Positions 1-64,000 of a stretch of 64,000 nucleotides of DNA are shown piece by piece; position 1 is the stretch's first letter, and each line of letters opens with the position of its first letter. The stretch lies in the NCBI RefSeq assembly GCF_009177095.1, contig NZ_AP021861.1, positions 1,842,501 through 1,906,500 on the forward strand, given 5' to 3'. Position numbers and translations under genes: made by a program. The notes beneath the pieces are model-generated. The model saw only the letters and a program-made list of their open reading frames with translations, was not told the DNA's origin and searched no databases. This DNA is from Lacipirellula parvula (GTDB taxonomy: Bacteria > Planctomycetota > Planctomycetia > Pirellulales > Lacipirellulaceae).

Positions 1-77
1 GGCTGGCGGGATTCGTTACCGCCACCCCGACTGGTCTGAGTCACAGGTTGAGGCCGAAGTCGCGCGGAGATTGCTTT

Positions 78-665
78 GTGACGCAGACTGAGCTTCTTGA
101 ATTCGCGACGAATCTTTTGGAGCGGCTCGGCATTCCCTACGCAATCGTCGGTTCATTCGCGACTGCCGTTTGGGGTGACGCGAGGATGACTCGCGATATC
201 GACATCGTTGTTCAACTGACGAGCGAACTGACCGATAAGCTGTGCGATGCATTTCCAGCGGACGACTTCTACGTGAGCCGCCCCGCGGCGCATGAAGCGG
301 TTGCACAGCGCGGGCAGTTTAACGTCATTCACTTTCGTTCGAGCAACAAAATTGATTTTATGATTGCCGGTCGCAGCGAATGGGCGGTGCGTCAACTAAC
401 GCGGCGGCGTCGGGTTCAGTTTGGTGCAGGCATTGAGGGGTTTGTCGCGGCTCCGGAAGATGTCATCATTGGCAAATTGGTCTACTACCAAGACGGCGGA
501 TCGGAGAAACATCTTCGGGATATCGCCGGCATCTTGAGCCAAGATGAAGGAGATTTGGATCGGCGCTACATCGCCGAGGTCGCAACTCTTCTTGGTTTGA
601 CAGCGATCTGGGATCGTTTTGCCATTCCCGACGATCCGACTAAGTACCCGACTATCATCGATTGA
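78..665 (+). CDS. Nucleotidyltransferase-fold protein (DUF6036/AbiEii-like)
   Basis: A 195-residue cytoplasmic protein with the signature of a minimal nucleotidyltransferase fold: a Gly-Ser turn (VGSFA, residues 24-28) followed by RMTRDID (36-42), whose two aspartates match the metal-binding pair of the superfamily. The rest is mixed helix and strand without an obvious second domain. A TTG at 48 would extend the frame, but the GTG at 78 is preferred because GGAGA at 66-70 lies 7 nt upstream. Relatives occur as toxin-like or antitoxin-like proteins (AbiEii/MNT groups) and as stand-alone proteins of unknown substrate; no partner gene is visible, since the left edge of the window lies just upstream. 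The following dehydrogenase starts 6 nt after the stop, so the two are probably co-transcribed. The fold is fairly sure; the substrate is unknown. Confidence 0.7.
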   Translation: MTQTELLEFATNLLERLGIPYAIVGSFATAVWGDARMTRDIDIVVQLTSELTDKLCDAFPADDFYVSRPAAHEAVAQRGQFNVIHFRSSNKIDFMIAGRSEWAVRQLTRRRRVQFGAGIEGFVAAPEDVIIGKLVYYQDGGSEKHLRDIAGILSQDEGDLDRRYIAEVATLLGLTAIWDRFAIPDDPTKYPTIID

Positions 666-671
666 AGTCGC

Positions 672-1715
672 ATGCTCGCTACCTGCTTCGAGAAATTTTC
701 TGGCCCGATCACTGTTGAACATGTTGCCGACCCGGTTGCGTGTGACGACGGCGTCGTCATCGCCGTCCGCGCCGCGGGGGTTTGCCGCAGCGATTGGCAT
801 GGCTGGCAGGGCCACGACGCCGACATCGAGTCGCTCCCCCACGTTCCCGGCCACGAATTCGCCGGCGAAGTCGTTGAAATCGGGCGCGACGTCCGCAAGT
901 GGCGCGTCGGCGATCGGGTGACCATGCCGTTCGTCGCTGGGTGCGGGACCTGCCGCGAATGTTCCGCCGGAGCCGCCCAGGTTTGCGATCGACAATTTCA
1001 GCCAGGATTTACGGCCTGGGGCGCTTTCGCCGAGGCGGTGGCTGTTCCCTTCGCTGACTACAATCTCGTTGCACTTCATGAATCGCTCGATTTTGTCACT
1101 GCCGCCGCGCTCGGTTGCCGCCTGGCGACCGCTTACCGCGCCGTTGCCCTGCAAGGTCGCGCTGCGCCAGGCGAGTGGGTGGCCGTATTTGGATGCGGCG
1201 GCGTCGGATTGTCGGCTGTGATGGTCGCCGCGGCGCTAGGCGCGAGACCGATCGCCGTCGATGTCCGCGACGAATCGCTCGCCATGGCGAAAGCATTCGG
1301 CGCCGAGCATCTCGTCAACGCTGCATCCACCGACGCTGTTCCTGCTATTCAAGAAATTAGCGACGGCGGCGTGCAACTATCGCTCGACGCTCTCGGCAGC
1401 GCCGCCACCGCGGCAAACTCAATCAAATCGCTCCGCAAGCGCGGCCGGCACGTGCAAGTCGGCCTCCTCGCCGGCAGCGAATTCCAGCCGCGACTGCCGA
1501 TGGAGCTCGTGATCGGCCGGGAACTCGAAATTTACGGCAGCCACGGACTCGCCGCCGCAGACTATTCTCCGCTGCTCGACCTCATCCTGGCAGGGAAGCT
1601 GCCCGTCAGCTCGATGGTGAGGAGGAAAATTTCTCTGGCAGAAGCCCCCGCCGCGCTCGTGGCCATGGGCAGCTTCGGCGAGCCAGGAATTACGGTCATT
1701 GACCGCTTCGAATAG
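672..1715 (+). CDS. Zinc-dependent medium-chain alcohol dehydrogenase
   Basis: A 347-residue MDR-family oxidoreductase. Catalytic zinc ligands are visible as C38 (AAGVCRSD) and H61-E62 (PGHEFAGE). The structural zinc site is complete, with the canonical C-X2-C-X2-C-X7-C spacing in the segment CGTCRECSAGAAQVC. The dinucleotide-binding loop GCGGVGLSAV follows at about residue 175. Members oxidise alcohols or polyols with NAD(P)H; the exact substrate cannot be read from the sequence. It lies 6 nt after the nucleotidyltransferase-like gene. Length and domain order are typical, and no truncation is seen. Confidence 0.9.
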   Translation: MLATCFEKFSGPITVEHVADPVACDDGVVIAVRAAGVCRSDWHGWQGHDADIESLPHVPGHEFAGEVVEIGRDVRKWRVGDRVTMPFVAGCGTCRECSAGAAQVCDRQFQPGFTAWGAFAEAVAVPFADYNLVALHESLDFVTAAALGCRLATAYRAVALQGRAAPGEWVAVFGCGGVGLSAVMVAAALGARPIAVDVRDESLAMAKAFGAEHLVNAASTDAVPAIQEISDGGVQLSLDALGSAATAANSIKSLRKRGRHVQVGLLAGSEFQPRLPMELVIGRELEIYGSHGLAAADYSPLLDLILAGKLPVSSMVRRKISLAEAPAALVAMGSFGEPGITVIDRFE

Positions 1716-2052
1716 CAGGCGCACGCATCGTTCTGAGCGCAGCGTAAAATCTCGCGCCTTGAGCAAGCGTCTAGATCCTTCGCTTTGCTCAGAATGACGA
1801 TTCCAGGCGCCGTAAGGTACGCACGCCTCCGCTAGCAGCGACAGCACTCATTACCTTTGGCGTTGGCCAAAATCTGTTCACCCGTGAAATGTGATGCGGG
1901 GAATGGGCGGACTTTTCCGATAGTAGGGATTACTCCGGCCGCCGAGACGCTGCTGGAGCGTTCTCTTTCTTCTCCTCATCACGACGCCGGCTGGAACACC
2001 AGAGGTTCGTGGGTATCGATTCTCTTCGTCGGTTCTCAGCGGACTCAGTTCG
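1716..2052. other. Intergenic region before the porin gene
   Basis: No gene supported. Positions 1730-1800 hold a loose inverted pair built on TTCTGAGC and GCTCAGAA (about 1731-1738 and 1787-1794), a common kind of intergenic filler that could form a hairpin after the dehydrogenase gene. The remaining 250 bases should contain the porin promoter, but I see no convincing -35/-10 pair and no good Shine-Dalgarno before the ATG at 2053. The 124-residue frame across it (1857-2231) overlaps the porin start and looks spurious. Confidence 0.5.
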
Positions 2053-3606
2053 ATGGTGATCCAACTCCAGCCGCTCACCTTTTCGCAAGCTGCACGGCGA
2101 TTTTTCGCCGACGCGCTGGCGATTATCGCCGTGCTCTGCGGGGGAAGTGCATTGGCGGAGGACTCGCCAGTCGCTCCCGAGCCGGCGCCGTCAACGATTC
2201 ACGTCGCGCAGCTTGGCGACGGCGACGATGATGACGAGGAGGCCCCGCAACCGTTGCCCCCGGTCAGCGTCATGGAGCAAGAATTCTCGACGCAACCTTA
2301 CAACATGCCAACTCCGCCGCTCGAACCGCAAATCGAGGGCATCTTGAAGCGGCTCAATGCGCTAGAAAAAGGCGGCGGTCCCAAAAAGCCCGACGTCAAT
2401 GCGGAACTCAAGAAGGAATTCGACGTTAACGACGGCGTCGGCGATTGGCGCGATCTCTCCGGCGACAAGTGGGCCGTCAAACTCGGCGGCCACATGCAAC
2501 TCGACAGCATCAACTGGGCCGACGTCGAGAATCCGCCCGTTCCGGCCTACAACTATGTTGAATTCCGCCGCTTGCGACTGCTGGCCGACGGCGTCGGCTA
2601 CGGCGTTTACGACTTTCGCCTGCAAATCGACATCGAGCCAGAGGGCGAAGACAACGTCACCACCCCGGTCACAGTCATCAAAGACGCCTACCTCACGATG
2701 AACGAAATTCCTGTCATCGATCGGTGGCGGATCGGCAACTTCTTCGTGCCGTTCGGCTTGGAGCAAGTCACGAACGATACGAACAACATTTTTCTCGAGC
2801 GCTCGATCCCGACGCAGGGCATTTTTACCGCAGATCGCGAAGTCGGCATGGCGATCTACGGCGTCGACGACGCCAAAGATTTTACGTGGACGACGGGCGT
2901 CTTCATCGACAGCCTGAGCGAGGCGACCAAGGAACGAATCGACGGCAATCAGGGGCAGCGCGTCAGCGGCCGCCTCACTTATTTGCCGTACTACGACGAA
3001 CCGTCGAACGGCCGCTACCTGATTCACACCGGCGCCGGCGTGCTTTACACGCACGACCAAGATGAACAGGCCAGATTCCGCGCCCGGCCGCAAATTCACG
3101 AAGGGCCGTTCTTCATCGATAGCGGGCTATTTCCCGCGAAGTCGTACACGACGGGCAACATCGAACTCGCCACCGTATGGGGGCCGTTCTCCGTGCAGAG
3201 CGAAATGTATCTCTCGAACGTCGATCGCATCAACGACGAGGTGGCGACGATTTCCGGCGCCTACGTCTACTGCAGCTACTTCCTCACCGGTGAGAATCGC
3301 ATTTACGAACGCTACGGCCAGCATGGCGCCCAATTTGGCCGGAACGTCCCCTACTCGAATTTCTTTCTCACGCCCGGCGGTTGCGGGCCAGGCGCCTGGG
3401 AATTCAAGGCTCGTTGGTCGAACCTCACGCTCACGCAACTCGATAGCGGCCAGTACAACGATTTCACGATCGGTTTCAATTGGTACTGGTCTGATCGCGT
3501 CCGCACGATGTTCGACTGGATTCATCCAATCACCCGCTACGGCACCACGCCGTATGGCCCGCAGACTGCCGACATCATTGGCATGCGGTTCGATTTCAAC
3601 TTTTAA
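2053..3606 (+). CDS. Outer-membrane porin, OprO/OprP (phosphate-selective porin) type
   Basis: A 517-residue secreted beta-barrel protein. It has an N-terminal signal peptide with a hydrophobic core at about residues 20-32 and a likely cut after SALA (residue 35). Next come a very acidic linker (DGDDDDEE, about 56-63) and a short region around PLEPQIEGILKRLNALEK that may be coiled coil. The barrel has strands rich in alternating aromatic residues and ends in phenylalanine (MRFDFNF), the usual C-terminal barrel-assembly signal. The arrangement (KLGGHMQLD, FRRLRLLADG, FFVPFGLEQ) matches the OprO/OprP superfamily, often taken to transport phosphate or other anions; in planctomycetes the substrate is not established. 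The cysteine-rich secreted gene follows 12 nt after the stop, suggesting one transcript. Confidence 0.85.
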   Translation: MVIQLQPLTFSQAARRFFADALAIIAVLCGGSALAEDSPVAPEPAPSTIHVAQLGDGDDDDEEAPQPLPPVSVMEQEFSTQPYNMPTPPLEPQIEGILKRLNALEKGGGPKKPDVNAELKKEFDVNDGVGDWRDLSGDKWAVKLGGHMQLDSINWADVENPPVPAYNYVEFRRLRLLADGVGYGVYDFRLQIDIEPEGEDNVTTPVTVIKDAYLTMNEIPVIDRWRIGNFFVPFGLEQVTNDTNNIFLERSIPTQGIFTADREVGMAIYGVDDAKDFTWTTGVFIDSLSEATKERIDGNQGQRVSGRLTYLPYYDEPSNGRYLIHTGAGVLYTHDQDEQARFRARPQIHEGPFFIDSGLFPAKSYTTGNIELATVWGPFSVQSEMYLSNVDRINDEVATISGAYVYCSYFLTGENRIYERYGQHGAQFGRNVPYSNFFLTPGGCGPGAWEFKARWSNLTLTQLDSGQYNDFTIGFNWYWSDRVRTMFDWIHPITRYGTTPYGPQTADIIGMRFDFNF

Positions 3607-3618
3607 GAGGGGTGCAGC

Positions 3619-4185
3619 ATGACAACTAGAAAAACGCTGCTCTTCGTGTTGTTCACGCTGGCGCTTGCCGGCGGAACGAGCGCCCCGACTGCTGTTGCGG
3701 GAGAGATCTGCTGCGCGTTGTGCGGCTGCCACGATTCCTGCCAGAAAGTTTGCCGACTTATTTGCGAAGAGAAGAAAGTCGACGTCATCTGTTGGGGCGT
3801 GAAGTGCGAGGATTTTTGCGTCCCCGGACCGAGCAAACCGTGCTGCAAGCAGTGTGATATGGTTTGCGATGAGTGCAGCAAGAAAGCGAAGGAGGGCGAT
3901 CCCCAGCCGACGCCGCATCGGTTTGTGTGGCGCGATTGGATTCCGAGCCCGTACGCGACGATCCACACTAAGAAAAAGTTGATGCAGCGGATCGATACGA
4001 AAAAAGTCCCCAGCTATAAGTGGGTCGTCGAAGACCTGTGCAAGAAGTGCGAATCGAAGGCCAAGTCCGCTTCTGTCGCGCCGGGTATGGCCGTGCCGCC
4101 GGTTCCGCAGACCGACGCGAAGATTTTGCTTGCCCATGCCGAGGAAGGCCCGGGCCAGGAAAAATCGTCGACGGCGGTGAAATAG
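3619..4185 (+). CDS. Secreted cysteine-rich protein (17 Cys), unknown function
   Basis: A 188-residue protein with a clear signal peptide (hydrophobic core LLFVLFTLALAGG, likely cut near VAG-E at 28-29). Its mature N-terminal half is dense in cysteine: 15 Cys in about 65 residues, in patterns such as CCALCGC, CQKVC, CCKQC and CDEC, plus CKKC later. The C-terminal part is Pro/Ala-rich and ends in a hydrophilic tail. An AGAGGGGTG-like sequence just after the porin stop can serve as ribosome-binding site. The cysteines could bind metal or form disulfides in the periplasm; nothing in the sequence decides which. I recognise the type as a planctomycete-specific secreted protein, not a named enzyme. 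Its place directly behind the porin suggests a cell-envelope role. Confidence 0.75.
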   Translation: MTTRKTLLFVLFTLALAGGTSAPTAVAGEICCALCGCHDSCQKVCRLICEEKKVDVICWGVKCEDFCVPGPSKPCCKQCDMVCDECSKKAKEGDPQPTPHRFVWRDWIPSPYATIHTKKKLMQRIDTKKVPSYKWVVEDLCKKCESKAKSASVAPGMAVPPVPQTDAKILLAHAEEGPGQEKSSTAVK

Positions 4186-4327
4186 GCCGCGGCGGCCAGC
4201 AATTGGCGGCATCCGCCTGGGCGAAATGCGGAGTGTATAATTGACCAGAGACGGCCCCGCGACGGTCCGCTCGTCAATTGCTGCCTCGCTTCCGCTACGC
4301 CAGTCCCCGCTTTCGCCGAGTTCCGCC

Positions 4328-4462
4328 GTGGGTTGCCTCGAAGACAAGCCGAAAGAGTGGGACCATCCCGGCAAGTTCAAATGCAAGTCGTGCGGCGCCA
4401 CGTCGGATAGCAAAAAAAAGATCTGCAAGCCGACGAAGATCGAGAAGAAGAAAAAGGGGTAG
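4328..4462 (+). CDS. Small zinc-ribbon-like protein (44 aa)
   Basis: A short frame from GTG at 4328 gives 44 residues. It has four cysteines (C3, C19, C22, C33), a C-X2-C-X10-C core (KCKSCGATSDSKKKICKP) and a very basic tail (KIEKKKKG). The frame is open back to 4241, but the upstream residues look like non-coding translation, so the GTG is preferred even though no Shine-Dalgarno is visible. The spacing suggests half of a zinc ribbon. The gene sits alone between the cysteine-rich gene and lutA. I consider it a real small protein because of its composition and abrupt Lys/Cys enrichment, but this rests on pattern only. Confidence 0.5.
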   Translation: MGCLEDKPKEWDHPGKFKCKSCGATSDSKKKICKPTKIEKKKKG

Positions 4463-4522
4463 GACGCACCGCCCTGCTGGCCGCATCTCGCTTTGCGTTG
4501 ATCGCTCACTTATAGTGTGCCG

Positions 4523-5281
4523 ATGCGAGTCGGGCTCTTCATTCCCTGCTACATCGACCAGTTCTACCCCCGCGTCGGCATCGCCACGCTGCGGCTGCTG
4601 GAACACTTTTGTCCCGGCCAGGTCGAGTTTCCGACGAGCCAAATCTGCTGCGGGCAACCGATGGCGAATTCCGGCTGCGTCTCCGATGCACGTCCCGCGG
4701 CCGAACGGTTCGTCGCCACATTCCGCCCCTACGATTACATCGTTGCTCCCAGCGGCAGCTGCGTGTCGATGGTGCGGCATCACTACCATGGACTGGTCGC
4801 CGATGAGGCCGCGCTCGCCGAAGTGCAGGCGAAGACGTTTGAGCTCTGCGAATTCCTAACCGACGTCTTGCAAATCGAGCCACCCGCTGGCCGGTTTCCC
4901 CACCGCGTCGGCATGCACCAGAGTTGCCACGGCCTGCGCGACCTACGGCTGGGAAAATCGAGCGAGCTGAATGTTGCACCGTTCAACAAAGTCGAGCGGC
5001 TACTGTCGAAACTCGACGGGATTGAATACACGCAACCCGATCGCGCCGACGAATGTTGCGGCTTCGGCGGTTCGTTCGCCGTCTACGAAGAAGCGGTCTC
5101 GTGTATGATGGGGCGGGATCGGATCTCCGATCACCAGCGCGCGGGCGCCGAGGTTCTCACCGCCGGCGATATGTCTTGTCTGATGCATCTCGACGGTCTG
5201 ATTCGGCGTGAGCGCCGTCCGTTGCGAGTGCTGCATGTGGCGGAGGTGCTGGTCGAGGGGATGGGGATTGGCGGGGCGTAG
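4523..5281 (+). CDS. lutA: Lactate utilisation protein LutA (CCG-domain Fe-S subunit)
   Basis: The first gene of a lutABC set, which oxidises L-lactate to pyruvate through an iron-sulfur complex. The protein is 252 residues from ATG 4523 (an in-frame GTG at 4517 is a weaker alternative). It carries two cysteine-rich CCG-type repeats: one around CCGQPMANSGC in the N-terminal half and one at DECCGFGGSFAVYEE in the C-terminal half, with HQSCHGLR between them. This is the normal layout of LutA/YkgE and glycolate-oxidase-like subunits. LutB follows after about 85 nt that hold a small hairpin. Complete length; no missing ligand seen. Confidence 0.93.
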   Translation: MRVGLFIPCYIDQFYPRVGIATLRLLEHFCPGQVEFPTSQICCGQPMANSGCVSDARPAAERFVATFRPYDYIVAPSGSCVSMVRHHYHGLVADEAALAEVQAKTFELCEFLTDVLQIEPPAGRFPHRVGMHQSCHGLRDLRLGKSSELNVAPFNKVERLLSKLDGIEYTQPDRADECCGFGGSFAVYEEAVSCMMGRDRISDHQRAGAEVLTAGDMSCLMHLDGLIRRERRPLRVLHVAEVLVEGMGIGGA

Positions 5282-5320
5282 GGAGTGGGCGCGGTCTTGT
5301 CTGTAGGGGCGCCTTTGATA

Positions 5321-5342
5321 CCCCGGCTTGAAGAGCCGGGGG
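5321..5342. repeat. Small palindromic repeat between lutA and lutB
   Basis: A perfect 8-bp stem (CCCCGGCT at 5321-5328, AGCCGGGG at 5334-5341) with a 5-base loop. There is no U-tract, so it is probably not an intrinsic terminator; it may attenuate or stabilise the lut transcript. Confidence 0.7.
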
Positions 5343-5367
5343 CTAATGAACGGAGTGGGGGAACCGT

Positions 5368-6759
5368 TTGGCGACGATGAAAACCTTCGATCATCCCACG
5401 GCCGCCGCGGAATTCGTCGCCGACGATGCGCATGCTCACTGGCATGATCAGGCCCTCTGGTTCATTCGGGCCAAGCGCGACAAAGCCTCGCAAACGCTGC
5501 CCGAGTGGGAAGTCCTCCGCGAGCGGGCGGCGGCGATCAAGCAGCACACAATCTCGCACCTCGGCGATTACCTCGAAGAGTTCGAACGGAACGCCACGCG
5601 GCTCGGCGCCGTCGTCCACTGGGCCCGCGATGCGGCGGAGCACAATGCGATCGTGCATGGCCTGCTGCGCGAGCGGGGCGTGCGCCGGATGGTGAAGAGC
5701 AAGTCGATGCTCACCGAAGAGTGCGGCCTTAACCCGTACCTTGAGCAGCAGGGGATCGAGGTCACCGATACCGATCTCGGCGAGTGGATCGTCCAGCTGC
5801 GGCGCGAGCACCCAAGCCACATCGTGCTGCCGGCGATTCATATCAAGAAGGAAGAGGTCGGCGAGCTCTTTCACCGTGAACTCGGCACCGACGAAGGCGC
5901 GACCGATCCGACGTACCTTACCGAAGCGGCGCGGCACCGCCTGCGGGAAAAGTTTCTGCAGGCTGAGGCGGGGCTGACTGGCGTCAACTTTGGCATTGCC
6001 GAGACGGGGGGCTTCGTCGTCTGCACGAACGAAGGAAATTCCGATCTCGGCACGTCGCTGCCGAAGCTGCACATTGCGTCGATGGGGATCGAGAAGCTCG
6101 TGCCGCGATTGGATGATCTCGGCGTGTTTTTGCGATTGCTCGCGCGCTCGGCGACGGGGCAGCCGATTACCGCCTACAGCACGCACTACCATGGCCCGCG
6201 GCCGGGCTGCGAATTGCACATCGTACTTGTCGACAACGGTCGCACGAAACTGCTCGCGAGCGACGATTTTCGCAACTCGCTACGCTGCATCCGCTGCGGG
6301 GCGTGCCTCAACACGTGCCCGGTTTATCGCCGCAGCGGCGGGCATAGTTACGCGGCGTCGGTGGCGGGGCCGATTGGGTCGATCGTCAATCCGTCGCGCG
6401 ACGCGGCCAAGTACCATACGCTCCCATTTGCTTGCACGCTCTGCGGTTCGTGCGGCGACGTTTGTCCAGTGAAGATCGACCTGCCGAACCAATTGCTCAC
6501 TTGGCGGCAACGAATCGCGGAGTTGGGGCTGCTTGAGCCATCGAAGCGGCGGTTGATGGGCGTCGCAGGGAAGCTACTGAGCAGTCCGCGGTTGTACGCA
6601 TTCGCCGGAAGTGCGGGACGAACGGTGCTGCGTTGGGCGCCGCGATGGTTGTTGTACAACCGGTTCAATCCGTGGGGCAGGCAGCGCGAGTTGCCGACGC
6701 CGCCAGATGAGAGTTTCCGGCAGTGGCATGCTCGTCGCGGACGCGGAGGTAAGTCGTGA
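5368..6759 (+). CDS. lutB: Lactate utilisation protein LutB (Fe-S subunit)
   Basis: A 463-residue protein with a LUD-like N-terminal domain and two [4Fe-4S] motifs: CIRCGACLNTCPVYRR and CTLCGSCGDVCPVKID, both complete C-X2-C-X2-C-X3-CP sets. This is the LutB/YkgF architecture, the electron-transfer core of the lactate oxidation complex. A TTG at 5368 is used because a purine-rich GGAGTGGGGG lies just upstream; the ATG at 5377 is the alternative. The stop TGA overlaps the LutC start (ATGA), so translation is coupled. Confidence 0.93.
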   Translation: MATMKTFDHPTAAAEFVADDAHAHWHDQALWFIRAKRDKASQTLPEWEVLRERAAAIKQHTISHLGDYLEEFERNATRLGAVVHWARDAAEHNAIVHGLLRERGVRRMVKSKSMLTEECGLNPYLEQQGIEVTDTDLGEWIVQLRREHPSHIVLPAIHIKKEEVGELFHRELGTDEGATDPTYLTEAARHRLREKFLQAEAGLTGVNFGIAETGGFVVCTNEGNSDLGTSLPKLHIASMGIEKLVPRLDDLGVFLRLLARSATGQPITAYSTHYHGPRPGCELHIVLVDNGRTKLLASDDFRNSLRCIRCGACLNTCPVYRRSGGHSYAASVAGPIGSIVNPSRDAAKYHTLPFACTLCGSCGDVCPVKIDLPNQLLTWRQRIAELGLLEPSKRRLMGVAGKLLSSPRLYAFAGSAGRTVLRWAPRWLLYNRFNPWGRQRELPTPPDESFRQWHARRGRGGKS

Positions 6760-7382
6760 TGAGCAGCGCCGCCCGCGAACAGATTCTGCGAGACGTCCGC
6801 CGTTCGTTGCCGGCCGAGGCGCCGCGGCCGGCGCTTGACGGCGAGTGGATTCGCTACGCAGACCCTTACGCCCAGTTTTTTGAAACGCTGCGCGGCGTCG
6901 GCGGGGCAGGGCGGATCGTCACTGGCGAGACTCAACTTCGGGAGGAAGTGGAGCGCGTCATCGAGTCGCTTGGCGCCAAGGATATCTGCTCCGTCATTCC
7001 GGCTGCGGCGGCGGGAAACGTCGATCTCGCTGCGGTCGATGATCCGCATCAACTCGCGGGCGTCGATCTTGCGATTCTCCCTGGCGAACTCGCGGTCGCG
7101 GAGAACGCCGCGGTGTGGGTGACGAACGCCCGAGTGGGGCAGCGCGTCGCGTACTTTCTGTCGCAGCATGTGGTACTCGTCGTGCCGCACGATCGCATCG
7201 TGAACAACATGCACGAAGCGTACGAGTGGCTTCACCGTACGGCCGGTTCTGCCGGTCTGTTCGCCGCGGCGACCTGGGGGACGTTCATGTCCGGGCCGTC
7301 GAAAACGGCGGATATCGAGCAGGCGCTGGTCATCGGCGCTCATGGGGCACGGTCGCTCCATGTGTTCTTGCTCAAGCCGTGA
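6759..7382 (+). CDS. lutC: Lactate utilisation protein LutC (LUD domain)
   Basis: A 207-residue LUD-domain protein, third component of lactate oxidation. The ATG at 6759 shares its A with the LutB stop codon (ATGA). The family signature is clear near the C-terminus: GPSKTADIEQALVIGAHG followed by a short hydrophobic end. The 3' end overlaps by 11 nt the end of the convergent MOSC gene, so there is no room for a conventional terminator between them. Confidence 0.92.
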   Translation: MSSAAREQILRDVRRSLPAEAPRPALDGEWIRYADPYAQFFETLRGVGGAGRIVTGETQLREEVERVIESLGAKDICSVIPAAAAGNVDLAAVDDPHQLAGVDLAILPGELAVAENAAVWVTNARVGQRVAYFLSQHVVLVVPHDRIVNNMHEAYEWLHRTAGSAGLFAAATWGTFMSGPSKTADIEQALVIGAHGARSLHVFLLKP

Positions 7383-8151
7383 CGTGAAGTTCGTCGCCGA
7401 GGCGAAGCGTCATTGCGCCGGCATGCGTTGGGTCGAGCGACGTGTTGAGCGTCAGTCGATAAAAATGGTTGAATGCATCCGCTGGAGCCCAGGCTGGGAG
7501 CTCGGCCTGACGATGAGCGGAAAACGCCTTAGCGAATCCTGAGATGATTTCTCCCGTGAGCGAATCGCGGGACGGAACGGCGCACCGCTGGCAGGGCGTG
7601 CGGCCGCGGAGCAGTACGTCGCCGAGCGTGAACGGCGTCGGGCCCGTGTCGGTGGCGACGAGGCGGTCCTCCCAAAACGGCTCAGTCGCGTCGATTTCGA
7701 GATTCGTGCGGAAGCGGCGGCGGACTTCGTCGAGTTCTAGGCCAAACCACTCGGCGACGCGCTCGAGCGAGCTAACGCTCACCAGCGTCGGCCCCGAGGC
7801 GTCGGCGTCGTCGGGAAAACCGATCGCTTGGTTCTCGATCAGCAGGCACTTGCGGCCGATCGCTTCGCTGAGCCACTCGCCGGCGCGATCGACGGCCGCG
7901 GGAAGCTCGAAGCTGGCGGGTTCCAAGTTCGGGTGATGGAACGTGACGACTGCCGCGTTCTGTTCGAATGCGGCGCGAATCGGATGAATCGCGGGAGTTC
8001 GTTTGCCATTGACGAATTGCCGCATCGGATTGACGATCGCCCACCGCCGATCGCCGACGATCGGGCCGGTCGGCATCAAGTCGGCAGCGTCGACCGCGTA
8101 GCCGTCGAGCGACTTGATCGGGTAGATCGTGATGCGCGTGAGGCGTGGCAT
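7372..8151 (-). CDS. MOSC-domain protein with N-terminal beta-barrel domain
   Basis: A 259-residue protein. The N-terminal part (PRLTRITIYPIKSLDG) is the MOSC-N beta barrel. The C-terminal part is a MOSC domain containing the conserved cysteine region GRTPCQRCAVPSRDSLTGE, where the Cys would bind persulfide or molybdenum cofactor. Relatives include mARC-type and YcbX-type proteins involved in reduction of N-hydroxylated compounds or sulfur transfer; a specific role is not readable. The start is placed at the ATG at 8151 because PRLTRI is the usual beginning; an ATG at 8163 is possible. It converges on lutC with an 11-nt overlap. Confidence 0.88.
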   Translation of the reverse strand: MPRLTRITIYPIKSLDGYAVDAADLMPTGPIVGDRRWAIVNPMRQFVNGKRTPAIHPIRAAFEQNAAVVTFHHPNLEPASFELPAAVDRAGEWLSEAIGRKCLLIENQAIGFPDDADASGPTLVSVSSLERVAEWFGLELDEVRRRFRTNLEIDATEPFWEDRLVATDTGPTPFTLGDVLLRGRTPCQRCAVPSRDSLTGEIISGFAKAFSAHRQAELPAWAPADAFNHFYRLTLNTSLDPTHAGAMTLRLGDELHVTA

Positions 8152-8187
8152 AAAGGCGTGCACTTCACCAATCGATTGCTTCTTTTG

Positions 8188-8286
8188 GCTTCCTCCCCCT
8201 AGTGGGGAGGGCTGGGGAGAGGGAGTGAACGTTGGTACCAGCTACTGCCACCCCTCTCTAACCCTCCCCATCGAGGGGAGGGGACC
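8188..8286. repeat. Two-hairpin dispersed repeat, copy 1
   Basis: About 98 bp: a hairpin of CCTCCCC/GGGGAGG type at each end and a centre with GGTACCAGC. It matches, in inverted orientation, a second copy at 30196-30293, and partly 13185-13220. It lies between the HAD gene end and the MOSC gene start. Confidence 0.85.
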
Positions 8287-8308
8287 CAAACATTTTTATA
8301 TCTAACCG

Positions 8309-9025
8309 CTACGACCTCATCGCACGTTCGATTTCTGCGAGCAATGGCCGTGCGTCGGAGAGATCTTCGAGCAACAAGTCGGGCTTCGCCGCTGCGAGTT
8401 CTTCGCGCGTCGCGCCGCCGGTCGGCACGGCGACGGCAAACGCGCCGATCGATCGTGCGCAGGTGACGTCGTGCACTGTGTCGCCGATGACCATCGCGCC
8501 CGATAGTTCGCAAACTTCTAGGCCACGCGATTCCTGCCACTCGGCGTTTGCGACGCGCTGCGCTTCTGCGAGCGCTGCCGCGGCGATGCCGTTACGATCG
8601 GGCGAAGCATCGCCGAAACCACCGAACGAAAAATGCTCGGCAAGACCGTAGTGCTGCAATTTGTGATCGGCGCCTTCGCGGATGTTGCCGGTCAGCAGGC
8701 CGATGAGCGGATGGCCGGCGGCGGCGAGTTCCTCCAGTAGGGCGACGACGCCGGGGAGGACGCGGCCCGATTTACGCTTGAGCGCCGACGGCAAACGCTC
8801 GAGGTAGCCGGCTCGGAAGCGGCGCCAATTTTCGTCGTGCGGATCGACGCCGTGGAGTCGCATCAGGTCGCTGGCGATCGCCCGATCGCTGCGGCCGGCG
8901 AAGGGAACTTTGCCGCTCAACTCGTCGACGCCGAACTCAGCGGCGAACGTTTCGGCGAACGCCAATTGGCCGGCGCCGCCGGTGGAGACGAGGGTTCCGT
9001 CGATGTCGAACAGGATGGCGTACAC
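8309..9025 (-). CDS. HAD-superfamily hydrolase (phosphoglycolate-phosphatase-like)
   Basis: A 238-residue cytoplasmic phosphatase of the haloacid dehalogenase superfamily. Motif I is DIDGTL at residues 7-12 (nucleophile Asp7, acid/base Asp9); motif II is the threonine in LLTGN; motif III is the lysine in HKLQHYGL; motif IV is GDTVHDV. A helical cap lies between motifs I and II, as in phosphoglycolate phosphatases and beta-phosphoglucomutase-like enzymes. The substrate is not determinable. Downstream lies the two-hairpin repeat, then the MOSC gene on the same strand. Confidence 0.88.
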   Translation of the reverse strand: MYAILFDIDGTLVSTGGAGQLAFAETFAAEFGVDELSGKVPFAGRSDRAIASDLMRLHGVDPHDENWRRFRAGYLERLPSALKRKSGRVLPGVVALLEELAAAGHPLIGLLTGNIREGADHKLQHYGLAEHFSFGGFGDASPDRNGIAAAALAEAQRVANAEWQESRGLEVCELSGAMVIGDTVHDVTCARSIGAFAVAVPTGGATREELAAAKPDLLLEDLSDARPLLAEIERAMRS

Positions 9026-9400
9026 GGGCGATTGGCCTGGAGTGAAGTGGCTTGTTGGTGTCGTGTCGCGTTGCGTCAGAGCGAGAATGCGATTTTAGGC
9101 GACACTAAGGATTTGTTGTAAGTTGTTTTGCGAGAGCGATTTACAGCTGATGTCGTGTTCTTGGTGTCGCATTTGAGGCGACATCAAGCGTGGGCTCTTT
9201 GTGCAAGCGGCTCACTGGTTGTGACTGCTTTTCTAGTCCCGGGCTCCGCCCGGGGGTGGCGTGAGTTGCGCGTACGGCAACGTCTCTCGAAGTGGAGACC
9301 GACCCCCGGGCGGAGCCAGGGCTAGAAATTCACGCTGTCGGACTGCAAGTCCAACCTACCTGTTGGGCGGCCGAAAGCAATCCGCCAGTTTCTGCCAGCG
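9026..9400. other. Intergenic region with palindromic repeats
   Basis: No gene supported over 375 bases. It contains a 95-bp palindromic element (9232-9326) and a small stem (GGACT at 9340-9344, AGTCC at 9348-9352) of the same kind as the repeats at 39.7-39.9 kb. The left 200 bases should hold the HAD promoter; no clear motif was seen. Confidence 0.5.
9232..9326. repeat. CCCGGGC-type palindromic element, copy 1
   Basis: Outer arms run CTAG-CCCGGGC-TCCGCCCGGG and back with a near-complementary arm ending in GCTAG; the centre holds GGCAACGTC. A second copy with the same arms and the same centre word is at 43079-43170; a partial third one (CCCCTGGC stem) is at 29229-29252. Confidence 0.85.
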
Positions 9401-9901
9401 CTAGCGGTAGGGGTGCAGGCCGCGTTCGGTTTGAGCACGGTTGAGCAGCACCAGGGCTCGCGGTTCTTGCTGGAGGAACTTGACGAGCTGCGAGGTCGAG
9501 ACGCCGAGGCGTTCGGCCGTGGCGGGGGCGGCCCAGTTGGCGGCGTCGAGGGCGTCGAGGGCTTCGGCGAGGAGGGCGGGGAAGTCGTCGTGCGATGTGC
9601 TGACGGTGATTCGTTGGCCGTTGGCGCGGCTTTGCCACAGCGGGGAGGGGGCGGCTGTCGTTTCTTCGCTTCGCACGGCGAGGGCGAGTTCGACTTGGAG
9701 CCGGTGTTTGGCCTGAGCGAGATTCTCGGCCTGGCTGCGGCGCTCCGAGGCTTCGCCGCGGACGCCGGTCGGCAGATGGGTGATCACGATCGCCGTTTCG
9801 GTTTTGTTGCGATGCTGGCCGCCGGGGCCGGAGCCGCGGGTGCGCGTGACTTGGCACTCGGTGAGGAGTTCGTCGATCGGCAGTGCGGCGGGGTGGGGCA
9901 T
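9401..9901 (-). CDS. Peptide-chain-release-factor-like protein (GGQ domain, ArfB-like)
   Basis: A 166-residue protein with the release-factor catalytic loop GSGPGGQHRNKTET (GGQ at about 27-29), which hydrolyses peptidyl-tRNA in the ribosome. It has no stop-codon recognition domain. Unlike classical ArfB it lacks a strongly basic C-terminal tail; instead a helical segment with an HTH-like stretch (ATAERLGVSTSQLVKFLQ) follows the GGQ domain. It is therefore probably a ribosome-rescue or RF-like protein of a separate branch. The start is placed at ATG 9901 (PHPAALPIDELL); an upstream ATG at 9916 is possible. It lies downstream of uppP on the same strand, separated by a repeat. Confidence 0.82.
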   Translation of the reverse strand: MPHPAALPIDELLTECQVTRTRGSGPGGQHRNKTETAIVITHLPTGVRGEASERRSQAENLAQAKHRLQVELALAVRSEETTAAPSPLWQSRANGQRITVSTSHDDFPALLAEALDALDAANWAAPATAERLGVSTSQLVKFLQQEPRALVLLNRAQTERGLHPYR

Positions 9902-9926
9902 GGAAATGCTAACCACAATGAAATGC

Positions 9927-10092
9927 CAACCACAAAGACACGACAGGCACGAAGGAACACGAAGAAGAGGCTGTCGAAGACGACTTATTCAGGATTTCTT
10001 CGTGCGTCTTTGTGTTCGTCGTGTCTTCGTGGTGAATGATCTGGGAATTAGCCCTTTTATACCGCTCCAGCCGGTCGTTGACCGGCGGCTAC
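9927..10092. repeat. Long imperfect palindrome plus REP hairpin (one REP end missing)
   Basis: The palindrome runs from about 9927 (AACCACAAAGACACGAC) to 10036 (GTCTTCGTGGTGAA). A REP hairpin follows at 10061-10092 (stem GCCGGTC, loop GTT, stem GACCGGC). The uppP stop codon TAG (10089-10091, minus strand) is part of the REP sequence. It is the same composite family as 10891-11112, but lacks the outer REP on its left. Confidence 0.9.
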
Positions 10093-10889
10093 TTGAGGAG
10101 TTGCCAACTGGTGACGGCGATGCCAAGGGGGACGAGGTAGTAGACGAATAGTTCCAGCCGGCCGCGGCGGAGCATTCGTAGGAGGACCCAGAGGGCGGCG
10201 ATGCCGACTAACATCGAAACGATGAAGCCAAGGGCGAGTGTGGGGATGGGGGTGCTCGTAGTTCCTTTATCGACCGCGTCTTTGATCTTCAGCAGTCCGG
10301 CGCCGCCGATAACGGGTATTGCCATCAAAAACGAGAACGTCGCCGCCGCTTCGCGCCGCAAGCCGAGGCCGACGCCGCTGGAAATCGTCAGGCCGCTCCG
10401 CGAAACGCCGGGCAAAATCGCAGCGGCTTGAAAGAAACCAATCACGACTGCTTTCCACGTGGGCGTGTCGGGGTAGTCGATCTCCCCCTCTTTCGTACGG
10501 CCGAGCCACCACAGGGCGGCGGCCGTGATGAAGAAGCCGAAGCCGGCGAACAGCGGGCTTTCGAGGAGCCACTTCGTCGTTTCGTCGGGAAGGCCTTTCT
10601 CGATGCCGACGCCGATAATGCCGGCCGGAATCGTGGCGGCGATCAGCGGGAGGATGGCGCGGCGGTTCGTCGTGAGCAGCCGGATAATCTCGCGGCGGTA
10701 GAAAATGAGCACCGAGGCGAGCGTGCCAAGGTGGAGGACGATCGTCGTTTCGAGCAGGTCGGGGACTTCGCCCTTGCCGCCGGCTTGCAGCAACGCGTTG
10801 ACCACCGCGAGATGCCCGTCGCTGGAGATCGGCAGGAATTCGGTAATGCCCTGGACGATCGCCAGGAGGATCATTTCAAAAATGGACAT
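10089..10889 (-). CDS. uppP: Undecaprenyl-diphosphatase UppP/BacA
   Basis: A 266-residue integral membrane enzyme that dephosphorylates undecaprenyl diphosphate to recycle the lipid carrier for cell-wall glycans, and confers bacitracin tolerance. The two family signatures are present: QGITEFLPISSDGHL (residues 13-27) and PGVSRSG (160-166), with several hydrophobic helices around them. Length is normal. The start MSIFEMILLAIVQG fits the family, but a REP hairpin begins one base upstream of the ATG and no Shine-Dalgarno is visible. The stop codon lies inside another REP. Confidence 0.95.
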   Translation of the reverse strand: MSIFEMILLAIVQGITEFLPISSDGHLAVVNALLQAGGKGEVPDLLETTIVLHLGTLASVLIFYRREIIRLLTTNRRAILPLIAATIPAGIIGVGIEKGLPDETTKWLLESPLFAGFGFFITAAALWWLGRTKEGEIDYPDTPTWKAVVIGFFQAAAILPGVSRSGLTISSGVGLGLRREAAATFSFLMAIPVIGGAGLLKIKDAVDKGTTSTPIPTLALGFIVSMLVGIAALWVLLRMLRRGRLELFVYYLVPLGIAVTSWQLLK

Positions 10890-10890
10890 A

Positions 10891-11112
10891 GTAGCCGCCG
10901 GTCAACGACCGGCCGGAGCGGTTCTGGGTGGACGTGGGGATTTACCACGAAGGCACGGAGGGCGCGAAGACGCACGAAGGAACGCTGAAGTAAGGAGGAA
11001 GATTGGGGATTCTCCCTTATTCCTGCTTCAAAACTTGGTGCTGCTTCGTGACCTTGGTGTCTTTGTGGTGAAACAAACTGGGTCGCTCCGGCGGCTCGTT
11101 GAGCCGCGGCTG
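10891..11112. repeat. Composite repeat: REP, long palindrome, inverted REP (222 bp)
   Basis: The left REP is 10891-10921 (stem CCGGTC/GACCGG), the palindrome 10942-11073 (arms beginning TTACCACGAAGGCACG and ending CTTTGTGGTGAAA), and the right REP 11083-11112 with a different stem (CGGCTC/GAGCCG). It fills the divergent gap between uppP and the GYF-domain gene. The remaining 190 bases to 11303 show no gene; they should carry the promoter of the GYF gene. Confidence 0.9.
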
Positions 11113-11303
11113 GCGGTGGCTGCGGGACGTATCACTATAGCTTTTTAACGGCGGGTGGGGCTGGGGGGATTTTTCGGGCCGATCGGGCTGGCCGACGCTT
11201 GGCGGCTCGATCGCAGGTTGGCCCGCCACCAGGCGGGGGATAGACTGGAGAGACGGCTCACGTCGCGTTTTGCGGCGGGCTTCGGTAGCGAACAGGAAGC
11301 GGC

Positions 11304-12119
11304 ATGGGCGTGCGGTTTGAGTGTCCCGCGGGGCACAAACTTCATGTGAAGGCAGAACTGGCCGGCAAGCGTGGAATTTGCCCTGAGTGCGGGGTGAAGT
11401 TCATCGTGCCGAGCTTCAGCGGCCAGCGCGTGCCCGAAGATAACGGGCCGCCCGAAGGGACGACCGCGACTGTTTCTGGACCCGGGGCGACTTCTTCGAC
11501 CGCCACCCCGCCAATTGCGAAGACGGTGCCGGGCGCTCAGCCGCCGCCGGCAGCGGTGGAAACGGCCACCTGGTACATTCGCCCAGCGAGCGGCGGGCAG
11601 TATGGCCCGGCCGATGACGCGACGTTCGCTCAGTGGGTGACCGAGGGCCGCGTCGCCGCCGACAGCTGGGTGTGGCGCGACGGCTGGGCCGATTGGAAAG
11701 CTGGGGGCGAAGCGCTCCGCGACTTCAAGCGCCGGCCCGCAGCGAGCGCTTCGCCAACGCCTGCAGCTTCAGATCTTTTCGAATCGAACTTCGACGTCGA
11801 AGAGCCGATGCCGGCAATCGGCGTGACAACGGCGACGGCTGCCGCGCACATCGAACCGACAAGCGCCGATGCCCGCCGTGCGGAGACGCGGCGACGGAAG
11901 CAACAGGTGCGGATGTTTTCGATCGTGCTGTCGATTGTCGCGCTGGTGATGTTGGCGGCGCTGGTGTTCGTGTTGTCGCGCGGCGGGGAGGAAGAGACGC
12001 CTGCGGACGAGAAGAAGCCTGCAGTGGCTCCGCCGGCGGCGACGGAACCTGCCGCAGTGCAACCTGCGCCGGAAGCGGCGCCGGTCGAGCCGCCTGTGGC
12101 GGGCGCCGTCGCGGAATGA
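11304..12119 (+). CDS. GYF_2-domain membrane protein with N-terminal zinc ribbon
   Basis: A 271-residue protein. Residues 5-32 form a zinc-ribbon-like segment (FECPAGHKL, then ICPECGVKF; Cys7, Cys26, Cys29 plus His11). A Pro/Thr-rich linker leads to a GYF_2 domain at about 91-137 (WYIRPASGGQYGPADDATF then WVWRDGWADWK). After another linker and a basic helix (RRAETRRRKQQVR) comes one membrane segment (about 206-228, FSIVLSIVALVMLAALVFVL), then a Pro/Ala/Glu-rich tail. The pattern is common in planctomycetes and suggests a membrane-anchored protein that binds proline-rich partners; its function is unknown. Start: ATG with GGAAGCGGC upstream. Confidence 0.8.
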   Translation: MGVRFECPAGHKLHVKAELAGKRGICPECGVKFIVPSFSGQRVPEDNGPPEGTTATVSGPGATSSTATPPIAKTVPGAQPPPAAVETATWYIRPASGGQYGPADDATFAQWVTEGRVAADSWVWRDGWADWKAGGEALRDFKRRPAASASPTPAASDLFESNFDVEEPMPAIGVTTATAAAHIEPTSADARRAETRRRKQQVRMFSIVLSIVALVMLAALVFVLSRGGEEETPADEKKPAVAPPAATEPAAVQPAPEAAPVEPPVAGAVAE

Positions 12120-12218
12120 GTGGGCTGCTTGCGACGCATTGAGTCAATAGAGACCGGCATCTCTGTCGGCGTCTTGCTGCTTACTCGTGCGGATGAGTTT
12201 GCACGCTGTTGCGAGGTT

Positions 12219-12248
12219 CGCTCCGGCCGGTCGTTGACCGGCGGCTAC
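12219..12248. repeat. Solo REP hairpin at the HTTM stop codon
   Basis: A single copy of the REP hairpin (stem GCCGGTC, loop GTT, stem GACCGGC). The TAG stop of the HTTM gene (12245-12247, minus strand) is part of it. It lies between two convergent genes, so it may act as a transcription barrier, although it has no U-tract. Confidence 0.88.
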
Positions 12249-13177
12249 TGCGCCGTGGCTAGTTCGCGCGTGGGGCGGAGTTCTGGCGGTTCGACAAACG
12301 CGGCTGTGGCGGTTAGCATCGCGGCGGCGAACGGGACCCAGCCGCTGGCCAATGCGAACGACAGCCACACGAACCCGCCGACGATCACGACGATCGGGCG
12401 GGCCAGGCGCAGCCAGACGACGAACGGCATCAGCAGCAGATAGAGCGTGATGATGTGGCTCCACGCGGCGACGATGCGGGGGTGATCGGCCAGGCCGCTG
12501 AGGTCGATGAGCGGCATGTTTGGGCGGCCGGCGGCGAGCCAGATGCCTTCTCCGCTCCACCACGCCGACTCGGGAGCGGCAAGTTGGGCCCAGCCCATCA
12601 TCAGGCAGGCGAGCGCGATGTGGATCTGGATCAGCCGCAGCGAAATCGTGCTGAAGGCTGACGGCGGGGCGGGGAGAGGCGAGTTCGTGGTGTGGCGACG
12701 CCAAACGGCCTTCAGCGAAAACATGTCGTCGGCTTGGCCGATGCACAGGTAGACGAGAATGAACGACAGGATCGATTCGAATTCGCCAGTCACCAGCGGA
12801 CCGCGGGCGAAGAAACTGAAGGCGGCGACCGTCGCGGCGAGGGCCGAGAACCGTCCGCCGATGCCGAGCGTGAACAGGCCGATGACGACGAGGGCCAAGT
12901 AATAGGCTGGCCACAGCAAGTTCGCAGGCACGTAAAACAACAGCGACCACTGGCCAGGGTAGAGGTTCCGCACCATGTCGAGCGGCAGCATGCCGCCCTC
13001 GCCAAACCAGACTTCGAGGTCGGGGGCGTAGGTCGCCACGGCGTAGAACGCGAGCAAGCCGGCGGCGATGCGGATGAATCCCAATGTGGCGGCCGACGAC
13101 GGCGTGAACCAAAACCGGTTCCACGCGGCGCCGACGGAGGCGTTCAGATCGTTGATGTAGTTGGTAACGGCTTGCAT
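12245..13177 (-). CDS. HTTM-domain integral membrane protein
   Basis: A 310-residue multi-pass membrane protein with the HTTM (horizontally transferred transmembrane) pattern shared with vitamin-K-dependent gamma-carboxylases: an early FTPSSAATLGFIRIAAG helix, then several more hydrophobic spans, with a conserved region around LRLIQIHIALACLMMGWAQL. The large lumenal carboxylase domain of the eukaryotic enzyme is absent, so this is the short bacterial type of unknown reaction. The 265-residue membrane-anchored gene upstream on the same strand is a likely operon partner. The stop codon is part of a REP. Confidence 0.82.
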   Translation of the reverse strand: MQAVTNYINDLNASVGAAWNRFWFTPSSAATLGFIRIAAGLLAFYAVATYAPDLEVWFGEGGMLPLDMVRNLYPGQWSLLFYVPANLLWPAYYLALVVIGLFTLGIGGRFSALAATVAAFSFFARGPLVTGEFESILSFILVYLCIGQADDMFSLKAVWRRHTTNSPLPAPPSAFSTISLRLIQIHIALACLMMGWAQLAAPESAWWSGEGIWLAAGRPNMPLIDLSGLADHPRIVAAWSHIITLYLLLMPFVVWLRLARPIVVIVGGFVWLSFALASGWVPFAAAMLTATAAFVEPPELRPTRELATAQ

Positions 13178-13184
13178 ATCGAAG

Positions 13185-13261
13185 TCCCCCTCCCTTGCAG
13201 GGAGGGGCTAGGGGAGGGATTTTTTTGGTAGCTGTCAGCGGTTAGCTTTCAGCGATCAGCC
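13185..13261. repeat. Partial two-hairpin repeat and short-unit repeat between operon genes
   Basis: 13185-13220 is a half copy of the element at 8188-8286 (CCCCTCCC, then GGGAGGGG). It is followed by a T-tract (13220-13226) and by a short-unit sequence (AGCTGTCAGCGGTTAGC, about 13230-13261). It separates the two minus-strand genes. On the plus strand the hairpin plus T-tract resembles a terminator, but no plus-strand gene ends nearby. Confidence 0.65.
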
Positions 13262-13301
13262 ATGCGGGAGAAGTCGCTTCCCGCACAATCGGCGAGGGCG
13301 A

Positions 13302-14099
13302 TCAGTCTCCGGAGATTGCTTCGCTATTAGCTGCAGGCGATGCCGCCGGCGCTTCGATTTTGGGCAGCGCGGGAATCGCTACTTCTTCCGCATCCTCTGA
13401 CTTCGTCACCAGCGAACGCTGGCCGAGGGCCGCTTCGCGGATCCCTTGGTAATGCTCTTCGAGCGGATCCCACACCATGAAAATCTTGATCGGCGGCGGC
13501 AGCGGCTTTTCGACGACCTGCTGCTTGAGGCCTCCCTCGCGCATCACGTAGGCGTAGGTGATGTCGGCCTCGATCGCCCGCGGCAGCCGCTTTGAAGGAA
13601 GCTTCACGCAGCGGAGCAGGTACGATTCTTTCGGCAGCTCTTCGGCGGCGACCCAGCGACCGGCGACCTGCAGCGGCAAGCTCGTGCGGAGGTCGTTGTT
13701 CTCTTCGAACAGATCGTCGAAGAACGCCACGTGGTAGGCAAGTTGCTGATAACGCTGCCGACGGATGCGGAGCTGGGCGTCGTCGTCGGGAAGTTCGGCG
13801 AGGACGGCGTTGGGATCGTTCGGGGCGGCGTCGACCTTCACCAGCTGCAGGCGGTGAACGCCGTCGTCGTCTTCGACGCCGGCGAGATGGAAGTCGTAGG
13901 CCAAATCCATCATCAACGCGCGGAGATATTGCCGGGCGATGGGGACGTTGCGGAGCGATTGGCCGACGAGCGATTTGCCGCCGCCAATGTTGATGGCGAC
14001 GCCGATCAACAGGCAGAAGAGCTGGAGGATGATCAGCACCGTGGCGATGCTCTGCCAAGCCGGCGGCGAGGGGGCGGCAGCGGGACGCTTGGAGGGCAT
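13302..14099 (-). CDS. Membrane-anchored protein of unknown function, HTTM partner
   Basis: A 265-residue protein starting at ATG 14099 (SKRPAAAP); an upstream in-frame start at 14138 would only add low-quality residues. One N-terminal membrane span (about 16-36, IATVLIILQLFCLLIGVAI) is followed by an extracytoplasmic domain rich in charged residues (FDDLFEENNDLRTSLP, LRCVKLPSKRLPRAIEAD) and an Ala/Pro-rich tail. I do not recognise a named family. It precedes the HTTM gene on the same strand with 124 nt between, a pairing that suggests the two act together in the membrane. Confidence 0.72.
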   Translation of the reverse strand: MPSKRPAAAPSPPAWQSIATVLIILQLFCLLIGVAINIGGGKSLVGQSLRNVPIARQYLRALMMDLAYDFHLAGVEDDDGVHRLQLVKVDAAPNDPNAVLAELPDDDAQLRIRRQRYQQLAYHVAFFDDLFEENNDLRTSLPLQVAGRWVAAEELPKESYLLRCVKLPSKRLPRAIEADITYAYVMREGGLKQQVVEKPLPPPIKIFMVWDPLEEHYQGIREAALGQRSLVTKSEDAEEVAIPALPKIEAPAASPAANSEAISGD

Positions 14100-14181
14100 A
14101 GTCAGCTGGCTACGGCAGGAAAGGTGACGGCAAACCACCCAGCGTAGGCCGTTAGGGACTCGGATTCAACCGGCATTCGTT

Positions 14182-14399
14182 GTCGCCGCGGGGCAACGAC
14201 CCGCCGGAGCGGCAGAGCGGATTCTCCCCATAATTCTCACCACGAAGGCACGAAGGGCACTGAGCGGCACGAAGGCAGGGAGTTCGGCTCGCTCAGCCGG
14301 CTTAAATCTGACATTCTTTGTGCGTCTTCGTACTCTTTGCGGTTTTGTGGTGAGCATTGGCGAGAGACGCTCCGGCCGGTCGTTGACCGGCGGCTGCTA
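14182..14399. repeat. Composite repeat: REP, long palindrome, inverted REP (218 bp)
   Basis: The left REP is 14182-14212 (GCGGGTC-type stem with one mismatch), the palindrome about 14236-14354 (arms CTCACCACGAAGGCACG and TTTGTGGTGAG), and the right REP 14369-14399 (GCCGGTC/GACCGGC). The DUF3500 stop TAG (14397-14399, minus strand) is the last triplet of the element. It fills the gap between two same-strand genes. Confidence 0.9.
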
Positions 14400-15419
14400 G
14401 GCGTTCAGTTTCACACTCGGATTGTCGGCGATATTGACCCAGGTGTGGACGTGGGGCGCTCCGCGGAAGTGCCAGACGAACGACGGGCCTTCGAGCCGCC
14501 AGTTGTCCCAGACTTTGTCGTTGCCGATGTCGCCCGGCTGGTAGAAGGCGAGGCTGCAGGCGTCGAGGCCTCCTTGGGCGCTGAGGCAGGCGAGGGCTTC
14601 GTCGCGGTCGCTTTGGCGGAAGGGTTCGATCAGCTTGCGGAGCACTTCCTGCACGCGGGCTTTCTGGTCGGCGGAAAATTCCGTCACCGGAATGCCGTCG
14701 AACTGGCCCTTGGCGCCCCGAAAGGCGACTTGCGATTCGCCGGGCAATCGCTTCACCAGCGCGAGTTGCTGTTGCTTGCCGTCGAGCGCCTGGTAAAGCG
14801 AGTTGGCCTCCAACGCCTGCGACCAGAAGACGCTCCCTTCGTGGCTGGCGTCGTCTTCCTGCGTGCTGGTCGGATCGTGGCCATAGAAGATCGGCCCGCC
14901 GAAGGCGATATGCTCGGCCGAATTGCCGTCGCAGCGGAGCGTCATGTGGCGACCAGTAAGGACGAGTTCGCTTGGCCCGTCGCCCGGCGTGCCGAAGATC
15001 GCGATGCTGTTGTTAGCGCCAAAGCCGCCGGCGTCGTCGTCTTGCTGTCGGTCGTAGCGCTCATGCCATTCGGGGGCGATGATGCCGCGATAAATGGCGT
15101 GGACGAGTTCCTGCTGCTCGGGCGTGTAAAACTTGCTGTCGACGACCTCGTCGGTGATGTTCCAGTTGGCCGAGACGCGGGTGCGTAGCAGGCCCCACTC
15201 GGGATGCTGGTGGTCCCACGCGAAGCAAACTCGCTCGCGCTGGCCGGGCGTGAGCGATTCGAACAGCAGCTTTACGAGCGACTCCGGTGCAGGCGGGCTG
15301 GCGAGCGGTGCGTCCGTGGCGAACGCGAGGAGGGGCACGCAAGCGGCAGCGCCGAGGGCGAGGGCCGAGTGTCCGGCCTTATGGAAGAATTCACGCCGAT
15401 CGAGGGGAGAGCGGGGCAT
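14397..15419 (-). CDS. DUF3500 protein with twin-arginine signal
   Basis: A 340-residue exported protein. The N-terminus SPLDRREFFHKAGHSALALG is a twin-arginine (Tat) signal, followed by a DUF3500 domain whose conserved parts include LTPGQRERVCFAWDH, GGPIFYGHDP and the C-terminal GPSFVWHFRGAPHVHTWV. The function of DUF3500 is unknown. The His-rich C-terminal motif and Tat export suggest a cofactor-containing or metal-binding periplasmic enzyme; this is inference. The ATG at 15419 is chosen because GGAG lies 7 nt upstream; the ATG at 15437 and the long open frame to 15620 lack such a site. Confidence 0.85.
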   Translation of the reverse strand: MPRSPLDRREFFHKAGHSALALGAAACVPLLAFATDAPLASPPAPESLVKLLFESLTPGQRERVCFAWDHQHPEWGLLRTRVSANWNITDEVVDSKFYTPEQQELVHAIYRGIIAPEWHERYDRQQDDDAGGFGANNSIAIFGTPGDGPSELVLTGRHMTLRCDGNSAEHIAFGGPIFYGHDPTSTQEDDASHEGSVFWSQALEANSLYQALDGKQQQLALVKRLPGESQVAFRGAKGQFDGIPVTEFSADQKARVQEVLRKLIEPFRQSDRDEALACLSAQGGLDACSLAFYQPGDIGNDKVWDNWRLEGPSFVWHFRGAPHVHTWVNIADNPSVKLNA

Positions 15420-15489
15420 TGCGCGACTCCGGGGCATGGGAGGAGATGCTTTGATTAGAACCGATAGGACCGGTGGCATAAAGGCAAGA

Positions 15490-15510
15490 CCGGAGGCATA
15501 AAGCCTCCGG
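15490..15510. repeat. Small hairpin in a divergent promoter region
   Basis: A perfect 8-bp stem, CCGGAGGC / GCCTCCGG, with loop ATAAA, in the 193-bp gap between the divergent DUF3500 and kinase genes. It could influence one of the two 5' leaders. No operator role is shown. Confidence 0.6.
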
Positions 15511-15612
15511 CTCGCTGGGGGATTGGACATCGCCGGGCGTCGCTTGCTGGTCTTGGGGGGGCGGTTTACTACACTTACAGTACGACGACACCAACATTGC
15601 GAGCCTGTTGCC

Positions 15613-16617
15613 ATGTCCAACTTTCGTCCTCAGAAGCCTGCCGATGCGTCGAAGCAGGATGCCTATCCTCACATCTACGTGAAGGATACCGACACTGACC
15701 TGCCAAGCTTCCAGACGACTGGTTTTGGACGCTACAGCGATTTCCATCCGCTCGCGGTCGGTGGTTCGGCCCAACTGCGGACGTGCCGCGACAAGACGCT
15801 AGGTCGGACGGTGGTGATGAAGACGCTCCACCCCCACCTCGCGAACAACGCCTACATGCAGTCGCGGTTTCTGCGCGAGGCCCGCGTCACCGCGCAGCTG
15901 CAACACCCGGTGACGGTGCCGGTGTACGACTTGGGCCGCGATCTGGAGGACCGCCTCTACTTCACGATGAAGAAAGTCGAGGGCGAGACGGTCCGCGGCA
16001 TCATCGAACGGCAAGCCGATGGCGACGCCCAGGCGATTGAGCACTTCGGCCTGGAGCGGATGCTCGGCGTATTGATCCAAGTTTGCAACGGCTTGTCGTA
16101 CGCCCACGCCCACGGCGTCGTCCATCGCGACGTAAAGCCGGAAAACATTCTCGTCGGTTCGTTCGGCGAGGCGGTGCTGCTCGACTGGGGCGTCGCCAAG
16201 GTTTGGAACGACGAGGAGAGCGAGAGCGACGCGCGGATGATGGAGCATCAGATTCTCACCGACGTTAGCCAACGGCCGGGCACGCCGCTCTACATGTCGC
16301 CGGAGCAGGTCCGCGGCGGCAGCGACGACATCGATGCGCGGACCGACGTCTACAGCGCGGGGGCTGTGCTGTACGAGATTCTGACGCTCACCGAGCCGCT
16401 GCGGGGGAAGCAGATTCAGGAGACGTTCGAAAAGATTGCGAACGAGATGCCGCCGCCGCCGCGCGAGCGAGCGCCGCAGCGGCAGATTCCTGCGGCGCTG
16501 GCCGACATCGCGATGACGGCAATGGCCAAGCGGCCGGAAGATCGCTTCGAAACAATGGAAGCGATGATCGAAGCGATCCGCAACTTCCGCGGGCGGGCGT
16601 TGGTCTCGGCCGGGTAG
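15613..16617 (+). CDS. Serine/threonine protein kinase, soluble
   Basis: A 334-residue kinase starting at ATG 15613 (SNFRPQKPADA). The catalytic elements are present: VVMK (Lys70), αC Glu89, HRDVKPEN (His171-Asp173), a metal-binding DWG (191-193, in place of DFG; common in bacterial kinases of this branch), and the activation segment ending in TPLYMSPEQ. The Gly-rich loop is loose (LAVGGSAQLRTC). There is no membrane span or sensor domain, so it is cytoplasmic. The C-terminal end is flush with a REP: the stop TAG (16615-16617) is the first triplet of the element. Substrate unknown. Confidence 0.9.
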   Translation: MSNFRPQKPADASKQDAYPHIYVKDTDTDLPSFQTTGFGRYSDFHPLAVGGSAQLRTCRDKTLGRTVVMKTLHPHLANNAYMQSRFLREARVTAQLQHPVTVPVYDLGRDLEDRLYFTMKKVEGETVRGIIERQADGDAQAIEHFGLERMLGVLIQVCNGLSYAHAHGVVHRDVKPENILVGSFGEAVLLDWGVAKVWNDEESESDARMMEHQILTDVSQRPGTPLYMSPEQVRGGSDDIDARTDVYSAGAVLYEILTLTEPLRGKQIQETFEKIANEMPPPPRERAPQRQIPAALADIAMTAMAKRPEDRFETMEAMIEAIRNFRGRALVSAG

Positions 16618-16830
16618 CCGCCGGTCAACGACCGGCCGGGGCGCGTACCGGAATTACTAACCACCAAGACACGAAGGAGACGAAGACGCACGAAGGAATT
16701 TTAAGGTTTGGAAGAGTTGAGCGACGTCGTCGGCTTCTTCGTGTCTCTTGGTGCTCGTCGTGCCTTCGTGGTTAGAAATTTAGGAGCGACTTTTTATCAC
16801 CGCTCCGGCCGGTCGTTGACCGGCGGCTAC
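16614..16830. repeat. Composite repeat: REP, long palindrome, inverted REP (217 bp)
   Basis: The left REP is 16614-16643, the palindrome about 16658-16776 (arms TAACCACCAAGACACG and GCCTTCGTGGTTAG), and the right REP 16801-16830. It occupies the whole gap between the convergent kinase and mutM genes, and both stop codons (TAG at 16615-16617 on the plus strand; TAG at 16827-16829 on the minus strand) belong to its two ends. Confidence 0.92.
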
Positions 16831-17666
16831 TTTTGGCACTTCGGGCAGTAGAAGGTGGAGCGTTGGGCTTGGACGATCCGCTCGATCGCGACGCTCACGC
16901 AGCGGGGGCAGGGATCGCCGGCCTTCGCGTAGACGCGGTGTTCGTTCTGGTAGCCGCCTGATTGGCTGAGGGCGTTGCGGTAGGTGCCGTCGCTGAGGGT
17001 GGAGCCTTCGTAGCGGATCGCCGTTTCCAGCACTTCCAGCGCCGCCGCGGCGATTGCTTCCCACTGCTTCGATTTCAGCGAGCGGCAGGTTCGCTCGGGC
17101 CCAATGCCAGCGAGGTGCAGAATCTCCGATGCGTACAAGTTGCCGATGCCGGCGACCGCTCGCTGATCGAGCATCGCGACCTTCACCGCCCGCTGCGAGG
17201 CGCCAAGCCGCTCGCGATAGAGTTCGGCCGTCATCACCAGGGCGTCGGGGCCGAGCGTGTCGAGGCCGTAGGCGGCTTCGTATTCGTCCGGGCTGAGGAG
17301 CCGAATTAGGCCAAGGCCGCGGCGATCCCAGTAGGTGAGTTGCTTCGCCGCGCCGCGCTTGCCCCGCAGGTGGAAGCGGACGCGGTTGTAAATCGGATCG
17401 GGCGGCTCGTCGAGCAGAAGTAGGCCGGTCATTCGCGGTTCGAAGATGATCGCATCGCCGCGGTCGAGCCAGAGGACGACCCGCTTGCCGGCGCGGCCGG
17501 TCCGCTCGACGCGGGCGCCTTCGACGCGGCGGCGGAACGGAGCGAGCCCCGGCGTGACAGAGATCGGCTTGCGCGGGCACGGAAGGAGTTCGAACCGCTC
17601 GATCGTCGTCCCGACGATCGGCTCGACGCCGCGACGCATCGTTTCAACTTCAGGAAGTTCGGGCAT
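16827..17666 (-). CDS. mutM: Formamidopyrimidine-DNA glycosylase MutM/Fpg
   Basis: A 279-residue base-excision repair enzyme that removes 8-oxoguanine and formamidopyrimidines and nicks the abasic site. The N-terminus PELPEVET supplies catalytic Pro2 and Glu3; Lys61 sits in GRAGKRVVLWL; the helix-two-turn-helix region has GIGNLYASEILHLAGI; the C-terminal zinc finger is complete (C253, C256, C274, C277). Normal length. A REP hairpin lies 6 nt upstream of the start and there is no visible Shine-Dalgarno; the stop codon is inside another REP. Confidence 0.96.
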   Translation of the reverse strand: MPELPEVETMRRGVEPIVGTTIERFELLPCPRKPISVTPGLAPFRRRVEGARVERTGRAGKRVVLWLDRGDAIIFEPRMTGLLLLDEPPDPIYNRVRFHLRGKRGAAKQLTYWDRRGLGLIRLLSPDEYEAAYGLDTLGPDALVMTAELYRERLGASQRAVKVAMLDQRAVAGIGNLYASEILHLAGIGPERTCRSLKSKQWEAIAAAALEVLETAIRYEGSTLSDGTYRNALSQSGGYQNEHRVYAKAGDPCPRCVSVAIERIVQAQRSTFYCPKCQK

Positions 17667-17672
17667 TGGTCA

Positions 17673-17899
17673 GTAGCCGCGGGTCAACGACCCGCCGGAG
17701 CAGTGATAAAAGCGGCCAGTTGCTGAAATACTTACCACGAAGGCACGACGAGCACAAAGGAACGCGAAGAAGAGCAAGCCGTTGTGCTCAACTCACTATC
17801 TTTTCGAATTCAGAATTCCTTCGTGCGTCTTTGTGTTCGTCGTGTCTTTGTGGTGAGCGTTATGGAGAGACGCTCCGGCCGGTCGTTGACCGGCGGCTG
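17673..17899. repeat. Composite repeat: REP, long palindrome, inverted REP (227 bp)
   Basis: The left REP is 17673-17701 with stem CGGGTC/GACCCG, the palindrome about 17731-17860 (arms TTACCACGAAGGCACG and GTCTTTGTGGTGAG), and the right REP 17871-17899 with stem CCGGTC/GACCGG. It lies between the mutM start and the terminator of the DUF1559 gene. Confidence 0.92.
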
Positions 17900-17922
17900 A
17901 GCGCAACAACCGGGGGGCGCAT

Positions 17923-17960
17923 AAAAAACGCCGCGGAGAGGAACGGGCCTCTCCGCGGCG
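17923..17960 (-). terminator. Intrinsic terminator of the DUF1559 gene
   Basis: A perfect 13-bp stem (17929-17941 with 17948-17960) with a 6-base loop. On the minus strand it is followed directly by six T (complement of 17923-17928). It stands about 60 nt after the stop codon of the pilin-like gene. This is the clearest Rho-independent terminator in the window. Confidence 0.92.
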
Positions 17961-18017
17961 ATCGTCGACTAACTCTTACTACCCCATCAGCACCAAGGCT
18001 GACGGTCGAAGCTGGCC

Positions 18018-19337
18018 TTATTCAGGCAACACTTCGCCGCCGGCACGGGTGATCTGAGCGAGGTAGGCATTGCGATCGGAATTCGCTTGGATGGCCTTAC
18101 CATGGCCATCGCAGAAGCCGTGCAACACGATGTCGCCCGAGTGAGCGCTCGAGGGACCGAACATCCGTGAGTTCGGACCATGCGTCCACGGGGTTTGGTA
18201 GTAGAACGCCGACGTGCCGGCGACCTCCGGACCCGTCTTGGCGTCCTTGCTGTTGCCATTCTCGGCGGTGCCGCCGACCTTCTTGGCGTTTTGGCCGATG
18301 TTCAGAGCCGTTTGGCCGGCCGTGTCTGCGGCCTTCCAACGGAGCATCAGCGGCTGGCCAGTCGTGGCAGTCGGCGAATCGGCGGCCGTCAGCTTCTGGA
18401 CCTTCTGGCCCGGGCCGCCGGGGTCGGCGCCGACGACGTACGACGAGAACCCGCTCACCCAGCTGGTGTAGTACTCTTCGCGCGATTCACCGAACATGAT
18501 CGTGTTCGACGTCCCGTCACGAATGCTGGCCATCGAGGCGCCGCCCACCTTGCTGTAGGGGGTGCGGTCGGCAGCCGTCGTCAGGCTGTAGAACGCGATG
18601 GCGCCGTTGCCGCCGAGTTGCTTCGGCTTGCCGGCGGTCGGGATCGTGTCGAACGGAATCGCCGCGCTGGTGGCGCCCACGTCGGCAGCGCCCGTGCCAG
18701 ATCCGTCGTTGTTCATGTGGGTCGAGGCGATGGCGACGTAGTTACCCACGGCGGCCTTCACGGCTCCCGTCGCACCGCCCGTAACCGATCCGGTGTAATA
18801 CGTATTCTTCGACTCGTCGGCCCCAGGGAAGCTCGGGCACTTGAATGCTTCGATCTGCTGTTGAATAGCATCGCGAAGTTGTGGGGCAGCGGCATTCGGG
18901 TTGACGACGCACGCGTTGGCCCCCATCGGACCAGCCAAGAACTTACCGGGCTGGGCGTTAATCTGAGCGTCGCGCATCCGGTTGTAGAGGGCTTGCTGTT
19001 CGTTGAACGGCAATATCTGCACCAACCAGCTGTAGCCGTCGCCGTTGTTGCTGAGCGTACCGCGACGATCGTTGGGAGCGGTAAACTGAGCCGCCGTTGC
19101 GGTGCCGGGCAGGAATGGCGACGTCGACACGACCGGGAACTTCTCCTTGTTCGTGTCGGCGAAGTTCAACACAGCCAGGCTGATTTGCTTGATGTTATTC
19201 AAGCAAGAATTGCGGCGAGCCGCTTCGCGCGCGGCCTGAACGGCCGGCAGCAGCAGGGCGACGAGCACGCCGATGATCGCGATGACCACCAGTAGCTCGA
19301 CGAGGGTAAAGCCTCGTACCTTTCTCTTTCTTTCCAT
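18018..19337 (-). CDS. DUF1559 protein with prepilin-type N-terminal cleavage signal
   Basis: A 439-residue protein. The basic leader KRKVRG is followed by the type IV prepilin motif [20 protein letters not shown]; a prepilin peptidase would cut before Phe10 and methylate it. The DUF1559 domain follows ([20 protein letters not shown]). The C-terminal region has an H-X9-DG-like element ([13 protein letters not shown], one residue longer than usual). These proteins form large paralogous families in planctomycetes and are thought to be pseudopilins or surface fibres. Translation is likely strong, given the perfect AAGGAGG upstream, and the gene has its own terminator. Confidence 0.93.
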
Positions 19338-19344
19338 CGTGGTA

Positions 19345-19351
19345 CCTCCTT
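19345..19351 (-). promoter_or_regulatory. Strong Shine-Dalgarno of the DUF1559 gene
   Basis: AAGGAGG on the minus strand, 7 nt before the ATG. It is the strongest ribosome-binding site seen in the window, which fits an abundant structural protein. Confidence 0.9.
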
Positions 19352-19904
19352 CAAGGGAAAAATGGAAATGAAAAAAAGAAAACGACCGACGGGGGGATAA
19401 ATGGATTCCCGTCGGTATGAAAAACAGTCGAGGATCGCCCGCGACGCGCCGGGGGCGAAGAGGAGTTAGATGTCTCTGAAGCCGATAAGCCGGACCGGTT
19501 TTATGCGGGCCGATGGCTGAGAAAACGTCGCATGCCTCTTCACGCGCCGAGCACTCGCGATCGCTAACGTCGGAAAAGACGGTCGCAACGCTACTGCCCT
19601 AGCTGGAGCTTCCTGTACCGTAACAGTTTAGGCGAGTTTGGCCTGTGCTGTCAAATATCTGGCGGGGCGTCCTGCCTTGAATTTTGCTGCTTCCGTGCCG
19701 GAAAAACCCGCAATTGAAGATCGTGTGAAGGTCGGCCGGGCCGGCCTGCCTTCAAACTCAGTTGTGAGGGTTCAGTGGGCAGGGTTCAGGGTTCAGGGTT
19801 CACCTAGAAGACCGGGAGGCGACCTTTACTGGCCCCTAAACCCCGACCTTCGACTCCTCCTGCCACTCTTCTCGTCTCATCGGCTGACGGTGTACGATTC
19901 ACCC
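19352..19904. other. Divergent intergenic region upstream of DUF1559 and addB
   Basis: No gene supported. A hairpin (CCGACGGG 19386-19393 with CCCGTCGG 19408-19415) lies in the leader of the DUF1559 transcript. From 19765 to 19803 there are three to four tandem GGGTTCA-type units, the same units that form an inverted repeat at 41754-41878. The addB frame is open back to 19638, but that part reads through the repeats and is not coding-like. Confidence 0.6.
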
Positions 19905-22900
19905 ATGGAAATGGATGCCAGACTGGTCGTCGCAATTGGGTTGAGTGGGGAGCCGCAACGGGCGGTCCTGCTGCGCAAGTACCGGGAAATGTTGCGGTTA
20001 GGGAGACTTGGCGAGCGGCGGCGGACGCTGTGGATCGCCCCCAGCCAGGCCGTGGCTCGGGCGGTTCGCGAGGAACTAGCCCTGGGCGGTGCGGGGGCGA
20101 TTCTGGACCCCGGGGTGACCACCTTCGCCGGGTTTGCCGCCGGGGTGGTCCGCGACGGGGCTCGGCCGCTGCGGCCGATCTCGACCCTCCAGCGGCGTCG
20201 GTTGGTGCGACAGGTGATCGCCCAGGCTCAGGCTGAAGGGGCTCTCAAATACTTCGCCCCGGTCGGCGGCTCGTCGGGGCTGGTCAATCTGGTCGACGAG
20301 ACGATCGCCCGGCTGCGGCGACGGGATAAGCCGGCGAAGGATTTTGCCCGCCGGCAGAAACGGGGGACGCCCCGGCAGCGGGAACTCGCCGGGCTGTACG
20401 CCGCCTACGAGCAGTGGCTCGACGACCAGCGGCTGGTCGACGCCGAGGGGATGTTCCGGGCGGCCCGGGACCGGATGCTGGCGGAGCCGGCGGTGGCGAC
20501 GGGCATCGAACTCGCGGTCGTCGACGGGTTCACCGAGTTCACGGCGCCGCAGTTGATGATGCTGCAGTTGCTGTCGCAACGGGCGTCGCAGGTGGTGGTG
20601 ACGCTACCAGGCGAGGCGGGGGAGGGGGAGCGGCGCGATTTGTTTGCGCGGACGATCGCCACGCGGCAGGAGCTTGTTGAGGAACTGGGCGCCGCTCCGC
20701 TTTTCGACAACGAACAGTTAGCAACATACCTCGCCGCTACGGCCCCCGCTGCTCACAGCCTTCCCCCTTCCTCCTTCCGCCTTCAGCATTCTTCTGGTTG
20801 GCCCGCACTCGATCACCTCCGCCGCAATCTATTCCGCAGCTACCGTCAACTAGAGTCGCCGACGGACGACGCGCTTGCCACGCTCAACCGGTTCCACATC
20901 ATCGCGGCGAGCAGCGTACGGGCCGAGATCGAAGAAATCGCCCGCCGCGTGAAGTTGCTGCTCGTCGCGGGCGCGGCGCCGAGCGAGGTGATGGTGGCGT
21001 TCCGCTCGACGTACGACGTGGCCGATCGCGTGCGGCAGGCGTTCGACGATTTTGGCATTCCGTATTACCTCGATGCGTCGCGCAAGCTCAACGCGACGCC
21101 GCTCGTGCGGAGCTTGCTGAATGTGCTGCGACTCGTGCCGGAGGATTGGGCGTATCGGCGGCTGCTGCATGTGGTGGGGGATCGCTCGATCGGCTGGTGG
21201 GATGGTGACAAAGGAGAGAGTGGAAAGGGGAAAGGGGAGGGGGCTGACGGATCGGTGCGCGGGGGCGTCGAGTGGCTGGTACGGCAGGCGCAGTTGCCGA
21301 CGGGGCGCGAGGCACTGCTGGAACTGGTGGGCCAGGCGCCATCAGCAGAGCAAGCTGCGGTCGCCGAAACTGTCGTGCCGGTGAAGCAGAGCAAACGCAA
21401 GCCAGCGGCGAGTTCCAAAGCCGATGACCACTTGCCGTTGTTCGATGACGATCCGTTTGGCGACGAACCTGCGAGCAGCAGCGCTTCAGACGACGATCCC
21501 TTTGGCGACGACCTACCCGCGAAAGCGGCGCCGCCAACTTCGCGGCTGCTGCAAGAACTCGCGCTGCGTGGATTCGACAGCGCCGCGGCGGCCGAGCGGT
21601 TGCACGGGTTCGCGGCCGCTCTTAGTGATCTGCCCGGGCGAGCGACGATCGGCCGCTGGACCGAACTGCTCGAGGCGTTTATTCGCCGGCTCGGGTTGTT
21701 CGACGTCGACGATGGGGCAGAACGTAACCCGCGGCGCGAGTGGGCGATCCTCCTCGAAGGTCTGCAATCGGCGGCGCACGTCGATGCGTGGGCCGGCGAC
21801 GAGCCGACGAAGCTCAGCCTCGATGAGTTGATTGACCTCATCGCGACGACCGCCATCGAGTTACCGGCGCCTGAGCCGCGCGAAGCGACCGGTTGCGTGC
21901 AGGTGCTTGGCGCCGAGAGCTTACGCTTCCTGCGGCCGCGGCATCTCTTCCTCGGCGGGCTGAGTGAGCAAGCGTTTCCGGCAGGCCGCCAAAGCAACGC
22001 GGCCGACGAGGAAGCAACCGACGGCGCCGCGGCTGCTGAGCTATCGGCGGCCGCAAGCGACGAGATGCTGCTCTTCTTCCAGACGGTCACCGCGCCGACG
22101 GAGACGCTCACGCTCAGTTTCCCGGCGCTTGACGCGAAGGCACAACCGCTGCCGCCGAGCCCATTTCTCATGGAACTGCGGCGGGCGTTCGGCGGGCACG
22201 ACATTAAGACAACAACACAATCGCTTAGCTACGAGCACCAACATGGCGACGTGCCGTTGTCGCGAAGCGACGTGCGGCGGCATGCGGTTCTCGACGCGCA
22301 CGATTCCGCGCGGCACGACGCGAAGTTGCTCGCGGCACTCGTCCGTTCGCCGCAGCATGGCGGCGTGGGCGGTTCGATTCTCGAAGGCATCAACGCAGTT
22401 GCAGGCCGCGGTGATCGCAAGGTCTTCGGCGAGTTCGAAGGGATCTTCCTTTCGAACGACGCCCGCGCGCGGCTCGCGGCTTACTACGGCCCCGATTACA
22501 TCTGGAGCCCTAGCCGACTTGAGACATATGCAGCTTGCCCGTTTCGCTTCTTTGGCGAGCATCTGTTGAAGCTCGAGGCGTTGCCGGAACTTGCGCTCGA
22601 GAACGACCTTGCCCGTCGGGGCAGTCTGCTGCATGAGACGCTCGCGCGGCTGTACGCGGTGATCAACGAACTCGCGGACAAGGGCTCCGCGCCGTTGCCC
22701 GTAGAGGTGGCGGAGAACTTTCAGGTGATGCTCGACCGCGTTGTCGGCGAACGGCCGCGGCGGGGGCTTGATCGGGCGCTCGTCGAAATCGAACGCCGTC
22801 AGATCGCCGCGTGGGCCGAGCAGTTCGCCCGTCAGCATGGCGACTACTCGGTCGCCTGGCCACAGGTTGATAGCCCGCTGAAGGCAACGTACTTCGAAGC

Positions 22901-23498
22901 CCGCTTCGGGCCGAAGAACAAACGTAGCGAATCAACCGACGATGCGACGCTGTCGACCGACAAGCCGTTTGAGCTGAAGATCAAGGAGGAGCAGATTCGC
23001 TTCACCGGGCAGATCGACCGTATCGACGTCGGCCGCGTCGGCGGCGTTACCGTTTTCAATGTGATCGACTACAAAACGTCGGCGAAGCAGCGCGTCGACG
23101 AGGCGAAGATGCGAGCCGGCACGCAGTTGCAGTTGCCGCTCTACGCGATGGCGGTGGCCGAGTTGCTGCTGGCCGAGCAGGAAGCGGTGGGACTGTCGGC
23201 GGGGTACTGGAGCATTCGCGGCAAGGGATTCGGAGCTGGCTCGCGTTCAGGCGGGCCGCTGACGCTCGCCGAGGTGGAAAAGGGCGTGTTGCGTGAAGCG
23301 GCGCATTGGCCGGAACTGAAGGGGGCGCTCTTGCAACGCATCGGCGAGATTGTCGACGGCATCCGCCATGGGTGGTTCCCCGTGTACAACGAAGACAAAG
23401 ACTGCGGCACGTTTTGTCCGTTCAGCACCGGCTGCCGGATCGCGCACGTGCGGAGCCTCGAGAAACGGTGGATTCCACCGGTGGAGGTCGACGCATGA
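19905..23498 (+). CDS. addB: AddB-like helicase/nuclease subunit
   Basis: A 1197-residue subunit of an AddAB-type double-strand-break repair enzyme. The N-terminal part is UvrD-like without a good Walker A, as in AddB. The C-terminal nuclease is of the PD-(D/E)XK type (GQIDRID, then VIDYKTS near 1054). The Fe-S cluster cysteines are at about C878 (YAACPFRFF), C1167, C1171 and C1177 (CGTFCPFSTGC); the spacing is CX3C instead of the usual CX2C. A low-complexity acidic linker with repeated DDDPFGD occurs near 510-545. The start is set at ATG 19905 (EMDARLVVAIGLSG). It overlaps addA by ATGA. It binds and end-processes DNA together with AddA for RecA loading. Confidence 0.88.
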   Translation: MEMDARLVVAIGLSGEPQRAVLLRKYREMLRLGRLGERRRTLWIAPSQAVARAVREELALGGAGAILDPGVTTFAGFAAGVVRDGARPLRPISTLQRRRLVRQVIAQAQAEGALKYFAPVGGSSGLVNLVDETIARLRRRDKPAKDFARRQKRGTPRQRELAGLYAAYEQWLDDQRLVDAEGMFRAARDRMLAEPAVATGIELAVVDGFTEFTAPQLMMLQLLSQRASQVVVTLPGEAGEGERRDLFARTIATRQELVEELGAAPLFDNEQLATYLAATAPAAHSLPPSSFRLQHSSGWPALDHLRRNLFRSYRQLESPTDDALATLNRFHIIAASSVRAEIEEIARRVKLLLVAGAAPSEVMVAFRSTYDVADRVRQAFDDFGIPYYLDASRKLNATPLVRSLLNVLRLVPEDWAYRRLLHVVGDRSIGWWDGDKGESGKGKGEGADGSVRGGVEWLVRQAQLPTGREALLELVGQAPSAEQAAVAETVVPVKQSKRKPAASSKADDHLPLFDDDPFGDEPASSSASDDDPFGDDLPAKAAPPTSRLLQELALRGFDSAAAAERLHGFAAALSDLPGRATIGRWTELLEAFIRRLGLFDVDDGAERNPRREWAILLEGLQSAAHVDAWAGDEPTKLSLDELIDLIATTAIELPAPEPREATGCVQVLGAESLRFLRPRHLFLGGLSEQAFPAGRQSNAADEEATDGAAAAELSAAASDEMLLFFQTVTAPTETLTLSFPALDAKAQPLPPSPFLMELRRAFGGHDIKTTTQSLSYEHQHGDVPLSRSDVRRHAVLDAHDSARHDAKLLAALVRSPQHGGVGGSILEGINAVAGRGDRKVFGEFEGIFLSNDARARLAAYYGPDYIWSPSRLETYAACPFRFFGEHLLKLEALPELALENDLARRGSLLHETLARLYAVINELADKGSAPLPVEVAENFQVMLDRVVGERPRRGLDRALVEIERRQIAAWAEQFARQHGDYSVAWPQVDSPLKATYFEARFGPKNKRSESTDDATLSTDKPFELKIKEEQIRFTGQIDRIDVGRVGGVTVFNVIDYKTSAKQRVDEAKMRAGTQLQLPLYAMAVAELLLAEQEAVGLSAGYWSIRGKGFGAGSRSGGPLTLAEVEKGVLREAAHWPELKGALLQRIGEIVDGIRHGWFPVYNEDKDCGTFCPFSTGCRIAHVRSLEKRWIPPVEVDA

Positions 23499-26400
23499 GC
23501 AAGTCGACGGCCCCCGTTTCAAAACTCACCGACCAGCAGCGTGCGGCGCTCGACGCCCGCGACCGCTCCGTTTCGCTTTCCGCCGGCGCCGGCTGCGGCA
23601 AGACGTTCGTGCTGACGGAGCGTTTCCTCTCGCACGTCGATCCGACGCAAGTTGAGCGGGCGGAGCTGAATGAAATCGTTGCCATCACCTTCACCGACGC
23701 CGCAGCCCGCGAGATGCGCGAGCGGATTCGCAACCGTTGCTTCCAGCGGTTGCAGGCGGCGGGAACTGAAACCGAGTCAGCGGCGTGGCAACGCTTGATG
23801 CGGTCGATGGATAGCGCCCGCATTAGCACGATCCACTCGTTCTGCACGCAGCTGCTGCGGGCGCACGCGGTGGAAGCGGGGCTCGATCCGCAGTTCGAAG
23901 TTCTCGACGCCGCGACGGCGGAACTCGTGAAGCTCGAGACGGTCGACGATCGGCTGCGGGCTCTGCTGCTCGAACGGAACGAAAGCGTGCTCGATCTGGC
24001 GGCGAAGCGCGGCCTCGATCGCGTTCGCACCGAAGTAGCGGGACTGGCGGGGCCGCTTGCGATGCCGGCGATCGAACGCTGGCGCCACGCGACCGTCGAC
24101 GACGTCGTAGCCCGTTGGCAACAGTACCTGGCCGAAGAGGCGGCGCCGTCGGCGATTCCCGACCTGCTCGCCAGCGAAGAAGCCCACCGGTTGCGGTTGA
24201 TCGCGAACCCAACGCTCGCGGAGAGCGACAAGCTTTATCGGCATCTCGACGATCTCAATCGGGCGCTGCAGTTGGTTTCCTCGACGGACGACGCGGAGGG
24301 CGACGCCGCGATCGCGACGCGAACGCCATCTGTGCTCGAGGCGAATCTCATGCTCGACAACCTCCGCGACATGGCGATGGTGAAGGGGAAGTGCACCGTC
24401 AAAGATTGGCGCGACGCCGAGGATTTCGAAGAGTACAAAAAGGCGTGCGAGGTCTTCCGCAAACGAGTCGACAAAAGTCTGCTGAAAAAGAAGTTCGACG
24501 AAACGGCGGCCCGCGAGACAGCGGCGCAGGGGCTCTCGTTGCTGCGACTCGTTGGCGACGTGACCGAAACGCTCGAACGCTCGAAGTCGCGGCGCAACCA
24601 ATTGGAGTTCGACGACCTGCTCGCCCGCGCCCACCGCTTGCTCACCTCGCCGACGAACGCGGCGATTCGCAAGGAACTCGCCGGCAGCACGCAGCTGCTA
24701 ATGGTCGACGAGTTCCAGGACACCAACCCGCTGCAGGTTGAAATCATCCAGGCCTTCTGCGGCGACGATTGGCGCGAGCGGGGACTGTTCGCGGTCGGCG
24801 ATTTCAAGCAGTCGATTTATCGCTTCAACGGCGCCGAGCCGCAGGTCTCGCTCAACCTCCGCAACGAATTGCCGCCGCCGGGGCGGCTGTCGCTCACCAC
24901 GAACTTCCGCAGCCAGCCGGCCGTCACCAATTTCGTGAACGCGGTGTTCCACGGCGCGTTCGAGCAGTACGAACCGCTTGTCCCCAAGCGGGAGCAGGCG
25001 ACGCCCGTGCCGGCGGTCGAGTTTCTGTGGACGCCGGGCGAGAACAGCCTCGCCGATGAGGAGGGCGCCGCGGCAGACCATGCGGCCGAGACGCTCGGCA
25101 AGAAACCGAAGAAAGGCCGCAGAGCCGGCGCCGCGCGCGACGCCCGTGCGGTCGAAGCGGATTGGATCGCTCGCCGGCTCGTACAACTCCTCAACTCCGA
25201 CGAGCCGGTGGTCGTCGACATGATCAACAACGTCGCGACGCCGCGCAAACTAAAACCGGGCGACGTGGCGATCTTGCTCCGTACGCTTAGCGATGCCCAG
25301 GTGTACGAAGAGGCGCTGCGGGCCCACAACCTCAGCTACTACCTCGCCGGCGGCCATGCGTTTTACTCGCAACAAGAAATCTACGATGTGCTGAATCTGT
25401 TCCGCGCCGTGGCGAGCGAAGTCGACGAGATCGCACTCGCCGGCGCGTTGCGGAGTCCGCTTTTTTCGTTGACGGATGAAACACTCTACTGGCTCGTCGA
25501 GCGGCACAAGTCGCTCAACGGCGCCCTTGCCGCGGCCGAACGGCTGCCGGCGGAGCTTGAAGCTGGCGAGGCGGTGAAAGTCCGCCGGGCCGCGGCGACG
25601 ATCAACAAACTGCGACTCGAGAAAGATCGGCTGCTCGTCGCCGACCTGTTCGCGTTGGCGATGGAGCGGACCGGCTACGACGCCGTGCTGCTCACCGAGT
25701 TTCTCGGCCCGCGCAAGGCGGCGAACATCGAGAAGCTGATCGAGCAGGCCCGCACGCTCGACCGCAGTTCGCCCGGCGACCTGCCTGGGTTCATCACGCA
25801 GCTGTCGGAGTTCGTCTCCCGCGCGCCGAAAGAAGCGCTCGCGGCGACGCAATCCGAGGGGGGCGACGTCATCCGCATCATGACGATTCACTACTCGAAG
25901 GGGCTTGAGTTTCCGCTAGTGGTGCTCCCGGATCTCGATCGCCAACGCAACGCCGGCACAACGACGCCGGTGCTCGACGCGTCGCTCGGCCCGCTCGTGC
26001 CGTTGCCGTCGGACGAGCGCGAGGGGCTCATCGGCATGGATCTCTACCGCTATGCCGAGGGAGTGGAAGACCTCGCCGAGCGACGGCGGCTGCTGTACGT
26101 CGCCTGCACGCGGGCGGCCGACTACTTGCTCATCAGCAGCAACATCGACGATCCCGAGAATCCCAAACGCGATCTGCTGCAGCTGATCGATCAGCAAGTG
26201 AGCATCGTCGACGGTTCGCTGCGGCAGCCGCTGCCGCCAGGGTACGCGGCGCCGCAGATTCGTGTGACGGACGAACTGCCCGAAGTGGCCGAGGCGAAGG
26301 GAACGCAGTCGCGCGGTTCGAATCTCGACAAGTTGGTGGCAAGCGTCCGCCAACTCGCGACGAAGAGTAGCGGCGCGTTGCCGCGAGGCAGTGAACCGAT

Positions 26401-27145
26401 TCCTGCCGACGCGCGTGCGAGGAGAAGGTTTTCGTTCTCGCAACTAACCGGGGCGCTAGCGGTTGCCCGCGAGGCTGATCTCGCAGGAGCGGATGACGGA
26501 GAAGGGCTGGCTGCTAATTCGCTCGGCTTGGAAAAGGGAGATCGCGAAGGGAAGCTGCTCGGTACGGTCGCGCACGCGGCGCTCGAACGGATTGATTTCC
26601 GTCAGTCGGAAGAGGCCCGGGCTTTCTGCCGGTCGATTGCCGCGCTGATGCCCGATGCCGTGCCCGAAAAAACAGTGGAGCGGGCTGCCGATTTGGTCGA
26701 GCGGTTCCTGCAATCCCCGCGGGCGGCGGAGTTGGCGGCGGCGAAGATCGTCCGTCGCGAAGTCGAGTTCCTGCTGCCGTGGCCGCCAGCAGAGGAGGGG
26801 GGGAAGTCGCCCGCCGACGCAGAAACCGCCCAGCGTTACTTCCACGGCTACATCGACTGCCTCTACCAAGGCGCCGACGGCCGCTGGCGGCTGCTCGACT
26901 TCAAAACGAACCGCACGTCGGCGGGGAATTTGGATGCGGTCGCGAACCAATACGAGGCGCAACTGCTCGTCTATACCCTGGCGATCGAGCAAGCCCTCGG
27001 CGAGCCGCTGGCGGAAGTGGCGCTGGTGATGCTGGACTCGGAGGTCGAGCGGAAGTTCAATTGGGAGCAGCGGGCGCGAGCGGCGCATGTGAAGCAGATC
27101 AATCAAGCGATCGCCGGTTTACTTTCCCCGCCTGCACGCATTTAG
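23495..27145 (+). CDS. addA: AddA-like UvrD-family helicase with C-terminal nuclease
   Basis: A 1216-residue ATP-driven motor subunit. Q-motif-like LTDQQRAAL; Walker A SAGAGCGKT (Lys36); motif II VDEFQDTNPLQ (about 404); motif III FAVGDFKQSIYRFNGA; motif VI LLYVACTRAADYLL (about 866). The C-terminal PD-(D/E)XK nuclease domain has RLLDFKTNRT (Asp near 1135). This is the AddA domain order. The ATG at 23495 overlaps the addB stop, so the two subunits are translationally coupled. The complex unwinds and degrades broken ends, producing 3' tails for recombination. No defects seen. Confidence 0.93.
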   Translation: MSKSTAPVSKLTDQQRAALDARDRSVSLSAGAGCGKTFVLTERFLSHVDPTQVERAELNEIVAITFTDAAAREMRERIRNRCFQRLQAAGTETESAAWQRLMRSMDSARISTIHSFCTQLLRAHAVEAGLDPQFEVLDAATAELVKLETVDDRLRALLLERNESVLDLAAKRGLDRVRTEVAGLAGPLAMPAIERWRHATVDDVVARWQQYLAEEAAPSAIPDLLASEEAHRLRLIANPTLAESDKLYRHLDDLNRALQLVSSTDDAEGDAAIATRTPSVLEANLMLDNLRDMAMVKGKCTVKDWRDAEDFEEYKKACEVFRKRVDKSLLKKKFDETAARETAAQGLSLLRLVGDVTETLERSKSRRNQLEFDDLLARAHRLLTSPTNAAIRKELAGSTQLLMVDEFQDTNPLQVEIIQAFCGDDWRERGLFAVGDFKQSIYRFNGAEPQVSLNLRNELPPPGRLSLTTNFRSQPAVTNFVNAVFHGAFEQYEPLVPKREQATPVPAVEFLWTPGENSLADEEGAAADHAAETLGKKPKKGRRAGAARDARAVEADWIARRLVQLLNSDEPVVVDMINNVATPRKLKPGDVAILLRTLSDAQVYEEALRAHNLSYYLAGGHAFYSQQEIYDVLNLFRAVASEVDEIALAGALRSPLFSLTDETLYWLVERHKSLNGALAAAERLPAELEAGEAVKVRRAAATINKLRLEKDRLLVADLFALAMERTGYDAVLLTEFLGPRKAANIEKLIEQARTLDRSSPGDLPGFITQLSEFVSRAPKEALAATQSEGGDVIRIMTIHYSKGLEFPLVVLPDLDRQRNAGTTTPVLDASLGPLVPLPSDEREGLIGMDLYRYAEGVEDLAERRRLLYVACTRAADYLLISSNIDDPENPKRDLLQLIDQQVSIVDGSLRQPLPPGYAAPQIRVTDELPEVAEAKGTQSRGSNLDKLVASVRQLATKSSGALPRGSEPIPADARARRRFSFSQLTGALAVAREADLAGADDGEGLAANSLGLEKGDREGKLLGTVAHAALERIDFRQSEEARAFCRSIAALMPDAVPEKTVERAADLVERFLQSPRAAELAAAKIVRREVEFLLPWPPAEEGGKSPADAETAQRYFHGYIDCLYQGADGRWRLLDFKTNRTSAGNLDAVANQYEAQLLVYTLAIEQALGEPLAEVALVMLDSEVERKFNWEQRARAAHVKQINQAIAGLLSPPARI

Positions 27146-27157
27146 TCTCGGAGTCTT

Positions 27158-28414
27158 GTGGACGCCCCAGTCAGTCAACGTGAATTTGCCCTCGACGTCG
27201 TTCGCCGCCTCCGCGATGCGGGACACGATGCGCTCTGGGCCGGCGGATGCGTTCGCGATCAGTTGCTCGGCATCCCACCGAAAGACTACGACGTGGCAAC
27301 GAGTGCTCGCCCCGAGCAAGTCCGCGAGTTGTTCGGACATCGGCGGACCCTCGCGATCGGGGCGTCGTTCGGCGTCATCTCGGTGCTCGCCCGCAAGCCG
27401 CTCGATCCGATCGAGGTGGCGACCTTTCGCACCGATGGCATGTATCTCGACGGCCGGCGGCCCGAGTCAGTGGCGTTTAGCGACGCGCGGCACGACGCCC
27501 ATCGCCGCGATTTTACGGTGAACGGGCTTTTCTTCGACCCCATCGCGGAAGAGGTCGTCGACTACGTTGGCGGCGTCGCTGATTTGGAGGCCCGCGTGTT
27601 GCGGGCGATCGGCGATCCGCAGCAGCGTTTTGTCGAAGACAAGCTTCGTTTGTTGCGAGCGGTTCGCTTTGCGGCAACGTACAGCCTCGCGCTCGAACCG
27701 GCGACGCTCGCCGCCGTGCAGTCGATGGCCTCGCAAGTTTCGCAAGTGAGCGGCGAGCGGATCGGCGCCGAGTTGCGGCGGATCGTGACGCACGCGTCGC
27801 GGGCACTCGGCGCCAGACTGCTCGCGCAAGCTGAACTATTGCCGCCGATCCTGCCCGAACTGGCGCCGCATGCCGCCGCCAACGATGCGCTCTGGCAGGC
27901 GGCGCTCTTACGACTCGAAACGCTGCCGAAGGCGACCGTCGCCTCGGGGTTGGCGGCGCTCTTCTACGGCATGATCGACGTGGCGCCCATGCGGGACGTT
28001 GGCCGACGACTAAAACTCTCGAACAAAGAGCTAGAGCGGGCGGCATGGTTGCTCGCGCAGTTGCCCGTCGTCATGGAGGCGGCGTCGCTCCCCTGGCCGC
28101 GGCTGCAGCGGCTGCTCGTGCACGAGGGAGCGCCTGAGCTGATGGAGCTTCTCGCGGCGAGCCTGCCGGCCGACGATGCGAGCCTGGTGCGCTGCGGTGC
28201 GGAACTCGCCCGCTCGCCGGAATCGCTCAATCCGCCGCCGCTCGTCACGGGCGACGACTTGCTGCGCAACGGCATTCGCGGCGGGCGGCACTTCTCGCCG
28301 CTGCTGGAATACTTGCGAGATCGGCAACTCGACGGCGAGCTCGCTTCGGTCGAGGAGTCGCTCGCGGCCGCCCGGAAATGGCTCGCTGAGCAGCCTACCG
28401 GCGACCAGCGGTAG
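27158..28414 (+). CDS. cca: CCA tRNA nucleotidyltransferase / poly(A) polymerase family
   Basis: A 418-residue class II nucleotidyltransferase. GGCVRDQLLG (29-38) and DYD (43-45) form the catalytic core, with the third carboxylate at IEVATFR and the conserved RRDFTVNGLFFDP (116-128). The long C-terminal helical domain resembles the bacterial CCA-adding and CC-adding enzymes. It adds or repairs the 3' CCA end of tRNA; A-adding or poly(A) activity cannot be excluded by sequence. It starts with GTG at 27158, only 12 nt after addA, so it is probably in the same operon. Confidence 0.88.
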   Translation: MDAPVSQREFALDVVRRLRDAGHDALWAGGCVRDQLLGIPPKDYDVATSARPEQVRELFGHRRTLAIGASFGVISVLARKPLDPIEVATFRTDGMYLDGRRPESVAFSDARHDAHRRDFTVNGLFFDPIAEEVVDYVGGVADLEARVLRAIGDPQQRFVEDKLRLLRAVRFAATYSLALEPATLAAVQSMASQVSQVSGERIGAELRRIVTHASRALGARLLAQAELLPPILPELAPHAAANDALWQAALLRLETLPKATVASGLAALFYGMIDVAPMRDVGRRLKLSNKELERAAWLLAQLPVVMEAASLPWPRLQRLLVHEGAPELMELLAASLPADDASLVRCGAELARSPESLNPPPLVTGDDLLRNGIRGGRHFSPLLEYLRDRQLDGELASVEESLAAARKWLAEQPTGDQR

Positions 28415-28500
28415 ACGAATCGCGGGCGGCGGCTTACGATCGAACCCCAGCGGCGCCAGCGTCGGCGCCAGTGGTTCATCAGCCCGCCGGAGCAGCGTCC

Positions 28501-29010
28501 ATGTCTCTCTTTTCCGCAGATATCGACGCCCTGTCGCTTCTCGCCCAAGCCGCGGCGGATGCTCCGCAGATCGACGGCATGTTCGCCGTCCGGCTACTGA
28601 GCCGCATTTTCCACATCATGTTCGCAGTCATCCTCGGTGGCGGCCTGTTTTACCTCCGTGCAGTGCTCGCGCCGGCGGGCGTCGACGCCTGTTATGCTGG
28701 TCGTCGCGCTGTTTGGGCGCGGTGGGTCGGCATCGCGACGCTGTTTCTCATCGGCAGCGGACTCTTCAACTACATCACGTTCGTCCGCGAAGCGAAGGCG
28801 ATGGGCGATCCATTGCCCTCGGCGTACCACATGTTGTTCGGCATCAAGTTTTTGCTCGCGCTCTTCGTCTTTTTCATGGCCGCCATCCTCGCGGGGAAAA
28901 CCTCGCTGGCCGACAAGCTGCGTGCAAACATGGCGATGTGGCTGAACCTCACCTGGACGGCGGTTATGGCGATCATCATCATCGGCGCCCTGATGCGAAC
29001 CTATCACTAA
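28501..29010 (+). CDS. Small four-span membrane protein
   Basis: A 169-residue protein from ATG 28501 (SLFSADIDAL). Four hydrophobic segments are visible: about 34-57 (IFHIMFAVILGGGLFYLRAV), 75-93, 112-130 and 148-164. A histidine in the first span (FHIMF) and the overall layout resemble CopD-like or cytochrome-b-like small membrane proteins, but I cannot name a family. It follows cca by 86 nt and precedes a small coiled-coil ORF on the same strand. Confidence 0.75.
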   Translation: MSLFSADIDALSLLAQAAADAPQIDGMFAVRLLSRIFHIMFAVILGGGLFYLRAVLAPAGVDACYAGRRAVWARWVGIATLFLIGSGLFNYITFVREAKAMGDPLPSAYHMLFGIKFLLALFVFFMAAILAGKTSLADKLRANMAMWLNLTWTAVMAIIIIGALMRTYH

Positions 29011-29049
29011 TCGGCCGACGCCGCTCCACTCAACTCACGAGATCTCCTC

Positions 29050-29220
29050 ATGGATAAGAAGGCAAAGAAGCGGATCGAAGTCATTCGTCAGAAGCTGGGG
29101 ACGCTGCAGCAGCAACTCGCCGGCGCCAAGCAACAGCCCGACGATCCGCAAGAACCGGCCCGCCTGCAGGCGGAGATCGACAAGCTGCAAGCCGAGATGA
29201 CGAAGCTCAAAGCGAGCTAA
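29050..29220 (+). CDS. Small coiled-coil protein (56 aa)
   Basis: From ATG 29050 to TAA 29218-29220. It is 56 residues long, almost entirely charged and helical: a Lys-rich start (DKKAKKRIEVIRQKL), Gln-rich middle (LQQQLAGAKQQ), a short Pro/Asp break (PDDPQEPA), then a second amphipathic helix (RLQAEIDKLQAEMTKLKAS). Heptad leucines fit an antiparallel helical hairpin. A CTCCTC stretch precedes the ATG, not a typical Shine-Dalgarno. The codon pattern and clean heptads make it likely real; the function is unknown. Confidence 0.72.
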   Translation: MDKKAKKRIEVIRQKLGTLQQQLAGAKQQPDDPQEPARLQAEIDKLQAEMTKLKAS

Positions 29221-29228
29221 GATGCACC

Positions 29229-29597
29229 CTAGCCCCTGGCTCCGCCAGGGGGTGAGCTTCCATTCCGGCAGATTTTGCTACGGTTTTACGAATTGCCGCG
29301 CAAAGCTTCCGGCTTGAGCGTGTGGCTGGTCAGCGCAGCTGCGAACGCCGACGGCGTTCAGGCATCCAGCCCAGGGTTGATCGCCACGCGATCTACCCTG
29401 GGGCTAGCGACGAGTCGTTGTTGGCCAACCCTGAAAGGGTTGCATCGCTGTGCGACTAGACCGTCGTGATTCAACCCTTTCAGGGTTGCCGACGAATCGC
29501 GCCTGGTGCCCCAGGGTAGATTGCTGTCGCAATCAACCCTGGGCTGGTTGATTGAACGCCGTTGGCGTTCTTCTTGTCAACCACTGCCCACTGCCCA
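29229..29597. repeat. Nested palindrome block in a convergent intergenic region
   Basis: A hairpin (CCCCTGGC/GCCAGGGG) at 29233-29251 is followed by four nested inverted pairs: 29343-29359 with 29554-29570; 29368-29381 with 29532-29545; 29390-29404 with 29508-29521; and, innermost, 29426-29442 with 29472-29488 (each arm itself a CAACCCT/AGGGTTG palindrome). It ends with two CCACTGCC-type units at 29580-29598 touching the DUF2585 stop codon. No gene inside. Confidence 0.92.
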
Positions 29598-29598
29598 C

Positions 29599-30171
29599 TT
29601 ACTCGCCTAGCTGCCAGTTCTTAATCGCCTCTACCGGCCAGAAGAGCATCAGCACGTTGAGCAGCAGGCTGTCGCGGATCCAGAGGAGCAGCCCCGCTTC
29701 GATGCCGACGAACAGGGCGAGCGTCCACCGCCAGCCGATGCGGCCGGCCACGGCGAAGCCGATGACGCAGGCGAGCAAATCGCCGAGCGAGTTAACCACC
29801 GAGTCGCCTGTGTAGCCGAGCGCCGCCGTCGCTTCGCGATAGCGGTTGATGACGAATTCGGAGTTTTCGACGATTTCCCAGAGCGCTTCGATCGCCGTGG
29901 CCGTGACGAGCCGCCCCTGCCACGACCAGCGCGGGACGAGCCAGGCGAGCGCCCAGTAGAAGATCAGCCCGTGCTGAAAGTGGGTGAAGCTGTACGGATC
30001 GAGCAGATGCTGCGACGTATGGCTGCTGTTCGCGTCGGCGATCCAGAACAACAGGCGATTGCATTCGCAGAACCAGACGCGGCCTTCGAGGCGGACGACG
30101 AACACCATCGCCGCCGTAATGCCCGCGACGGCGAGCGCTCCCCAATGGCGGCGGATCGTGGCGTGCATCAT
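29599..30171 (-). CDS. DUF2585 family membrane protein
   Basis: A 190-residue multi-pass membrane protein. The family hallmark SQHLLDPYSFTHFQHGLIFYW is present, with FCECNRLLFW before it and DSVVNSLGDLLACVIGF after it. Several hydrophobic spans; function unknown. The start is placed at the ATG pair 30168/30171; the open frame to 30348 reads through a dispersed repeat and gives the non-protein-like phrase LPLEGRAGEG. The stop codon TAA touches short-unit repeats. Confidence 0.85.
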   Translation of the reverse strand: MMHATIRRHWGALAVAGITAAMVFVVRLEGRVWFCECNRLLFWIADANSSHTSQHLLDPYSFTHFQHGLIFYWALAWLVPRWSWQGRLVTATAIEALWEIVENSEFVINRYREATAALGYTGDSVVNSLGDLLACVIGFAVAGRIGWRWTLALFVGIEAGLLLWIRDSLLLNVLMLFWPVEAIKNWQLGE

Positions 30172-30195
30172 TGCGAAAAAAAGATTAGACCCTGA

Positions 30196-30293
30196 GATCC
30201 CCTCCCCTTGATGGGGAGGGTTAGGGAGGGGTGATTGAAGCGGGTACCAGCGATCTACCCCCTCCCCAGCCCTCCCCTCAAGGGGGAGGGAGC
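30196..30293. repeat. Two-hairpin dispersed repeat, copy 2 (inverted relative to copy 1)
   Basis: The reverse complement of this segment aligns with 8188-8286: both ends have CCTCCCC/GGGGAGG hairpins and the centre retains GGTACC. It lies between the SdrD-like gene end and the DUF2585 start. Confidence 0.85.
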
Positions 30294-30314
30294 CAGAAAA
30301 TTTAAAGCAGCTCG

Positions 30315-31352
30315 TTAAGCCGCTGGCTTGCTGGCGACTTGCCGCCACGTCTCGGTGCGTTCGGCGGGAGTGCTTCCAGGTTGCGTGGCCGGCGGCGTCG
30401 CGACTTCAGCGACGGGCGGAGCGGCATGCAGCTCAAACGCCTGTTCGCGGGCAGCGTCTCGTTCAGCCGTTTCCGCTGGCTCTGCTTCTTCGTGACCGAC
30501 CGGCGCAAATGCGGCGTCCGGTTGATCGTTCGTTGCGAAGGCGTCGAACAGCATTGCGAGTAGCTCGTACCCTTCGGTGATCGCGGCGTCGAGATCAAGC
30601 TTCAGCGAGTTCTGCACTTCGCCGCCGCCGGCGTATTGCTTGTCGGCGCGGCGCCGCGACAGCGGGCTTGCATCATCGGCGGCAGCCGCGGGCGACTCGA
30701 CGACCTGTTGCTCAACGGTCGTGGCGACGGGCTGCGATTCCTCGATCGTCAGCGGCAGGACGAAACCGGCCCAGGGCGACGCCTGCAGCGGCGACTCCGG
30801 TTCGGGAATCGGCATGGGCGTTGGATTCGGCGCCGGCTCGTTGGGCGTCGGTTCCTCCGCCTCGTCGACCTGCGCGAAACGCTCGGCAAAATCGTAGCCG
30901 GTGAGATCAGCCCCCGGCATCACGACGATCTGGCTGATGAGATCGTTCGCTTCGTTCCAGCCGCCGCCGATGCCAAGCCACTCGGGGCCGTCGTCATAAC
31001 CGACGGGCTGCGTTTCGCGGATCGCGTAGACGCCTGGTTCGAGCGCGGGGAAGTCGTAGCGTCCCTCGGCGTCGGTGAGCGTCTCGGCGACGACGCGGCC
31101 GTCGTCGGCGAGGAGTTCGATCCGCACGCCGCTGATGCCGGCGTCGCCGGCGGTCGGTTGGTCGTTCGCGGCGGAGACGGCGACTACGCGCCCGGCGATG
31201 CTGCCGGGAATAAAGAGGTCGCCATCCGGAATCATCCCGGAGTCTGCAGGTTGCTCCAACAGCGGCGGCGCCAAATCGACGGCCATCAACAGCCGCGATT
31301 CCATACGCTCCACGCGGCAGACGCGGCGACACGCTGGCGTGGAGGGTGGCAT
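30315..31352 (-). CDS. Secreted protein with SdrD B-like domain and LEPR-xLL-like N-terminus
   Basis: A 345-residue protein. The N-terminal CRVERMESRLLMAVD matches the planctomycete LEPR-xLL type (here MESRLLMA), a signal-associated motif of cell-surface proteins in this phylum. Residues about 50-150 form one SdrD B/carboxypeptidase-like beta-sandwich: GSIAGRVV, then GVRIELLADDGRVVAETLTD, AEGRYDFPALEPGVYAIRET. The rest is Pro/Glu/Ala-rich low-complexity with no domain. It is probably displayed outside the cell. I see no second adhesion domain and no PEP-CTERM-like anchor. Confidence 0.75.
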   Translation of the reverse strand: MPPSTPACRRVCRVERMESRLLMAVDLAPPLLEQPADSGMIPDGDLFIPGSIAGRVVAVSAANDQPTAGDAGISGVRIELLADDGRVVAETLTDAEGRYDFPALEPGVYAIRETQPVGYDDGPEWLGIGGGWNEANDLISQIVVMPGADLTGYDFAERFAQVDEAEEPTPNEPAPNPTPMPIPEPESPLQASPWAGFVLPLTIEESQPVATTVEQQVVESPAAAADDASPLSRRRADKQYAGGGEVQNSLKLDLDAAITEGYELLAMLFDAFATNDQPDAAFAPVGHEEAEPAETAERDAAREQAFELHAAPPVAEVATPPATQPGSTPAERTETWRQVASKPAA

Positions 31353-31617
31353 AGCGGAGGCAGGCGGCGGGAAGGGGCGGGCGACTGCGGATCGACGCCG
31401 ACCAGCGCGCGGAGGCGTACCTCGGCGCGGGAGCGCGGCGTCTGCCGAGTCCTCATCGGACGAGGTCGCACGGAAGATTTAGCACGTGCGAAACCTTGAC
31501 GATTGTGCCGATGCAAGCGGTACGACGAGACGGCGCGGCGGCGCAGTTGCTTACAGCACTCGTTTGCCAGCGTGCTGGCAATTGCATCGCAGGCGACATT
31601 ACCGGCTGCGGTGCAGG
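31353..31617. other. Intergenic region between the SdrD-like and cytochrome genes
   Basis: 265 bases without a supported gene. Contains one hairpin, TTGCCAG/CTGGCAA with loop CGTG, at 31564-31581, just downstream of the giant cytochrome gene on its transcript. The lack of a T-tract makes terminator function uncertain. Confidence 0.45.
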
Positions 31618-34600
31618 TTAATGATTAAACAAGAACGCCGGGCTGTTGATGAGCGCCCAGGCGAGATCTTGCACTGCCGCGAGCCGCGGATTGGCGAGCA
31701 GGCGGGCCGCCTCTTCGAGCGAGCGATACTCGGCGTCGCTCTGCAGGTAATGGCAGAGCAGCTTGGTGCGTTCCGGCTCGCTCAACTCCCGCGCGGCGAG
31801 GAGGGCGCGCCACGGCGCCGGCTGCTCAGGCTGCGTGAGGGTGGCTTCGGCGGCGGTTGTGGCGATGCGGACCCGGCCAAGTAGATGGTTGCCGCCCAGG
31901 AACTGCTGATCGAGCTCGATGGTGATCCGCGTTCCCGCCCGCGCGACAAGCGGCCGCGAGAGCGTAAAAATCGCCGTGTGCGTTTGACCGAATTGCGGAG
32001 CGATCGCCCAGCCCGTTTCGACCTTGCCGTCGATGGCCCGCGCGACGTCGTACCCATCCTGACCAAAATCGGCCTCGGCGGTGCGGAATTTCAAGCGACG
32101 AAGTTTGCCGGGCGACGCCGCGTCGGACGCGAACGCCCGAATTTCACTGAGCACAAAGTTGCCGTCGGGCCCCCGACCAGGACCGCGGGCGGGAAATTGA
32201 TCGTCGGCCAGCGTTTCCAGTCGAATCGCCCGAATCTCGCCAAGCGGGGCCTCGAACGTGAGCTTGTAAGTCCCCAGCCCTGTGCCGCCGGTGGAAACGA
32301 TCGATCCATCGTCGGCGGCGGTGAGCGTAGCGCCCATGCTGGGCGTTGCTCCAAGTGCCGCAAGAGTCTTCCATTCGATCGGGCGATTCGCGGCACGCCA
32401 CGCGTCGAAGCTTGGCTCAAGCGCCGCGGCCCGCTCGGCCACGGCGGTGGCGAGGCGAGCGCCTTCATCGCTGGGGGCGGCGAGCATCTCGGCGCCGGCC
32501 GCGCGTTCTTCCGCCGTTGGCGCTCGATTGAGCACCCGCATGAAGACTTCGTCGACGAGCGATCCGTCGTCCGCGGTTGCCGCGGTGAGCTTCGCCAATT
32601 CGCTGTCGGGATCGCTGATGGCCGCCGCGAACGTGGGGCCGTTGAGGAGCGCCATCACCGGACCGAGCTGCAGATCGCTGGATCGTTCGCACTCGCAGCC
32701 GCTCTCGCGGGCCGGTCGGCCGAGCTTCGATAGCAGGCCGCTTTCGACTTCGATCATTGAATCAGGCAGCGCCGCCGCCCGCGTTCCCGCCGGCACGCCG
32801 GGGAACTGCGACTTCGAGCCAACGACGCGGAACACGGCGTCGTACAGCGCCTCGGCCGGCAATCGGCGGGGAAGGGCGTGCGAGTAATTCCGCAGGTCGT
32901 CGGCGTTCCAGCGATTCGTCTGGTGCGACAGCTGGTACGTTCGCGAGTTGCAAATGAGGCGAATGAGTTGCCGCACGTCGAACTTGCTGACGACGAACTC
33001 GTCGGTGAGGTAGGCGAGCAGTTCGGGATTCGTCGCCGGGTTGCCGGCGCGGATGTCGTCGATCGGTTCGATGAGGCCGGCGCCGAGCAGGTGGGCCCAC
33101 ACGCGGTTGGCGTAGCTGCTCGCAAAGTATGGGTTGTCGGCGGAGGCGATCCAGTCGGCCGCCTGCTGGCGGAGCGTTTGATTCGCTTGCTCATTCTCGG
33201 TGCGGGGACTTTTCACCGGGAAGGGGAACTTGGCCGACGCCGGCTTGCCGGTGCGGAGATGCGTCATCACGCCGCCGGGAGTATCCGCGACAATTTCAAA
33301 CAGCGGTTGCGCCGCTTCAACCGCCGAGCCCGCCACCGTGCGATCACCGCTCGCGGGATCCTTCTCCAGTTTCACGTCGGCGAAGTACGCCGCCCAACCG
33401 TAATAGTTATCCTGAGTCCACTTTTCAAACGGATGGTCGTGGCACTTGTTGCAGTTGAAGCGAACCCCGAGGAAGACCTGCGTCGAGGTCTCCGCCATCA
33501 GGTCGGGCGTGCGGAGCGCCTTGAAGTACGAACCAGCCGGATGCTCGCGATTCGAACCGGCGGCCGTGAAAATTTCGTGCACGAATTGATCGTACGGGCG
33601 ATTCTCCGCGACGGCGGTGCGGATCCACTGGCGGAACCCCGCGGCGCCTTCGCTGCCGAGGAACTTGCCGTTCACCATTAAGAGGTCGGCCCAACGATTC
33701 GTGAAATGCTCAATGAAGTCGTCGCTGCCGATCAATTGATCGATGACGGCGGAACGCTTCGTCCGGCTATCGCGATCGTCGGCGAGGAAGACGCGAACCT
33801 GGTCGGCCGTCGGCGGCAGGCCGGTGAGATCGAGATGGATTCGCCGCAAGAATTCTTCGTCGGTGCAGAGTCCGCTTGCGGCGATCTTCATCCGCGCGAG
33901 CTTCGCGTCGACGAGTTCATCGATGTGGTTGTAAACCGGCTGCGGCTCCGCAGCGAAACCCTCGCGATCGCCCATCACGGTCAGCGTCGTCGCGGCGTAG
34001 GCGCCTTCGTAGCGGGCGAGCAGCGGCGCTTCGCCGCGGCGGATCGCGGTCACCTTGCCGGTGGCATCGGCGGTGGCCGTTTCGGTGTCGCCGCTTTCGA
34101 TGAACGCGTCCTCGGTGACGTCGCGTTCGCTGCCGTCGCTGTAGCGGGCGATCACCTGCATCGCGAGCGTCGCGTCGGCGTCGTTCACTACCGGGTTTTG
34201 CGGGGCGAGTGCGATCGACACGACCCGCGGCGCCTCGGGATTGAAGCGGGCGCCCTCGGCGATCCAGCGACGCATGATTTCGTACCGCCGCGAACCGACT
34301 TCGGTGACGGCATTCCCGCCATGCGGTACCGCGCCGATGGCTTTCATCAGCATCAGGCTTGCCGCAGGATCAGCGCGGTTGATGCGGCGAGCGGCCAGAT
34401 CGTCGGTGAGCGCACGATGATCGCCCAGCGGGTTGTACCCGCGGAGCGACAGCATAAAACCGTTCTGCCCTTCGCGCGAACCGTGGCAGGTGCCGGAGTT
34501 GCAGCCGAGTTTCGCGAGCACTGGCATCACGTCGGTGAGAAACTCGACCGGCGGTTGATTGGCGTCAGCGGCGATTGGCGCGGCGGCGTCAGCGGGCGCC

Positions 34601-36126
34601 AGTTCGAACGCATTGAACTCTGCCAACAGTCGTCCATCTTCGGGTGCGTGAATTCGCACCACGCCATCAGCCCCGCCGGTGACGAGGCCTTTGCCGTCAG
34701 GCTGAAACGCGATTGCGTACACCGGCGGCAACTCGCCCGTGGCGGTCGCGACGAGTTCCGCGCCTTCGCGGTTGTACGCTTCGATGCGGGCCTTCTCTTC
34801 GGGCGAACGTTGGTCGACCGTCTTCCCTTGAATCAGCTTCACGTCGTCTGGGGGCAGGAGCGCGTCGGGGACGTTGAACAACTGCACATGGCCGCGCCCC
34901 TCGTGGCTGCTGGCCGCGGCGAGCCGCGTCCCGTCGGGGCTGAACGCGATCGCAAAGATGCGGCCCGGCATCGCGGGGTAGGCCCGCACGAGGTTGCTGT
35001 CGTCGCCGATCTTGCGCTCGACGACGCGGTGTATCATGTAGGTGCGCGGAATCCCCTCGCCGCCGCCGACCGCCACGAGGTCGCGCTGCGGGTGGCGCGC
35101 GATCGCGAAGATCGGCCCCCCGGGCACGCCGGGCGAGACGGCGGTGATGTTGTCGACGAACCGGCCCGACGCCGTTTCAACGAGCTTAAGCGTCTGGTCG
35201 CGCGAGCCTGTGACGACATGCTTGCCGTCGACGGAGAACGCGGCGTCGAGCACCCAGTCGGAGTGGGCGCCTTGTTCGATTTGCTGGGCGCCATCGGCTG
35301 CCGCGACGACGCGGAGGTTGCTGTCGGATCCGCCGAAGGCGATCGACGCGCCGTCTGGGCTCCACGCAGCGCCGCTGAGCGTATCGGCGGTCGCAGTGCG
35401 CGAGACGAGCAACTCGCCGCTCGCGACGTCCCAGACTTGTAGCTCGCCCAACTCGCCCGGCTGACCGCCGACGACGGCGAGCTTCGACCCATCGGGCGAG
35501 AAGCGCAGCGATTCGATGCGCGACGACAACCCAATCAGGCGACGCACAACGACGCGCTCTCCCTGGGCGGCGGCTTTCGCATCGAGCAGTAATGTTTCGT
35601 TAACGCCCGAGACGGCGAGCAGCGTGCCATCTGGAGAAACGTCGAGCGCGGTGATCGTCGCCGGCTTGCTGTAGGTCGGCGGATGTTCGGCGTCGAAATG
35701 GGGTCGGTCCGACTCGGCGTCGATCTTCGCGCCCTCGACGATCCAGCGGCGCACGAGGGCGATCTGTTCTGGAGCGAGCGGCTTGCCATCTTTTGGCATC
35801 GCAGCGGAGCCGGTTTCATCAGGCGTGATTTGCGCGAGCAGCTCGCTCGCGTCGACGTCGCTTGGCGTGACGACGGCGAGACCGCTATCGCCTTCGCCGA
35901 ACAAGCCTGCACGGGCCGTCAGATCGACGCCCCCTTCCAGTCGCGCCGGCTGATGGCAACCTTGGCAATTAGCCCGCAGAATCGGCAGCACTTCGCGCTG
36001 ATAACTGACCGGCGCGGGCTCAGCGGGAGACACAACGTCCCCACGGGCAGCGCTGCCGATGGTTAGCAGCGCGCATAGCACTGCAATGAAACGAAGATGC
36101 GGCAACCTGAGAGGACATTCCGGCAT
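31618..36126 (-). CDS. Giant secreted protein: cytochrome C, WD40, Ig-like, DUF1549 and PSD1 domains
   Basis: A 1502-residue exported protein (signal peptide LRFIAVLCALLTIG at 11-24). First heme site CQGCH (54-58) in a PSCyt1 domain; six or seven WD40 repeats (LDVSPDGTLLAV, FSPDGSKLAVVGG, WSPDGASIAFGG and so on) at about 140-520; a second PSCyt1 with CNSGTCH (about 542-548, the CX4CH form usual in this family); an Ig-like group 2 segment (YSDGSERDVTEDAFIESG); PSCyt2/DUF1549 from about 720 with CNKCHDHPFEKW (about 891); then PSD1/DUF1553. A beta-propeller placed between the two cytochrome modules is a planctomycete-only pattern. These proteins are thought to act in periplasmic redox or polysaccharide breakdown, but the function is unproven. 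The start is set at ATG 36126; a TTG at 36153 is less likely. Confidence 0.92.
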   Translation of the reverse strand: MPECPLRLPHLRFIAVLCALLTIGSAARGDVVSPAEPAPVSYQREVLPILRANCQGCHQPARLEGGVDLTARAGLFGEGDSGLAVVTPSDVDASELLAQITPDETGSAAMPKDGKPLAPEQIALVRRWIVEGAKIDAESDRPHFDAEHPPTYSKPATITALDVSPDGTLLAVSGVNETLLLDAKAAAQGERVVVRRLIGLSSRIESLRFSPDGSKLAVVGGQPGELGELQVWDVASGELLVSRTATADTLSGAAWSPDGASIAFGGSDSNLRVVAAADGAQQIEQGAHSDWVLDAAFSVDGKHVVTGSRDQTLKLVETASGRFVDNITAVSPGVPGGPIFAIARHPQRDLVAVGGGEGIPRTYMIHRVVERKIGDDSNLVRAYPAMPGRIFAIAFSPDGTRLAAASSHEGRGHVQLFNVPDALLPPDDVKLIQGKTVDQRSPEEKARIEAYNREGAELVATATGELPPVYAIAFQPDGKGLVTGGADGVVRIHAPEDGRLLAEFNAFELAPADAAAPIAADANQPPVEFLTDVMPVLAKLGCNSGTCHGSREGQNGFMLSLRGYNPLGDHRALTDDLAARRINRADPAASLMLMKAIGAVPHGGNAVTEVGSRRYEIMRRWIAEGARFNPEAPRVVSIALAPQNPVVNDADATLAMQVIARYSDGSERDVTEDAFIESGDTETATADATGKVTAIRRGEAPLLARYEGAYAATTLTVMGDREGFAAEPQPVYNHIDELVDAKLARMKIAASGLCTDEEFLRRIHLDLTGLPPTADQVRVFLADDRDSRTKRSAVIDQLIGSDDFIEHFTNRWADLLMVNGKFLGSEGAAGFRQWIRTAVAENRPYDQFVHEIFTAAGSNREHPAGSYFKALRTPDLMAETSTQVFLGVRFNCNKCHDHPFEKWTQDNYYGWAAYFADVKLEKDPASGDRTVAGSAVEAAQPLFEIVADTPGGVMTHLRTGKPASAKFPFPVKSPRTENEQANQTLRQQAADWIASADNPYFASSYANRVWAHLLGAGLIEPIDDIRAGNPATNPELLAYLTDEFVVSKFDVRQLIRLICNSRTYQLSHQTNRWNADDLRNYSHALPRRLPAEALYDAVFRVVGSKSQFPGVPAGTRAAALPDSMIEVESGLLSKLGRPARESGCECERSSDLQLGPVMALLNGPTFAAAISDPDSELAKLTAATADDGSLVDEVFMRVLNRAPTAEERAAGAEMLAAPSDEGARLATAVAERAAALEPSFDAWRAANRPIEWKTLAALGATPSMGATLTAADDGSIVSTGGTGLGTYKLTFEAPLGEIRAIRLETLADDQFPARGPGRGPDGNFVLSEIRAFASDAASPGKLRRLKFRTAEADFGQDGYDVARAIDGKVETGWAIAPQFGQTHTAIFTLSRPLVARAGTRITIELDQQFLGGNHLLGRVRIATTAAEATLTQPEQPAPWRALLAARELSEPERTKLLCHYLQSDAEYRSLEEAARLLANPRLAAVQDLAWALINSPAFLFNH

Positions 36127-36480
36127 GAAGAGAGACCTGCAGCAGCGGGCCAAAACGACTCTTCGATTATAACCGGCCTGCCGAAAAAGGGGCGATTTCT
36201 CTACCGCGGCAGGCTCTCGGGGGAACCGTTAGAGCCGGTAAATCCCGACCTGAGCGGTGCGGGGGAGCGGGAAGTTTTTAACCACGAAACACACGAAAGG
36301 AACGAAAAGGAAGACGGGGGAGCACCGCTGATGGACGCTGATTAACGCTAATGAAAGAAAATAAATAATGCACTCAATGCAATTGATTAGCGAGCATTAG
36401 CGCTTATTAGCGGTGTACTTCCACGCAATTCCCTTTCGTTCCTTTCGTGTGTTTCGTGGTTAATCCCCTCCCCGAATTTC
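36127..36480. repeat. Long nested inverted repeat, 36279-36463
   Basis: The outer arms of about 34 bp (TTAACCACGAAACACACG at 36279 and CGTGTGTTTCGTGGTTAA ending 36463) are almost perfect complements. A second inner pair, CACCGCTGAT and CGCTAATG against CATTAGCG and AGCGGTG, lies at about 36323-36417. It is adjacent to the transporter gene's 3' end. 36127-36278 should hold the promoter of the cytochrome gene; no clear motif. Confidence 0.88.
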
Positions 36481-37923
36481 TCACCACCACCCAATCAGCT
36501 TCCAATACGGCAGCCCGATGCCGAGCCACACGACGAGGTGGAAAATCGCCACGCCGAAGCCGACGGCGAACCAACGGCGGGTCGTCACGTAGTCGAACCC
36601 CGAGTAAATGACGACCTGTCCGGTGGAGTAGTTCGTCAGGCAGCCGCACAGGTTCGAAAAGTACGAAATCATCGGAATAATCAGCATCGCGGGGCTGCCG
36701 GCGGCATGGGCGACGACGAAAAACGCCCCCGCCATCGCCATAATATGGCCGGTCATCATTGAGAAGGCGTACATCGAGAAGAAGTAAATCAGCCCGAGCG
36801 CCACGGCGGCAGTAACTCCATGCAGGCCGACCACCTGGTCTTTCATCAACGCGGCAAACCAGTCGATGACGCCTTCGCTCTTGAGGTACTTCGCCATGCC
36901 GACGAGGCCGCCGAGCCAAATGAGCGAATCCCACGCGGCACGATCGCCGGTGAGGTCGGTCCAGCGGTCGATATTCAGGATGAGAATGACGGCAATCCCG
37001 GCGAGCGCGATCCCCGCGGCGTAGACGCCGTGGTAAGGTTCGAGCGCCCAGGCGATCACCATCGCCACGAGCAGCAAGCCGACGGCGATTTGCTTGCCGC
37101 TCCAGGGGCCCATCGCCTTCAGTTCGTCGACCGCCTCCTGCCGCGCCTCGGGCGAGTGAGTGAGGTCAGGCCTATGGAGTTTGAACAAGATCCACGGCAG
37201 CAGCGCGAAACCGACCAGTCCCATCGGCCAACTGCCGCGAAGCCAATTCATCCAGTCCCAATCGTCGACGCCGAGTGCATCGCGGGCGAAGATTGCGAGT
37301 TGCGGGTTCGCCGCCATGCCGGTGAAGAACATTGCCGACGCGATCAGATTCGCGTGGGCGCCGCAGAGCACCAGATAGCCGCCGGTGCGGCGACGTTCGC
37401 CGTGGGGCGTGGCGCCGAGCGCAAGGGCGAGCGAATTGACGATCGGCGCCATCACCGCGCCGCCGCGGGCGGTGGCGGCGGGAATGATCGGGCCGAGAAT
37501 CAACTCGCTGCCGGCGATCGCATAGCCAAGCCCGAGCGTCGTTTGCCCCAACGAGCGGATGAGCATCAGCGCGATCCGCCGGCCAAACCCGGTGCGGACG
37601 ACCGTTCCGGAGAGCAGGAAGGCCGCCACAACCAGCCAGACCGTCGCATCGGCGAAGCCGCTCAGCATCCCCTCGACCGCCTTCGCGCCTGTGCCGAACG
37701 CGCCGGCAAACAGCAGCGTCAGCAAGGCAACGAGAACGAGCGGCCCCATCGCCAAGGGGCGCGTGAGAAAGCCGACGATCGTCGCGATGAAGACCGACGC
37801 AAACCACCAGGCATTCGCCGTGAGTCCGTCCGGCGGTCCGGCGGCAATCATGCCGCCGCCAACAACGAGCACTGGGGACCAACGGGCTAACGAATCGCCT
37901 AGATGGCGCGAGGAGTCAGACAA
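36481..37923 (-). CDS. DASS/SLC13-family anion transporter
   Basis: A 480-residue inner-membrane permease with about 11-12 hydrophobic spans. The family pattern is present in both halves: AFLLSGTVVRTGFGRRIAL, then GSELILGPIIPAATARGGAVMAPI, and in the C-terminal half DSLIWLGGLVGMAKYL and SMMTGHIMAMAGAFF, then YFSNLCGCLTNYSTG. DASS carriers take up dicarboxylates, citrate or sulfate with sodium, or exchange 2-oxoglutarate/malate; the substrate here is not determined. It is transcribed alone, downstream of the ABC operon terminator. Confidence 0.88.
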   Translation of the reverse strand: MSDSSRHLGDSLARWSPVLVVGGGMIAAGPPDGLTANAWWFASVFIATIVGFLTRPLAMGPLVLVALLTLLFAGAFGTGAKAVEGMLSGFADATVWLVVAAFLLSGTVVRTGFGRRIALMLIRSLGQTTLGLGYAIAGSELILGPIIPAATARGGAVMAPIVNSLALALGATPHGERRRTGGYLVLCGAHANLIASAMFFTGMAANPQLAIFARDALGVDDWDWMNWLRGSWPMGLVGFALLPWILFKLHRPDLTHSPEARQEAVDELKAMGPWSGKQIAVGLLLVAMVIAWALEPYHGVYAAGIALAGIAVILILNIDRWTDLTGDRAAWDSLIWLGGLVGMAKYLKSEGVIDWFAALMKDQVVGLHGVTAAVALGLIYFFSMYAFSMMTGHIMAMAGAFFVVAHAAGSPAMLIIPMISYFSNLCGCLTNYSTGQVVIYSGFDYVTTRRWFAVGFGVAIFHLVVWLGIGLPYWKLIGWW

Positions 37924-37982
37924 GGCACGGCTCCATGCGCAGAGCGGCAGGAAAAGGCGGACGAGGACGGGAAGCAGCCAAG

Positions 37983-38021
37983 TAAAATAGCGTGGCGAAG
38001 AAGCAATCTCTTCGCCACGCT
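37983..38021 (-). terminator. Hairpin terminator of the ABC exporter operon
   Basis: A 13-bp perfect stem (37989-38001 with 38009-38021) with a 7-base loop, followed on the minus strand by ATTTTA. It stands about 90 nt after the stop of the last operon gene at 38109. The short T-run makes it a weaker terminator than the one at 17923. Confidence 0.75.
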
Positions 38022-38108
38022 CTGGAGTTGTTCGGGCGAACGCCCACCATGCTACTGAAATTCGCTGGAGCTAACACCCCTCGACTTCAGTTTGTTTCGA
38101 CGCGAACG

Positions 38109-39722
38109 CTACTTGGGCAAGGCGTCAGTCGGATCGATCAGCGTATCGTCTCGTTTGATTTTTCCCTCGCGCGCGTGCTGCTTTTCAATTGCAGCGTCGT
38201 ACTTGCGCGTCTGATCGTTGATTTCCAGCAATTCCCATAGCGCAAACCGTTCTGCGACATCGTCGTCTTCGAGGCTCTGGTCGAGCTGCTCAAGCACCTT
38301 CGCGTATGCGTCGACGAATTCCATCAGGTCGCCGCCAGTCGTCGAATCTTTCGGCATTTCCGGGAACTGGTCGAGTGCTTTGCCCCATTCCACGAAGCAT
38401 TGCTCGTACAACTCCGCGGCTTTCTTCGGGTCGCCGTCTTTGAACGTGAGCGCCGCCTGATGGGCGAGTTCGCGAGCCTTCAGCGATTCGGGCGATTGCT
38501 CCAGGTCGCAACGGATCCGCCAATATTCGTAGTTCGCCACGTCCCGGTTGCTGGCAATCAGATTGGCGCGACGATTTGCGTCTTCAATGCGGGTGGCCAA
38601 GCTTTGCGCCAGCGCGGCCTTCTCCGGCTGCTCTTTCGCGATTCTCGCGGCAATCTTCGGGACGGAGAAGTCCATCATTGCCGTCGCCTCTTGTTGCCAC
38701 TTCTGTTCGTCCGCCGTTGGATTGATCGGCGACGCCTCCCACACGCGGCGCTGTTCGGGGGTCAATTGGGCCTGTGCGTCATCTTTCATCTTCTGCTCAA
38801 CGCCCGGGCTCAACTCGTCGAGTTGATTGCGGAGCCGGGCCGCTTCGAGCTTCCACTTGGTTTCGTCAGTAAGCCGGATCATGAAGTCGTCGGTCGACTT
38901 CATTTCGCGGTCGCCGTACTCTTTCCACAGCCGCGCTCCTTCGCGCCACGCGCGTTTCGCCGTTTCGCCAAAAGTGCCTTCTTCCTCAAGCGCTTCGGCA
39001 TGGCTGATCTGGGAACGCGCCGGCGAATCGAAGAAGGTCGTCGGGTTCATCGTGGAAAGGGATTGCCCCTTCTCGTCGATAGACGCGATGGCTTGCTCGT
39101 ACCAGCGCTTCGACGCCAGCCAGTTGTCCCGCAGCGCCGGGTTGTCGTCCGGGTTGAGTTCTTCGTCGAGCTTATACAGCTTGCGATAGATTTCGTGCTC
39201 ATCGGCGCGGCCGACCTTGTTGCCGGTGAACCAGCCGAGGTCGTCGAGCAAACGGGGATGGTCGCGGTTGTAGCCGACCCCTTCGAGCAGGTACTGAATT
39301 CCCTGCTTCACGTAGTAGAAGCGGTCGCGAACGTTGTCGAGTTCTACCGAGACGTTGTACGACAGATTCCAGGCCTGATACTGCCACACCTTGATGAAGT
39401 AAGGCTGCAGACGGGCGAGTTGTTCGAGCGTCGACTGGAACTTCGTCCAGTCTTCTTTCTTTTTCATGTCGTTGGCATGTTGCCAAAGCAACGTCACGGC
39501 GATGCCGCGAAGGCCGAGCGTCGCCAGACGGATTGTTTCGCTCGCAGGATCGATGGCGCCGAGGTCGGCTTGACCCAGGCGAGCGTCGGTTCGCTCCTTC
39601 GCCAGCACGCCGCCTTGATCGCCCGGGCTGGAGGGCCGGCCGAGCCAAACGATCGGCGCCGCGATCATCATCAGGATGAGCAGGTAGACGATCTTGCGGA
39701 AGGCGGAGCTGTTGGAATTCAT
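38109..39722 (-). CDS. Membrane-anchored 537-aa protein, third gene of the ABC operon
   Basis: It has a short N-terminal membrane anchor (FRKIVYLLILMMIAAPIVWLG, 8-28), then a large extracytoplasmic, mainly helical region with TPR-like spacing in the first part (LATLGLRGIAVTLLWQHA, FQSTLEQLARLQPYFIKVWQ, RFYYVKQGIQYLLEGVG) and in the last third (AAELYEQCFVEWGKALDQFP). I do not recognise a named family. It is the last gene after the ATPase and permease, with repeats between the genes. By position it may act as an accessory or substrate-handling component of the exporter. Confidence 0.8.
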   Translation of the reverse strand: MNSNSSAFRKIVYLLILMMIAAPIVWLGRPSSPGDQGGVLAKERTDARLGQADLGAIDPASETIRLATLGLRGIAVTLLWQHANDMKKKEDWTKFQSTLEQLARLQPYFIKVWQYQAWNLSYNVSVELDNVRDRFYYVKQGIQYLLEGVGYNRDHPRLLDDLGWFTGNKVGRADEHEIYRKLYKLDEELNPDDNPALRDNWLASKRWYEQAIASIDEKGQSLSTMNPTTFFDSPARSQISHAEALEEEGTFGETAKRAWREGARLWKEYGDREMKSTDDFMIRLTDETKWKLEAARLRNQLDELSPGVEQKMKDDAQAQLTPEQRRVWEASPINPTADEQKWQQEATAMMDFSVPKIAARIAKEQPEKAALAQSLATRIEDANRRANLIASNRDVANYEYWRIRCDLEQSPESLKARELAHQAALTFKDGDPKKAAELYEQCFVEWGKALDQFPEMPKDSTTGGDLMEFVDAYAKVLEQLDQSLEDDDVAERFALWELLEINDQTRKYDAAIEKQHAREGKIKRDDTLIDPTDALPK

Positions 39723-39734
39723 CGCTTACCTCGG

Positions 39735-39918
39735 TAGGTCGGGCTTTCAGCCCGACGTGTAGGTTAGGCTTTCAGCCTGACTACGTTTGACTTCGCTTTG
39801 TCGTTAAGTTGCACGGAGCTAGCTCTCCTTCGCAACAGCGACGACTTTGGTTCGATTCGGGCTCGACTGGAGTGCGGCGTTTGGCGTGCTGCTTGTCGGG
39901 CTCAAAGCCCAACCTACT
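39735..39918. repeat. Inverted GTCGGGCT-type repeat between permease and 537-aa gene
   Basis: The left part holds two tandem hairpins (GTCGGGCTTTCAGCCCGAC and a degenerate one, 39738-39784). The right part, 39894-39918, carries GTCGGGCTCAAAGCCCAAC. The permease stop codon TAG (39914-39916, minus strand) lies in the right arm. A related small hairpin is at 9338-9352. Confidence 0.85.
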
Positions 39919-41743
39919 TCGCTACCTCGCGGGTCCGCAGCAAGAAGTAGCCCAATATCGACAAGCCCACGACGTACCCGAGGCAGATCGTCATGTCCTG
40001 GAACACTCGATCCCACGGCACATTGTATCCTTCCGCCGCATAATTGACCGTGCTGAACGCGCTGAAGTCGGGCAAGCACTGCGCCACCGCCCACATGATC
40101 GGCTTGGCGAAGAACCTATCGAACCCGGTTACCAGGTTGTTGAGCAACGTGTCTTCCAGCTGCACCATCACGTTCGCTTGCGTCGCAATGCGGACGACCG
40201 ATTCGGCCGGGCCGCCGCCGTACGACTTGCCCGTGGCGATGTCGACGAAGTCTTGCCGCCAGAAGCCGAGGATGATGAAGCCGACGACGAACAGCATCGC
40301 CACCGGGCCGCTCACCAGCGTGCTGATCGTTACGCCGACCGCCACAACGATGACGGCTTGCACCCAGATGCTGATGCAAACCTTCGCGAAGCTCGCGATC
40401 GGCGAGCCGTCGGGATGGCGGATGTACATGTCGGCCTGAGCGAAGCCGAAGTACTGGCCGCGGTCGAGGCACTTTACCAGGACTTCAATCTGGCCCTCTT
40501 TGCTTACCAGGTCTTTGAAGAGGTCGATCTCTTGCCGAGATTGCGAATACTGCTTCCGCGGGATGTTGAACTCGTCGACCTGTTGGTCCTGGGCGTCGAA
40601 ACTGATCGGCTCGCTGGTAAGCTGCGAGACTGGATTGCGGAGTTGGATCGTTCCCTGCAGCTCTTGCCCGATAATTCCCTTGTGCGTGCGGAAGACGCGG
40701 ACGATGAGGGCGAGGCGGAGCGACCGTTCAGCTTCCGGCACGCCCGGATCGAGGGCGTCGCTGACGTTGTCGAAGGTCCAGATTGCGGTGGCAGGCGTAT
40801 TGCCGTCGATAAAGCTGCGGTAGGCCCATTCGTTGCCCACGCTAATGCCGGTATCCTTCGCCGCGCCGCCGCGATCAATGAATCGCAGCTTGCCGTACTG
40901 CGGCACGCGAGCGCGGATGAATCCGAGCGGCGGCGAGACGCGATACTTGCCGTCGCCGATCGACTCAATCGTGTGGGTGTGGCCGTTCTCGACGAGCGTT
41001 TCGCCGTTGCCGTCGGCGTCGAGCGTGAATTCGTGGCGGTGGTCGGCGTCGCGGGTCGTCGTGCCCTTCTTGCCGGCGGCCGCGCCATCCTGATCGGCGA
41101 CGATCTGGAAGCTCTCGGCTTCGACGCCGTGCGAATGGTCGAGCGAACGAACGACGAAGATGTAGCTGCTGACGCCCATGATGGCCAGCAGCACGGTGAT
41201 CACGATCGAGAAGCCGATGATGCGACCAAGGATGATTTCACCGGCGCGCACCGGCTTGGTGACGACCGTGTAGATCGTTTTCGATTTGAAGTCGCCTGGC
41301 AGGCTGAACGCGCTGAGGAGCAGCGCGACGATCAGGACGAGGTAGGTGGAAGCCGTGAGGACGAAGCTCAGGTAGAGTCGGGCCGGATCCTGGTGGCTGG
41401 TGCTCAGAAACCAGTTGGCGAACAGCAGGACGAGGAAGAAGACGCCGAGCGCGACGGCGACGCGGCGTCGCAACGATTCCTTGATCGCCAGCCGGGCGAT
41501 GGCCCAGACGCGGCGGGGCGACGTCTGCACAAGCTCGCGCAGCCCCTCGCTGACGGTTTTGTAGGTGACGTCGCCGCCGCGGAGCAAACCGTAGCGCGAG
41601 GCGGAGATCGCGTACCCGACGACGAGCGCCGCCATCGCGACGCCGAGGAACACCAGCGCAAAACTTGGCAGCGCGCCGATCTGGCCGTTGCCGCCGGTGA
41701 TCAGCCACTGAAAGTACGGAAGTAGTTGTTGTTCAACGACCAT
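39914..41743 (-). CDS. ABC-2 type permease with large external domain
   Basis: A 609-residue permease. The N-terminal membrane block has at least four spans (about 23-45, 95-115, 130-150, 175-200, with FVLTASTYLVLIVALLLSAFSL). A large extracytoplasmic region of about 250 residues follows, rich in beta-like segments (HRHEFTLDADGNGETLVENG). Another membrane block comes near the C-terminus (VIVVAVGVTISTLVSGPVAMLFVVGFIILGF) and a final span. This is the GldG/ABC-2 permease layout, pairing with the ATPase encoded 131 nt upstream. Probably an exporter; substrate unknown. Confidence 0.85.
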   Translation of the reverse strand: MVVEQQLLPYFQWLITGGNGQIGALPSFALVFLGVAMAALVVGYAISASRYGLLRGGDVTYKTVSEGLRELVQTSPRRVWAIARLAIKESLRRRVAVALGVFFLVLLFANWFLSTSHQDPARLYLSFVLTASTYLVLIVALLLSAFSLPGDFKSKTIYTVVTKPVRAGEIILGRIIGFSIVITVLLAIMGVSSYIFVVRSLDHSHGVEAESFQIVADQDGAAAGKKGTTTRDADHRHEFTLDADGNGETLVENGHTHTIESIGDGKYRVSPPLGFIRARVPQYGKLRFIDRGGAAKDTGISVGNEWAYRSFIDGNTPATAIWTFDNVSDALDPGVPEAERSLRLALIVRVFRTHKGIIGQELQGTIQLRNPVSQLTSEPISFDAQDQQVDEFNIPRKQYSQSRQEIDLFKDLVSKEGQIEVLVKCLDRGQYFGFAQADMYIRHPDGSPIASFAKVCISIWVQAVIVVAVGVTISTLVSGPVAMLFVVGFIILGFWRQDFVDIATGKSYGGGPAESVVRIATQANVMVQLEDTLLNNLVTGFDRFFAKPIMWAVAQCLPDFSAFSTVNYAAEGYNVPWDRVFQDMTICLGYVVGLSILGYFLLRTREVAK

Positions 41744-41753
41744 CGGCAGAGGG

Positions 41754-41878
41754 GGTAGGGTTCAGGGTTCGGGGTTCAGGAAGAGAAGACCAACATCGTT
41801 GCGGTAATGCTGTGGTTCACTGGTTCAGAAAGCAGATGTATTCCCTGAACCCTGAACCCCAAAACCTGAACCCTCTAC
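41754..41878. repeat. GGGTTCA-unit inverted repeat between ABC ATPase and permease
   Basis: The left arm (41755-41781) and right arm (41841-41876) are made of GGGTTCAGG and CCTGAACCC units in opposite orientation. The ATPase stop codon TAG (41875-41877, minus strand) is the edge of the right arm. It sits inside the operon. Confidence 0.88.
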
Positions 41879-42756
41879 TTGGCTCCTGCCCGGCGACCGG
41901 GACGGGCCTCGCTGTCGCGGACGATTTCCAGGAACAGTTCTTCCAGCGTCGTCGTCGGGTTGTCGAGCGAAATCAGCTCGCCGTGATGGCGGGCGATCAC
42001 GTCGCGCAACTCGTTCTGGCAGTCGACCGAAAGGTTCTTCGCCTTCAGCTGAGTGACGTCGGCCACCTTGAGCAGCTCGTCGACTCGGCCGAGTTCCTTC
42101 AGCTCGCCTTGGTGCAGAATCGCGATGCGATCGCAGACGTCTTGCACGTCGGCCAGCAAGTGGCTGCACATGACGATCGTCTTGCCCTCGTCCTTGAGAC
42201 GCAGGATCATGTCCTTCATCTCGCGAGTGCCGATCGGGTCGAGGCCGCTCGTCGGCTCGTCGAGCATGATCAGTTCGGGGTCGTTGATCAGGGCCTGCGC
42301 CAAGCCGATGCGGCGAGTCATGCCCTTGGAGTATTCCTGCAGCTGCCGCTTGCGGGCTTTTTGCAGGCCGACCATTTCGATAAGTTCGTCGATCCGTTGT
42401 CGGCGGACGTCGGCCGGCATGTCGAACAGCCGCCCGTAGAAGTCGAGCGTTTCGTCGGCCGTTAGGAACCGGTAGAGGTACGATTCTTCCGGCAGGTAGC
42501 CGAGGCGTTCGTTCTTGGCGACGTCGCTGGCCGGTTTGCCGAAGACGAGTGCTTCGCCTTCCGTCGGGAAGAGCAGCCCCAGCAGCAGCTTGATCGTCGT
42601 CGTCTTGCCGGAGCCGTTCGGCCCGAGCAGGCCGAAGACTTCGCCGCGGCGGACTTCGAGGTCGAGACCCTTGAGGGCTCGGACTTTTTGGCGGCCCCAG
42701 AAGTCGCGGTAAACCTTGGAGAGGGCCCGCGTTTGGAGGATAATTTCGTCGCTCAT
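41875..42756 (-). CDS. ABC transporter ATPase
   Basis: A 293-residue nucleotide-binding subunit. Walker A is GPNGSGKT (45-52); the signature is a divergent YSKGM in place of LSGGQ; Walker B is [10 protein letters not shown]; the switch histidine is in CSHLLAD. The C-terminal part after about 220 is a regulatory extension. First gene of the exporter operon with the permease and a 537-residue partner. No obvious Shine-Dalgarno. Confidence 0.92.
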
Positions 42757-43199
42757 AGGCGCAGTCGTGGGTCAGCGAATCGGAAAAGAGAAAGGCTCGT
42801 TCGAGATCGGTTGGCCCCAAGGGGCGCCATCCGCCGACAGGCGAGCGAGAATCCGGCGTAACACGCACTACGACGGCGAGAGCGCGATGGTTCGGCGACC
42901 TTGGCGGGCCGCTTCCAGGCGTCCTCAACTCGCTCCAAGTGAAACGCCGAGTATAAGTTGCGGCCAAATCAGCGACAAGGAGCGGCAACCCGCCCGATGC
43001 GGCTCTCCGCGGGGGAAAACCGCCCTCGCGCCAACCTGTGCGACACAACCGGCACAGCCCGCAACGCGACAGCGCGTTCTAGCCCCGGGCTCCGCCCGGG
43101 AGTGGGTTGCCATTCCGTTTGGCAACGTCGCGCGATGTGTCGGCCGACCCCCGGGCGGAGCCCGGGGCTAAGGGGCCTGCCACGGCTCAGGCGACAGGA
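42757..43199. other. Intergenic region between the ABC operon and the 902-aa gene
   Basis: 443 bases without a supported gene. It contains the CCCGGGC-type palindromic element (43079-43170). The part next to 42756 should carry the operon promoter; I see no confident -35/-10 pair. Frames across it are shadows or repeat translation. Confidence 0.5.
43079..43170. repeat. CCCGGGC-type palindromic element, copy 2
   Basis: CTAGCCCCGGGCTCCGCC at the left and GGCGGAGCCCGGGGCTA at the right, with GGCAACGTC between, matching 9232-9326 arm for arm. It lies just downstream of the 902-aa gene end. Confidence 0.88.
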
Positions 43200-45908
43200 T
43201 TAGCGTGGCGTTTGTGCGACGCTCGGAGCCTGTAGCGGCACGTACCGCACCGACAATCCGTCGATCTGAGCGCGACCGATCCCCCCTAGGGCGATCGTCA
43301 GCCGCAGCTCGGCTCCCGGAGTCGGCGCACGCAGCAGTCGGAACGGCCGCCATTCGGGCGACGATTCGATCCGGATCGCCCCTTCATTGCCGCCGACCGA
43401 GTCGAAAATCAGCAGCGGGTCGCTGGAACCGAGCGGCGGCTCCGGGACGCGGACCTGGCCGCTGATTTCTACCATATGCCCTGGCGGAGCCTGCAGCGGC
43501 GGAGACGTGACCCACACCGGCGCCGCCGGGAGAGAAGGAGGCGCGTTCTCCGTGAGCTGGCTCTGCACCTGCAGTTCGAGGCAGTAGGCGCCTTGGCCCG
43601 GGGCTTCTGGGGAAAGCCGCACGGCTGTCGTCACACCCGTGGGCGGCTGTTCGAAACGCTGCCAACCGGCCTGAAGGAGTTGATTGAGGTCTTCAAAATC
43701 GCCGCCAGGCACGGACTGCGGGAGCGAGCCTGCCGGGAGCGCGCTCTCAAGCGTGCGCATCTCGGCGAGGGTCGTCCAATCGAGCGGCAGCGGCGACGAA
43801 CCGACCGGCAGCGATGGGGCGACCGTCGCCGCAACGCGCCGCAGGGTTTCGTCGAGCAATCGCTCCGCCTCGGCGGCGCAGCCGAACACGGCCGCATGGT
43901 CGCGACGCTGAATCATTTCCGCCACTGCCGTCAACTGAGCATCGACGGGGGCAATTTCGGCTCGCGCATCGATTCCCGGGATTTTTGCCAGCGCCTCGAC
44001 CGCCTGCTGCCGGCGGAGGGCGGCCAGGTCGATTCTCGCATGTGCAGCCCGCGGCGCATGTTGTCGCAAGTAGCGTTCAATGTGGGAATAGGCGTAGCCA
44101 TCCTCGGTGACGAGGAGAAAGGCGTCGTCCGGCATGTGATCGACGGTAATTTGCAGGCCGCCGGTGACGCGCTTCGCCGGAAGGCGCTGCGAGCCGGCGA
44201 TCGACAGCAGATAGGCGTCGGACGATTCGGGGACGCCGGGCAGCTTAAACGAGATCGGCTGCTGTTTCGTTCGCTCCGTCGGCGCCAGGGCGTTGTCGCT
44301 CCACCGCATCGGCACGATCAGGTGCGAACGCTCGACCTTGATCACCAGCCCGCTGAGGTCTGCACGGCTTGATTGTGCGACCGTCACCGACTTGCCGCCG
44401 GCCAACCAGGGTTCGGCCAAACCGAGTCGTAAGTTGGTGAGCTCCAGCGCCAGGCTGCGGATCTGGTTTTCGGGTTCGCCGCCCGCGAGGCTGGCGTTCG
44501 ATTGAAAGCAAAAGCCGCGTGGAGCAATGCCGAACGCCGCGGACGTGGTCATCGAAAGTTCGTGGAACGTCGCCGGAACGATCGCCGCCGCGCTGCCGCG
44601 CAGGGCGCCGAGCTGGGCGCCAAAGTGAGGGCCGCAGTGCGTTTCGACGCTCACCCATAGCGGCGTCCCGCCTCGAACCAGCCGGCGCTGCTGCCCCAGC
44701 CACGCCCCGTATGACGGCCAGGGGAGCGACGACCCGAGCGTCGGCCGGCCGATCATCACGAGGTCGGCGATGCGGCTCGCTTCTCGCGTCATTCCGGTGG
44801 GCCGCAGCAATACTGGTCGGGCTGGGTCTGATTCGTAGTACTCGATCGCCTGCGCCCAGCGGCGGCAAACTTCCAGGTCGCCCGGTTCGGCGAGCTTGCC
44901 CAGGTCCCAGGCCATTACTTGCGAGAACCGCGCGTCGAGCGGCAACGTCCGCATTTGCTCGGGCGTCGGCGGTTCGCAGACGATGAACATTCCGAGGCGT
45001 CGCGCTTCGGCAATTTCGCTGTCGACAGGCGGCCGTCCCATCCAGACGGCGTCGAAGCCGAGCTTTTGCAAATAGTCGAGCGGCTCCCCTTGCCACTGGA
45101 TCACCCGCGGCGCGACCGGCGGCTTGCCGCTCGCCGTTACGATTGGCGACGTTGCCGGCGTCGCGTGAGCCGCCGGAATCACGGCGTTCATCGGCAAGAC
45201 CTCGTTCGGCGCCGAGCCGGGGGCCTTACCGCCGACGTTCAGCACGCCGTACATCGCGATCTGATCGACCCATAAATCGGTCGGACCCGGCCCGCCGGGA
45301 GCCAGGATCACGAGATGCGTGACGAAAGCTTCGCGTTCGTCGATGGCGCCGCCGTACTTCGCCCGCGCGACGCGAACCTGGGCCGGCAACTCGCGCGAAA
45401 GCTCGCTGAAGTCGAGTTGTTCCCAGTCGCCCCCTTTGCCGTTCTTTCCCGAGCGAACGAGCAACTGGCGGGGCTGTCCTGTTTCTTCATCGATCGACCG
45501 CTTCAGGGTTACCAGCGCGGCGAGTTGCACGCCGGGCCGATTGCACGACGTGATCGCGGTGAGGCGGGTCTCGGCGAGGACGATCGCTTCCGGCAGGTTG
45601 TAAGCGAATTGAACCGAAGTCCCGGCCGGCGCGGTGAAGCTGACGTGTTCCGACGCCTTCCCGAATCGTTGCCGGCCGCTCTCGATCGCATGGCTGAGGA
45701 GGCGAATTTCGGACGTCGGATTGAGCACGTGCAGCGCCGGCGTTGCACCATCCATATTGTCCAGCAACACGGGAGACGATTGCGCTGATTCAAACGATTG
45801 CGCGAGCGCATCCCCGCAAATCGCCCATGCAAGTATTGCAGCAACCATTGAGATTGCTGCGCAGCAGCGACAATCCGATGCGCACCAGCTTCGCTTTATC
45901 GTCTCCAT
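43200..45908 (-). CDS. Large secreted protein of unknown function (902 aa)
   Basis: A signal peptide is visible (MVAAILAWAICGDALA, about 21-36). The first 200 residues read as a beta-sandwich. The middle (about 280-520) has TIM-barrel-like alternation, with LDYLQKLGFDAVWMGRP, FIVCEPPTPEQMRTL and AWDLGKLAEPGDLEVCRRW, resembling glycoside-hydrolase-like or planctomycete-specific folds. The last 150 residues look like a carbohydrate-binding-like beta-sandwich (GAYCLELQVQSQL, VEISGQVRVPEPP). I do not recognise a named family and see no certain catalytic pair. It is flanked by a palindromic element on its 3' side. Confidence 0.75.
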   Translation of the reverse strand: METIKRSWCASDCRCCAAISMVAAILAWAICGDALAQSFESAQSSPVLLDNMDGATPALHVLNPTSEIRLLSHAIESGRQRFGKASEHVSFTAPAGTSVQFAYNLPEAIVLAETRLTAITSCNRPGVQLAALVTLKRSIDEETGQPRQLLVRSGKNGKGGDWEQLDFSELSRELPAQVRVARAKYGGAIDEREAFVTHLVILAPGGPGPTDLWVDQIAMYGVLNVGGKAPGSAPNEVLPMNAVIPAAHATPATSPIVTASGKPPVAPRVIQWQGEPLDYLQKLGFDAVWMGRPPVDSEIAEARRLGMFIVCEPPTPEQMRTLPLDARFSQVMAWDLGKLAEPGDLEVCRRWAQAIEYYESDPARPVLLRPTGMTREASRIADLVMIGRPTLGSSLPWPSYGAWLGQQRRLVRGGTPLWVSVETHCGPHFGAQLGALRGSAAAIVPATFHELSMTTSAAFGIAPRGFCFQSNASLAGGEPENQIRSLALELTNLRLGLAEPWLAGGKSVTVAQSSRADLSGLVIKVERSHLIVPMRWSDNALAPTERTKQQPISFKLPGVPESSDAYLLSIAGSQRLPAKRVTGGLQITVDHMPDDAFLLVTEDGYAYSHIERYLRQHAPRAAHARIDLAALRRQQAVEALAKIPGIDARAEIAPVDAQLTAVAEMIQRRDHAAVFGCAAEAERLLDETLRRVAATVAPSLPVGSSPLPLDWTTLAEMRTLESALPAGSLPQSVPGGDFEDLNQLLQAGWQRFEQPPTGVTTAVRLSPEAPGQGAYCLELQVQSQLTENAPPSLPAAPVWVTSPPLQAPPGHMVEISGQVRVPEPPLGSSDPLLIFDSVGGNEGAIRIESSPEWRPFRLLRAPTPGAELRLTIALGGIGRAQIDGLSVRYVPLQAPSVAQTPR

Positions 45909-46271
45909 GCATACAATCGCTGTGGCCAGACAAGAAATGACGAAGCCGCACGCGGATGTGGCTTCGCTCTCCCAAGATCGCGTGGCGGCGGTCGACCTTC
46001 AGCAGCCATGTTGCGGCAGGGCAACATTCGCTGATAGCGACGCGGCTCGACGTAACTTGGGCTTGTATCAGTCTTTCCGCACAGGGGCCAGATCAAGTCG
46101 AGGCGTTTCCGCCACAGGCAGGGTGGCAGCACGACTCGAACCGCCAATTGCTTGCTGCACGTTAACTCTTTTCACTACAATGCTTTGCAGCAAGTAGGCG
46201 TTGGTCTGGAATGACCGTGGCACGAGCAGTGCCTTAGAGGGTGGCGTCAGCAAGCCACCCGGAGACGCACG
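45909..46271. other. Divergent intergenic region with two leader hairpins
   Basis: No gene supported. Just before the 46272 gene are two hairpins: GGCAC/GTGCC (46219-46233) and GGGTGGC/GCCACCC (46239-46260), the second directly touching the Shine-Dalgarno GGAG (46261-46264). They could form a translation-control structure or be repeat remnants. Confidence 0.6.
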
Positions 46272-46550
46272 ATGAACAACACGCCCGATTCGATCGCGAC
46301 CAGCCAAGACCAGATCCCTGCCGACCTCCTTCGTTTGTCGGAGGCGATCCACGGCATGCCGGAGCCGTACGCCGCGCAGCTCGCTCCGCTGGTCGACGCC
46401 GTGATGGAAAGCACCAAACGCCGCCGCCGGATTCTGACCCTCGTTCAGGACGCCCTCAGCCAGCTCCGCCTCGACATGAAGTACCTCATGTTCGATTTGG
46501 AAGCCACGCGTCGCGAACGGGACGAATATCGGCTAAAATTGGAAGAGTAA
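46272..46550 (+). CDS. Small helical protein (92 aa), unknown
   Basis: ATG at 46272 with GGAG 7 nt upstream. The protein is almost all helical and charged (MPEPYAAQLAPLVDAVMEST, KRRRRILTLVQDALSQLRLD, FDLEATRRERDEYRLKLEE), with a C-terminal coiled-coil-like end and a basic patch in the middle that could bind nucleic acid or another protein. No named family recognised. It is followed 157 nt later by a Ser/Thr kinase gene on the same strand. Confidence 0.75.
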   Translation: MNNTPDSIATSQDQIPADLLRLSEAIHGMPEPYAAQLAPLVDAVMESTKRRRRILTLVQDALSQLRLDMKYLMFDLEATRRERDEYRLKLEE

Positions 46551-46707
46551 GCATGCGGCGGCTGGCGACACGGGGCAATGTCGCACGGACGGCGCTCGCG
46601 GAGAGTTCGCCCCCTCAACCGGTCGACTCTCCAACAGTTCCCACTTTCCGTTGATATTCCCCTAACGGCTCGCTCGGCGTCGATTTCGAGGCGGCCTCTT
46701 CTGCGCC

Positions 46708-48174
46708 ATGACCACCACCCTCACCGCTGAGAAGCTGGCGCAACGGGCCGTCGACTGCAATGTCCTCTCCGAGCAGGAGCTCAACGGCGTCTGGGCTGAA
46801 TTCGGCACTCGCGCCGTCGAATACGAGCCCTTTAAGCAGACTCTCGTCCGACGCGGCCTGCTCACCAATTACCAGCTCGATCGGTTGATCGAGGGGCATC
46901 GCAACGGATTCTTCTACGGCGACTACAAGATCCTCTACGGCGTCGGCGCCGGAACATTCGCGAGAGTGTTCCGCGCCACGCACATCCATACGGGCGAATT
47001 GTTCGCCGTGAAGGTCTTGCGCGCCCGTTACAGTCGCGCTGGCGCCGATGACAAACGCGACTTGTTCCGCCGCGAAGGCGAACTCGGCGCGCAGCTCAAG
47101 CATCCGAACATCGTCGGCATCCATGAGATCGTCTCTAGCGGCGCGCTCAACTATATCGTCATGGATTTCGTCGAAGGGCAGAACCTCCGCGACTTCTACA
47201 AGGTCCGCGGCAAGTTCGAGCCGCTCCACGCGACGCGTATCGCCGCCGACATGATGGCGGGATTGAACTATGGATTCCTCAAAGGAATCACGCACCGCGA
47301 TCTGAAAATGTCGAACGTCATCGTCTCCAGCGACGGCGAAGCGAAGATTCTCGACTTCGGCCTTGCCGGCATCGAAGGGGCCGACGCCGACGAAGCGAAT
47401 CCCCGCACGATCGACTACGCCGGTCTTGAACGAGCGACCAACGTCCGTAAAGACGACACGCGGAGCGATATCTTTTTCTCGGGCTGCATTTACTACCAGA
47501 TGCTCTGCGGCAAGCCGGCGCTCGCCGAAACTCGCGAACGCTCGCAACGGTTGAGCAAGTCGCGGTTCATGGAAATTAAACCGATTCTCGACGTGGCGCC
47601 CGAAATTCCGCTGGCGCTGGCGCGGATCGTCACCAAGTCGCTCGAACTCGACCCCAGCCGCCGCTACCAAACGCCGGGCGAAATGCTCGCCGACCTGAAG
47701 GTCGCCGCCAAGAAAGTCGCCGAAGCCAAAGACAATCCCGCGCTCCTCGAAGAGCAGGTGAAACTCGAAGGTCAGGACGACGCCGGCGAGCCTCGCAAAT
47801 TGATGATCGTTGAAGCCGATCACAAGATGCAGGACCTCTTCCGCGAGCTGTTTAAGAAACAGGGCTACCGCGTCCTCGTAACGACCGACCCGGAACGTCT
47901 GTTCCAGCGGATCTACGACGACGTCAAAGCGTTCGACGTCATCATGCTTAGTTCCGGCCAACTCGGCCGCGACGCGCTCGACGCTTTCAACAAACTCGGC
48001 GGCGACATGCGCACGAAGCTGATCCCGACCGTGCTCCTCCTGGGCGACGGCCACGCCGTTCTGGAACCTGAAGCCCAGGCGACTAGCAGCCGCATCGTTG
48101 TGAAGATGCCGCTTAAAGGCCGCGAACTCCGCGCGGCGATTCTCAAAGCGCTTGCGGGCAAACAAACATCGTAA
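46708..48174 (+). CDS. Serine/threonine kinase fused to a degenerate receiver domain
   Basis: 488 residues. Residues 1-70 are helical and precede the kinase. The kinase has a Gly loop (GVGAGTFARV, 78-87), FAVK (Lys102), THRDLKMSN (His196-Asp198, Asn203) and DFG (216-218), so it should be active. The C-terminal 110 residues (from about 375, KLMIVEADHKMQDLFREL) have the alternating strand/helix pattern of a response-regulator receiver, but where the phosphorylated Asp should be the sequence reads DVIMLSSGQLG, so the domain is probably a pseudoreceiver used for binding. Soluble; no membrane span. Confidence 0.88.
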   Translation: MTTTLTAEKLAQRAVDCNVLSEQELNGVWAEFGTRAVEYEPFKQTLVRRGLLTNYQLDRLIEGHRNGFFYGDYKILYGVGAGTFARVFRATHIHTGELFAVKVLRARYSRAGADDKRDLFRREGELGAQLKHPNIVGIHEIVSSGALNYIVMDFVEGQNLRDFYKVRGKFEPLHATRIAADMMAGLNYGFLKGITHRDLKMSNVIVSSDGEAKILDFGLAGIEGADADEANPRTIDYAGLERATNVRKDDTRSDIFFSGCIYYQMLCGKPALAETRERSQRLSKSRFMEIKPILDVAPEIPLALARIVTKSLELDPSRRYQTPGEMLADLKVAAKKVAEAKDNPALLEEQVKLEGQDDAGEPRKLMIVEADHKMQDLFRELFKKQGYRVLVTTDPERLFQRIYDDVKAFDVIMLSSGQLGRDALDAFNKLGGDMRTKLIPTVLLLGDGHAVLEPEAQATSSRIVVKMPLKGRELRAAILKALAGKQTS

Positions 48175-48355
48175 CGAAGCAGGCCTGTTGAGCTTCACCT
48201 GCCCGCGCGCCGCTGGGCCGCTTACTTGAGCGATCGGTTAGAAGCTGCGATCTTGGATTCATTCGGCAGAGAGCTTCACGACCTCAGCTTGTGCGGTTGT
48301 CGTTTTGCTTGTCCGTTGCAACTAGAACAGGCTGATCAAGGTTGATCGTCGTTGG

Positions 48356-48985
48356 CTAGATTTGCAACTGCCCCCAGGCTTGAGGGCAATTCAGCTTCAG
48401 CCACGTTTCAGCCGAGTCTGCGGGCAAATCGGCTGTCGTTGTTTTGGCGATCTGCTTCTGCGCGCCTCGTAGTCGTCGCGAGACGGTTTTGCTTCTAATT
48501 GGCTCATCCTCTTTCATTCCTAAACGGCGAAGCGTATCGCGGGTCCAATCGCCGCCGAATACTCGCACCAAGGCGTCATCAAACGAAAGCTGGCAAGTCG
48601 CTCGAGAGCGGTACGGCAAACCCTTCAGGACATTCAATGCAATGTCGTCGTAGACCGGATGGGGATGCCGCGAGTTAATGATCACTTCTACCCAATTCCG
48701 GGCGGCGGAGGTGGCAGAAGATCGGCAAGCGTCGCCAAGATTCGTCGCCAGGCAAGCCTGCAGAGGAAGCGTTGAATTGAACTCCGCTGCGAGTTCGCGC
48801 AATACGCTCAGCGAGTCTGGGAAGTGAGCGACAAGGTAGACCGCCGCCGCCGGTTCCCGCAGCGCGGCGGACTCATGAATCGCCGCTCGAATTCCGTTCA
48901 GCTTGGCTTCTTCAGTTAGCCAAACAACATTGGGCAAGACTTGAACGTTCGACGGTTCCGATTTTAACCAGTCGAACCAACCCAT
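48356..48985 (-). CDS. Unknown 209-aa protein
   Basis: ATG at 48985 (GWFDWLKSEPSNVQVLPN). It is a mixed alpha/beta protein with Trp-rich N-terminus and no signal peptide or membrane span. The stretch HPHPVYDDIALNVLKGLPYRS and the basic part RSKTVSRRLRGAQKQIAK are the most distinctive. I do not recognise it. It stands alone between the kinase and rpiB on the opposite strand to the kinase; 48175-48355 hold nothing recognisable. Confidence 0.65.
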   Translation of the reverse strand: MGWFDWLKSEPSNVQVLPNVVWLTEEAKLNGIRAAIHESAALREPAAAVYLVAHFPDSLSVLRELAAEFNSTLPLQACLATNLGDACRSSATSAARNWVEVIINSRHPHPVYDDIALNVLKGLPYRSRATCQLSFDDALVRVFGGDWTRDTLRRLGMKEDEPIRSKTVSRRLRGAQKQIAKTTTADLPADSAETWLKLNCPQAWGQLQI

Positions 48986-49014
48986 CGCTTACTCGCTTTA
49001 AGGCGTTGAGAGAA

Positions 49015-49467
49015 CTACGGGCATCCCAGCTCTTTTTCCAACTGGTGGATCTTCTCCACCCGCCGCTCGTGTCGGCCCCCTTCGAACGGCGTCGTCAGCC
49101 AGACTTCGACCATCCGTTCGACCGTGCGCGGGCTAAGCATGTCGGCCGAGAGGCACAGCACGTTGAGGTCGTTGTGCCGGCGGCTGATCTCAGCCGTCAC
49201 TTCATCGTTGCATGGCGCCGCGCGGACGCCGGAGAATTTGTTGGCGGTGATCGCCATGCCGATGCCGGTGCCGCAGATGAGAACGCCGCGCTCGGCGGCG
49301 CCTTGGCTCACCTTCTTCGCCACGAGGACGGCGAAGTCGGGATAGTCGACCGATTCCGTCGCGCACGTCCCCTCGTCGAGGACTTCATGCCCCTTCGAGC
49401 GGAGCATGCCGATGAGCTGCTCCTTGAGGTGGTAACCGCGATGGTCGCTGCCGATGGCGATGCGCAT
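49015..49467 (-). CDS. rpiB: Ribose-5-phosphate isomerase B
   Basis: A 150-residue RpiB/LacAB family enzyme that interconverts ribose 5-phosphate and ribulose 5-phosphate in the pentose phosphate pathway. The active-site cysteine is Cys65 in GVLICGTGIGMAITANK, with DHRG at 8-11 and His98 in RRHNDLNVL. Normal length. The gene is monocistronic by position, with a 195-base gap upstream containing short direct units. Confidence 0.94.
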   Translation of the reverse strand: MRIAIGSDHRGYHLKEQLIGMLRSKGHEVLDEGTCATESVDYPDFAVLVAKKVSQGAAERGVLICGTGIGMAITANKFSGVRAAPCNDEVTAEISRRHNDLNVLCLSADMLSPRTVERMVEVWLTTPFEGGRHERRVEKIHQLEKELGCP

Positions 49468-49662
49468 GGCACTGACGCCCTATGAAGATGTGGAACGAAT
49501 GCGTCGCTGCGTAAAGGAAAACTCTGACTCTGTTTCGGAACTCTGTTGATCGATTGGCATGGCGGGCTGTTCACCACTGCCGACTGCCTGCTAAAGCCGG
49601 CAGTCCGATCGTGGAACCCGCCGCCTACTCACTTAAACACCTACTCACCAACACCCTCGCCC

Positions 49663-50787
49663 CTACGTGAACTTTAGCTCTTTAACCCGCTGCCGGAGGG
49701 CTTCCTCAATCTGGTTGGCGCACTGTTCGTACACCTCCATTGGGCAGCCGATGGGGTCTTCAATGTCGGTATTGTCGGGTTGCACCAGGAAGGTCCGCGT
49801 CGACGCCTCCGGCCAGCGGCGGATGATCGCCTGCCGGTGGGCGCCGGTGAGGGCCAATATAAGGTCGGCCTGGCGGACCAGCTTCTCCGTCAGCGGCTGC
49901 GATTCGTGCCGCGTGAGATCGAGCCCGCGCTCTTTCATCGTGCTGATCGCTTCGGGCGCCGCCCCGCCGCCGGGGGCCGCCGAAACGCCGGCCGAGGAAA
50001 CCAGCACGCCGCGTTGTTCGACTTCTTCGACTTTGCAGCCCAGCTGTTCCGCCACCAGCTTCCGCAGCAGCGCCTCGGCCATCGGACTGCGGCACGTGTT
50101 GCCGGTGCAAACGATGACAATCAACATACTGGCCAGCCGTTCCAATGCCGACGCGGGGACGACCCCCTCGCGGAGGCATTCGTAAGAGTCGTCGCGGGCC
50201 CGCACGACCGTCGATGGCTGGCCGTAGCGGCACGCCCCGTCGTCGATTACCAGGCCAACATGTTGCCCAATGCTGCGGATCGCCTCTTCGGCGGTTACGG
50301 CATCAGGCTGGCCGGAAAGATTAGCGCTCGTCAGCGCGATCGGTCCCGCCAGCATGTGCAGGACGTCGAGCACCGCGCTATGGGCCGGCACCCGCAGGCC
50401 GACTTCGCCGTTTGGGGCAACGGCCGCACGGACTTCCTGCGGTAGCTGCCGGAGCAAGCTCTCGTCCTCGCCATGTTTGACGACCAGCGTAATCGGCCCC
50501 GGCCAGCAGCGTCGCGCCAGTCGTTGCGCTTTCACGCCGAGCGTCGGGGCGTAGTCGATCGCATCTTCCACGCTGCGAATCGCTAGTGCCAGCGGCGAGT
50601 TGTGCGCCCGTCCCTTCGCTTCAAAAATTCGCCGCACGCCGTCGGCTCGTCGCGCGCTCGCAGCCAGCCCGTAGACGGTCTCGGTCGGAAATACGACCAA
50701 CTTCCCCTCGGCCAACGTCTGCACGGCGCGATGAACCACATCGCGGCTGTCTTCGGTCTTGCGGAGATTGATGACGATGGGGGGCAT
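49663..50787 (-). CDS. Fusion of TsaC/Sua5-like domain and low-molecular-weight phosphatase
   Basis: 374 residues in one frame. The N-terminal 1-215 is a TsaC/YrdC-type threonylcarbamoyl-AMP synthase: FPTETVYGLAA (33-43), KGRAHNSPLA and ALTSANLSGQ (151-160), used for the t6A modification of tRNA. The C-terminal 222-374 is a low-molecular-weight protein tyrosine phosphatase/arsenate-reductase-like domain: P-loop VCTGNTCRS (Cys227, Arg233) and the acid Asp344 in DPIG. There is no stop codon and no frame change between them, so the fusion is real in this sequence. The two activities are not known to be linked; the phosphatase could be a regulatory or dephosphorylating partner. Confidence 0.9.
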   Translation of the reverse strand: MPPIVINLRKTEDSRDVVHRAVQTLAEGKLVVFPTETVYGLAASARRADGVRRIFEAKGRAHNSPLALAIRSVEDAIDYAPTLGVKAQRLARRCWPGPITLVVKHGEDESLLRQLPQEVRAAVAPNGEVGLRVPAHSAVLDVLHMLAGPIALTSANLSGQPDAVTAEEAIRSIGQHVGLVIDDGACRYGQPSTVVRARDDSYECLREGVVPASALERLASMLIVIVCTGNTCRSPMAEALLRKLVAEQLGCKVEEVEQRGVLVSSAGVSAAPGGGAAPEAISTMKERGLDLTRHESQPLTEKLVRQADLILALTGAHRQAIIRRWPEASTRTFLVQPDNTDIEDPIGCPMEVYEQCANQIEEALRQRVKELKFT

Positions 50788-51570
50788 AGATCCAATCTAT
50801 CGAGGCGGGCGTTCGCTCAAGCACGTGGCCGTCCATTCGGCGGAGAGAGCGGGTGCAAACGATCTAGATGGCGGCGCGCGGAGCGACTCAGTTAAGGTAC
50901 GGACCGAATCCCAGTCGCTGGCGTGAATACGCTGGCCGACCTGCAGCGCTCGACCCCTGCGCTGCCCCACTGACGAATAACGACTCTGAACTATATCTCT
51001 GCTCGCCGTCGACGGTCAAGCTGCTGCGGGCTGGCCGTGCGAGGCAAAAGTGGTTGTGTGCAAAGGGGTTACGTTTCGGTAAGGAGCAGTCGTTCGGCGC
51101 CAATGCCTCGCTGCCGGTTGCGGGCGATTCCCCGCTGACCAAATCGAAAATCCAATTCTTACCCCGGATTGGCGAACGTCGAGTGCCGGCGCTCATTGCT
51201 ACCCGAATTGTGAGTCGCCGCTGGTTCGAATGGCGCGATTCTGACGATTTCATCGATTGTTCGCTGAGGCCTCCACTCCGAACCTCTATTCAAATGACAA
51301 TCAGAAATGCATTTAACACAGAGAACACAGAGGCCACAGAGAAGACGATCAGGGAGAATCACCACCAATGGTTCCTCTGTGCTCTCTGTGTCCTCTGTGT
51401 TTAACTCTTTAGCTGCCAACGATTTCAACGGTGACGGCAGTTCAATGGCTTCGCCGCCGGTCGAGTTTGTTCCCACTCCGCTTGCCCCCACGCCCCGCCG
51501 CGGAGAAACTTGGGGCTGCCGGTCCGCAACGCTGTTCTGGATGGCGTCACTCCATAGAAAGAAACGGTAC
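50788..51570. other. 783-bp region without a supported gene; inverted repeat at 51312-51404
   Basis: The palindrome 51312-51404 has arms made of ACACAGAG and CTCTGTGT units. The rest has open frames that overlap the repeat or have non-protein-like composition (50868-51404 plus, 51159-51572 minus), so none is called. The MoxR gene frame is open back to 51307, but that portion is repeat-derived. The promoter of the MoxR operon should lie between 51405 and 51570. Confidence 0.55.
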
Positions 51571-52587
51571 ATGAGCGATAGCGCCTCGATCGAAAAGCAA
51601 GCCGCCGAGTTCGCCGCCCGCTACAAAGCTGTTCGCGAGCAAATCGGCCGCGTCATCGTCGGCCACGACGACATCATCCACGGCGTGCTCACCTGCCTGT
51701 TCGTCGGCGGCCACTGCTTGCTCGAAGGCGTCCCTGGCCTCGGCAAAACGCTCCTCATCCGCACGTTGGCTGAAACGCTCGACCTGCAGTTCTCGCGCAT
51801 CCAGTTCACTCCCGACTTGATGCCCGCCGACATCCTCGGCACGAACATGGTCGTCGAAAACCCCGACGGCCGCCGCACGTTCGAATTCCAAAAAGGCCCG
51901 ATCTTCACGCAGATCTGTCTCGCGGACGAAATCAACCGCGCAACGCCGAAGACGCAATCGGCGATGCTCGAAACAATGCAAGAGAAGAAGGTCAGCATCG
52001 CCGGCAAGGTCTTCCCGATGGAGCCGCCGTTCTTCGTGATGGCGACGCAGAACCCGCTCGAGCAAGAAGGCACCTACCCGCTGCCGGAAGCGCAGCTCGA
52101 CCGCTTCTTCTTCAAGCTCGTCGTCGGCTATTCGAGCCGCGAGGAACTCTCGACGATCATCGACCGCACCACCCGCGGCGTCGACGTCCGTCCCGAGAAG
52201 GTGATGGACGGCCGCGAGATCGTAAAGTGGCAGCAACTCGTCCGCGAGGTGATTATCGCCCCGCACGTGCAGGATTACATCGTGCGGCTCACCCTGGCGA
52301 CGCACCCCGAGGGCCAGTTCGCCCAACCGATCACGAACCAATACCTCCGCTGGGGCGCCAGCCCGCGCGGCGCCCAAACGGTGACGCTCGCCGCCAAAGT
52401 CCGCGCCCTGCTCGGCGGCCGCTACAACGTCAGCTTCGAAGACGTCCGCCGCGTCTTCATCCCCGCGATGCGGCATCGCGTGATCATGAACTTCGAAGCC
52501 CAAGCCGAAGGGATCGACGCCGACCACGTTCTCACCGAGATCCTCAAAAAGGTGAGCGAGAAGGGCGAAGACGCGAAGGTGGCGTGA
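51571..52587 (+). CDS. MoxR-family AAA+ ATPase
   Basis: A 338-residue AAA+ chaperone-like ATPase. Walker A GVPGLGKT (53-60), Walker B CLADEINRA (Asp119-Glu120), sensor region FVMATQNPLEQEGTYPLPEAQLDRF, then the C-terminal lid. The start at ATG 51571 is used. Followed by DUF58 and a BatA/VWA protein, the classic MoxR operon thought to help assemble or activate surface or redox proteins. The DUF58 gene begins 75 nt later. Confidence 0.93.
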   Translation: MSDSASIEKQAAEFAARYKAVREQIGRVIVGHDDIIHGVLTCLFVGGHCLLEGVPGLGKTLLIRTLAETLDLQFSRIQFTPDLMPADILGTNMVVENPDGRRTFEFQKGPIFTQICLADEINRATPKTQSAMLETMQEKKVSIAGKVFPMEPPFFVMATQNPLEQEGTYPLPEAQLDRFFFKLVVGYSSREELSTIIDRTTRGVDVRPEKVMDGREIVKWQQLVREVIIAPHVQDYIVRLTLATHPEGQFAQPITNQYLRWGASPRGAQTVTLAAKVRALLGGRYNVSFEDVRRVFIPAMRHRVIMNFEAQAEGIDADHVLTEILKKVSEKGEDAKVA

Positions 52588-52662
52588 GGAAGCTCCTCTT
52601 CTGCTGAGATGCGGCAATAATTCGGCGATGCCAACGCCCTCAATGAGTTCCTAACGCTCGCC

Positions 52663-53577
52663 ATGTCCTCTCCAACCGCCACGCAGACGACGAAGCCCAA
52701 AGCCGAGATCCTGACGCCAGAGCTCCTCGCGCAGCTCGAACGGTTGGAGCTCGTCACCCGCAAAATCTTCCGCGGGCGGATGAAGGGCGAGCGTCGCAGC
52801 AAGCGGAAAGGGCAGAGCGTCGAGTTCGCCGATTTTCGCAACTACGTCGCCGGCGACGATCTGCGGCTGCTCGATTGGAACCTTTACGCCCGCCTCGACA
52901 AGCTGATCGTCAAGCTCTTCATGGAAGAGGAGGATCTCCACTTCTACACGCTCATCGACGCCAGCATGTCGATGGATTTCGGCACGCCGACGAAGCTAGA
53001 GTACGCGAAGCAACTCGCCGCCGCGCTCGGCTTCATCGGCCTAGTGCGGGCCGACCGCGTGCGGATCGAAACCGTCGGCCAGTCGGCCGCGCAACGCGGG
53101 CCGGTTTTGCGGGGCCGCTCAAGCGTCTGGCGGATGCTTCAGCAGCTTGACGCGATCAAAGCAGGCGAACAAACCTCGCTCGCCGCGGGCGTGAAGAACT
53201 TCTGCATCCGCAACCCCGGCAAAGGCATCGTGCTGCTCATCAGCGACCTGATGGACAAGCAGGGGTACGAGACGGCCCTCCGTTATTTCGTCTCGCACGA
53301 AATGGACTGCTATGTGATACACCTCCTCTCGCAAGAGGAACTGCAGCCCGAAGTGAAAGGCGATTTGAAACTGGTCGACTGCGAAGACGCCGACGAAGCG
53401 GAGATCACCGTTAGCGCGCCGCTGCTCGCCCGCTACCAGCAAACGCTGACCGCATTCACGCGCGGGGCGCAAGAGTTCTGCACCCGCCGCGGCATCCACT
53501 ACATGCTCGCGAACAACCAGCTGCCGGTGGCCGATTTGGTCGGCCAACATCTACGCAGAAGGGGACTCGTGCGATGA
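52663..53577 (+). CDS. DUF58 domain protein
   Basis: A 304-residue DUF58 protein, usual companion of MoxR. The conserved SVEFADFRNYVAGDDLRLLDWN lies at about 51-72, followed by a VWA-like fold with DASMSMDF (DxSxS metal site). It ends in GLVR and its TGA stop (53575-53577) overlaps the ATG of the inserted four-helix-bundle ORF. Function inferred from context: a partner of MoxR in complex assembly. Complete. Confidence 0.9.
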   Translation: MSSPTATQTTKPKAEILTPELLAQLERLELVTRKIFRGRMKGERRSKRKGQSVEFADFRNYVAGDDLRLLDWNLYARLDKLIVKLFMEEEDLHFYTLIDASMSMDFGTPTKLEYAKQLAAALGFIGLVRADRVRIETVGQSAAQRGPVLRGRSSVWRMLQQLDAIKAGEQTSLAAGVKNFCIRNPGKGIVLLISDLMDKQGYETALRYFVSHEMDCYVIHLLSQEELQPEVKGDLKLVDCEDADEAEITVSAPLLARYQQTLTAFTRGAQEFCTRRGIHYMLANNQLPVADLVGQHLRRRGLVR

Positions 53578-53993
53578 ATCATGCTGACATCGAGGGAATG
53601 ACGAATTCCCGAATGACGAATGACGAATGCCAGAGTGCAGAATCGCCGGTTTACGACTTAGAGGAACGCACTGCTGCATTTGCCGAAACGGTGATCGACT
53701 TCGTTCTTGAAATAGATCGCGGTCCAGTCACCTCGCCGCTGATTTCGCAACTCGTTCGCTCCGCCACTAGTGTTGGCGCGAACTACTGCGAAGCAGACGA
53801 CGCCGAATCTAAGAAGGACTTTCGGCATAAGATCGGACTATGCCGCAAGGAAGCAAGAGAAACCAAATATTGGTTTCGCATGGTGGTCAGAGCGATGCCC
53901 GAGACGAAGAAAGCTGCACGCTCATTGTGGAAAGAGGCGAACGAGTTGCATTTGATTTTTTCCAAGATCCGCTGCTCCTGCGACAAGGCTTAA
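53574..53993 (+). CDS. Four-helix-bundle protein (23S rRNA intervening-sequence/S23 family)
   Basis: A 139-residue protein in one operon gap. The family pattern is clear: DLEERTAAFAETVIDFV, then LISQLVRSATSVGANYCEAD, KKDFRHKIGLCRKEARETKYWF and the last helix KAARSLWKEANELHLIF. The N-terminus reads through the left repeat arm: ATGACGAAT units give the residues MTNSRMTNDE. The ATG at 53574 overlaps the DUF58 stop; ATGs at 53598 or 53613 are alternatives. Members of this family lie within rRNA genes of some bacteria, or stand alone, and the fold is shared with Avd accessory proteins of retroelements. Flanked on both sides by tandem-unit inverted arms. Confidence 0.85.
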   Translation: MNHADIEGMTNSRMTNDECQSAESPVYDLEERTAAFAETVIDFVLEIDRGPVTSPLISQLVRSATSVGANYCEADDAESKKDFRHKIGLCRKEARETKYWFRMVVRAMPETKKAARSLWKEANELHLIFSKIRCSCDKA

Positions 53994-54040
53994 ACCAATG
54001 CGCATTTCCATTCGTCATTCGTCATTCGTCATTCGTCATT
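53596..54040. mobile_element. Candidate element: four-helix-bundle ORF bounded by tandem-unit inverted arms
   Basis: The right arm is four copies of the 7-mer CATTCGT (54009-54036) plus CATT; the left arm (53596-53629) is made of GAATG and two full ACGAATG units, its reverse complement. The 445-bp unit separates DUF58 from BatA, which normally adjoin. ATGAA occurs on each outer side (53574-53578 and 54042-54046) and may be a 5-bp target duplication. No transposase inside. Confidence 0.6.
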
Positions 54041-54041
54041 T

Positions 54042-56099
54042 ATGAACGAGCTGTTTCGCAACACGCTAGGCCCCGCCGCTTGGGTCGCGATCGGCATCGT
54101 GCCGCCCGCGATCTTTGCGCTCTATTTCCTCAAGCTCAAACGCCAGCCGCTTGAGGTGCCGAGCACCTACCTTTGGACGAAGGTGATCGAAGACCTCCAC
54201 GTGAACAGCCTCTGGCAGCGACTTCGCCAAAGCCTGCTGCTCTTTCTGCAGTTGTTGCTCGTCGGGCTTGCGATCTTGGCGCTGCTACGGCCGGGATGGT
54301 TGGGTGAATCGCTCATCGGCCAAAAGTTTGTTTTCCTGATCGACCGTTCCGCCAGCATGTCGACCGGCGATAGCGATGGCGGCACACGGCTCGACGCCGC
54401 GAAGAAACGCGTCGGCTCGCTCATCGATCAAATGGGTTCCGACATGTCGGCGATGATTATCGCGTTCGACGACGAGCCCGACGTGGTGCAAGAGTTCACC
54501 GACAACAAACGGCTGCTGCGCGACGCTCTCGACCACATCACCGCGACCGCTAAGCCGACGAACATCCGCGGCGCTCTCGAACTCGCTGGCGGTTTCGCTA
54601 ACTCGGCGCCGGCGGCGAGCGCTGATGGCAGCGAACCGACGGACGAAACGCCCGCGGCCGCTCCGCAAGAACGCGTCGAACTCTACATTTTCAGCGACGG
54701 CCGTTTCGGACCGGTCGCCGAATTCTCGATGGGTAATCTGCAGCCCAAGTACCTCCCCATCGGCTCGTTCGATACGAACAACCTCGCAATCACTGCGTTC
54801 AACACCCGCCGCAACGACGCCCGGCCGGAAGATCGGCAGGCGTTCGTGCAAGTCGCTAACTACAGCGACGAGCCGCAAACCTCGACCGTTGAACTCTATC
54901 ACGACGGCCAATTGCTCGACGCGGCGGAGATTACCGTCCCCGACGGCGACGCCACGGGCGTCACCTTCAATCTTGGCGCCGCTGCGACGGGCAAGCTCGA
55001 AGCACGGCTCACGCCGCCGACCGACGCGAACGATCGACTGCCGCTCGACAACCGCGGCTACGCCGTGCTCGACCCGCAGAAGCAATCGCGGATCCTGCTC
55101 GTCACTCCGGGCAACAATGCGTTGAAACTCGCGCTGACGACCGGCCGCGCCCAGCGGCTCGGCAAAGTCGAAGTCGTCTCGCCCGAGGCCATCGGCACGC
55201 CCGACTTCCAACGGCGAATGGGCGCCGAGACTTACGACCTCGTGATTTTCGATCAGTGTGCTCCCGAGAAGCCGGAGCAAATGCCGCTGGCGAACACGCT
55301 CTTCATCGGCCGCGTGCCGCCGCTGCCGGGCTGGACCGAGAAGTCGTCGACTGAAGTGGTCGAGTTGCCGCAAATCATCGACTGGCAACGGAGCCACCCG
55401 CTGCTCGCGCTGGTCGAACTCGGCAACGTCGGCGTCATCAACAGCCACATCGTCCGTCCCCCCGCGGGCGGCAAGACGCTGATCGATTCGACCAAGGGGC
55501 CGCTGATGGCGATCGCTCCCCGCGACGGGTTCGAGGACGCGGTGCTCGGCTTCGAGATCGTCGGCCGCGACGCCGACGGCGATATGACGGCGAACACCAA
55601 CTGGCCCCGATACTTCAGCTTTCCGAACTTCTGTTTGAATGTTTTTCAGTATCTTGGCGGGGCGTCGGAAGAGGGACAGAACCAGGTGATCCGCCCTGGC
55701 GAGCCGGCCGAGATCGACTTGCCGGAAACCAAGGGGGCGCTCGCGGTGATCCTGCCCGACGGTTCGCGCCGGCCGGTCGAGGCGCCGAAAGCCGGAAAAT
55801 TGGCGTTTCACGAGACAGATCAGCTTGGCGCGTACGAAGTTCAAGCAGGGAGCGAGGTGGTTGCTCGGTTCGCGGTCAACCTCTTCGACCGCCAGGAGAG
55901 CGACATCCGGCTTCGCACCCGCCAGGAGGGGGATGAGGGCCTGCAGGAAGTGGCGTCACTTTCTATCGGTTACGACGACGTGAAGGCCGAATCGCCCTCC
56001 TCCCCGATGCGAAAAGAGCTCTGGACGGGACTCCTGTTGGCGGCCCTGGCAGTGCTGGTTTTCGAGTGGTATATCTATAACCGACGAGTGTACATCTGA
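54042..56099 (+). CDS. BatA-type VWA-domain membrane protein
   Basis: A 685-residue protein. Two N-terminal membrane segments (13-30 and 66-82) enclose the conserved BatA loop (KLKRQPLEVPSTYLWTK). A VWA domain with the metal site DRSASMS (Asp101, Ser103, Ser105) lies outside; a long extracytoplasmic region without known domains follows (300-640, with FNTRRNDARPEDRQAFVQV); a final span (about 658-676) ends the protein. Third gene of the MoxR operon. Because of the insertion, no Shine-Dalgarno is visible before the ATG. Confidence 0.88.
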   Translation: MNELFRNTLGPAAWVAIGIVPPAIFALYFLKLKRQPLEVPSTYLWTKVIEDLHVNSLWQRLRQSLLLFLQLLLVGLAILALLRPGWLGESLIGQKFVFLIDRSASMSTGDSDGGTRLDAAKKRVGSLIDQMGSDMSAMIIAFDDEPDVVQEFTDNKRLLRDALDHITATAKPTNIRGALELAGGFANSAPAASADGSEPTDETPAAAPQERVELYIFSDGRFGPVAEFSMGNLQPKYLPIGSFDTNNLAITAFNTRRNDARPEDRQAFVQVANYSDEPQTSTVELYHDGQLLDAAEITVPDGDATGVTFNLGAAATGKLEARLTPPTDANDRLPLDNRGYAVLDPQKQSRILLVTPGNNALKLALTTGRAQRLGKVEVVSPEAIGTPDFQRRMGAETYDLVIFDQCAPEKPEQMPLANTLFIGRVPPLPGWTEKSSTEVVELPQIIDWQRSHPLLALVELGNVGVINSHIVRPPAGGKTLIDSTKGPLMAIAPRDGFEDAVLGFEIVGRDADGDMTANTNWPRYFSFPNFCLNVFQYLGGASEEGQNQVIRPGEPAEIDLPETKGALAVILPDGSRRPVEAPKAGKLAFHETDQLGAYEVQAGSEVVARFAVNLFDRQESDIRLRTRQEGDEGLQEVASLSIGYDDVKAESPSSPMRKELWTGLLLAALAVLVFEWYIYNRRVYI

Positions 56100-56213
56100 C
56101 GGCGGCCGGAGCCGGGCCTGAGCTACGGCGGCACGTCGTTTGCCCTCTCGAGGGCGGCCTTCCGGCCGGAGGCCGAGATCACTCGCCATCATCTGCTGAG
56201 GACGCGGCGGCAA

Positions 56214-56942
56214 ATGCCCAAGACCATTAAGCCACGCAAGGCTCGGAAACCGAAGGGAGATGGCAAGACGCTCCACCGGTTTATCGAGAACGACCTCATC
56301 CGCCGCGTGAGCTACAACGAATACCGGGATAAGGTCGCGCGAGCCTACGGCGGGCCGAAGGGTGCCCTCCTGACTGTCGCCAGCACGCTTTCGCTCCACA
56401 TTCCGCTCGGCGAGCGGGTCTTTCGCTCGCGGAAGTTCGATTTGACGGGCGCCAAGTCGATTCTCGACGTCGGCAGCGGCGCGGGCCAATTGGCCGGCCA
56501 TCTGCTGAAGTACGGCGACCCCGACGCCTCGGTCACCTGCACCGACCTGAGCAGCCAAATGCTGCGGCGGGCCCGCAATCGCCTGAAGAGCGACCGGCCG
56601 CGGTTCGTCTCGTGTGATTTGTCGCAACTACCGTTCGCGGACGGTTCGTTCGACTGCATCACCTGCGGCTATGTGCTCGAGCATTTGCCGAACGCCGAGA
56701 CCGGCCTCGCCGAAATGTCGCGCGTCCTGCAGACCGGCGGCCGGATGTTCCTGCTGACGACCGAGGACAGCTTCTCGGGCGCTTGGACGAGCCGCCTGTG
56801 GTTGTGCCGCACATACAACCGTAAGGAACTGATGCGGGTTTGTGAAACGCTGGATCTGCACTGGAAGCAGGAGATCTGGTTCACGCGGATGCACAAAGCC
56901 TTCCGCGCCGGCGGCATCTGCGTCGAGATCCAGAAGCGGTAG
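56214..56942 (+). CDS. Class I SAM-dependent methyltransferase
   Basis: A 242-residue enzyme. The SAM-binding loop ILDVGSGAG is at 83-91; motif II-like TCTDLSSQML and motif III (LPFADGSFDCITCGYVLEHLP) follow, as in UbiE/COQ5-like methyltransferases. A basic N-terminus (KTIKPRKARKPK) precedes the domain. The substrate is unknown. About 115 nt after the BatA gene; the gap holds a GC-rich imperfect palindrome at about 56153-56175. Confidence 0.88.
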   Translation: MPKTIKPRKARKPKGDGKTLHRFIENDLIRRVSYNEYRDKVARAYGGPKGALLTVASTLSLHIPLGERVFRSRKFDLTGAKSILDVGSGAGQLAGHLLKYGDPDASVTCTDLSSQMLRRARNRLKSDRPRFVSCDLSQLPFADGSFDCITCGYVLEHLPNAETGLAEMSRVLQTGGRMFLLTTEDSFSGAWTSRLWLCRTYNRKELMRVCETLDLHWKQEIWFTRMHKAFRAGGICVEIQKR

Positions 56943-56951
56943 AGAAGAGGA

Positions 56952-57050
56952 TTAACCACGGAACACACGAAAACGACGAAAGAATTATAAGAGGCGCTTA
57001 ACTGCCTTTCTTAATTTTCTTTTTCGTTCCTTTCGTGTGTTTCGTGGTTA
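56952..57050. repeat. ACCACGGAACACACG-type inverted repeat
   Basis: The left arm TTAACCACGGAACACACG (56952) and right arm CGTGTGTTTCGTGGTTA (ending 57050) bracket an A/T-rich centre. Same family as 36279-36463. It lies between the convergent methyltransferase and DUF5009 genes. Confidence 0.88.
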
Positions 57051-57072
57051 GAAATGCATTTCTGCATTCGGC

Positions 57073-58284
57073 TCAAATCCGCAGAAACAACTGCCGCCGG
57101 TACATCCAGTAGCAGATCAGCCAGATGAACGCCCCCACAGCAAGATTCTGCAGCAGCGGTTCCCACGCCGGTCCGAAGAGCGTGAATATCGCCGCGCCGA
57201 AGTGCCGTAGATAGTTCTCCAGCGTCCAGTGGGCGATGAGGTGAATGAGCGCGTAGGCGGCGATCGAGTTCATTCCCACGACCACCGCCGGGAAGGCCCA
57301 GCGACGCCAACCCTTCAGGTCGACGATCGCGTAGAGCAGCCCGAGCGTCAGCAGGCTGAGGCCGCCAGCGGCGAGCGTGAAGCTTGGCGTCCAGATCTTC
57401 TTCACGATCGGGCAAACGCCCGCGAAGTGGCAAGCCAAGCCGAGGCCCAGCGCCACGGCGCCGCTCGCGAGCAGCGTCAACAACTTCCGCCGCGGCGCTC
57501 CATTGCCACGCAGCAGTTCGCCGGCTATCAGGCCAAAAATCATCGTCGCCAGCGAAGGAACAAAATTAAGCGTGTTGTAGCCGCCGCCGTTGGCGACCCA
57601 CGGCTCCGGCCGTGGAAAGAGGTTCAGCAGCCAGCCGTCGAAGTAGTGAGCCGGGTGGGCGTTCTTGTTCCAGTGGGCCCAGAAGCCTTCGTAGTAAACG
57701 TGCCCGTTGACCGCCGCGTAGTCGTAGTCGCCCGCCGGCAGCGGCCAGAGTGCGAATAGCAGCCAATAGCCGGCAAGGATCGCCGCCGCGACGCCGAGCT
57801 GCACCCGCCAGCCGCGGTTCCACAGCAGGAATAAAAACACGTAGCCGAGGCCGATTTGCGAGACGACGTCTTCGAGCGTCCAGTCGGTCGCATCGTCGCC
57901 TTCGGACCGCAGGAAGACGCCGATGAGAATCAGCAGCAGCGACCGGTAGACGGCGTGCCCCAGCATTCGCCCGAACGAATCGCCTCGCCGTTGCCGCGCC
58001 GCGTATGAAAACGCCGCCGCCGCCCCGACGACGAACATGAACGACGGCTGAATCATGTCCCACAGGACGATGCCGGACCATTCCACATGCTCGAACTGCC
58101 GCGCGAATGCCTGAATCCACGGCGAGTCGGGATACCCTTCGCGCACCGCAGAGGTCCAGCCGTTAGGCGCATCAAGCAGCACCAACAGCAGCATCACGAG
58201 GCCGCGGTAGACGTCGATCGACGCCAAACGCTGCGACGGGATCGCAGCGCCGACAGGCGCGGTTGCAGATGGCGGACGTTCCAT
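57073..58284 (-). CDS. DUF5009/heparan-glucosaminide acetyltransferase-like membrane protein
   Basis: A 403-residue membrane protein with about 10-11 hydrophobic spans. The N-terminal RLASIDVYRGLVMLLLVL carries the conserved Asp of the acyltransferase group. WDMIQPSFMFVVGAAAAFSY and the C-terminal region GMNSIAAYALIHLIAHW are typical of DUF5009/NagX-like proteins. It probably transfers an acyl group to an amino sugar or cell-surface glycan; this is family-based inference. The neighbouring NagB-like gene fits an amino-sugar context. Confidence 0.82.
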   Translation of the reverse strand: MERPPSATAPVGAAIPSQRLASIDVYRGLVMLLLVLLDAPNGWTSAVREGYPDSPWIQAFARQFEHVEWSGIVLWDMIQPSFMFVVGAAAAFSYAARQRRGDSFGRMLGHAVYRSLLLILIGVFLRSEGDDATDWTLEDVVSQIGLGYVFLFLLWNRGWRVQLGVAAAILAGYWLLFALWPLPAGDYDYAAVNGHVYYEGFWAHWNKNAHPAHYFDGWLLNLFPRPEPWVANGGGYNTLNFVPSLATMIFGLIAGELLRGNGAPRRKLLTLLASGAVALGLGLACHFAGVCPIVKKIWTPSFTLAAGGLSLLTLGLLYAIVDLKGWRRWAFPAVVVGMNSIAAYALIHLIAHWTLENYLRHFGAAIFTLFGPAWEPLLQNLAVGAFIWLICYWMYRRQLFLRI

Positions 58285-58358
58285 CACCCCTCCTCAAGCC
58301 CGCCCCCTCAAGCGGGGACGGGGACAAGTTGCGAGTACGTCCACCTGTTGTAGCGCCG

Positions 58359-60353
58359 TTACAGCACCGAGTCGAGATCGCCCTTCCAGCGGACGAACCC
58401 TTCGATCGCTTCGTACTCGGCGAGGCCGAGCTTGTCGTAGGTTTCGGCCGTGGTGCGGTTCCGCTGTTCGGCGCGTTGCCAGAACTCGCGGGGGTCATTA
58501 CCCGGGAACAAGGCGCGGTCTTTTTGCGATTCGTGCTTGAAGATTGCCGCACGCTTCCGCAGGAGTTCCTGGGGGCTGAGCGGGACCGCCATCTCAATTT
58601 GATGGGCGCCCCATTCCTGCCAGGCGCCGCGGTAGAGCCAGACTTGGCACTGCTGGTACCACTCGTCCCCTTCGGCTTCGATCTGCTTGCACGCCTGCAG
58701 GATCGCAGCGAGGCAGGTGCGGTGCGTGCCGTGCGGATCGGAAAGATCGCCCGCCGCGTAGACCTGGTGCGGCTGCACCTTGCGGAGCAGTTCGACGGTG
58801 ATGCGAATATCGTCGTCGCCGAGCGGCTTCTTGCGGACGCGGCCCGTTTCGTAGAACGGCATGTCCATGAAGTGGAGCTGCGATTCGGGGATGTTGCAGC
58901 AGCGGGTCGCCGAGCGTGCTTCCGCGCGGCGGATCGTCCCCTTGATGAACTGCACTTCGGGGCTGTCGACCTGGCCCTGTTGCTTGTGCTTCACGAACTC
59001 GTCGATGTGCCGTTCGAACTCGGCGGTCCGTTCGGGATCGATGTTAAACTTGCGGTTGAACTCCGAGACGAAGTCCATGAACGTGATCGCATCGTCGTCG
59101 AAGACCGCGATGTTGCCGGAGGTCTGGTAAGCGACGTGCACCTCGTGGCCCTGGTCGACGAGCCGGATGAGCGTGCCGCCCATCGAAATCACGTCGTCGT
59201 CAGGATGCGGCGAGAAGATCAGCACTCGTTTTGGGAAGCAGCCTTCGCCGAAGCGGAGCGAATCGCCGGCGCGGCGGGCATGTTCCGGCTTGCCGCCCGG
59301 CCAACCAGTGATTGTCTGCTGCAACTCGCGGAAGACTTCGATGTTCAGGTTGTAGGCGCGGCCTTGGCTGGCGAGCAGGTCTTGCAGGCCCTCTTCGTTG
59401 TAGTCTTCCTCGGTGAGCTTCAGGATCGGCTTCTGCACCTTCTGGGCGAGCCAAATGACGGCCTTGCGGATCGCGGCGTTGTCCCAATTCACGGGGCCGA
59501 CGAGCCACGGGCTGCGACGACGCGTGAGGGCATCCGCCGCCGCGTCGTCGAGCACGAACTGAGCGTTCGGGTGCGTTTGCAGGAAGCTTGCGGCGACAAT
59601 CGCTGAGATCTCACCCTCGACCGCCTTGGCAACGACGGCCGACTTCCCTTCGCCGTAGGCCATCAGAATGACCTTTTTGGCTTCGAGAATCGTGCCGACG
59701 CCCATCGTGATCGCCCGGCGCGGGACGTTCTCTTCCGCGAAGAAGTCGCTCGCCGCATCGCGACGGGTCTTCTTGTCGAGCGTGATCATACGGGTGCGGC
59801 TGTCTCGACCCGAACCAGGTTCATTGAAGCCGATGTGACCCGTGCGGCCGATGCCGAGGATCTGGATGTCGATGCCGCCCGCTTCAACGATCTTCGCTTC
59901 GTAGTTGCGGCAGTACTCTTCGACTTGCGTGTCGGCGAGCGTGCCGTCGGGGACGTGCACGTTCTCTTCGAGAATATCGACGTGGTCGAACAGATTCTCG
60001 TGCATGAAGCGGACGTAGCTCTGGAGCTCGTCGGGCTGCATCGGGAAGTATTCGTCGAGGTTGAACGTGACCACGTTCTGGAACGACAGACCTTCCTGCT
60101 GGTGGAGCCGCACGAGCTCTGCGTAGACGCCGACCGGGGTGCTGCCCGTGGCGAGGCCGAGGACCGTCTTGCGACCTTGCGAATTCCGCTCGCGGATGAA
60201 CGCGGCGATTTCCGCGGCGACGGCTTTGCTCGCTTCACCGGCATGACGGTAAACGCGGCAGGGAATCTTCTCGGGGCAGGAGCTGTGATCGTGCATGGAG
60301 GTGGCGTCGGTGGGTTGAAGGGCGCCGGCGACGGGCGAATCAATCGTACTCAT
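58359..60353 (-). CDS. Glucosamine-6-phosphate deaminase-like protein fused to a PIG-L deacetylase-like domain
   Basis: 664 residues. The N-terminal NagB-like half (about 30-280) has NLDEYFPM (Asp100 = E. coli Asp72), His173 and Glu178 in GIGRTGHIGFNEPG. The position of E. coli Asp141 is Thr171, so one catalytic residue is lost or replaced. The C-terminal half from about 375 has PIG-L/LmbE-type zinc binding: SPHPDDDVISMGG (His383, Asp385, Asp386) and DPHGTHR. The arrangement resembles BT_0258-type two-domain proteins of Bacteroides. The substrate may be GlcNAc-6-P or a related amino sugar; unproven. Start ATG 60353. Confidence 0.9.
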   Translation of the reverse strand: MSTIDSPVAGALQPTDATSMHDHSSCPEKIPCRVYRHAGEASKAVAAEIAAFIRERNSQGRKTVLGLATGSTPVGVYAELVRLHQQEGLSFQNVVTFNLDEYFPMQPDELQSYVRFMHENLFDHVDILEENVHVPDGTLADTQVEEYCRNYEAKIVEAGGIDIQILGIGRTGHIGFNEPGSGRDSRTRMITLDKKTRRDAASDFFAEENVPRRAITMGVGTILEAKKVILMAYGEGKSAVVAKAVEGEISAIVAASFLQTHPNAQFVLDDAAADALTRRRSPWLVGPVNWDNAAIRKAVIWLAQKVQKPILKLTEEDYNEEGLQDLLASQGRAYNLNIEVFRELQQTITGWPGGKPEHARRAGDSLRFGEGCFPKRVLIFSPHPDDDVISMGGTLIRLVDQGHEVHVAYQTSGNIAVFDDDAITFMDFVSEFNRKFNIDPERTAEFERHIDEFVKHKQQGQVDSPEVQFIKGTIRRAEARSATRCCNIPESQLHFMDMPFYETGRVRKKPLGDDDIRITVELLRKVQPHQVYAAGDLSDPHGTHRTCLAAILQACKQIEAEGDEWYQQCQVWLYRGAWQEWGAHQIEMAVPLSPQELLRKRAAIFKHESQKDRALFPGNDPREFWQRAEQRNRTTAETYDKLGLAEYEAIEGFVRWKGDLDSVL

Positions 60354-60461
60354 ACAGGGCTAAGGAAGGCCTTATTCGTGGTGGGCGAGGTCGCCCCAAA
60401 AGCGGACCTCGATCATTACTGCGTGCGCGTTCGTGAGTGTGAATCTCACATTCTAACCGAC

Positions 60462-61502
60462 TTAGCGCCGGATGCGAGACGCTGCGATGCTGGCAGCTTC
60501 CAGATCGCAGATCTTCACGGCGTCTTCGGCTAACCGTCCATTGAGAATCTCACTTTCCTGATTTTTGCGCAGACTTTCGATAACATTGCGCAGCTCGGCG
60601 GCAAAGGCATCCATCGGGTCGCCGCTGCCGAGGTCAACGCGCTCCGCTTTGCCTGATTCATCGAGAATCGTCGGCGGGCAGAGGTACGTTCCCGCGCCGT
60701 TCAGCACTGAGAATTCGAACAGCAGCGTGGCGCGTTCGAGGTGAATCTCGAAGCCATGGTTGAACGCCCGACCTTGTTGGTCGACCGTGCCGCTCGTCGC
60801 TTCGACGACGTAATCTTTGTCGGCGAAGCTGAAGAAGCTGTGCCAGAACTCGGGGAGGCCGTCGCGCATCCGGCCGCGGCTCACGACGTCGTCGGGCATG
60901 CCAAACAGCAGCCGAATGAAGTGGGCGTCGTGCACGTGCAGGTCAAACAGCGGGCCGCCGACTTGGTCGGCCGTCCAATAGTTCTTCAGCCACGCCGGGT
61001 TGGAAATCACGCGGCGGAAGGCGCCGCCGCGAAGGGCGCCGTAGCGGCCGCTAGTCGCCGCTTCGTAAGCCCAGGCATATTCAGGGAAGAACGGCAGCAC
61101 ATGCCCGACGAACAGCCGGCGATCGGCTGCCGCGGCGGCGGCCGACATCCGCTGACACTCGGCCGAGGTGAGCGACATCGGCTTTTCGCAAAAGACATGC
61201 TTCCCGGCGGCGAGCGCTTTGAGAGTGACTTCCGCGTGCAGGGCAGGGGGGAGCGTCACGTCGATCAGGTCGAGGTTCGTCGCGGCGAGCATCTCGTCGA
61301 CGTTCGAGTACGTCGCGACGCCCCTCAGATCCATCTGCTCGCCGGCGGGGCCGAAGTTCCCTTTGATATCGGTCCAATCGCCCTCGAGCCGGCTCTGCTT
61401 CGACTCGCAAATGGCCGCCACCCGCACCCCCGGAATATTCCGGTAGGAGAGGTAGTGGATCATCCCCATGAAGCCGAGGCCTACGATGCCGACTTCGATC
61501 AT
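60462..61502 (-). CDS. Gfo/Idh/MocA-family oxidoreductase
   Basis: A 346-residue dehydrogenase of sugars or inositols. The N-terminal Rossmann fold has IVGLGFMGMIHY (GxGxxG); CEKPMSLTSAECQRM is the conserved EKP motif; the C-terminal domain has HVHDAHFIRLLFG. The start is at ATG 61502 (IEVGIVGLG) with AAGGAAG just upstream; the open frame to 61574 only extends into a repeat. It usually oxidises or epimerises a sugar with NAD(P). Downstream of two TIM-barrel genes on the same strand, in a probable sugar-catabolism operon. Confidence 0.92.
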   Translation of the reverse strand: MIEVGIVGLGFMGMIHYLSYRNIPGVRVAAICESKQSRLEGDWTDIKGNFGPAGEQMDLRGVATYSNVDEMLAATNLDLIDVTLPPALHAEVTLKALAAGKHVFCEKPMSLTSAECQRMSAAAAAADRRLFVGHVLPFFPEYAWAYEAATSGRYGALRGGAFRRVISNPAWLKNYWTADQVGGPLFDLHVHDAHFIRLLFGMPDDVVSRGRMRDGLPEFWHSFFSFADKDYVVEATSGTVDQQGRAFNHGFEIHLERATLLFEFSVLNGAGTYLCPPTILDESGKAERVDLGSGDPMDAFAAELRNVIESLRKNQESEILNGRLAEDAVKICDLEAASIAASRIRR

Positions 61503-61529
61503 GCGACTTCCTTCGTGGTGGATTGAATT

Positions 61530-61622
61530 GAACCACAACGACACGACGAGCACGACGAAAGGCGGCGTTCGCAAAACGACCGCAATGTTTTTCTGCGTCG
61601 TGTCCGTTGTGTCGTCGTGGTA
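61530..61622. repeat. ACCACAACGACACGACG-type inverted repeat
   Basis: The left arm starts AACCACAACGACACGAC (61530) and the right arm ends GTTGTGTCGTCGTGG (61620). It lies between the oxidoreductase and the TIM-barrel gene in the same transcription direction. Confidence 0.85.
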
Positions 61623-61639
61623 AGTATTACTGAATCTTG

Positions 61640-62482
61640 CTAAGCCAACTGACTCTTCAGCGACTCAAGCGTTTCGACTGCCGCGGCGATTTCGGCCTTT
61701 TGCCGCACCGGTTCTTGCGGGATTTCGCGTTCGATGGTCAGCGGCCCCGTGTAGCCGATTTCTTGGAGCGTCTTCAGGTACGCGGCGAAGTCGACGGCGC
61801 CCTTGCCGAGGGCCACTTCGGCGCCCCACGTGTCGCCCGGTTTGTCCGACCAGGTTGCGTCTTTGCAGTGGATGCTGCGGACGTACTTGCCGAGCGTCTT
61901 CAGCGCGGGGATCGGTTCGCCGCAGCCGTAGAGGATCATGTTCGCCGGGTCGAAGTTGATGAACAGGTTGTCGCGCTCCATGTCTTGCATGAAGGCGAGC
62001 AGCACGTCGGCCGGCTCTTGGCCCGTTTCGAGGTGGATCGCCTGGCCGTTCTTCGCAGCGTAATCGCAGACGTCGCGGGTCACCTTCAGCACGTCTTGAT
62101 AAGCGGCGCTCGACCGATCGTGCGGAACGAAACCGAGGTGGAGGCCGACCACATCGACGCCCATCAGGTGGGCAAAGTCGGCGATTTCCTTTAGCTCTGC
62201 CACTCGAGCTGCGCGGGTTTCCAGCGGCACGAGGCCGATCGTCCGCTCCACCGTCGGAATGTCGGCGTAGCTTTCGCCCTCAAAGCCGGCGAAAACGACG
62301 GTGACGCGGATGCCGAGGTCCTTCAGCTTCGCGACGAATTCCTTGGCCCGTTCCGGCGTGCGCGATCCGGCATGCGGGGTGTGGAGGTGCGCGGTCGAAA
62401 TCCCGAGCTCATGGGCCGTGTCGGGACGGACACCCAACCCGGCGTCGATGCTGATGAAGACTCCAATCGGCCACTTGCTCAT
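61640..62482 (-). CDS. Sugar phosphate isomerase/epimerase (TIM barrel)
   Basis: A 280-residue protein of the xylose-isomerase-like AP endonuclease 2 fold. Metal-site residues are at IHLETGQEPAD (Glu), INFDPAN (Asp), IHCKD (His) and TIERE (Glu), the usual four-ligand set. No signal peptide, so cytoplasmic. Same strand and gap as the oxidoreductase and the Tat-type isomerase upstream, so likely one operon for sugar or inositol catabolism. Substrate unknown. Confidence 0.9.
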   Translation of the reverse strand: MSKWPIGVFISIDAGLGVRPDTAHELGISTAHLHTPHAGSRTPERAKEFVAKLKDLGIRVTVVFAGFEGESYADIPTVERTIGLVPLETRAARVAELKEIADFAHLMGVDVVGLHLGFVPHDRSSAAYQDVLKVTRDVCDYAAKNGQAIHLETGQEPADVLLAFMQDMERDNLFINFDPANMILYGCGEPIPALKTLGKYVRSIHCKDATWSDKPGDTWGAEVALGKGAVDFAAYLKTLQEIGYTGPLTIEREIPQEPVRQKAEIAAAVETLESLKSQLA

Positions 62483-62539
62483 GATTTTTCCTTAACCCAG
62501 TTCCACTTCTATTCGAATTGAATTGGTAAGCGCGGACTT

Positions 62540-63463
62540 TCACGCCAGCAGTGTTTGATCCATGCGTTTGGCGACGTCGGTCAGCCACTCGCGGTCGCCG
62601 CCGGCCACCTCCGCCGTGCACCAGCCGGAGAACTTGATCTCGCGGAGCGCCTCGCGGACGGCGGCCCAGTTGACGTCCCCTTCACCGATCTTGGCGTCGA
62701 ACCCCTTGGTGGTACTCCAGTCCTTCACGTCGAGTTTAACGATCCGCGATCCGAGCGTGCGGATCCAGTTCTCGCTCGGCGAGAACTTCACGACGTTGCC
62801 GATATCGAAGTACGATCCGACCCACGGGTTGTCGATTTCATCAATGTAGTCGCGGAGCTGTTCCGGCGTTTCGCAGAAGCCGTTCCAGACGTTTTCGATG
62901 AGGACGCGGACGCCGAGTTTGCTCGCGAGCGGCAGTACTTGGCGAATGCCGACGATCGAGCGCTGCCAGACATGGTCGTGGTTCTCGTCGGCGCCGTTGA
63001 CGCGGCCGGGGACGAGCAGCACCGAGAAGCCGCCAAAGGCGTGGCAGTCGAGAATCGCTTGCCGCAGGATTGCGACCCCTTCGTCGCGGACTTTCGCATC
63101 GGGGGCCGAGAGTCGGACGTCCCAATGTTTCATATCAACCAGCCCGTGGACGGGCAGGCCGGTGGCATCGCTCGCCTTGCGGACCTCCTCGGCAGAGAAG
63201 TCGGCCGGGCTGATGAGCTCCATGCCGTCGTAGCCGATTTCTTTACAAATCTGAAAGTGATCGAGGACCGTGGGGGCGCCTTCGATCATGCCCCACTTCA
63301 CTGCTTTGTAGAGTTGTAGCTTGTCTGGCGACGCTCCGGCGGCTCGTTGAGCCGCGGCTGATTCGCCCGAGTTGGTCGGTATGGCGGAGCCGATCGCCGC
63401 GATGGCGGCGGCAGTCGTGGCCTGACGCAGGAAGTTACGGCGGTTGGAAGCAGTGGCGTTCAT
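62540..63463 (-). CDS. Tat-exported sugar isomerase/hydroxypyruvate-isomerase-like TIM barrel
   Basis: A 307-residue protein. The N-terminus SNRRNFLRQATTAAAIAAIG is a twin-arginine signal. The TIM barrel has the metal-site residues in LIENVWNGF (Glu), YFDIGNVV (Asp), KLDVKDW and WCTAEVAGGD (Glu). Residues about 35-44, SAAAQRAAGA, are encoded by a REP element (63332-63360) inserted in frame in the linker between signal and barrel. The start is at ATG 63463 with GGAG upstream. Confidence 0.9.
   Translation of the reverse strand: MNATASNRRNFLRQATTAAAIAAIGSAIPTNSGESAAAQRAAGASPDKLQLYKAVKWGMIEGAPTVLDHFQICKEIGYDGMELISPADFSAEEVRKASDATGLPVHGLVDMKHWDVRLSAPDAKVRDEGVAILRQAILDCHAFGGFSVLLVPGRVNGADENHDHVWQRSIVGIRQVLPLASKLGVRVLIENVWNGFCETPEQLRDYIDEIDNPWVGSYFDIGNVVKFSPSENWIRTLGSRIVKLDVKDWSTTKGFDAKIGEGDVNWAAVREALREIKFSGWCTAEVAGGDREWLTDVAKRMDQTLLA
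63332..63360. repeat. REP hairpin inside a coding sequence
   Basis: The CGGCTC/GAGCCG variant of the REP (stem GCGGCTC, loop GTT, stem GAGCCGC), located in frame in the linker of the Tat-type isomerase. It is the only REP copy in the window that lies fully within a gene. Confidence 0.9.
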
Positions 63464-63669
63464 CGAGTGCGTCTCCCCAGGCTCAGGCAGTTGAAGGGTC
63501 GGCGAACCCACCATGATGGGCGTTGCCGTGGCTCCTGTCTCCCCGGTCTGTTGCAATTTCTTGTACAGATTTTGCGCGATCTCGCGTTACAATCGGGGCC
63601 ACGAGTTATGTGCGGCCCAATCGCCCCCGCGGCGGTCCTTCGCCACGCTTACTCCAACGGTTGAGAGCG

Positions 63670-64000
63670 ATGCAGCCATCCTTCGAAAAACTGATCCCGC
63701 CCACCGGCAGCTCGATCCGCTGTTTCGATCGGAGCATTATCGAGAAACCGGCCGGGTGGCACTACCATCCTGAGGTCGAAATCTGCCTGATTGAGCGCGG
63801 TTCGGGAACCCGCTTCGTCGGCGACCATATCGGTAACTACGCCGACGGCGACTTGGTCCTGCTGGGGGCGAATCTCCCGCACCACTGGGCGTCGGACGAG
63901 TTTCGCGGGCAGCGCTACGACCGGCACCCAGCCGTGGTGGTGCAGTTCGACCCAGTGCAGTTTGGCGGGCAATTCTTTGGCCTGCCGGAAATGGTCGATA
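63670..64000 (+). CDS. AraC-family regulator, N-terminal cupin part (cut by the window edge)
   Basis: ATG at 63670; 110 codons are visible, no stop. The sequence is a sugar-sensing cupin-like domain: GWHYHPEVEICLIERGSGT (His and Glu positions of the cupin), GDLVLLGANLPHHW and VVVQFDPVQFG. This is typical of the N-terminal half of AraC/XylS-type regulators; the HTH part must lie beyond the window. It diverges from the sugar gene cluster (start 63463), so it probably regulates that operon. No confident promoter motif was found in the 206-bp gap. Confidence 0.85.
   Translation, partial: MQPSFEKLIPPTGSSIRCFDRSIIEKPAGWHYHPEVEICLIERGSGTRFVGDHIGNYADGDLVLLGANLPHHWASDEFRGQRYDRHPAVVVQFDPVQFGGQFFGLPEMVD

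Follow-up and report, generated by a model that had tools for sequence, protein, structure and literature searches.

An S23 gene enclosed by inverted heptad arms in an operon of Lacipirellula parvula: a candidate minimal mobile element

Between a DUF58 gene and batA of Lacipirellula parvula (contig NZ_AP021861.1) lies a small gene of the S23 four-helix-bundle family, which is enclosed by two inverted arms of 7-nt units. The stretch of 64,000 nucleotides analysed is referred to as the window, and all positions are counted from its first letter. The locus comprises the following features:

52663..53577, + strand: DUF58 gene, upstream neighbour (profile match)
53574..53578: left ATGAA, at the overlapping stop/start; may be one half of a 5-bp target duplication
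53574..53993, + strand: S23/four-helix-bundle ORF, 139 amino acids (TIGR02436 and PF05635 match; coordinates from the first ATG)
53597..53629, + strand: left (5') arm with five units of AATGACG type, of which unit 2 is the 8-nt variant AATTCCCG
54009..54040, + strand: right (3') arm made of CATTCGT heptads, with five units when counted on the complementary strand
54042..54046: right ATGAA, identical with the start of batA
54042..56099, + strand: batA, the downstream neighbour, with BatA N-terminal and VWA domains (profile match)

In the profile search the window ORF matched PF05635 with an E value of 2.2e-13 and TIGR02436 with 6.1e-19, and the curated cut-offs were passed in both cases (68.2 bits versus 24 for TIGR02436, 50.8 versus 33.8 for PF05635). 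A preliminary description of this DNA had already placed an S23-type ORF between DUF58 and BatA, which is borne out by the profile matches of the gene and its neighbours. The first ATG overlaps the TGA stop codon of DUF58 (ATGA). The arms pair exactly over 20 nt of ACGAATG units in two registers (repeats listed for 53300-54400), and in the RNA fold prediction they are paired and close the element by a stem of 11 + 20 bp. As described earlier, the right arm holds CATTCGT four times; perfect copies are fewer in the left arm, where one unit is an 8-nt variant. The left arm is indeed in frame and reads MTNSRMTNDE, but its translation may be incidental since the confidence of the structure model is low there (block pLDDT 55-63, residues 1-30). 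DNA transposons and insertion sequences encode a transposase, whereas the window insert has none; its sole family-matching ORF is the S23 gene, in agreement with the preliminary description.

S23/IVS proteins date back in the literature to the early 1990s (Ralph and McClelland 1993, cited in PMC4990558), and their annotation is still "four helix bundle protein". The structure model of the window protein (m50d3246e94af) has a mean pLDDT of 84.3 with the long helices within residues 26-138. Its best fold matches in Foldseek are 2rld and 2gsc, and chain 2rld_E aligns with a TM-score of 0.71/0.90 and an E value of 6.4e-6; the fold is a four-helix bundle as in both entries. Each of these two related solved structures contains five chains.

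The family of the window genome yielded 159 S23 matches in 40 genomes, from which 128 loci were used; 13 of these were left out before counting because the domain was incomplete or the flanks were short. At 96 of the remaining 115 loci the S23 gene had inverted arms of 7-nt units with a score of at least 30. A second set from many phyla was found via one conserved motif of nine proteins and consists of the best 80 of 589 confirmed GTDB stretches, so that it is not a random sample; here 57/80 loci passed and 23/80 stayed below the threshold. Among these best 80 of 589 only 12 of the 24 Bacteroidota passed. At the same threshold swapped-arm controls passed in 26/1145 pairs (2.3 %) of the family set and in 30/1577 pairs (1.9 %) of the GTDB set, and since this is a rate of about 2 %, the arms of S23 genes are not due to chance. 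Neighbouring genes had arms in 7/153 cases. Direct, non-inverted repeats also passed at 4/115 family loci and 7/80 of the best 80 of 589 GTDB loci. One GTDB locus (L268), taken as the same place as L138, is included in the 57/80, the autocorrelation and the orientation and neighbour sets, and was left out of the common-heptad, arm-protein covariation, direct-repeat and arm-length/spacing tests; without it the count is 56/79 (best 80 of 589). Arms of at least 60 nt were likewise left out of the direct-repeat and arm-length/spacing tests.

The sequence of the unit varies between S23 loci. What is kept is a period of 7 nt, visible as autocorrelation at lag 7 and lag 14 in both sets, and a purine pair, mostly AG, in each unit; furthermore, the 5' arm is G-rich across the loci. 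The best common heptad, [A/G][G/A][T/G]NNNN, scored 357 versus a permuted maximum of 312. By arm length five units are the modal count (67/123 loci), with a spread of 3-8 and some arms which are far longer (L221); five is also the mode on either side in each of the two locus sets. A single 7-mer common to all S23 genes was considered and rejected, as among these genes CATTCGT is confined to one clade, and the other S23 genes of the window genome have arms of other units. The suggestion that other S23 ORFs might carry the same 7-mer arms thus holds for the design, but mostly not for the 7-mer. At close range the arms covary with the S23 protein, arm similarity tracking protein similarity in a way reached by 0 of 200 permutations. 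To judge from substitution rates, the S23 protein is under purifying selection: two pairs allowed dS to be calculated and gave dN/dS of 0.05 and 0.21, and the other five pairs show pS of 0.81-0.95 and dN of 0.09-0.29.

At these S23 loci the median distance is 2 nt from the upstream stop codon to the left arm and 7 nt from the right arm to the next ATG. Both neighbours were called at 119 of 195 loci, with orientations ++ 84, -- 5, +- 16 and -+ 14; the elements are mostly in sense orientation and lie between a stop codon and a start codon. In plasmids both filled and empty sites occur at tight stop/start junctions. DUF58 and batA, which were said to adjoin normally, follow each other closely in 12 of the 26 family loci read by hand, one with an ATGA overlap (L320), and from this an uninterrupted ancestral state can be inferred. 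Within the genus, the comparison that the preliminary description had looked to for proof of insertion gave no clean empty site at DUF58-batA: the junctions of G001 and G005 hold other palindromes, and that of G002 pieces of CATTCGT but no S23 gene. No clean empty site was found among 30 Xanthomonas loci either, where S23-type arms lie between carA and carB at 4 and other sequence of 469-629 bp at 17, while 5 were unreadable at the carA side and 4 were more distant.

The preliminary description had also proposed ATGAA as a 5-bp target duplication. The motif is present on both outer sides, but is not taken as proof, among other grounds because 18 nt separate its left copy from the arm; the right copy is 1 nt outside. 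Direct repeats of at least 5 nt at the arm ends were not above chance (10/123 loci versus 5.9 % in swapped controls), and a general target-site duplication is therefore not supported. At single sites a 5-bp duplication remains plausible; in Nostoc plasmids, for example, the direct repeat TTCTA flanks the element.

With its S23 ORF, inverted arms of 7-nt units, stop/start junction and co-directional genes, the window locus shows all the traits by which we define an S23 element. The data support that gene and arms form one unit inserted into the operon, and we consider the window copy, with a probability of roughly 0.6, to be such an element, i.e. a single S23 gene between inverted arms of mostly five 7-nt units each. 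Mobility of these elements is inferred from filled and empty sites together with multiple copies; no recent identical copies were detected at separate sites.

RNase III is known to excise an intervening sequence (IVS) of 23S rRNA that bears an S23 ORF. The IVS of Coxiella burnetii has, like the window element, an S23-family ORF between complementary terminal repeats which close the element, there by a stem of 28 bp, and IVSs have long been proposed to be mobile elements or remnants of transposition (PMC4990558). In contrast, the IVS sits in an rRNA helix and the window element between DUF58 and batA; a search of 370 loci for three conserved 23S motifs (at most 3 mismatches) gave only scattered single-motif matches (L078, L144, L165, L216, L017). 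S23 elements are read as relatives of the IVSs that are seated between the genes of operons. By analogy, the arms could pair in the operon transcript, so that the S23 message would be enclosed by a long stem and might be released by RNase III or another RNase specific for double strands; an insertion would be tolerated because the element could be excised from the operon RNA. The arms would probably serve two purposes, forming this RNA stem and acting as binding site of a putative S23 pentamer. Each subunit might recognise one AG-type core every 7 nt on the single-stranded arm, much as TRAP does on NAG repeats. The fold of TRAP differs from that of S23. Like TRAP, which binds 9-11 NAG repeats (PMC4347634), the predicted pentamer would be a ring whose target consists of short AG-type cores, repeated and set apart by free spacers. 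Binding may control or protect the element's own RNA, and it may mark the element ends for mobilisation.

Instead of a mobile element, the window could harbour an autoregulated RNA-binding gene, an old insertion which no longer moves and is kept for regulation or processing of the host operon. The age of the insertion fits this: a congener (G003, locus L190) has the orthologous S23 insertion at the same place with its arms, so that the window insertion must be old. The 33 nt of the left arm are identical in both although synonymous sites are near saturation (G000 versus G003, pS 0.81, dN 0.12); the right arm is one unit shorter in G003. G016 and G024 likewise share the site of an insertion; its arms still pair although neither arm has the same unit in the two genomes. 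However, S23 elements occupy unrelated operons (DUF58-batA, carA-carB and accB-accC, the car and acc names by manual reading, and plasmid genes) with no common function, 2 of the 8 copies in the window genome contain stop codons, and the filled or empty state differs among related plasmids. A purely regulatory role is thus rather unlikely.

Alternatively, the heptads could be independent repeats, MITE- or REP-like and moved by an unknown transposase, with S23 genes as passengers caught between two of them. In the window genome 28 of 29 exact-pattern CATTCGT sites have no S23 gene, and 27 of the 28 further sites are two-armed palindromes. Formally this is the situation, arms as frequent without the ORF, that the preliminary description had held against its own reading. 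We read these palindromes as MITE-like copies; as in MITEs, they are short, numerous and without a gene of their own and have one arm type. S23 arms, unlike MITEs, consist of tandem heptads, with no known transposase and no general target duplication apparent. Several genomes without a close S23 partner have many pattern matches, too (overlaps counted: G001 19, G005 28, G024 39, G023 11). Pattern and close S23 clade (at least 64 % identity) are associated, if not strictly: at least one match occurs in 6/6 genomes with the clade versus 14/34 without (p 0.02), and at least five in 5/6 versus 6/34 (p 0.004). Random capture fails to account for arms at 96/115 and 57/80 S23 loci (the latter from the best 80 of 589) versus the few at neighbouring genes, and it leaves unexplained why arms match left to right yet differ between loci and covary with the protein. 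A further argument comes from GxxExxY genes (TIGR04256), another protein family whose small genes also lie inside inverted repeat-unit arms, namely at 27 of 30 loci among the matches listed from the same family of genomes. Their arms have about three units at 9-10 nt spacing (ACCACGGAG type), which indicates that the design of the arms follows the kind of protein. Passenger genes are therefore an unlikely explanation.

A relationship to retroelements was considered because of Avd, the accessory protein of diversity-generating retroelements (PF22296; 4dwl, 8ub7). The common fold put forward earlier holds as far as both are four-helix bundles, but the Foldseek matches of the window model are weak (4dwl E 0.79, 8ub7 E 0.52); a resemblance of PF05635 to Avd has been noted and homology suggested (PMC10053308). 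In diversity-generating retroelements a reverse transcriptase lies beside Avd, whereas a PF00078 search of the window genome found none beside the S23 gene, the sole match being at 4283575, about 2.4 Mb away. Among 35 S23-bearing family genomes 13, some of them incomplete, lack a PF00078 match; G008, 96 % complete, has five S23 matches and no PF00078 match. A reverse transcriptase requirement is therefore not supported, and a PF00078 gene in the genome does not appear to be needed by S23 elements. That they spread by RNA copying with a reverse transcriptase acting in trans is, in spite of the Avd-like fold, the sense orientation in operons and a weak positive correlation of S23 and reverse transcriptase counts (rho 0.36, p 0.02, 40 genomes), improbable in view of these genomes.

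Beyond the window, the framing of S23 genes by heptads points to minimal mobile elements of a widespread, poorly understood type, and the constant arm design in many phyla leads to a concrete binding-site hypothesis for S23. Tentatively, and at less than even odds for the reading as a whole, S23 genes across Bacteria might be the core of one very large class of minimal mobile elements defined by a structural rather than a sequence code: two inverted arms, mostly of five heptads with one purine-pair core each, read by a pentamer with each subunit taking one core. Period, count, core and pairing would be kept, and the unit sequence could drift freely because both arms are homogenised together by concerted evolution. 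GxxExxY elements would then form a parallel class, and the S23 class would include as special cases the 23S rRNA IVSs and the heptamers known from Xanthomonas and cyanobacteria. The arm design would also link S23 genes with rRNA intervening sequences and intergenic heptamer repeats, all three of them so far unexplained. The heptamer repeats have been described as GGGAATC in Xanthomonas and GGGGA(C/T)T in Nostoc; like S23 arms they consist of 7-nt units and are G-rich and mostly intergenic, and in xanthomonads inverted pairs are frequent, with 70 in Xcc and 75 in Xac (PMC4692102). They were regarded as simple sequence repeats generally away from mobile elements, and the text of that paper contains neither the term S23 nor four helix, which would suit heptads independent of S23 genes (PMC4692102). 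Arms of the GGGATTC/GGGAATC type flank an S23 gene (L340) in the genome of L261 (Xanthomonas codiaei).

The inverted arms of 7-nt units around the S23 gene pair with each other and frame it as one unit, whose protein is under selection; such units are inserted at operon junctions and occur both with and without the gene. In the window, the preliminary description of a four-helix-bundle reading frame between DUF58 and BatA is borne out, as the frame belongs to the S23/four-helix-bundle family (TIGR02436, PF05635).

Features of the window element and of a palindrome in the same operon region
51317–51399, GxxExxY-type palindrome without a gene of its own, upstream of the MoxR-type gene
52663–53577, DUF58 gene, upstream neighbour of the S23 ORF
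53574–53993, S23/four-helix-bundle ORF of 139 codons, between DUF58 and batA
53597–53629, left arm, pairs with the right arm
54009–54040, right arm, pairs with the left arm
54042–56099, batA, downstream neighbour of the S23 ORF

The arms pair exactly over 20 nt, with two registers possible, and in the predicted RNA fold a stem of 11+20 bp closes the element. The AlphaFold model of the protein (mean pLDDT 84.3) has long helices starting at residue 26 and low confidence in the arm-encoded portion. Its top solved relatives are 2rld and 2gsc, both with five chains in the deposition. Structural matches to Avd, the retroelement protein with which the fold had been compared, are present but weak; one publication also notes PF05635 as resembling Avd (PMC10053308).

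For each S23 gene, 300 nt upstream were aligned to the reverse complement of 300 nt downstream. A score of at least 30, the threshold, was reached by 96 of the 115 loci of the window's family, by 26/1145 swapped pairs and by 4/115 loci in direct orientation. Among the GTDB loci (best 80 of 589 confirmed stretches, found with one conserved motif of nine proteins) 57/80 passed, as did 30/1577 swapped pairs and 7/80 in direct orientation. These best 80 of 589, sorted into phyla by hand from record titles, passed in Proteobacteria (16/19), Acidobacteriota (6/6), Planctomycetota (6/7), Bacteroidota (12/24), Firmicutes (6/7), Gemmatimonadota (2/2), Chloroflexota (2/3) and others (7/12). Of the neighbouring genes at the S23 loci tested, 7/153 pass. 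Four loci read on cyanobacterial plasmids carry the same kind of arms (scores 44–53).

On either side, arm autocorrelation peaks at lag 7 and lag 14 in the family and GTDB sets (best 80 of 589); sequence farther out from the genes lacks these peaks in both sets. Phase alignment of 140 arms gives the unit [A/G][G/A][T/G]NNNN (score 357 vs at most 312 with positions permuted), and G exceeds C in the left arm at 115 of 123 loci with a score of at least 36. Judged by arm length, five units are the mode (67/123 loci), followed by four (24), six (19) and other numbers within three to eight (13); a second count has its mode at five on either side in both sets, and at three in shuffled sequence. The S23 gene L221 has very long arms, far above five units; they align over as much as about 247 nt with a score of 323.

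Eight TIGR02436 matches occur in the L. parvula genome, two with an internal stop. Six of seven scorable genes (L002, L004–L007 and the window copy L008) reach at least 30, and L001 scores 24; L003, a partial domain left out of scoring, is flanked by TTGCGAG-type units as seen by eye. The expectation that every S23 ORF of the genome carries the same 7-mer did not hold: AATGACG occurs at the window copy and L007 only, and the remaining genes have GGGGAAT-, GGGGGAAGG-, GGGTTCA- and GGTGATC-like units, so that the 7-mer first described is a word of one clade and not family-wide.

Arm and protein similarity are correlated (0.23; reached by 0/200 permutations), the median arm similarity being 0.15 where the proteins are most distant and 0.69 where they are closest, a class of just 5 pairs. 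Two related genomes, G016 and G024, have an S23 element at the DUF58-batA junction directly 3' of the stop codon. Their S23 proteins share 61% identity; one element has GTCGAGG in both arms, the other GTCAAGA in both. We read this as a single shared insertion whose units changed in concert, although two separate insertions at this junction might also have produced the pair. The congener G003 shares the insertion found in the window, and its 33-nt left arm is identical despite a pS of 0.81 and a dN of 0.12 between the genes; its right arm is one unit shorter. The protein is under purifying selection: dS was computable in two of seven gene pairs, with dN/dS of 0.05 and 0.21, and the others are saturated (pS 0.81–0.95, dN 0.09–0.29).

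Both neighbours were called at 119 of 195 S23 loci (++ 84, -- 5, +- 16, -+ 14). The median distance is 2 nt from the left arm to the upstream stop (n=113) and 7 nt from the right arm to the next ATG (n=105), counting same-strand ORFs and the first ATG only. Host junctions include DUF58-batA, plasmid operons and what we take from the sequence to be carA-carB and accB-accC. On the Nostoc plasmids L286, L287 and L294 an S23 element separates two genes whose spacing in L288–L292 is 3 nt. L292 has a further S23 element one junction on, between genes that overlap each other in L288 and L289. TTCTA stands once at the empty first junction (L288, L290, L292) and on both sides of filled sites; the second junction has TAATG and TTATG, and the third and fourth compared are without clean duplication. 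As a general feature, the target duplication suspected from ATGAA at the window element was not recovered, since at least 5 nt are duplicated in 10/123 loci vs 5.9% in the control, which is no enrichment. On an Aulosira plasmid (L298, 2494–2859) an S23 gene with ATTCAAA-type arms is opposite in direction to its neighbours. Elements at carA-carB are found in L261, L342, L343 and L344; by our reading of the frame, that of L261 extends into the 3' end of carA, so that the arm forms a new C-terminus. Most remaining Xanthomonas loci compared have other sequence there.

The exact pattern CATTCGTCATTCGT has 47 matches at 29 places (counted by hand) in the L. parvula genome, and the reversed control pattern none. 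The 28 places besides the window lie at none of the eight TIGR02436 matches. Arms are two-sided at 27 of these 28, with a span of 53–113 bp in 25 of the 27; at L018 and L033 a distant match inflates the span and near arms are nonetheless present, and at L330 the pattern did not detect a right arm. A stop-to-stop frame of at least 90 codons was flagged around five of the 28 places. Palindromes are plentiful also in genomes that lack a close S23 relative, and this speaks against a strict dependence on S23. Hairpins of the GCTCCGGCGGCTCGTTGAGCCGCGGCTA-like type, another repeat class, occur at 16614–16830 and 17675–17898 of the window and in L048, and adjoin ACGAATG palindromes in L013 and L016.

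An RNA stem of the arms would let the insertion be excised or ignored, and an S23 pentamer would read five heptads by analogy with TRAP, which reads NAG repeats (PMC4347634). Of the 35 genomes in the family that bear S23, 13 have no match to PF00078 reverse transcriptase, though not all of the 13 are complete. The literature describes an S23-bearing intervening sequence of 23S rRNA as having terminal repeats and being cut by RNase III in vitro, with mobility of such sequences long suspected (PMC4990558). For Xanthomonas and Nostoc it reports heptamer repeats, inverted pairs among them, with no link to S23 (PMC4692102), and for Beggiatoaceae TAACTGA repeats (PMC4679880). Among the papers listed from a library that mostly leaves aside subscription journals and preprints, none joins S23 genes to heptad arms, judging by titles, abstract openings, term counts and excerpts.

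GxxExxY (TIGR04256) elements are labelled here a parallel class. In the window's family 27 of the 30 loci listed (L371–L400) have inverted arms of about three units with 9–10 nt spacing; because different loci have the unit in common, as many as 15.6% of the 866 swapped control pairs pass too. The palindrome upstream of the MoxR-type gene has CACAGAG at 51317, 51326 and 51335 and CTCTGTG at 51375, 51384 and 51393 (spacing 9), and inverted arms TTAACCACGAAACACACGAAAGG at 36278–36463 are similar to this type. GxxExxY-type palindromes were also seen by eye at the DUF58-batA junction of several relatives. Surveyed by eye, partly from short displays, this junction hosts many different palindromic elements within the window's family (L040, L041, L110, L115, L308, L312, L315, L317, L325), and it is tight in other relatives.
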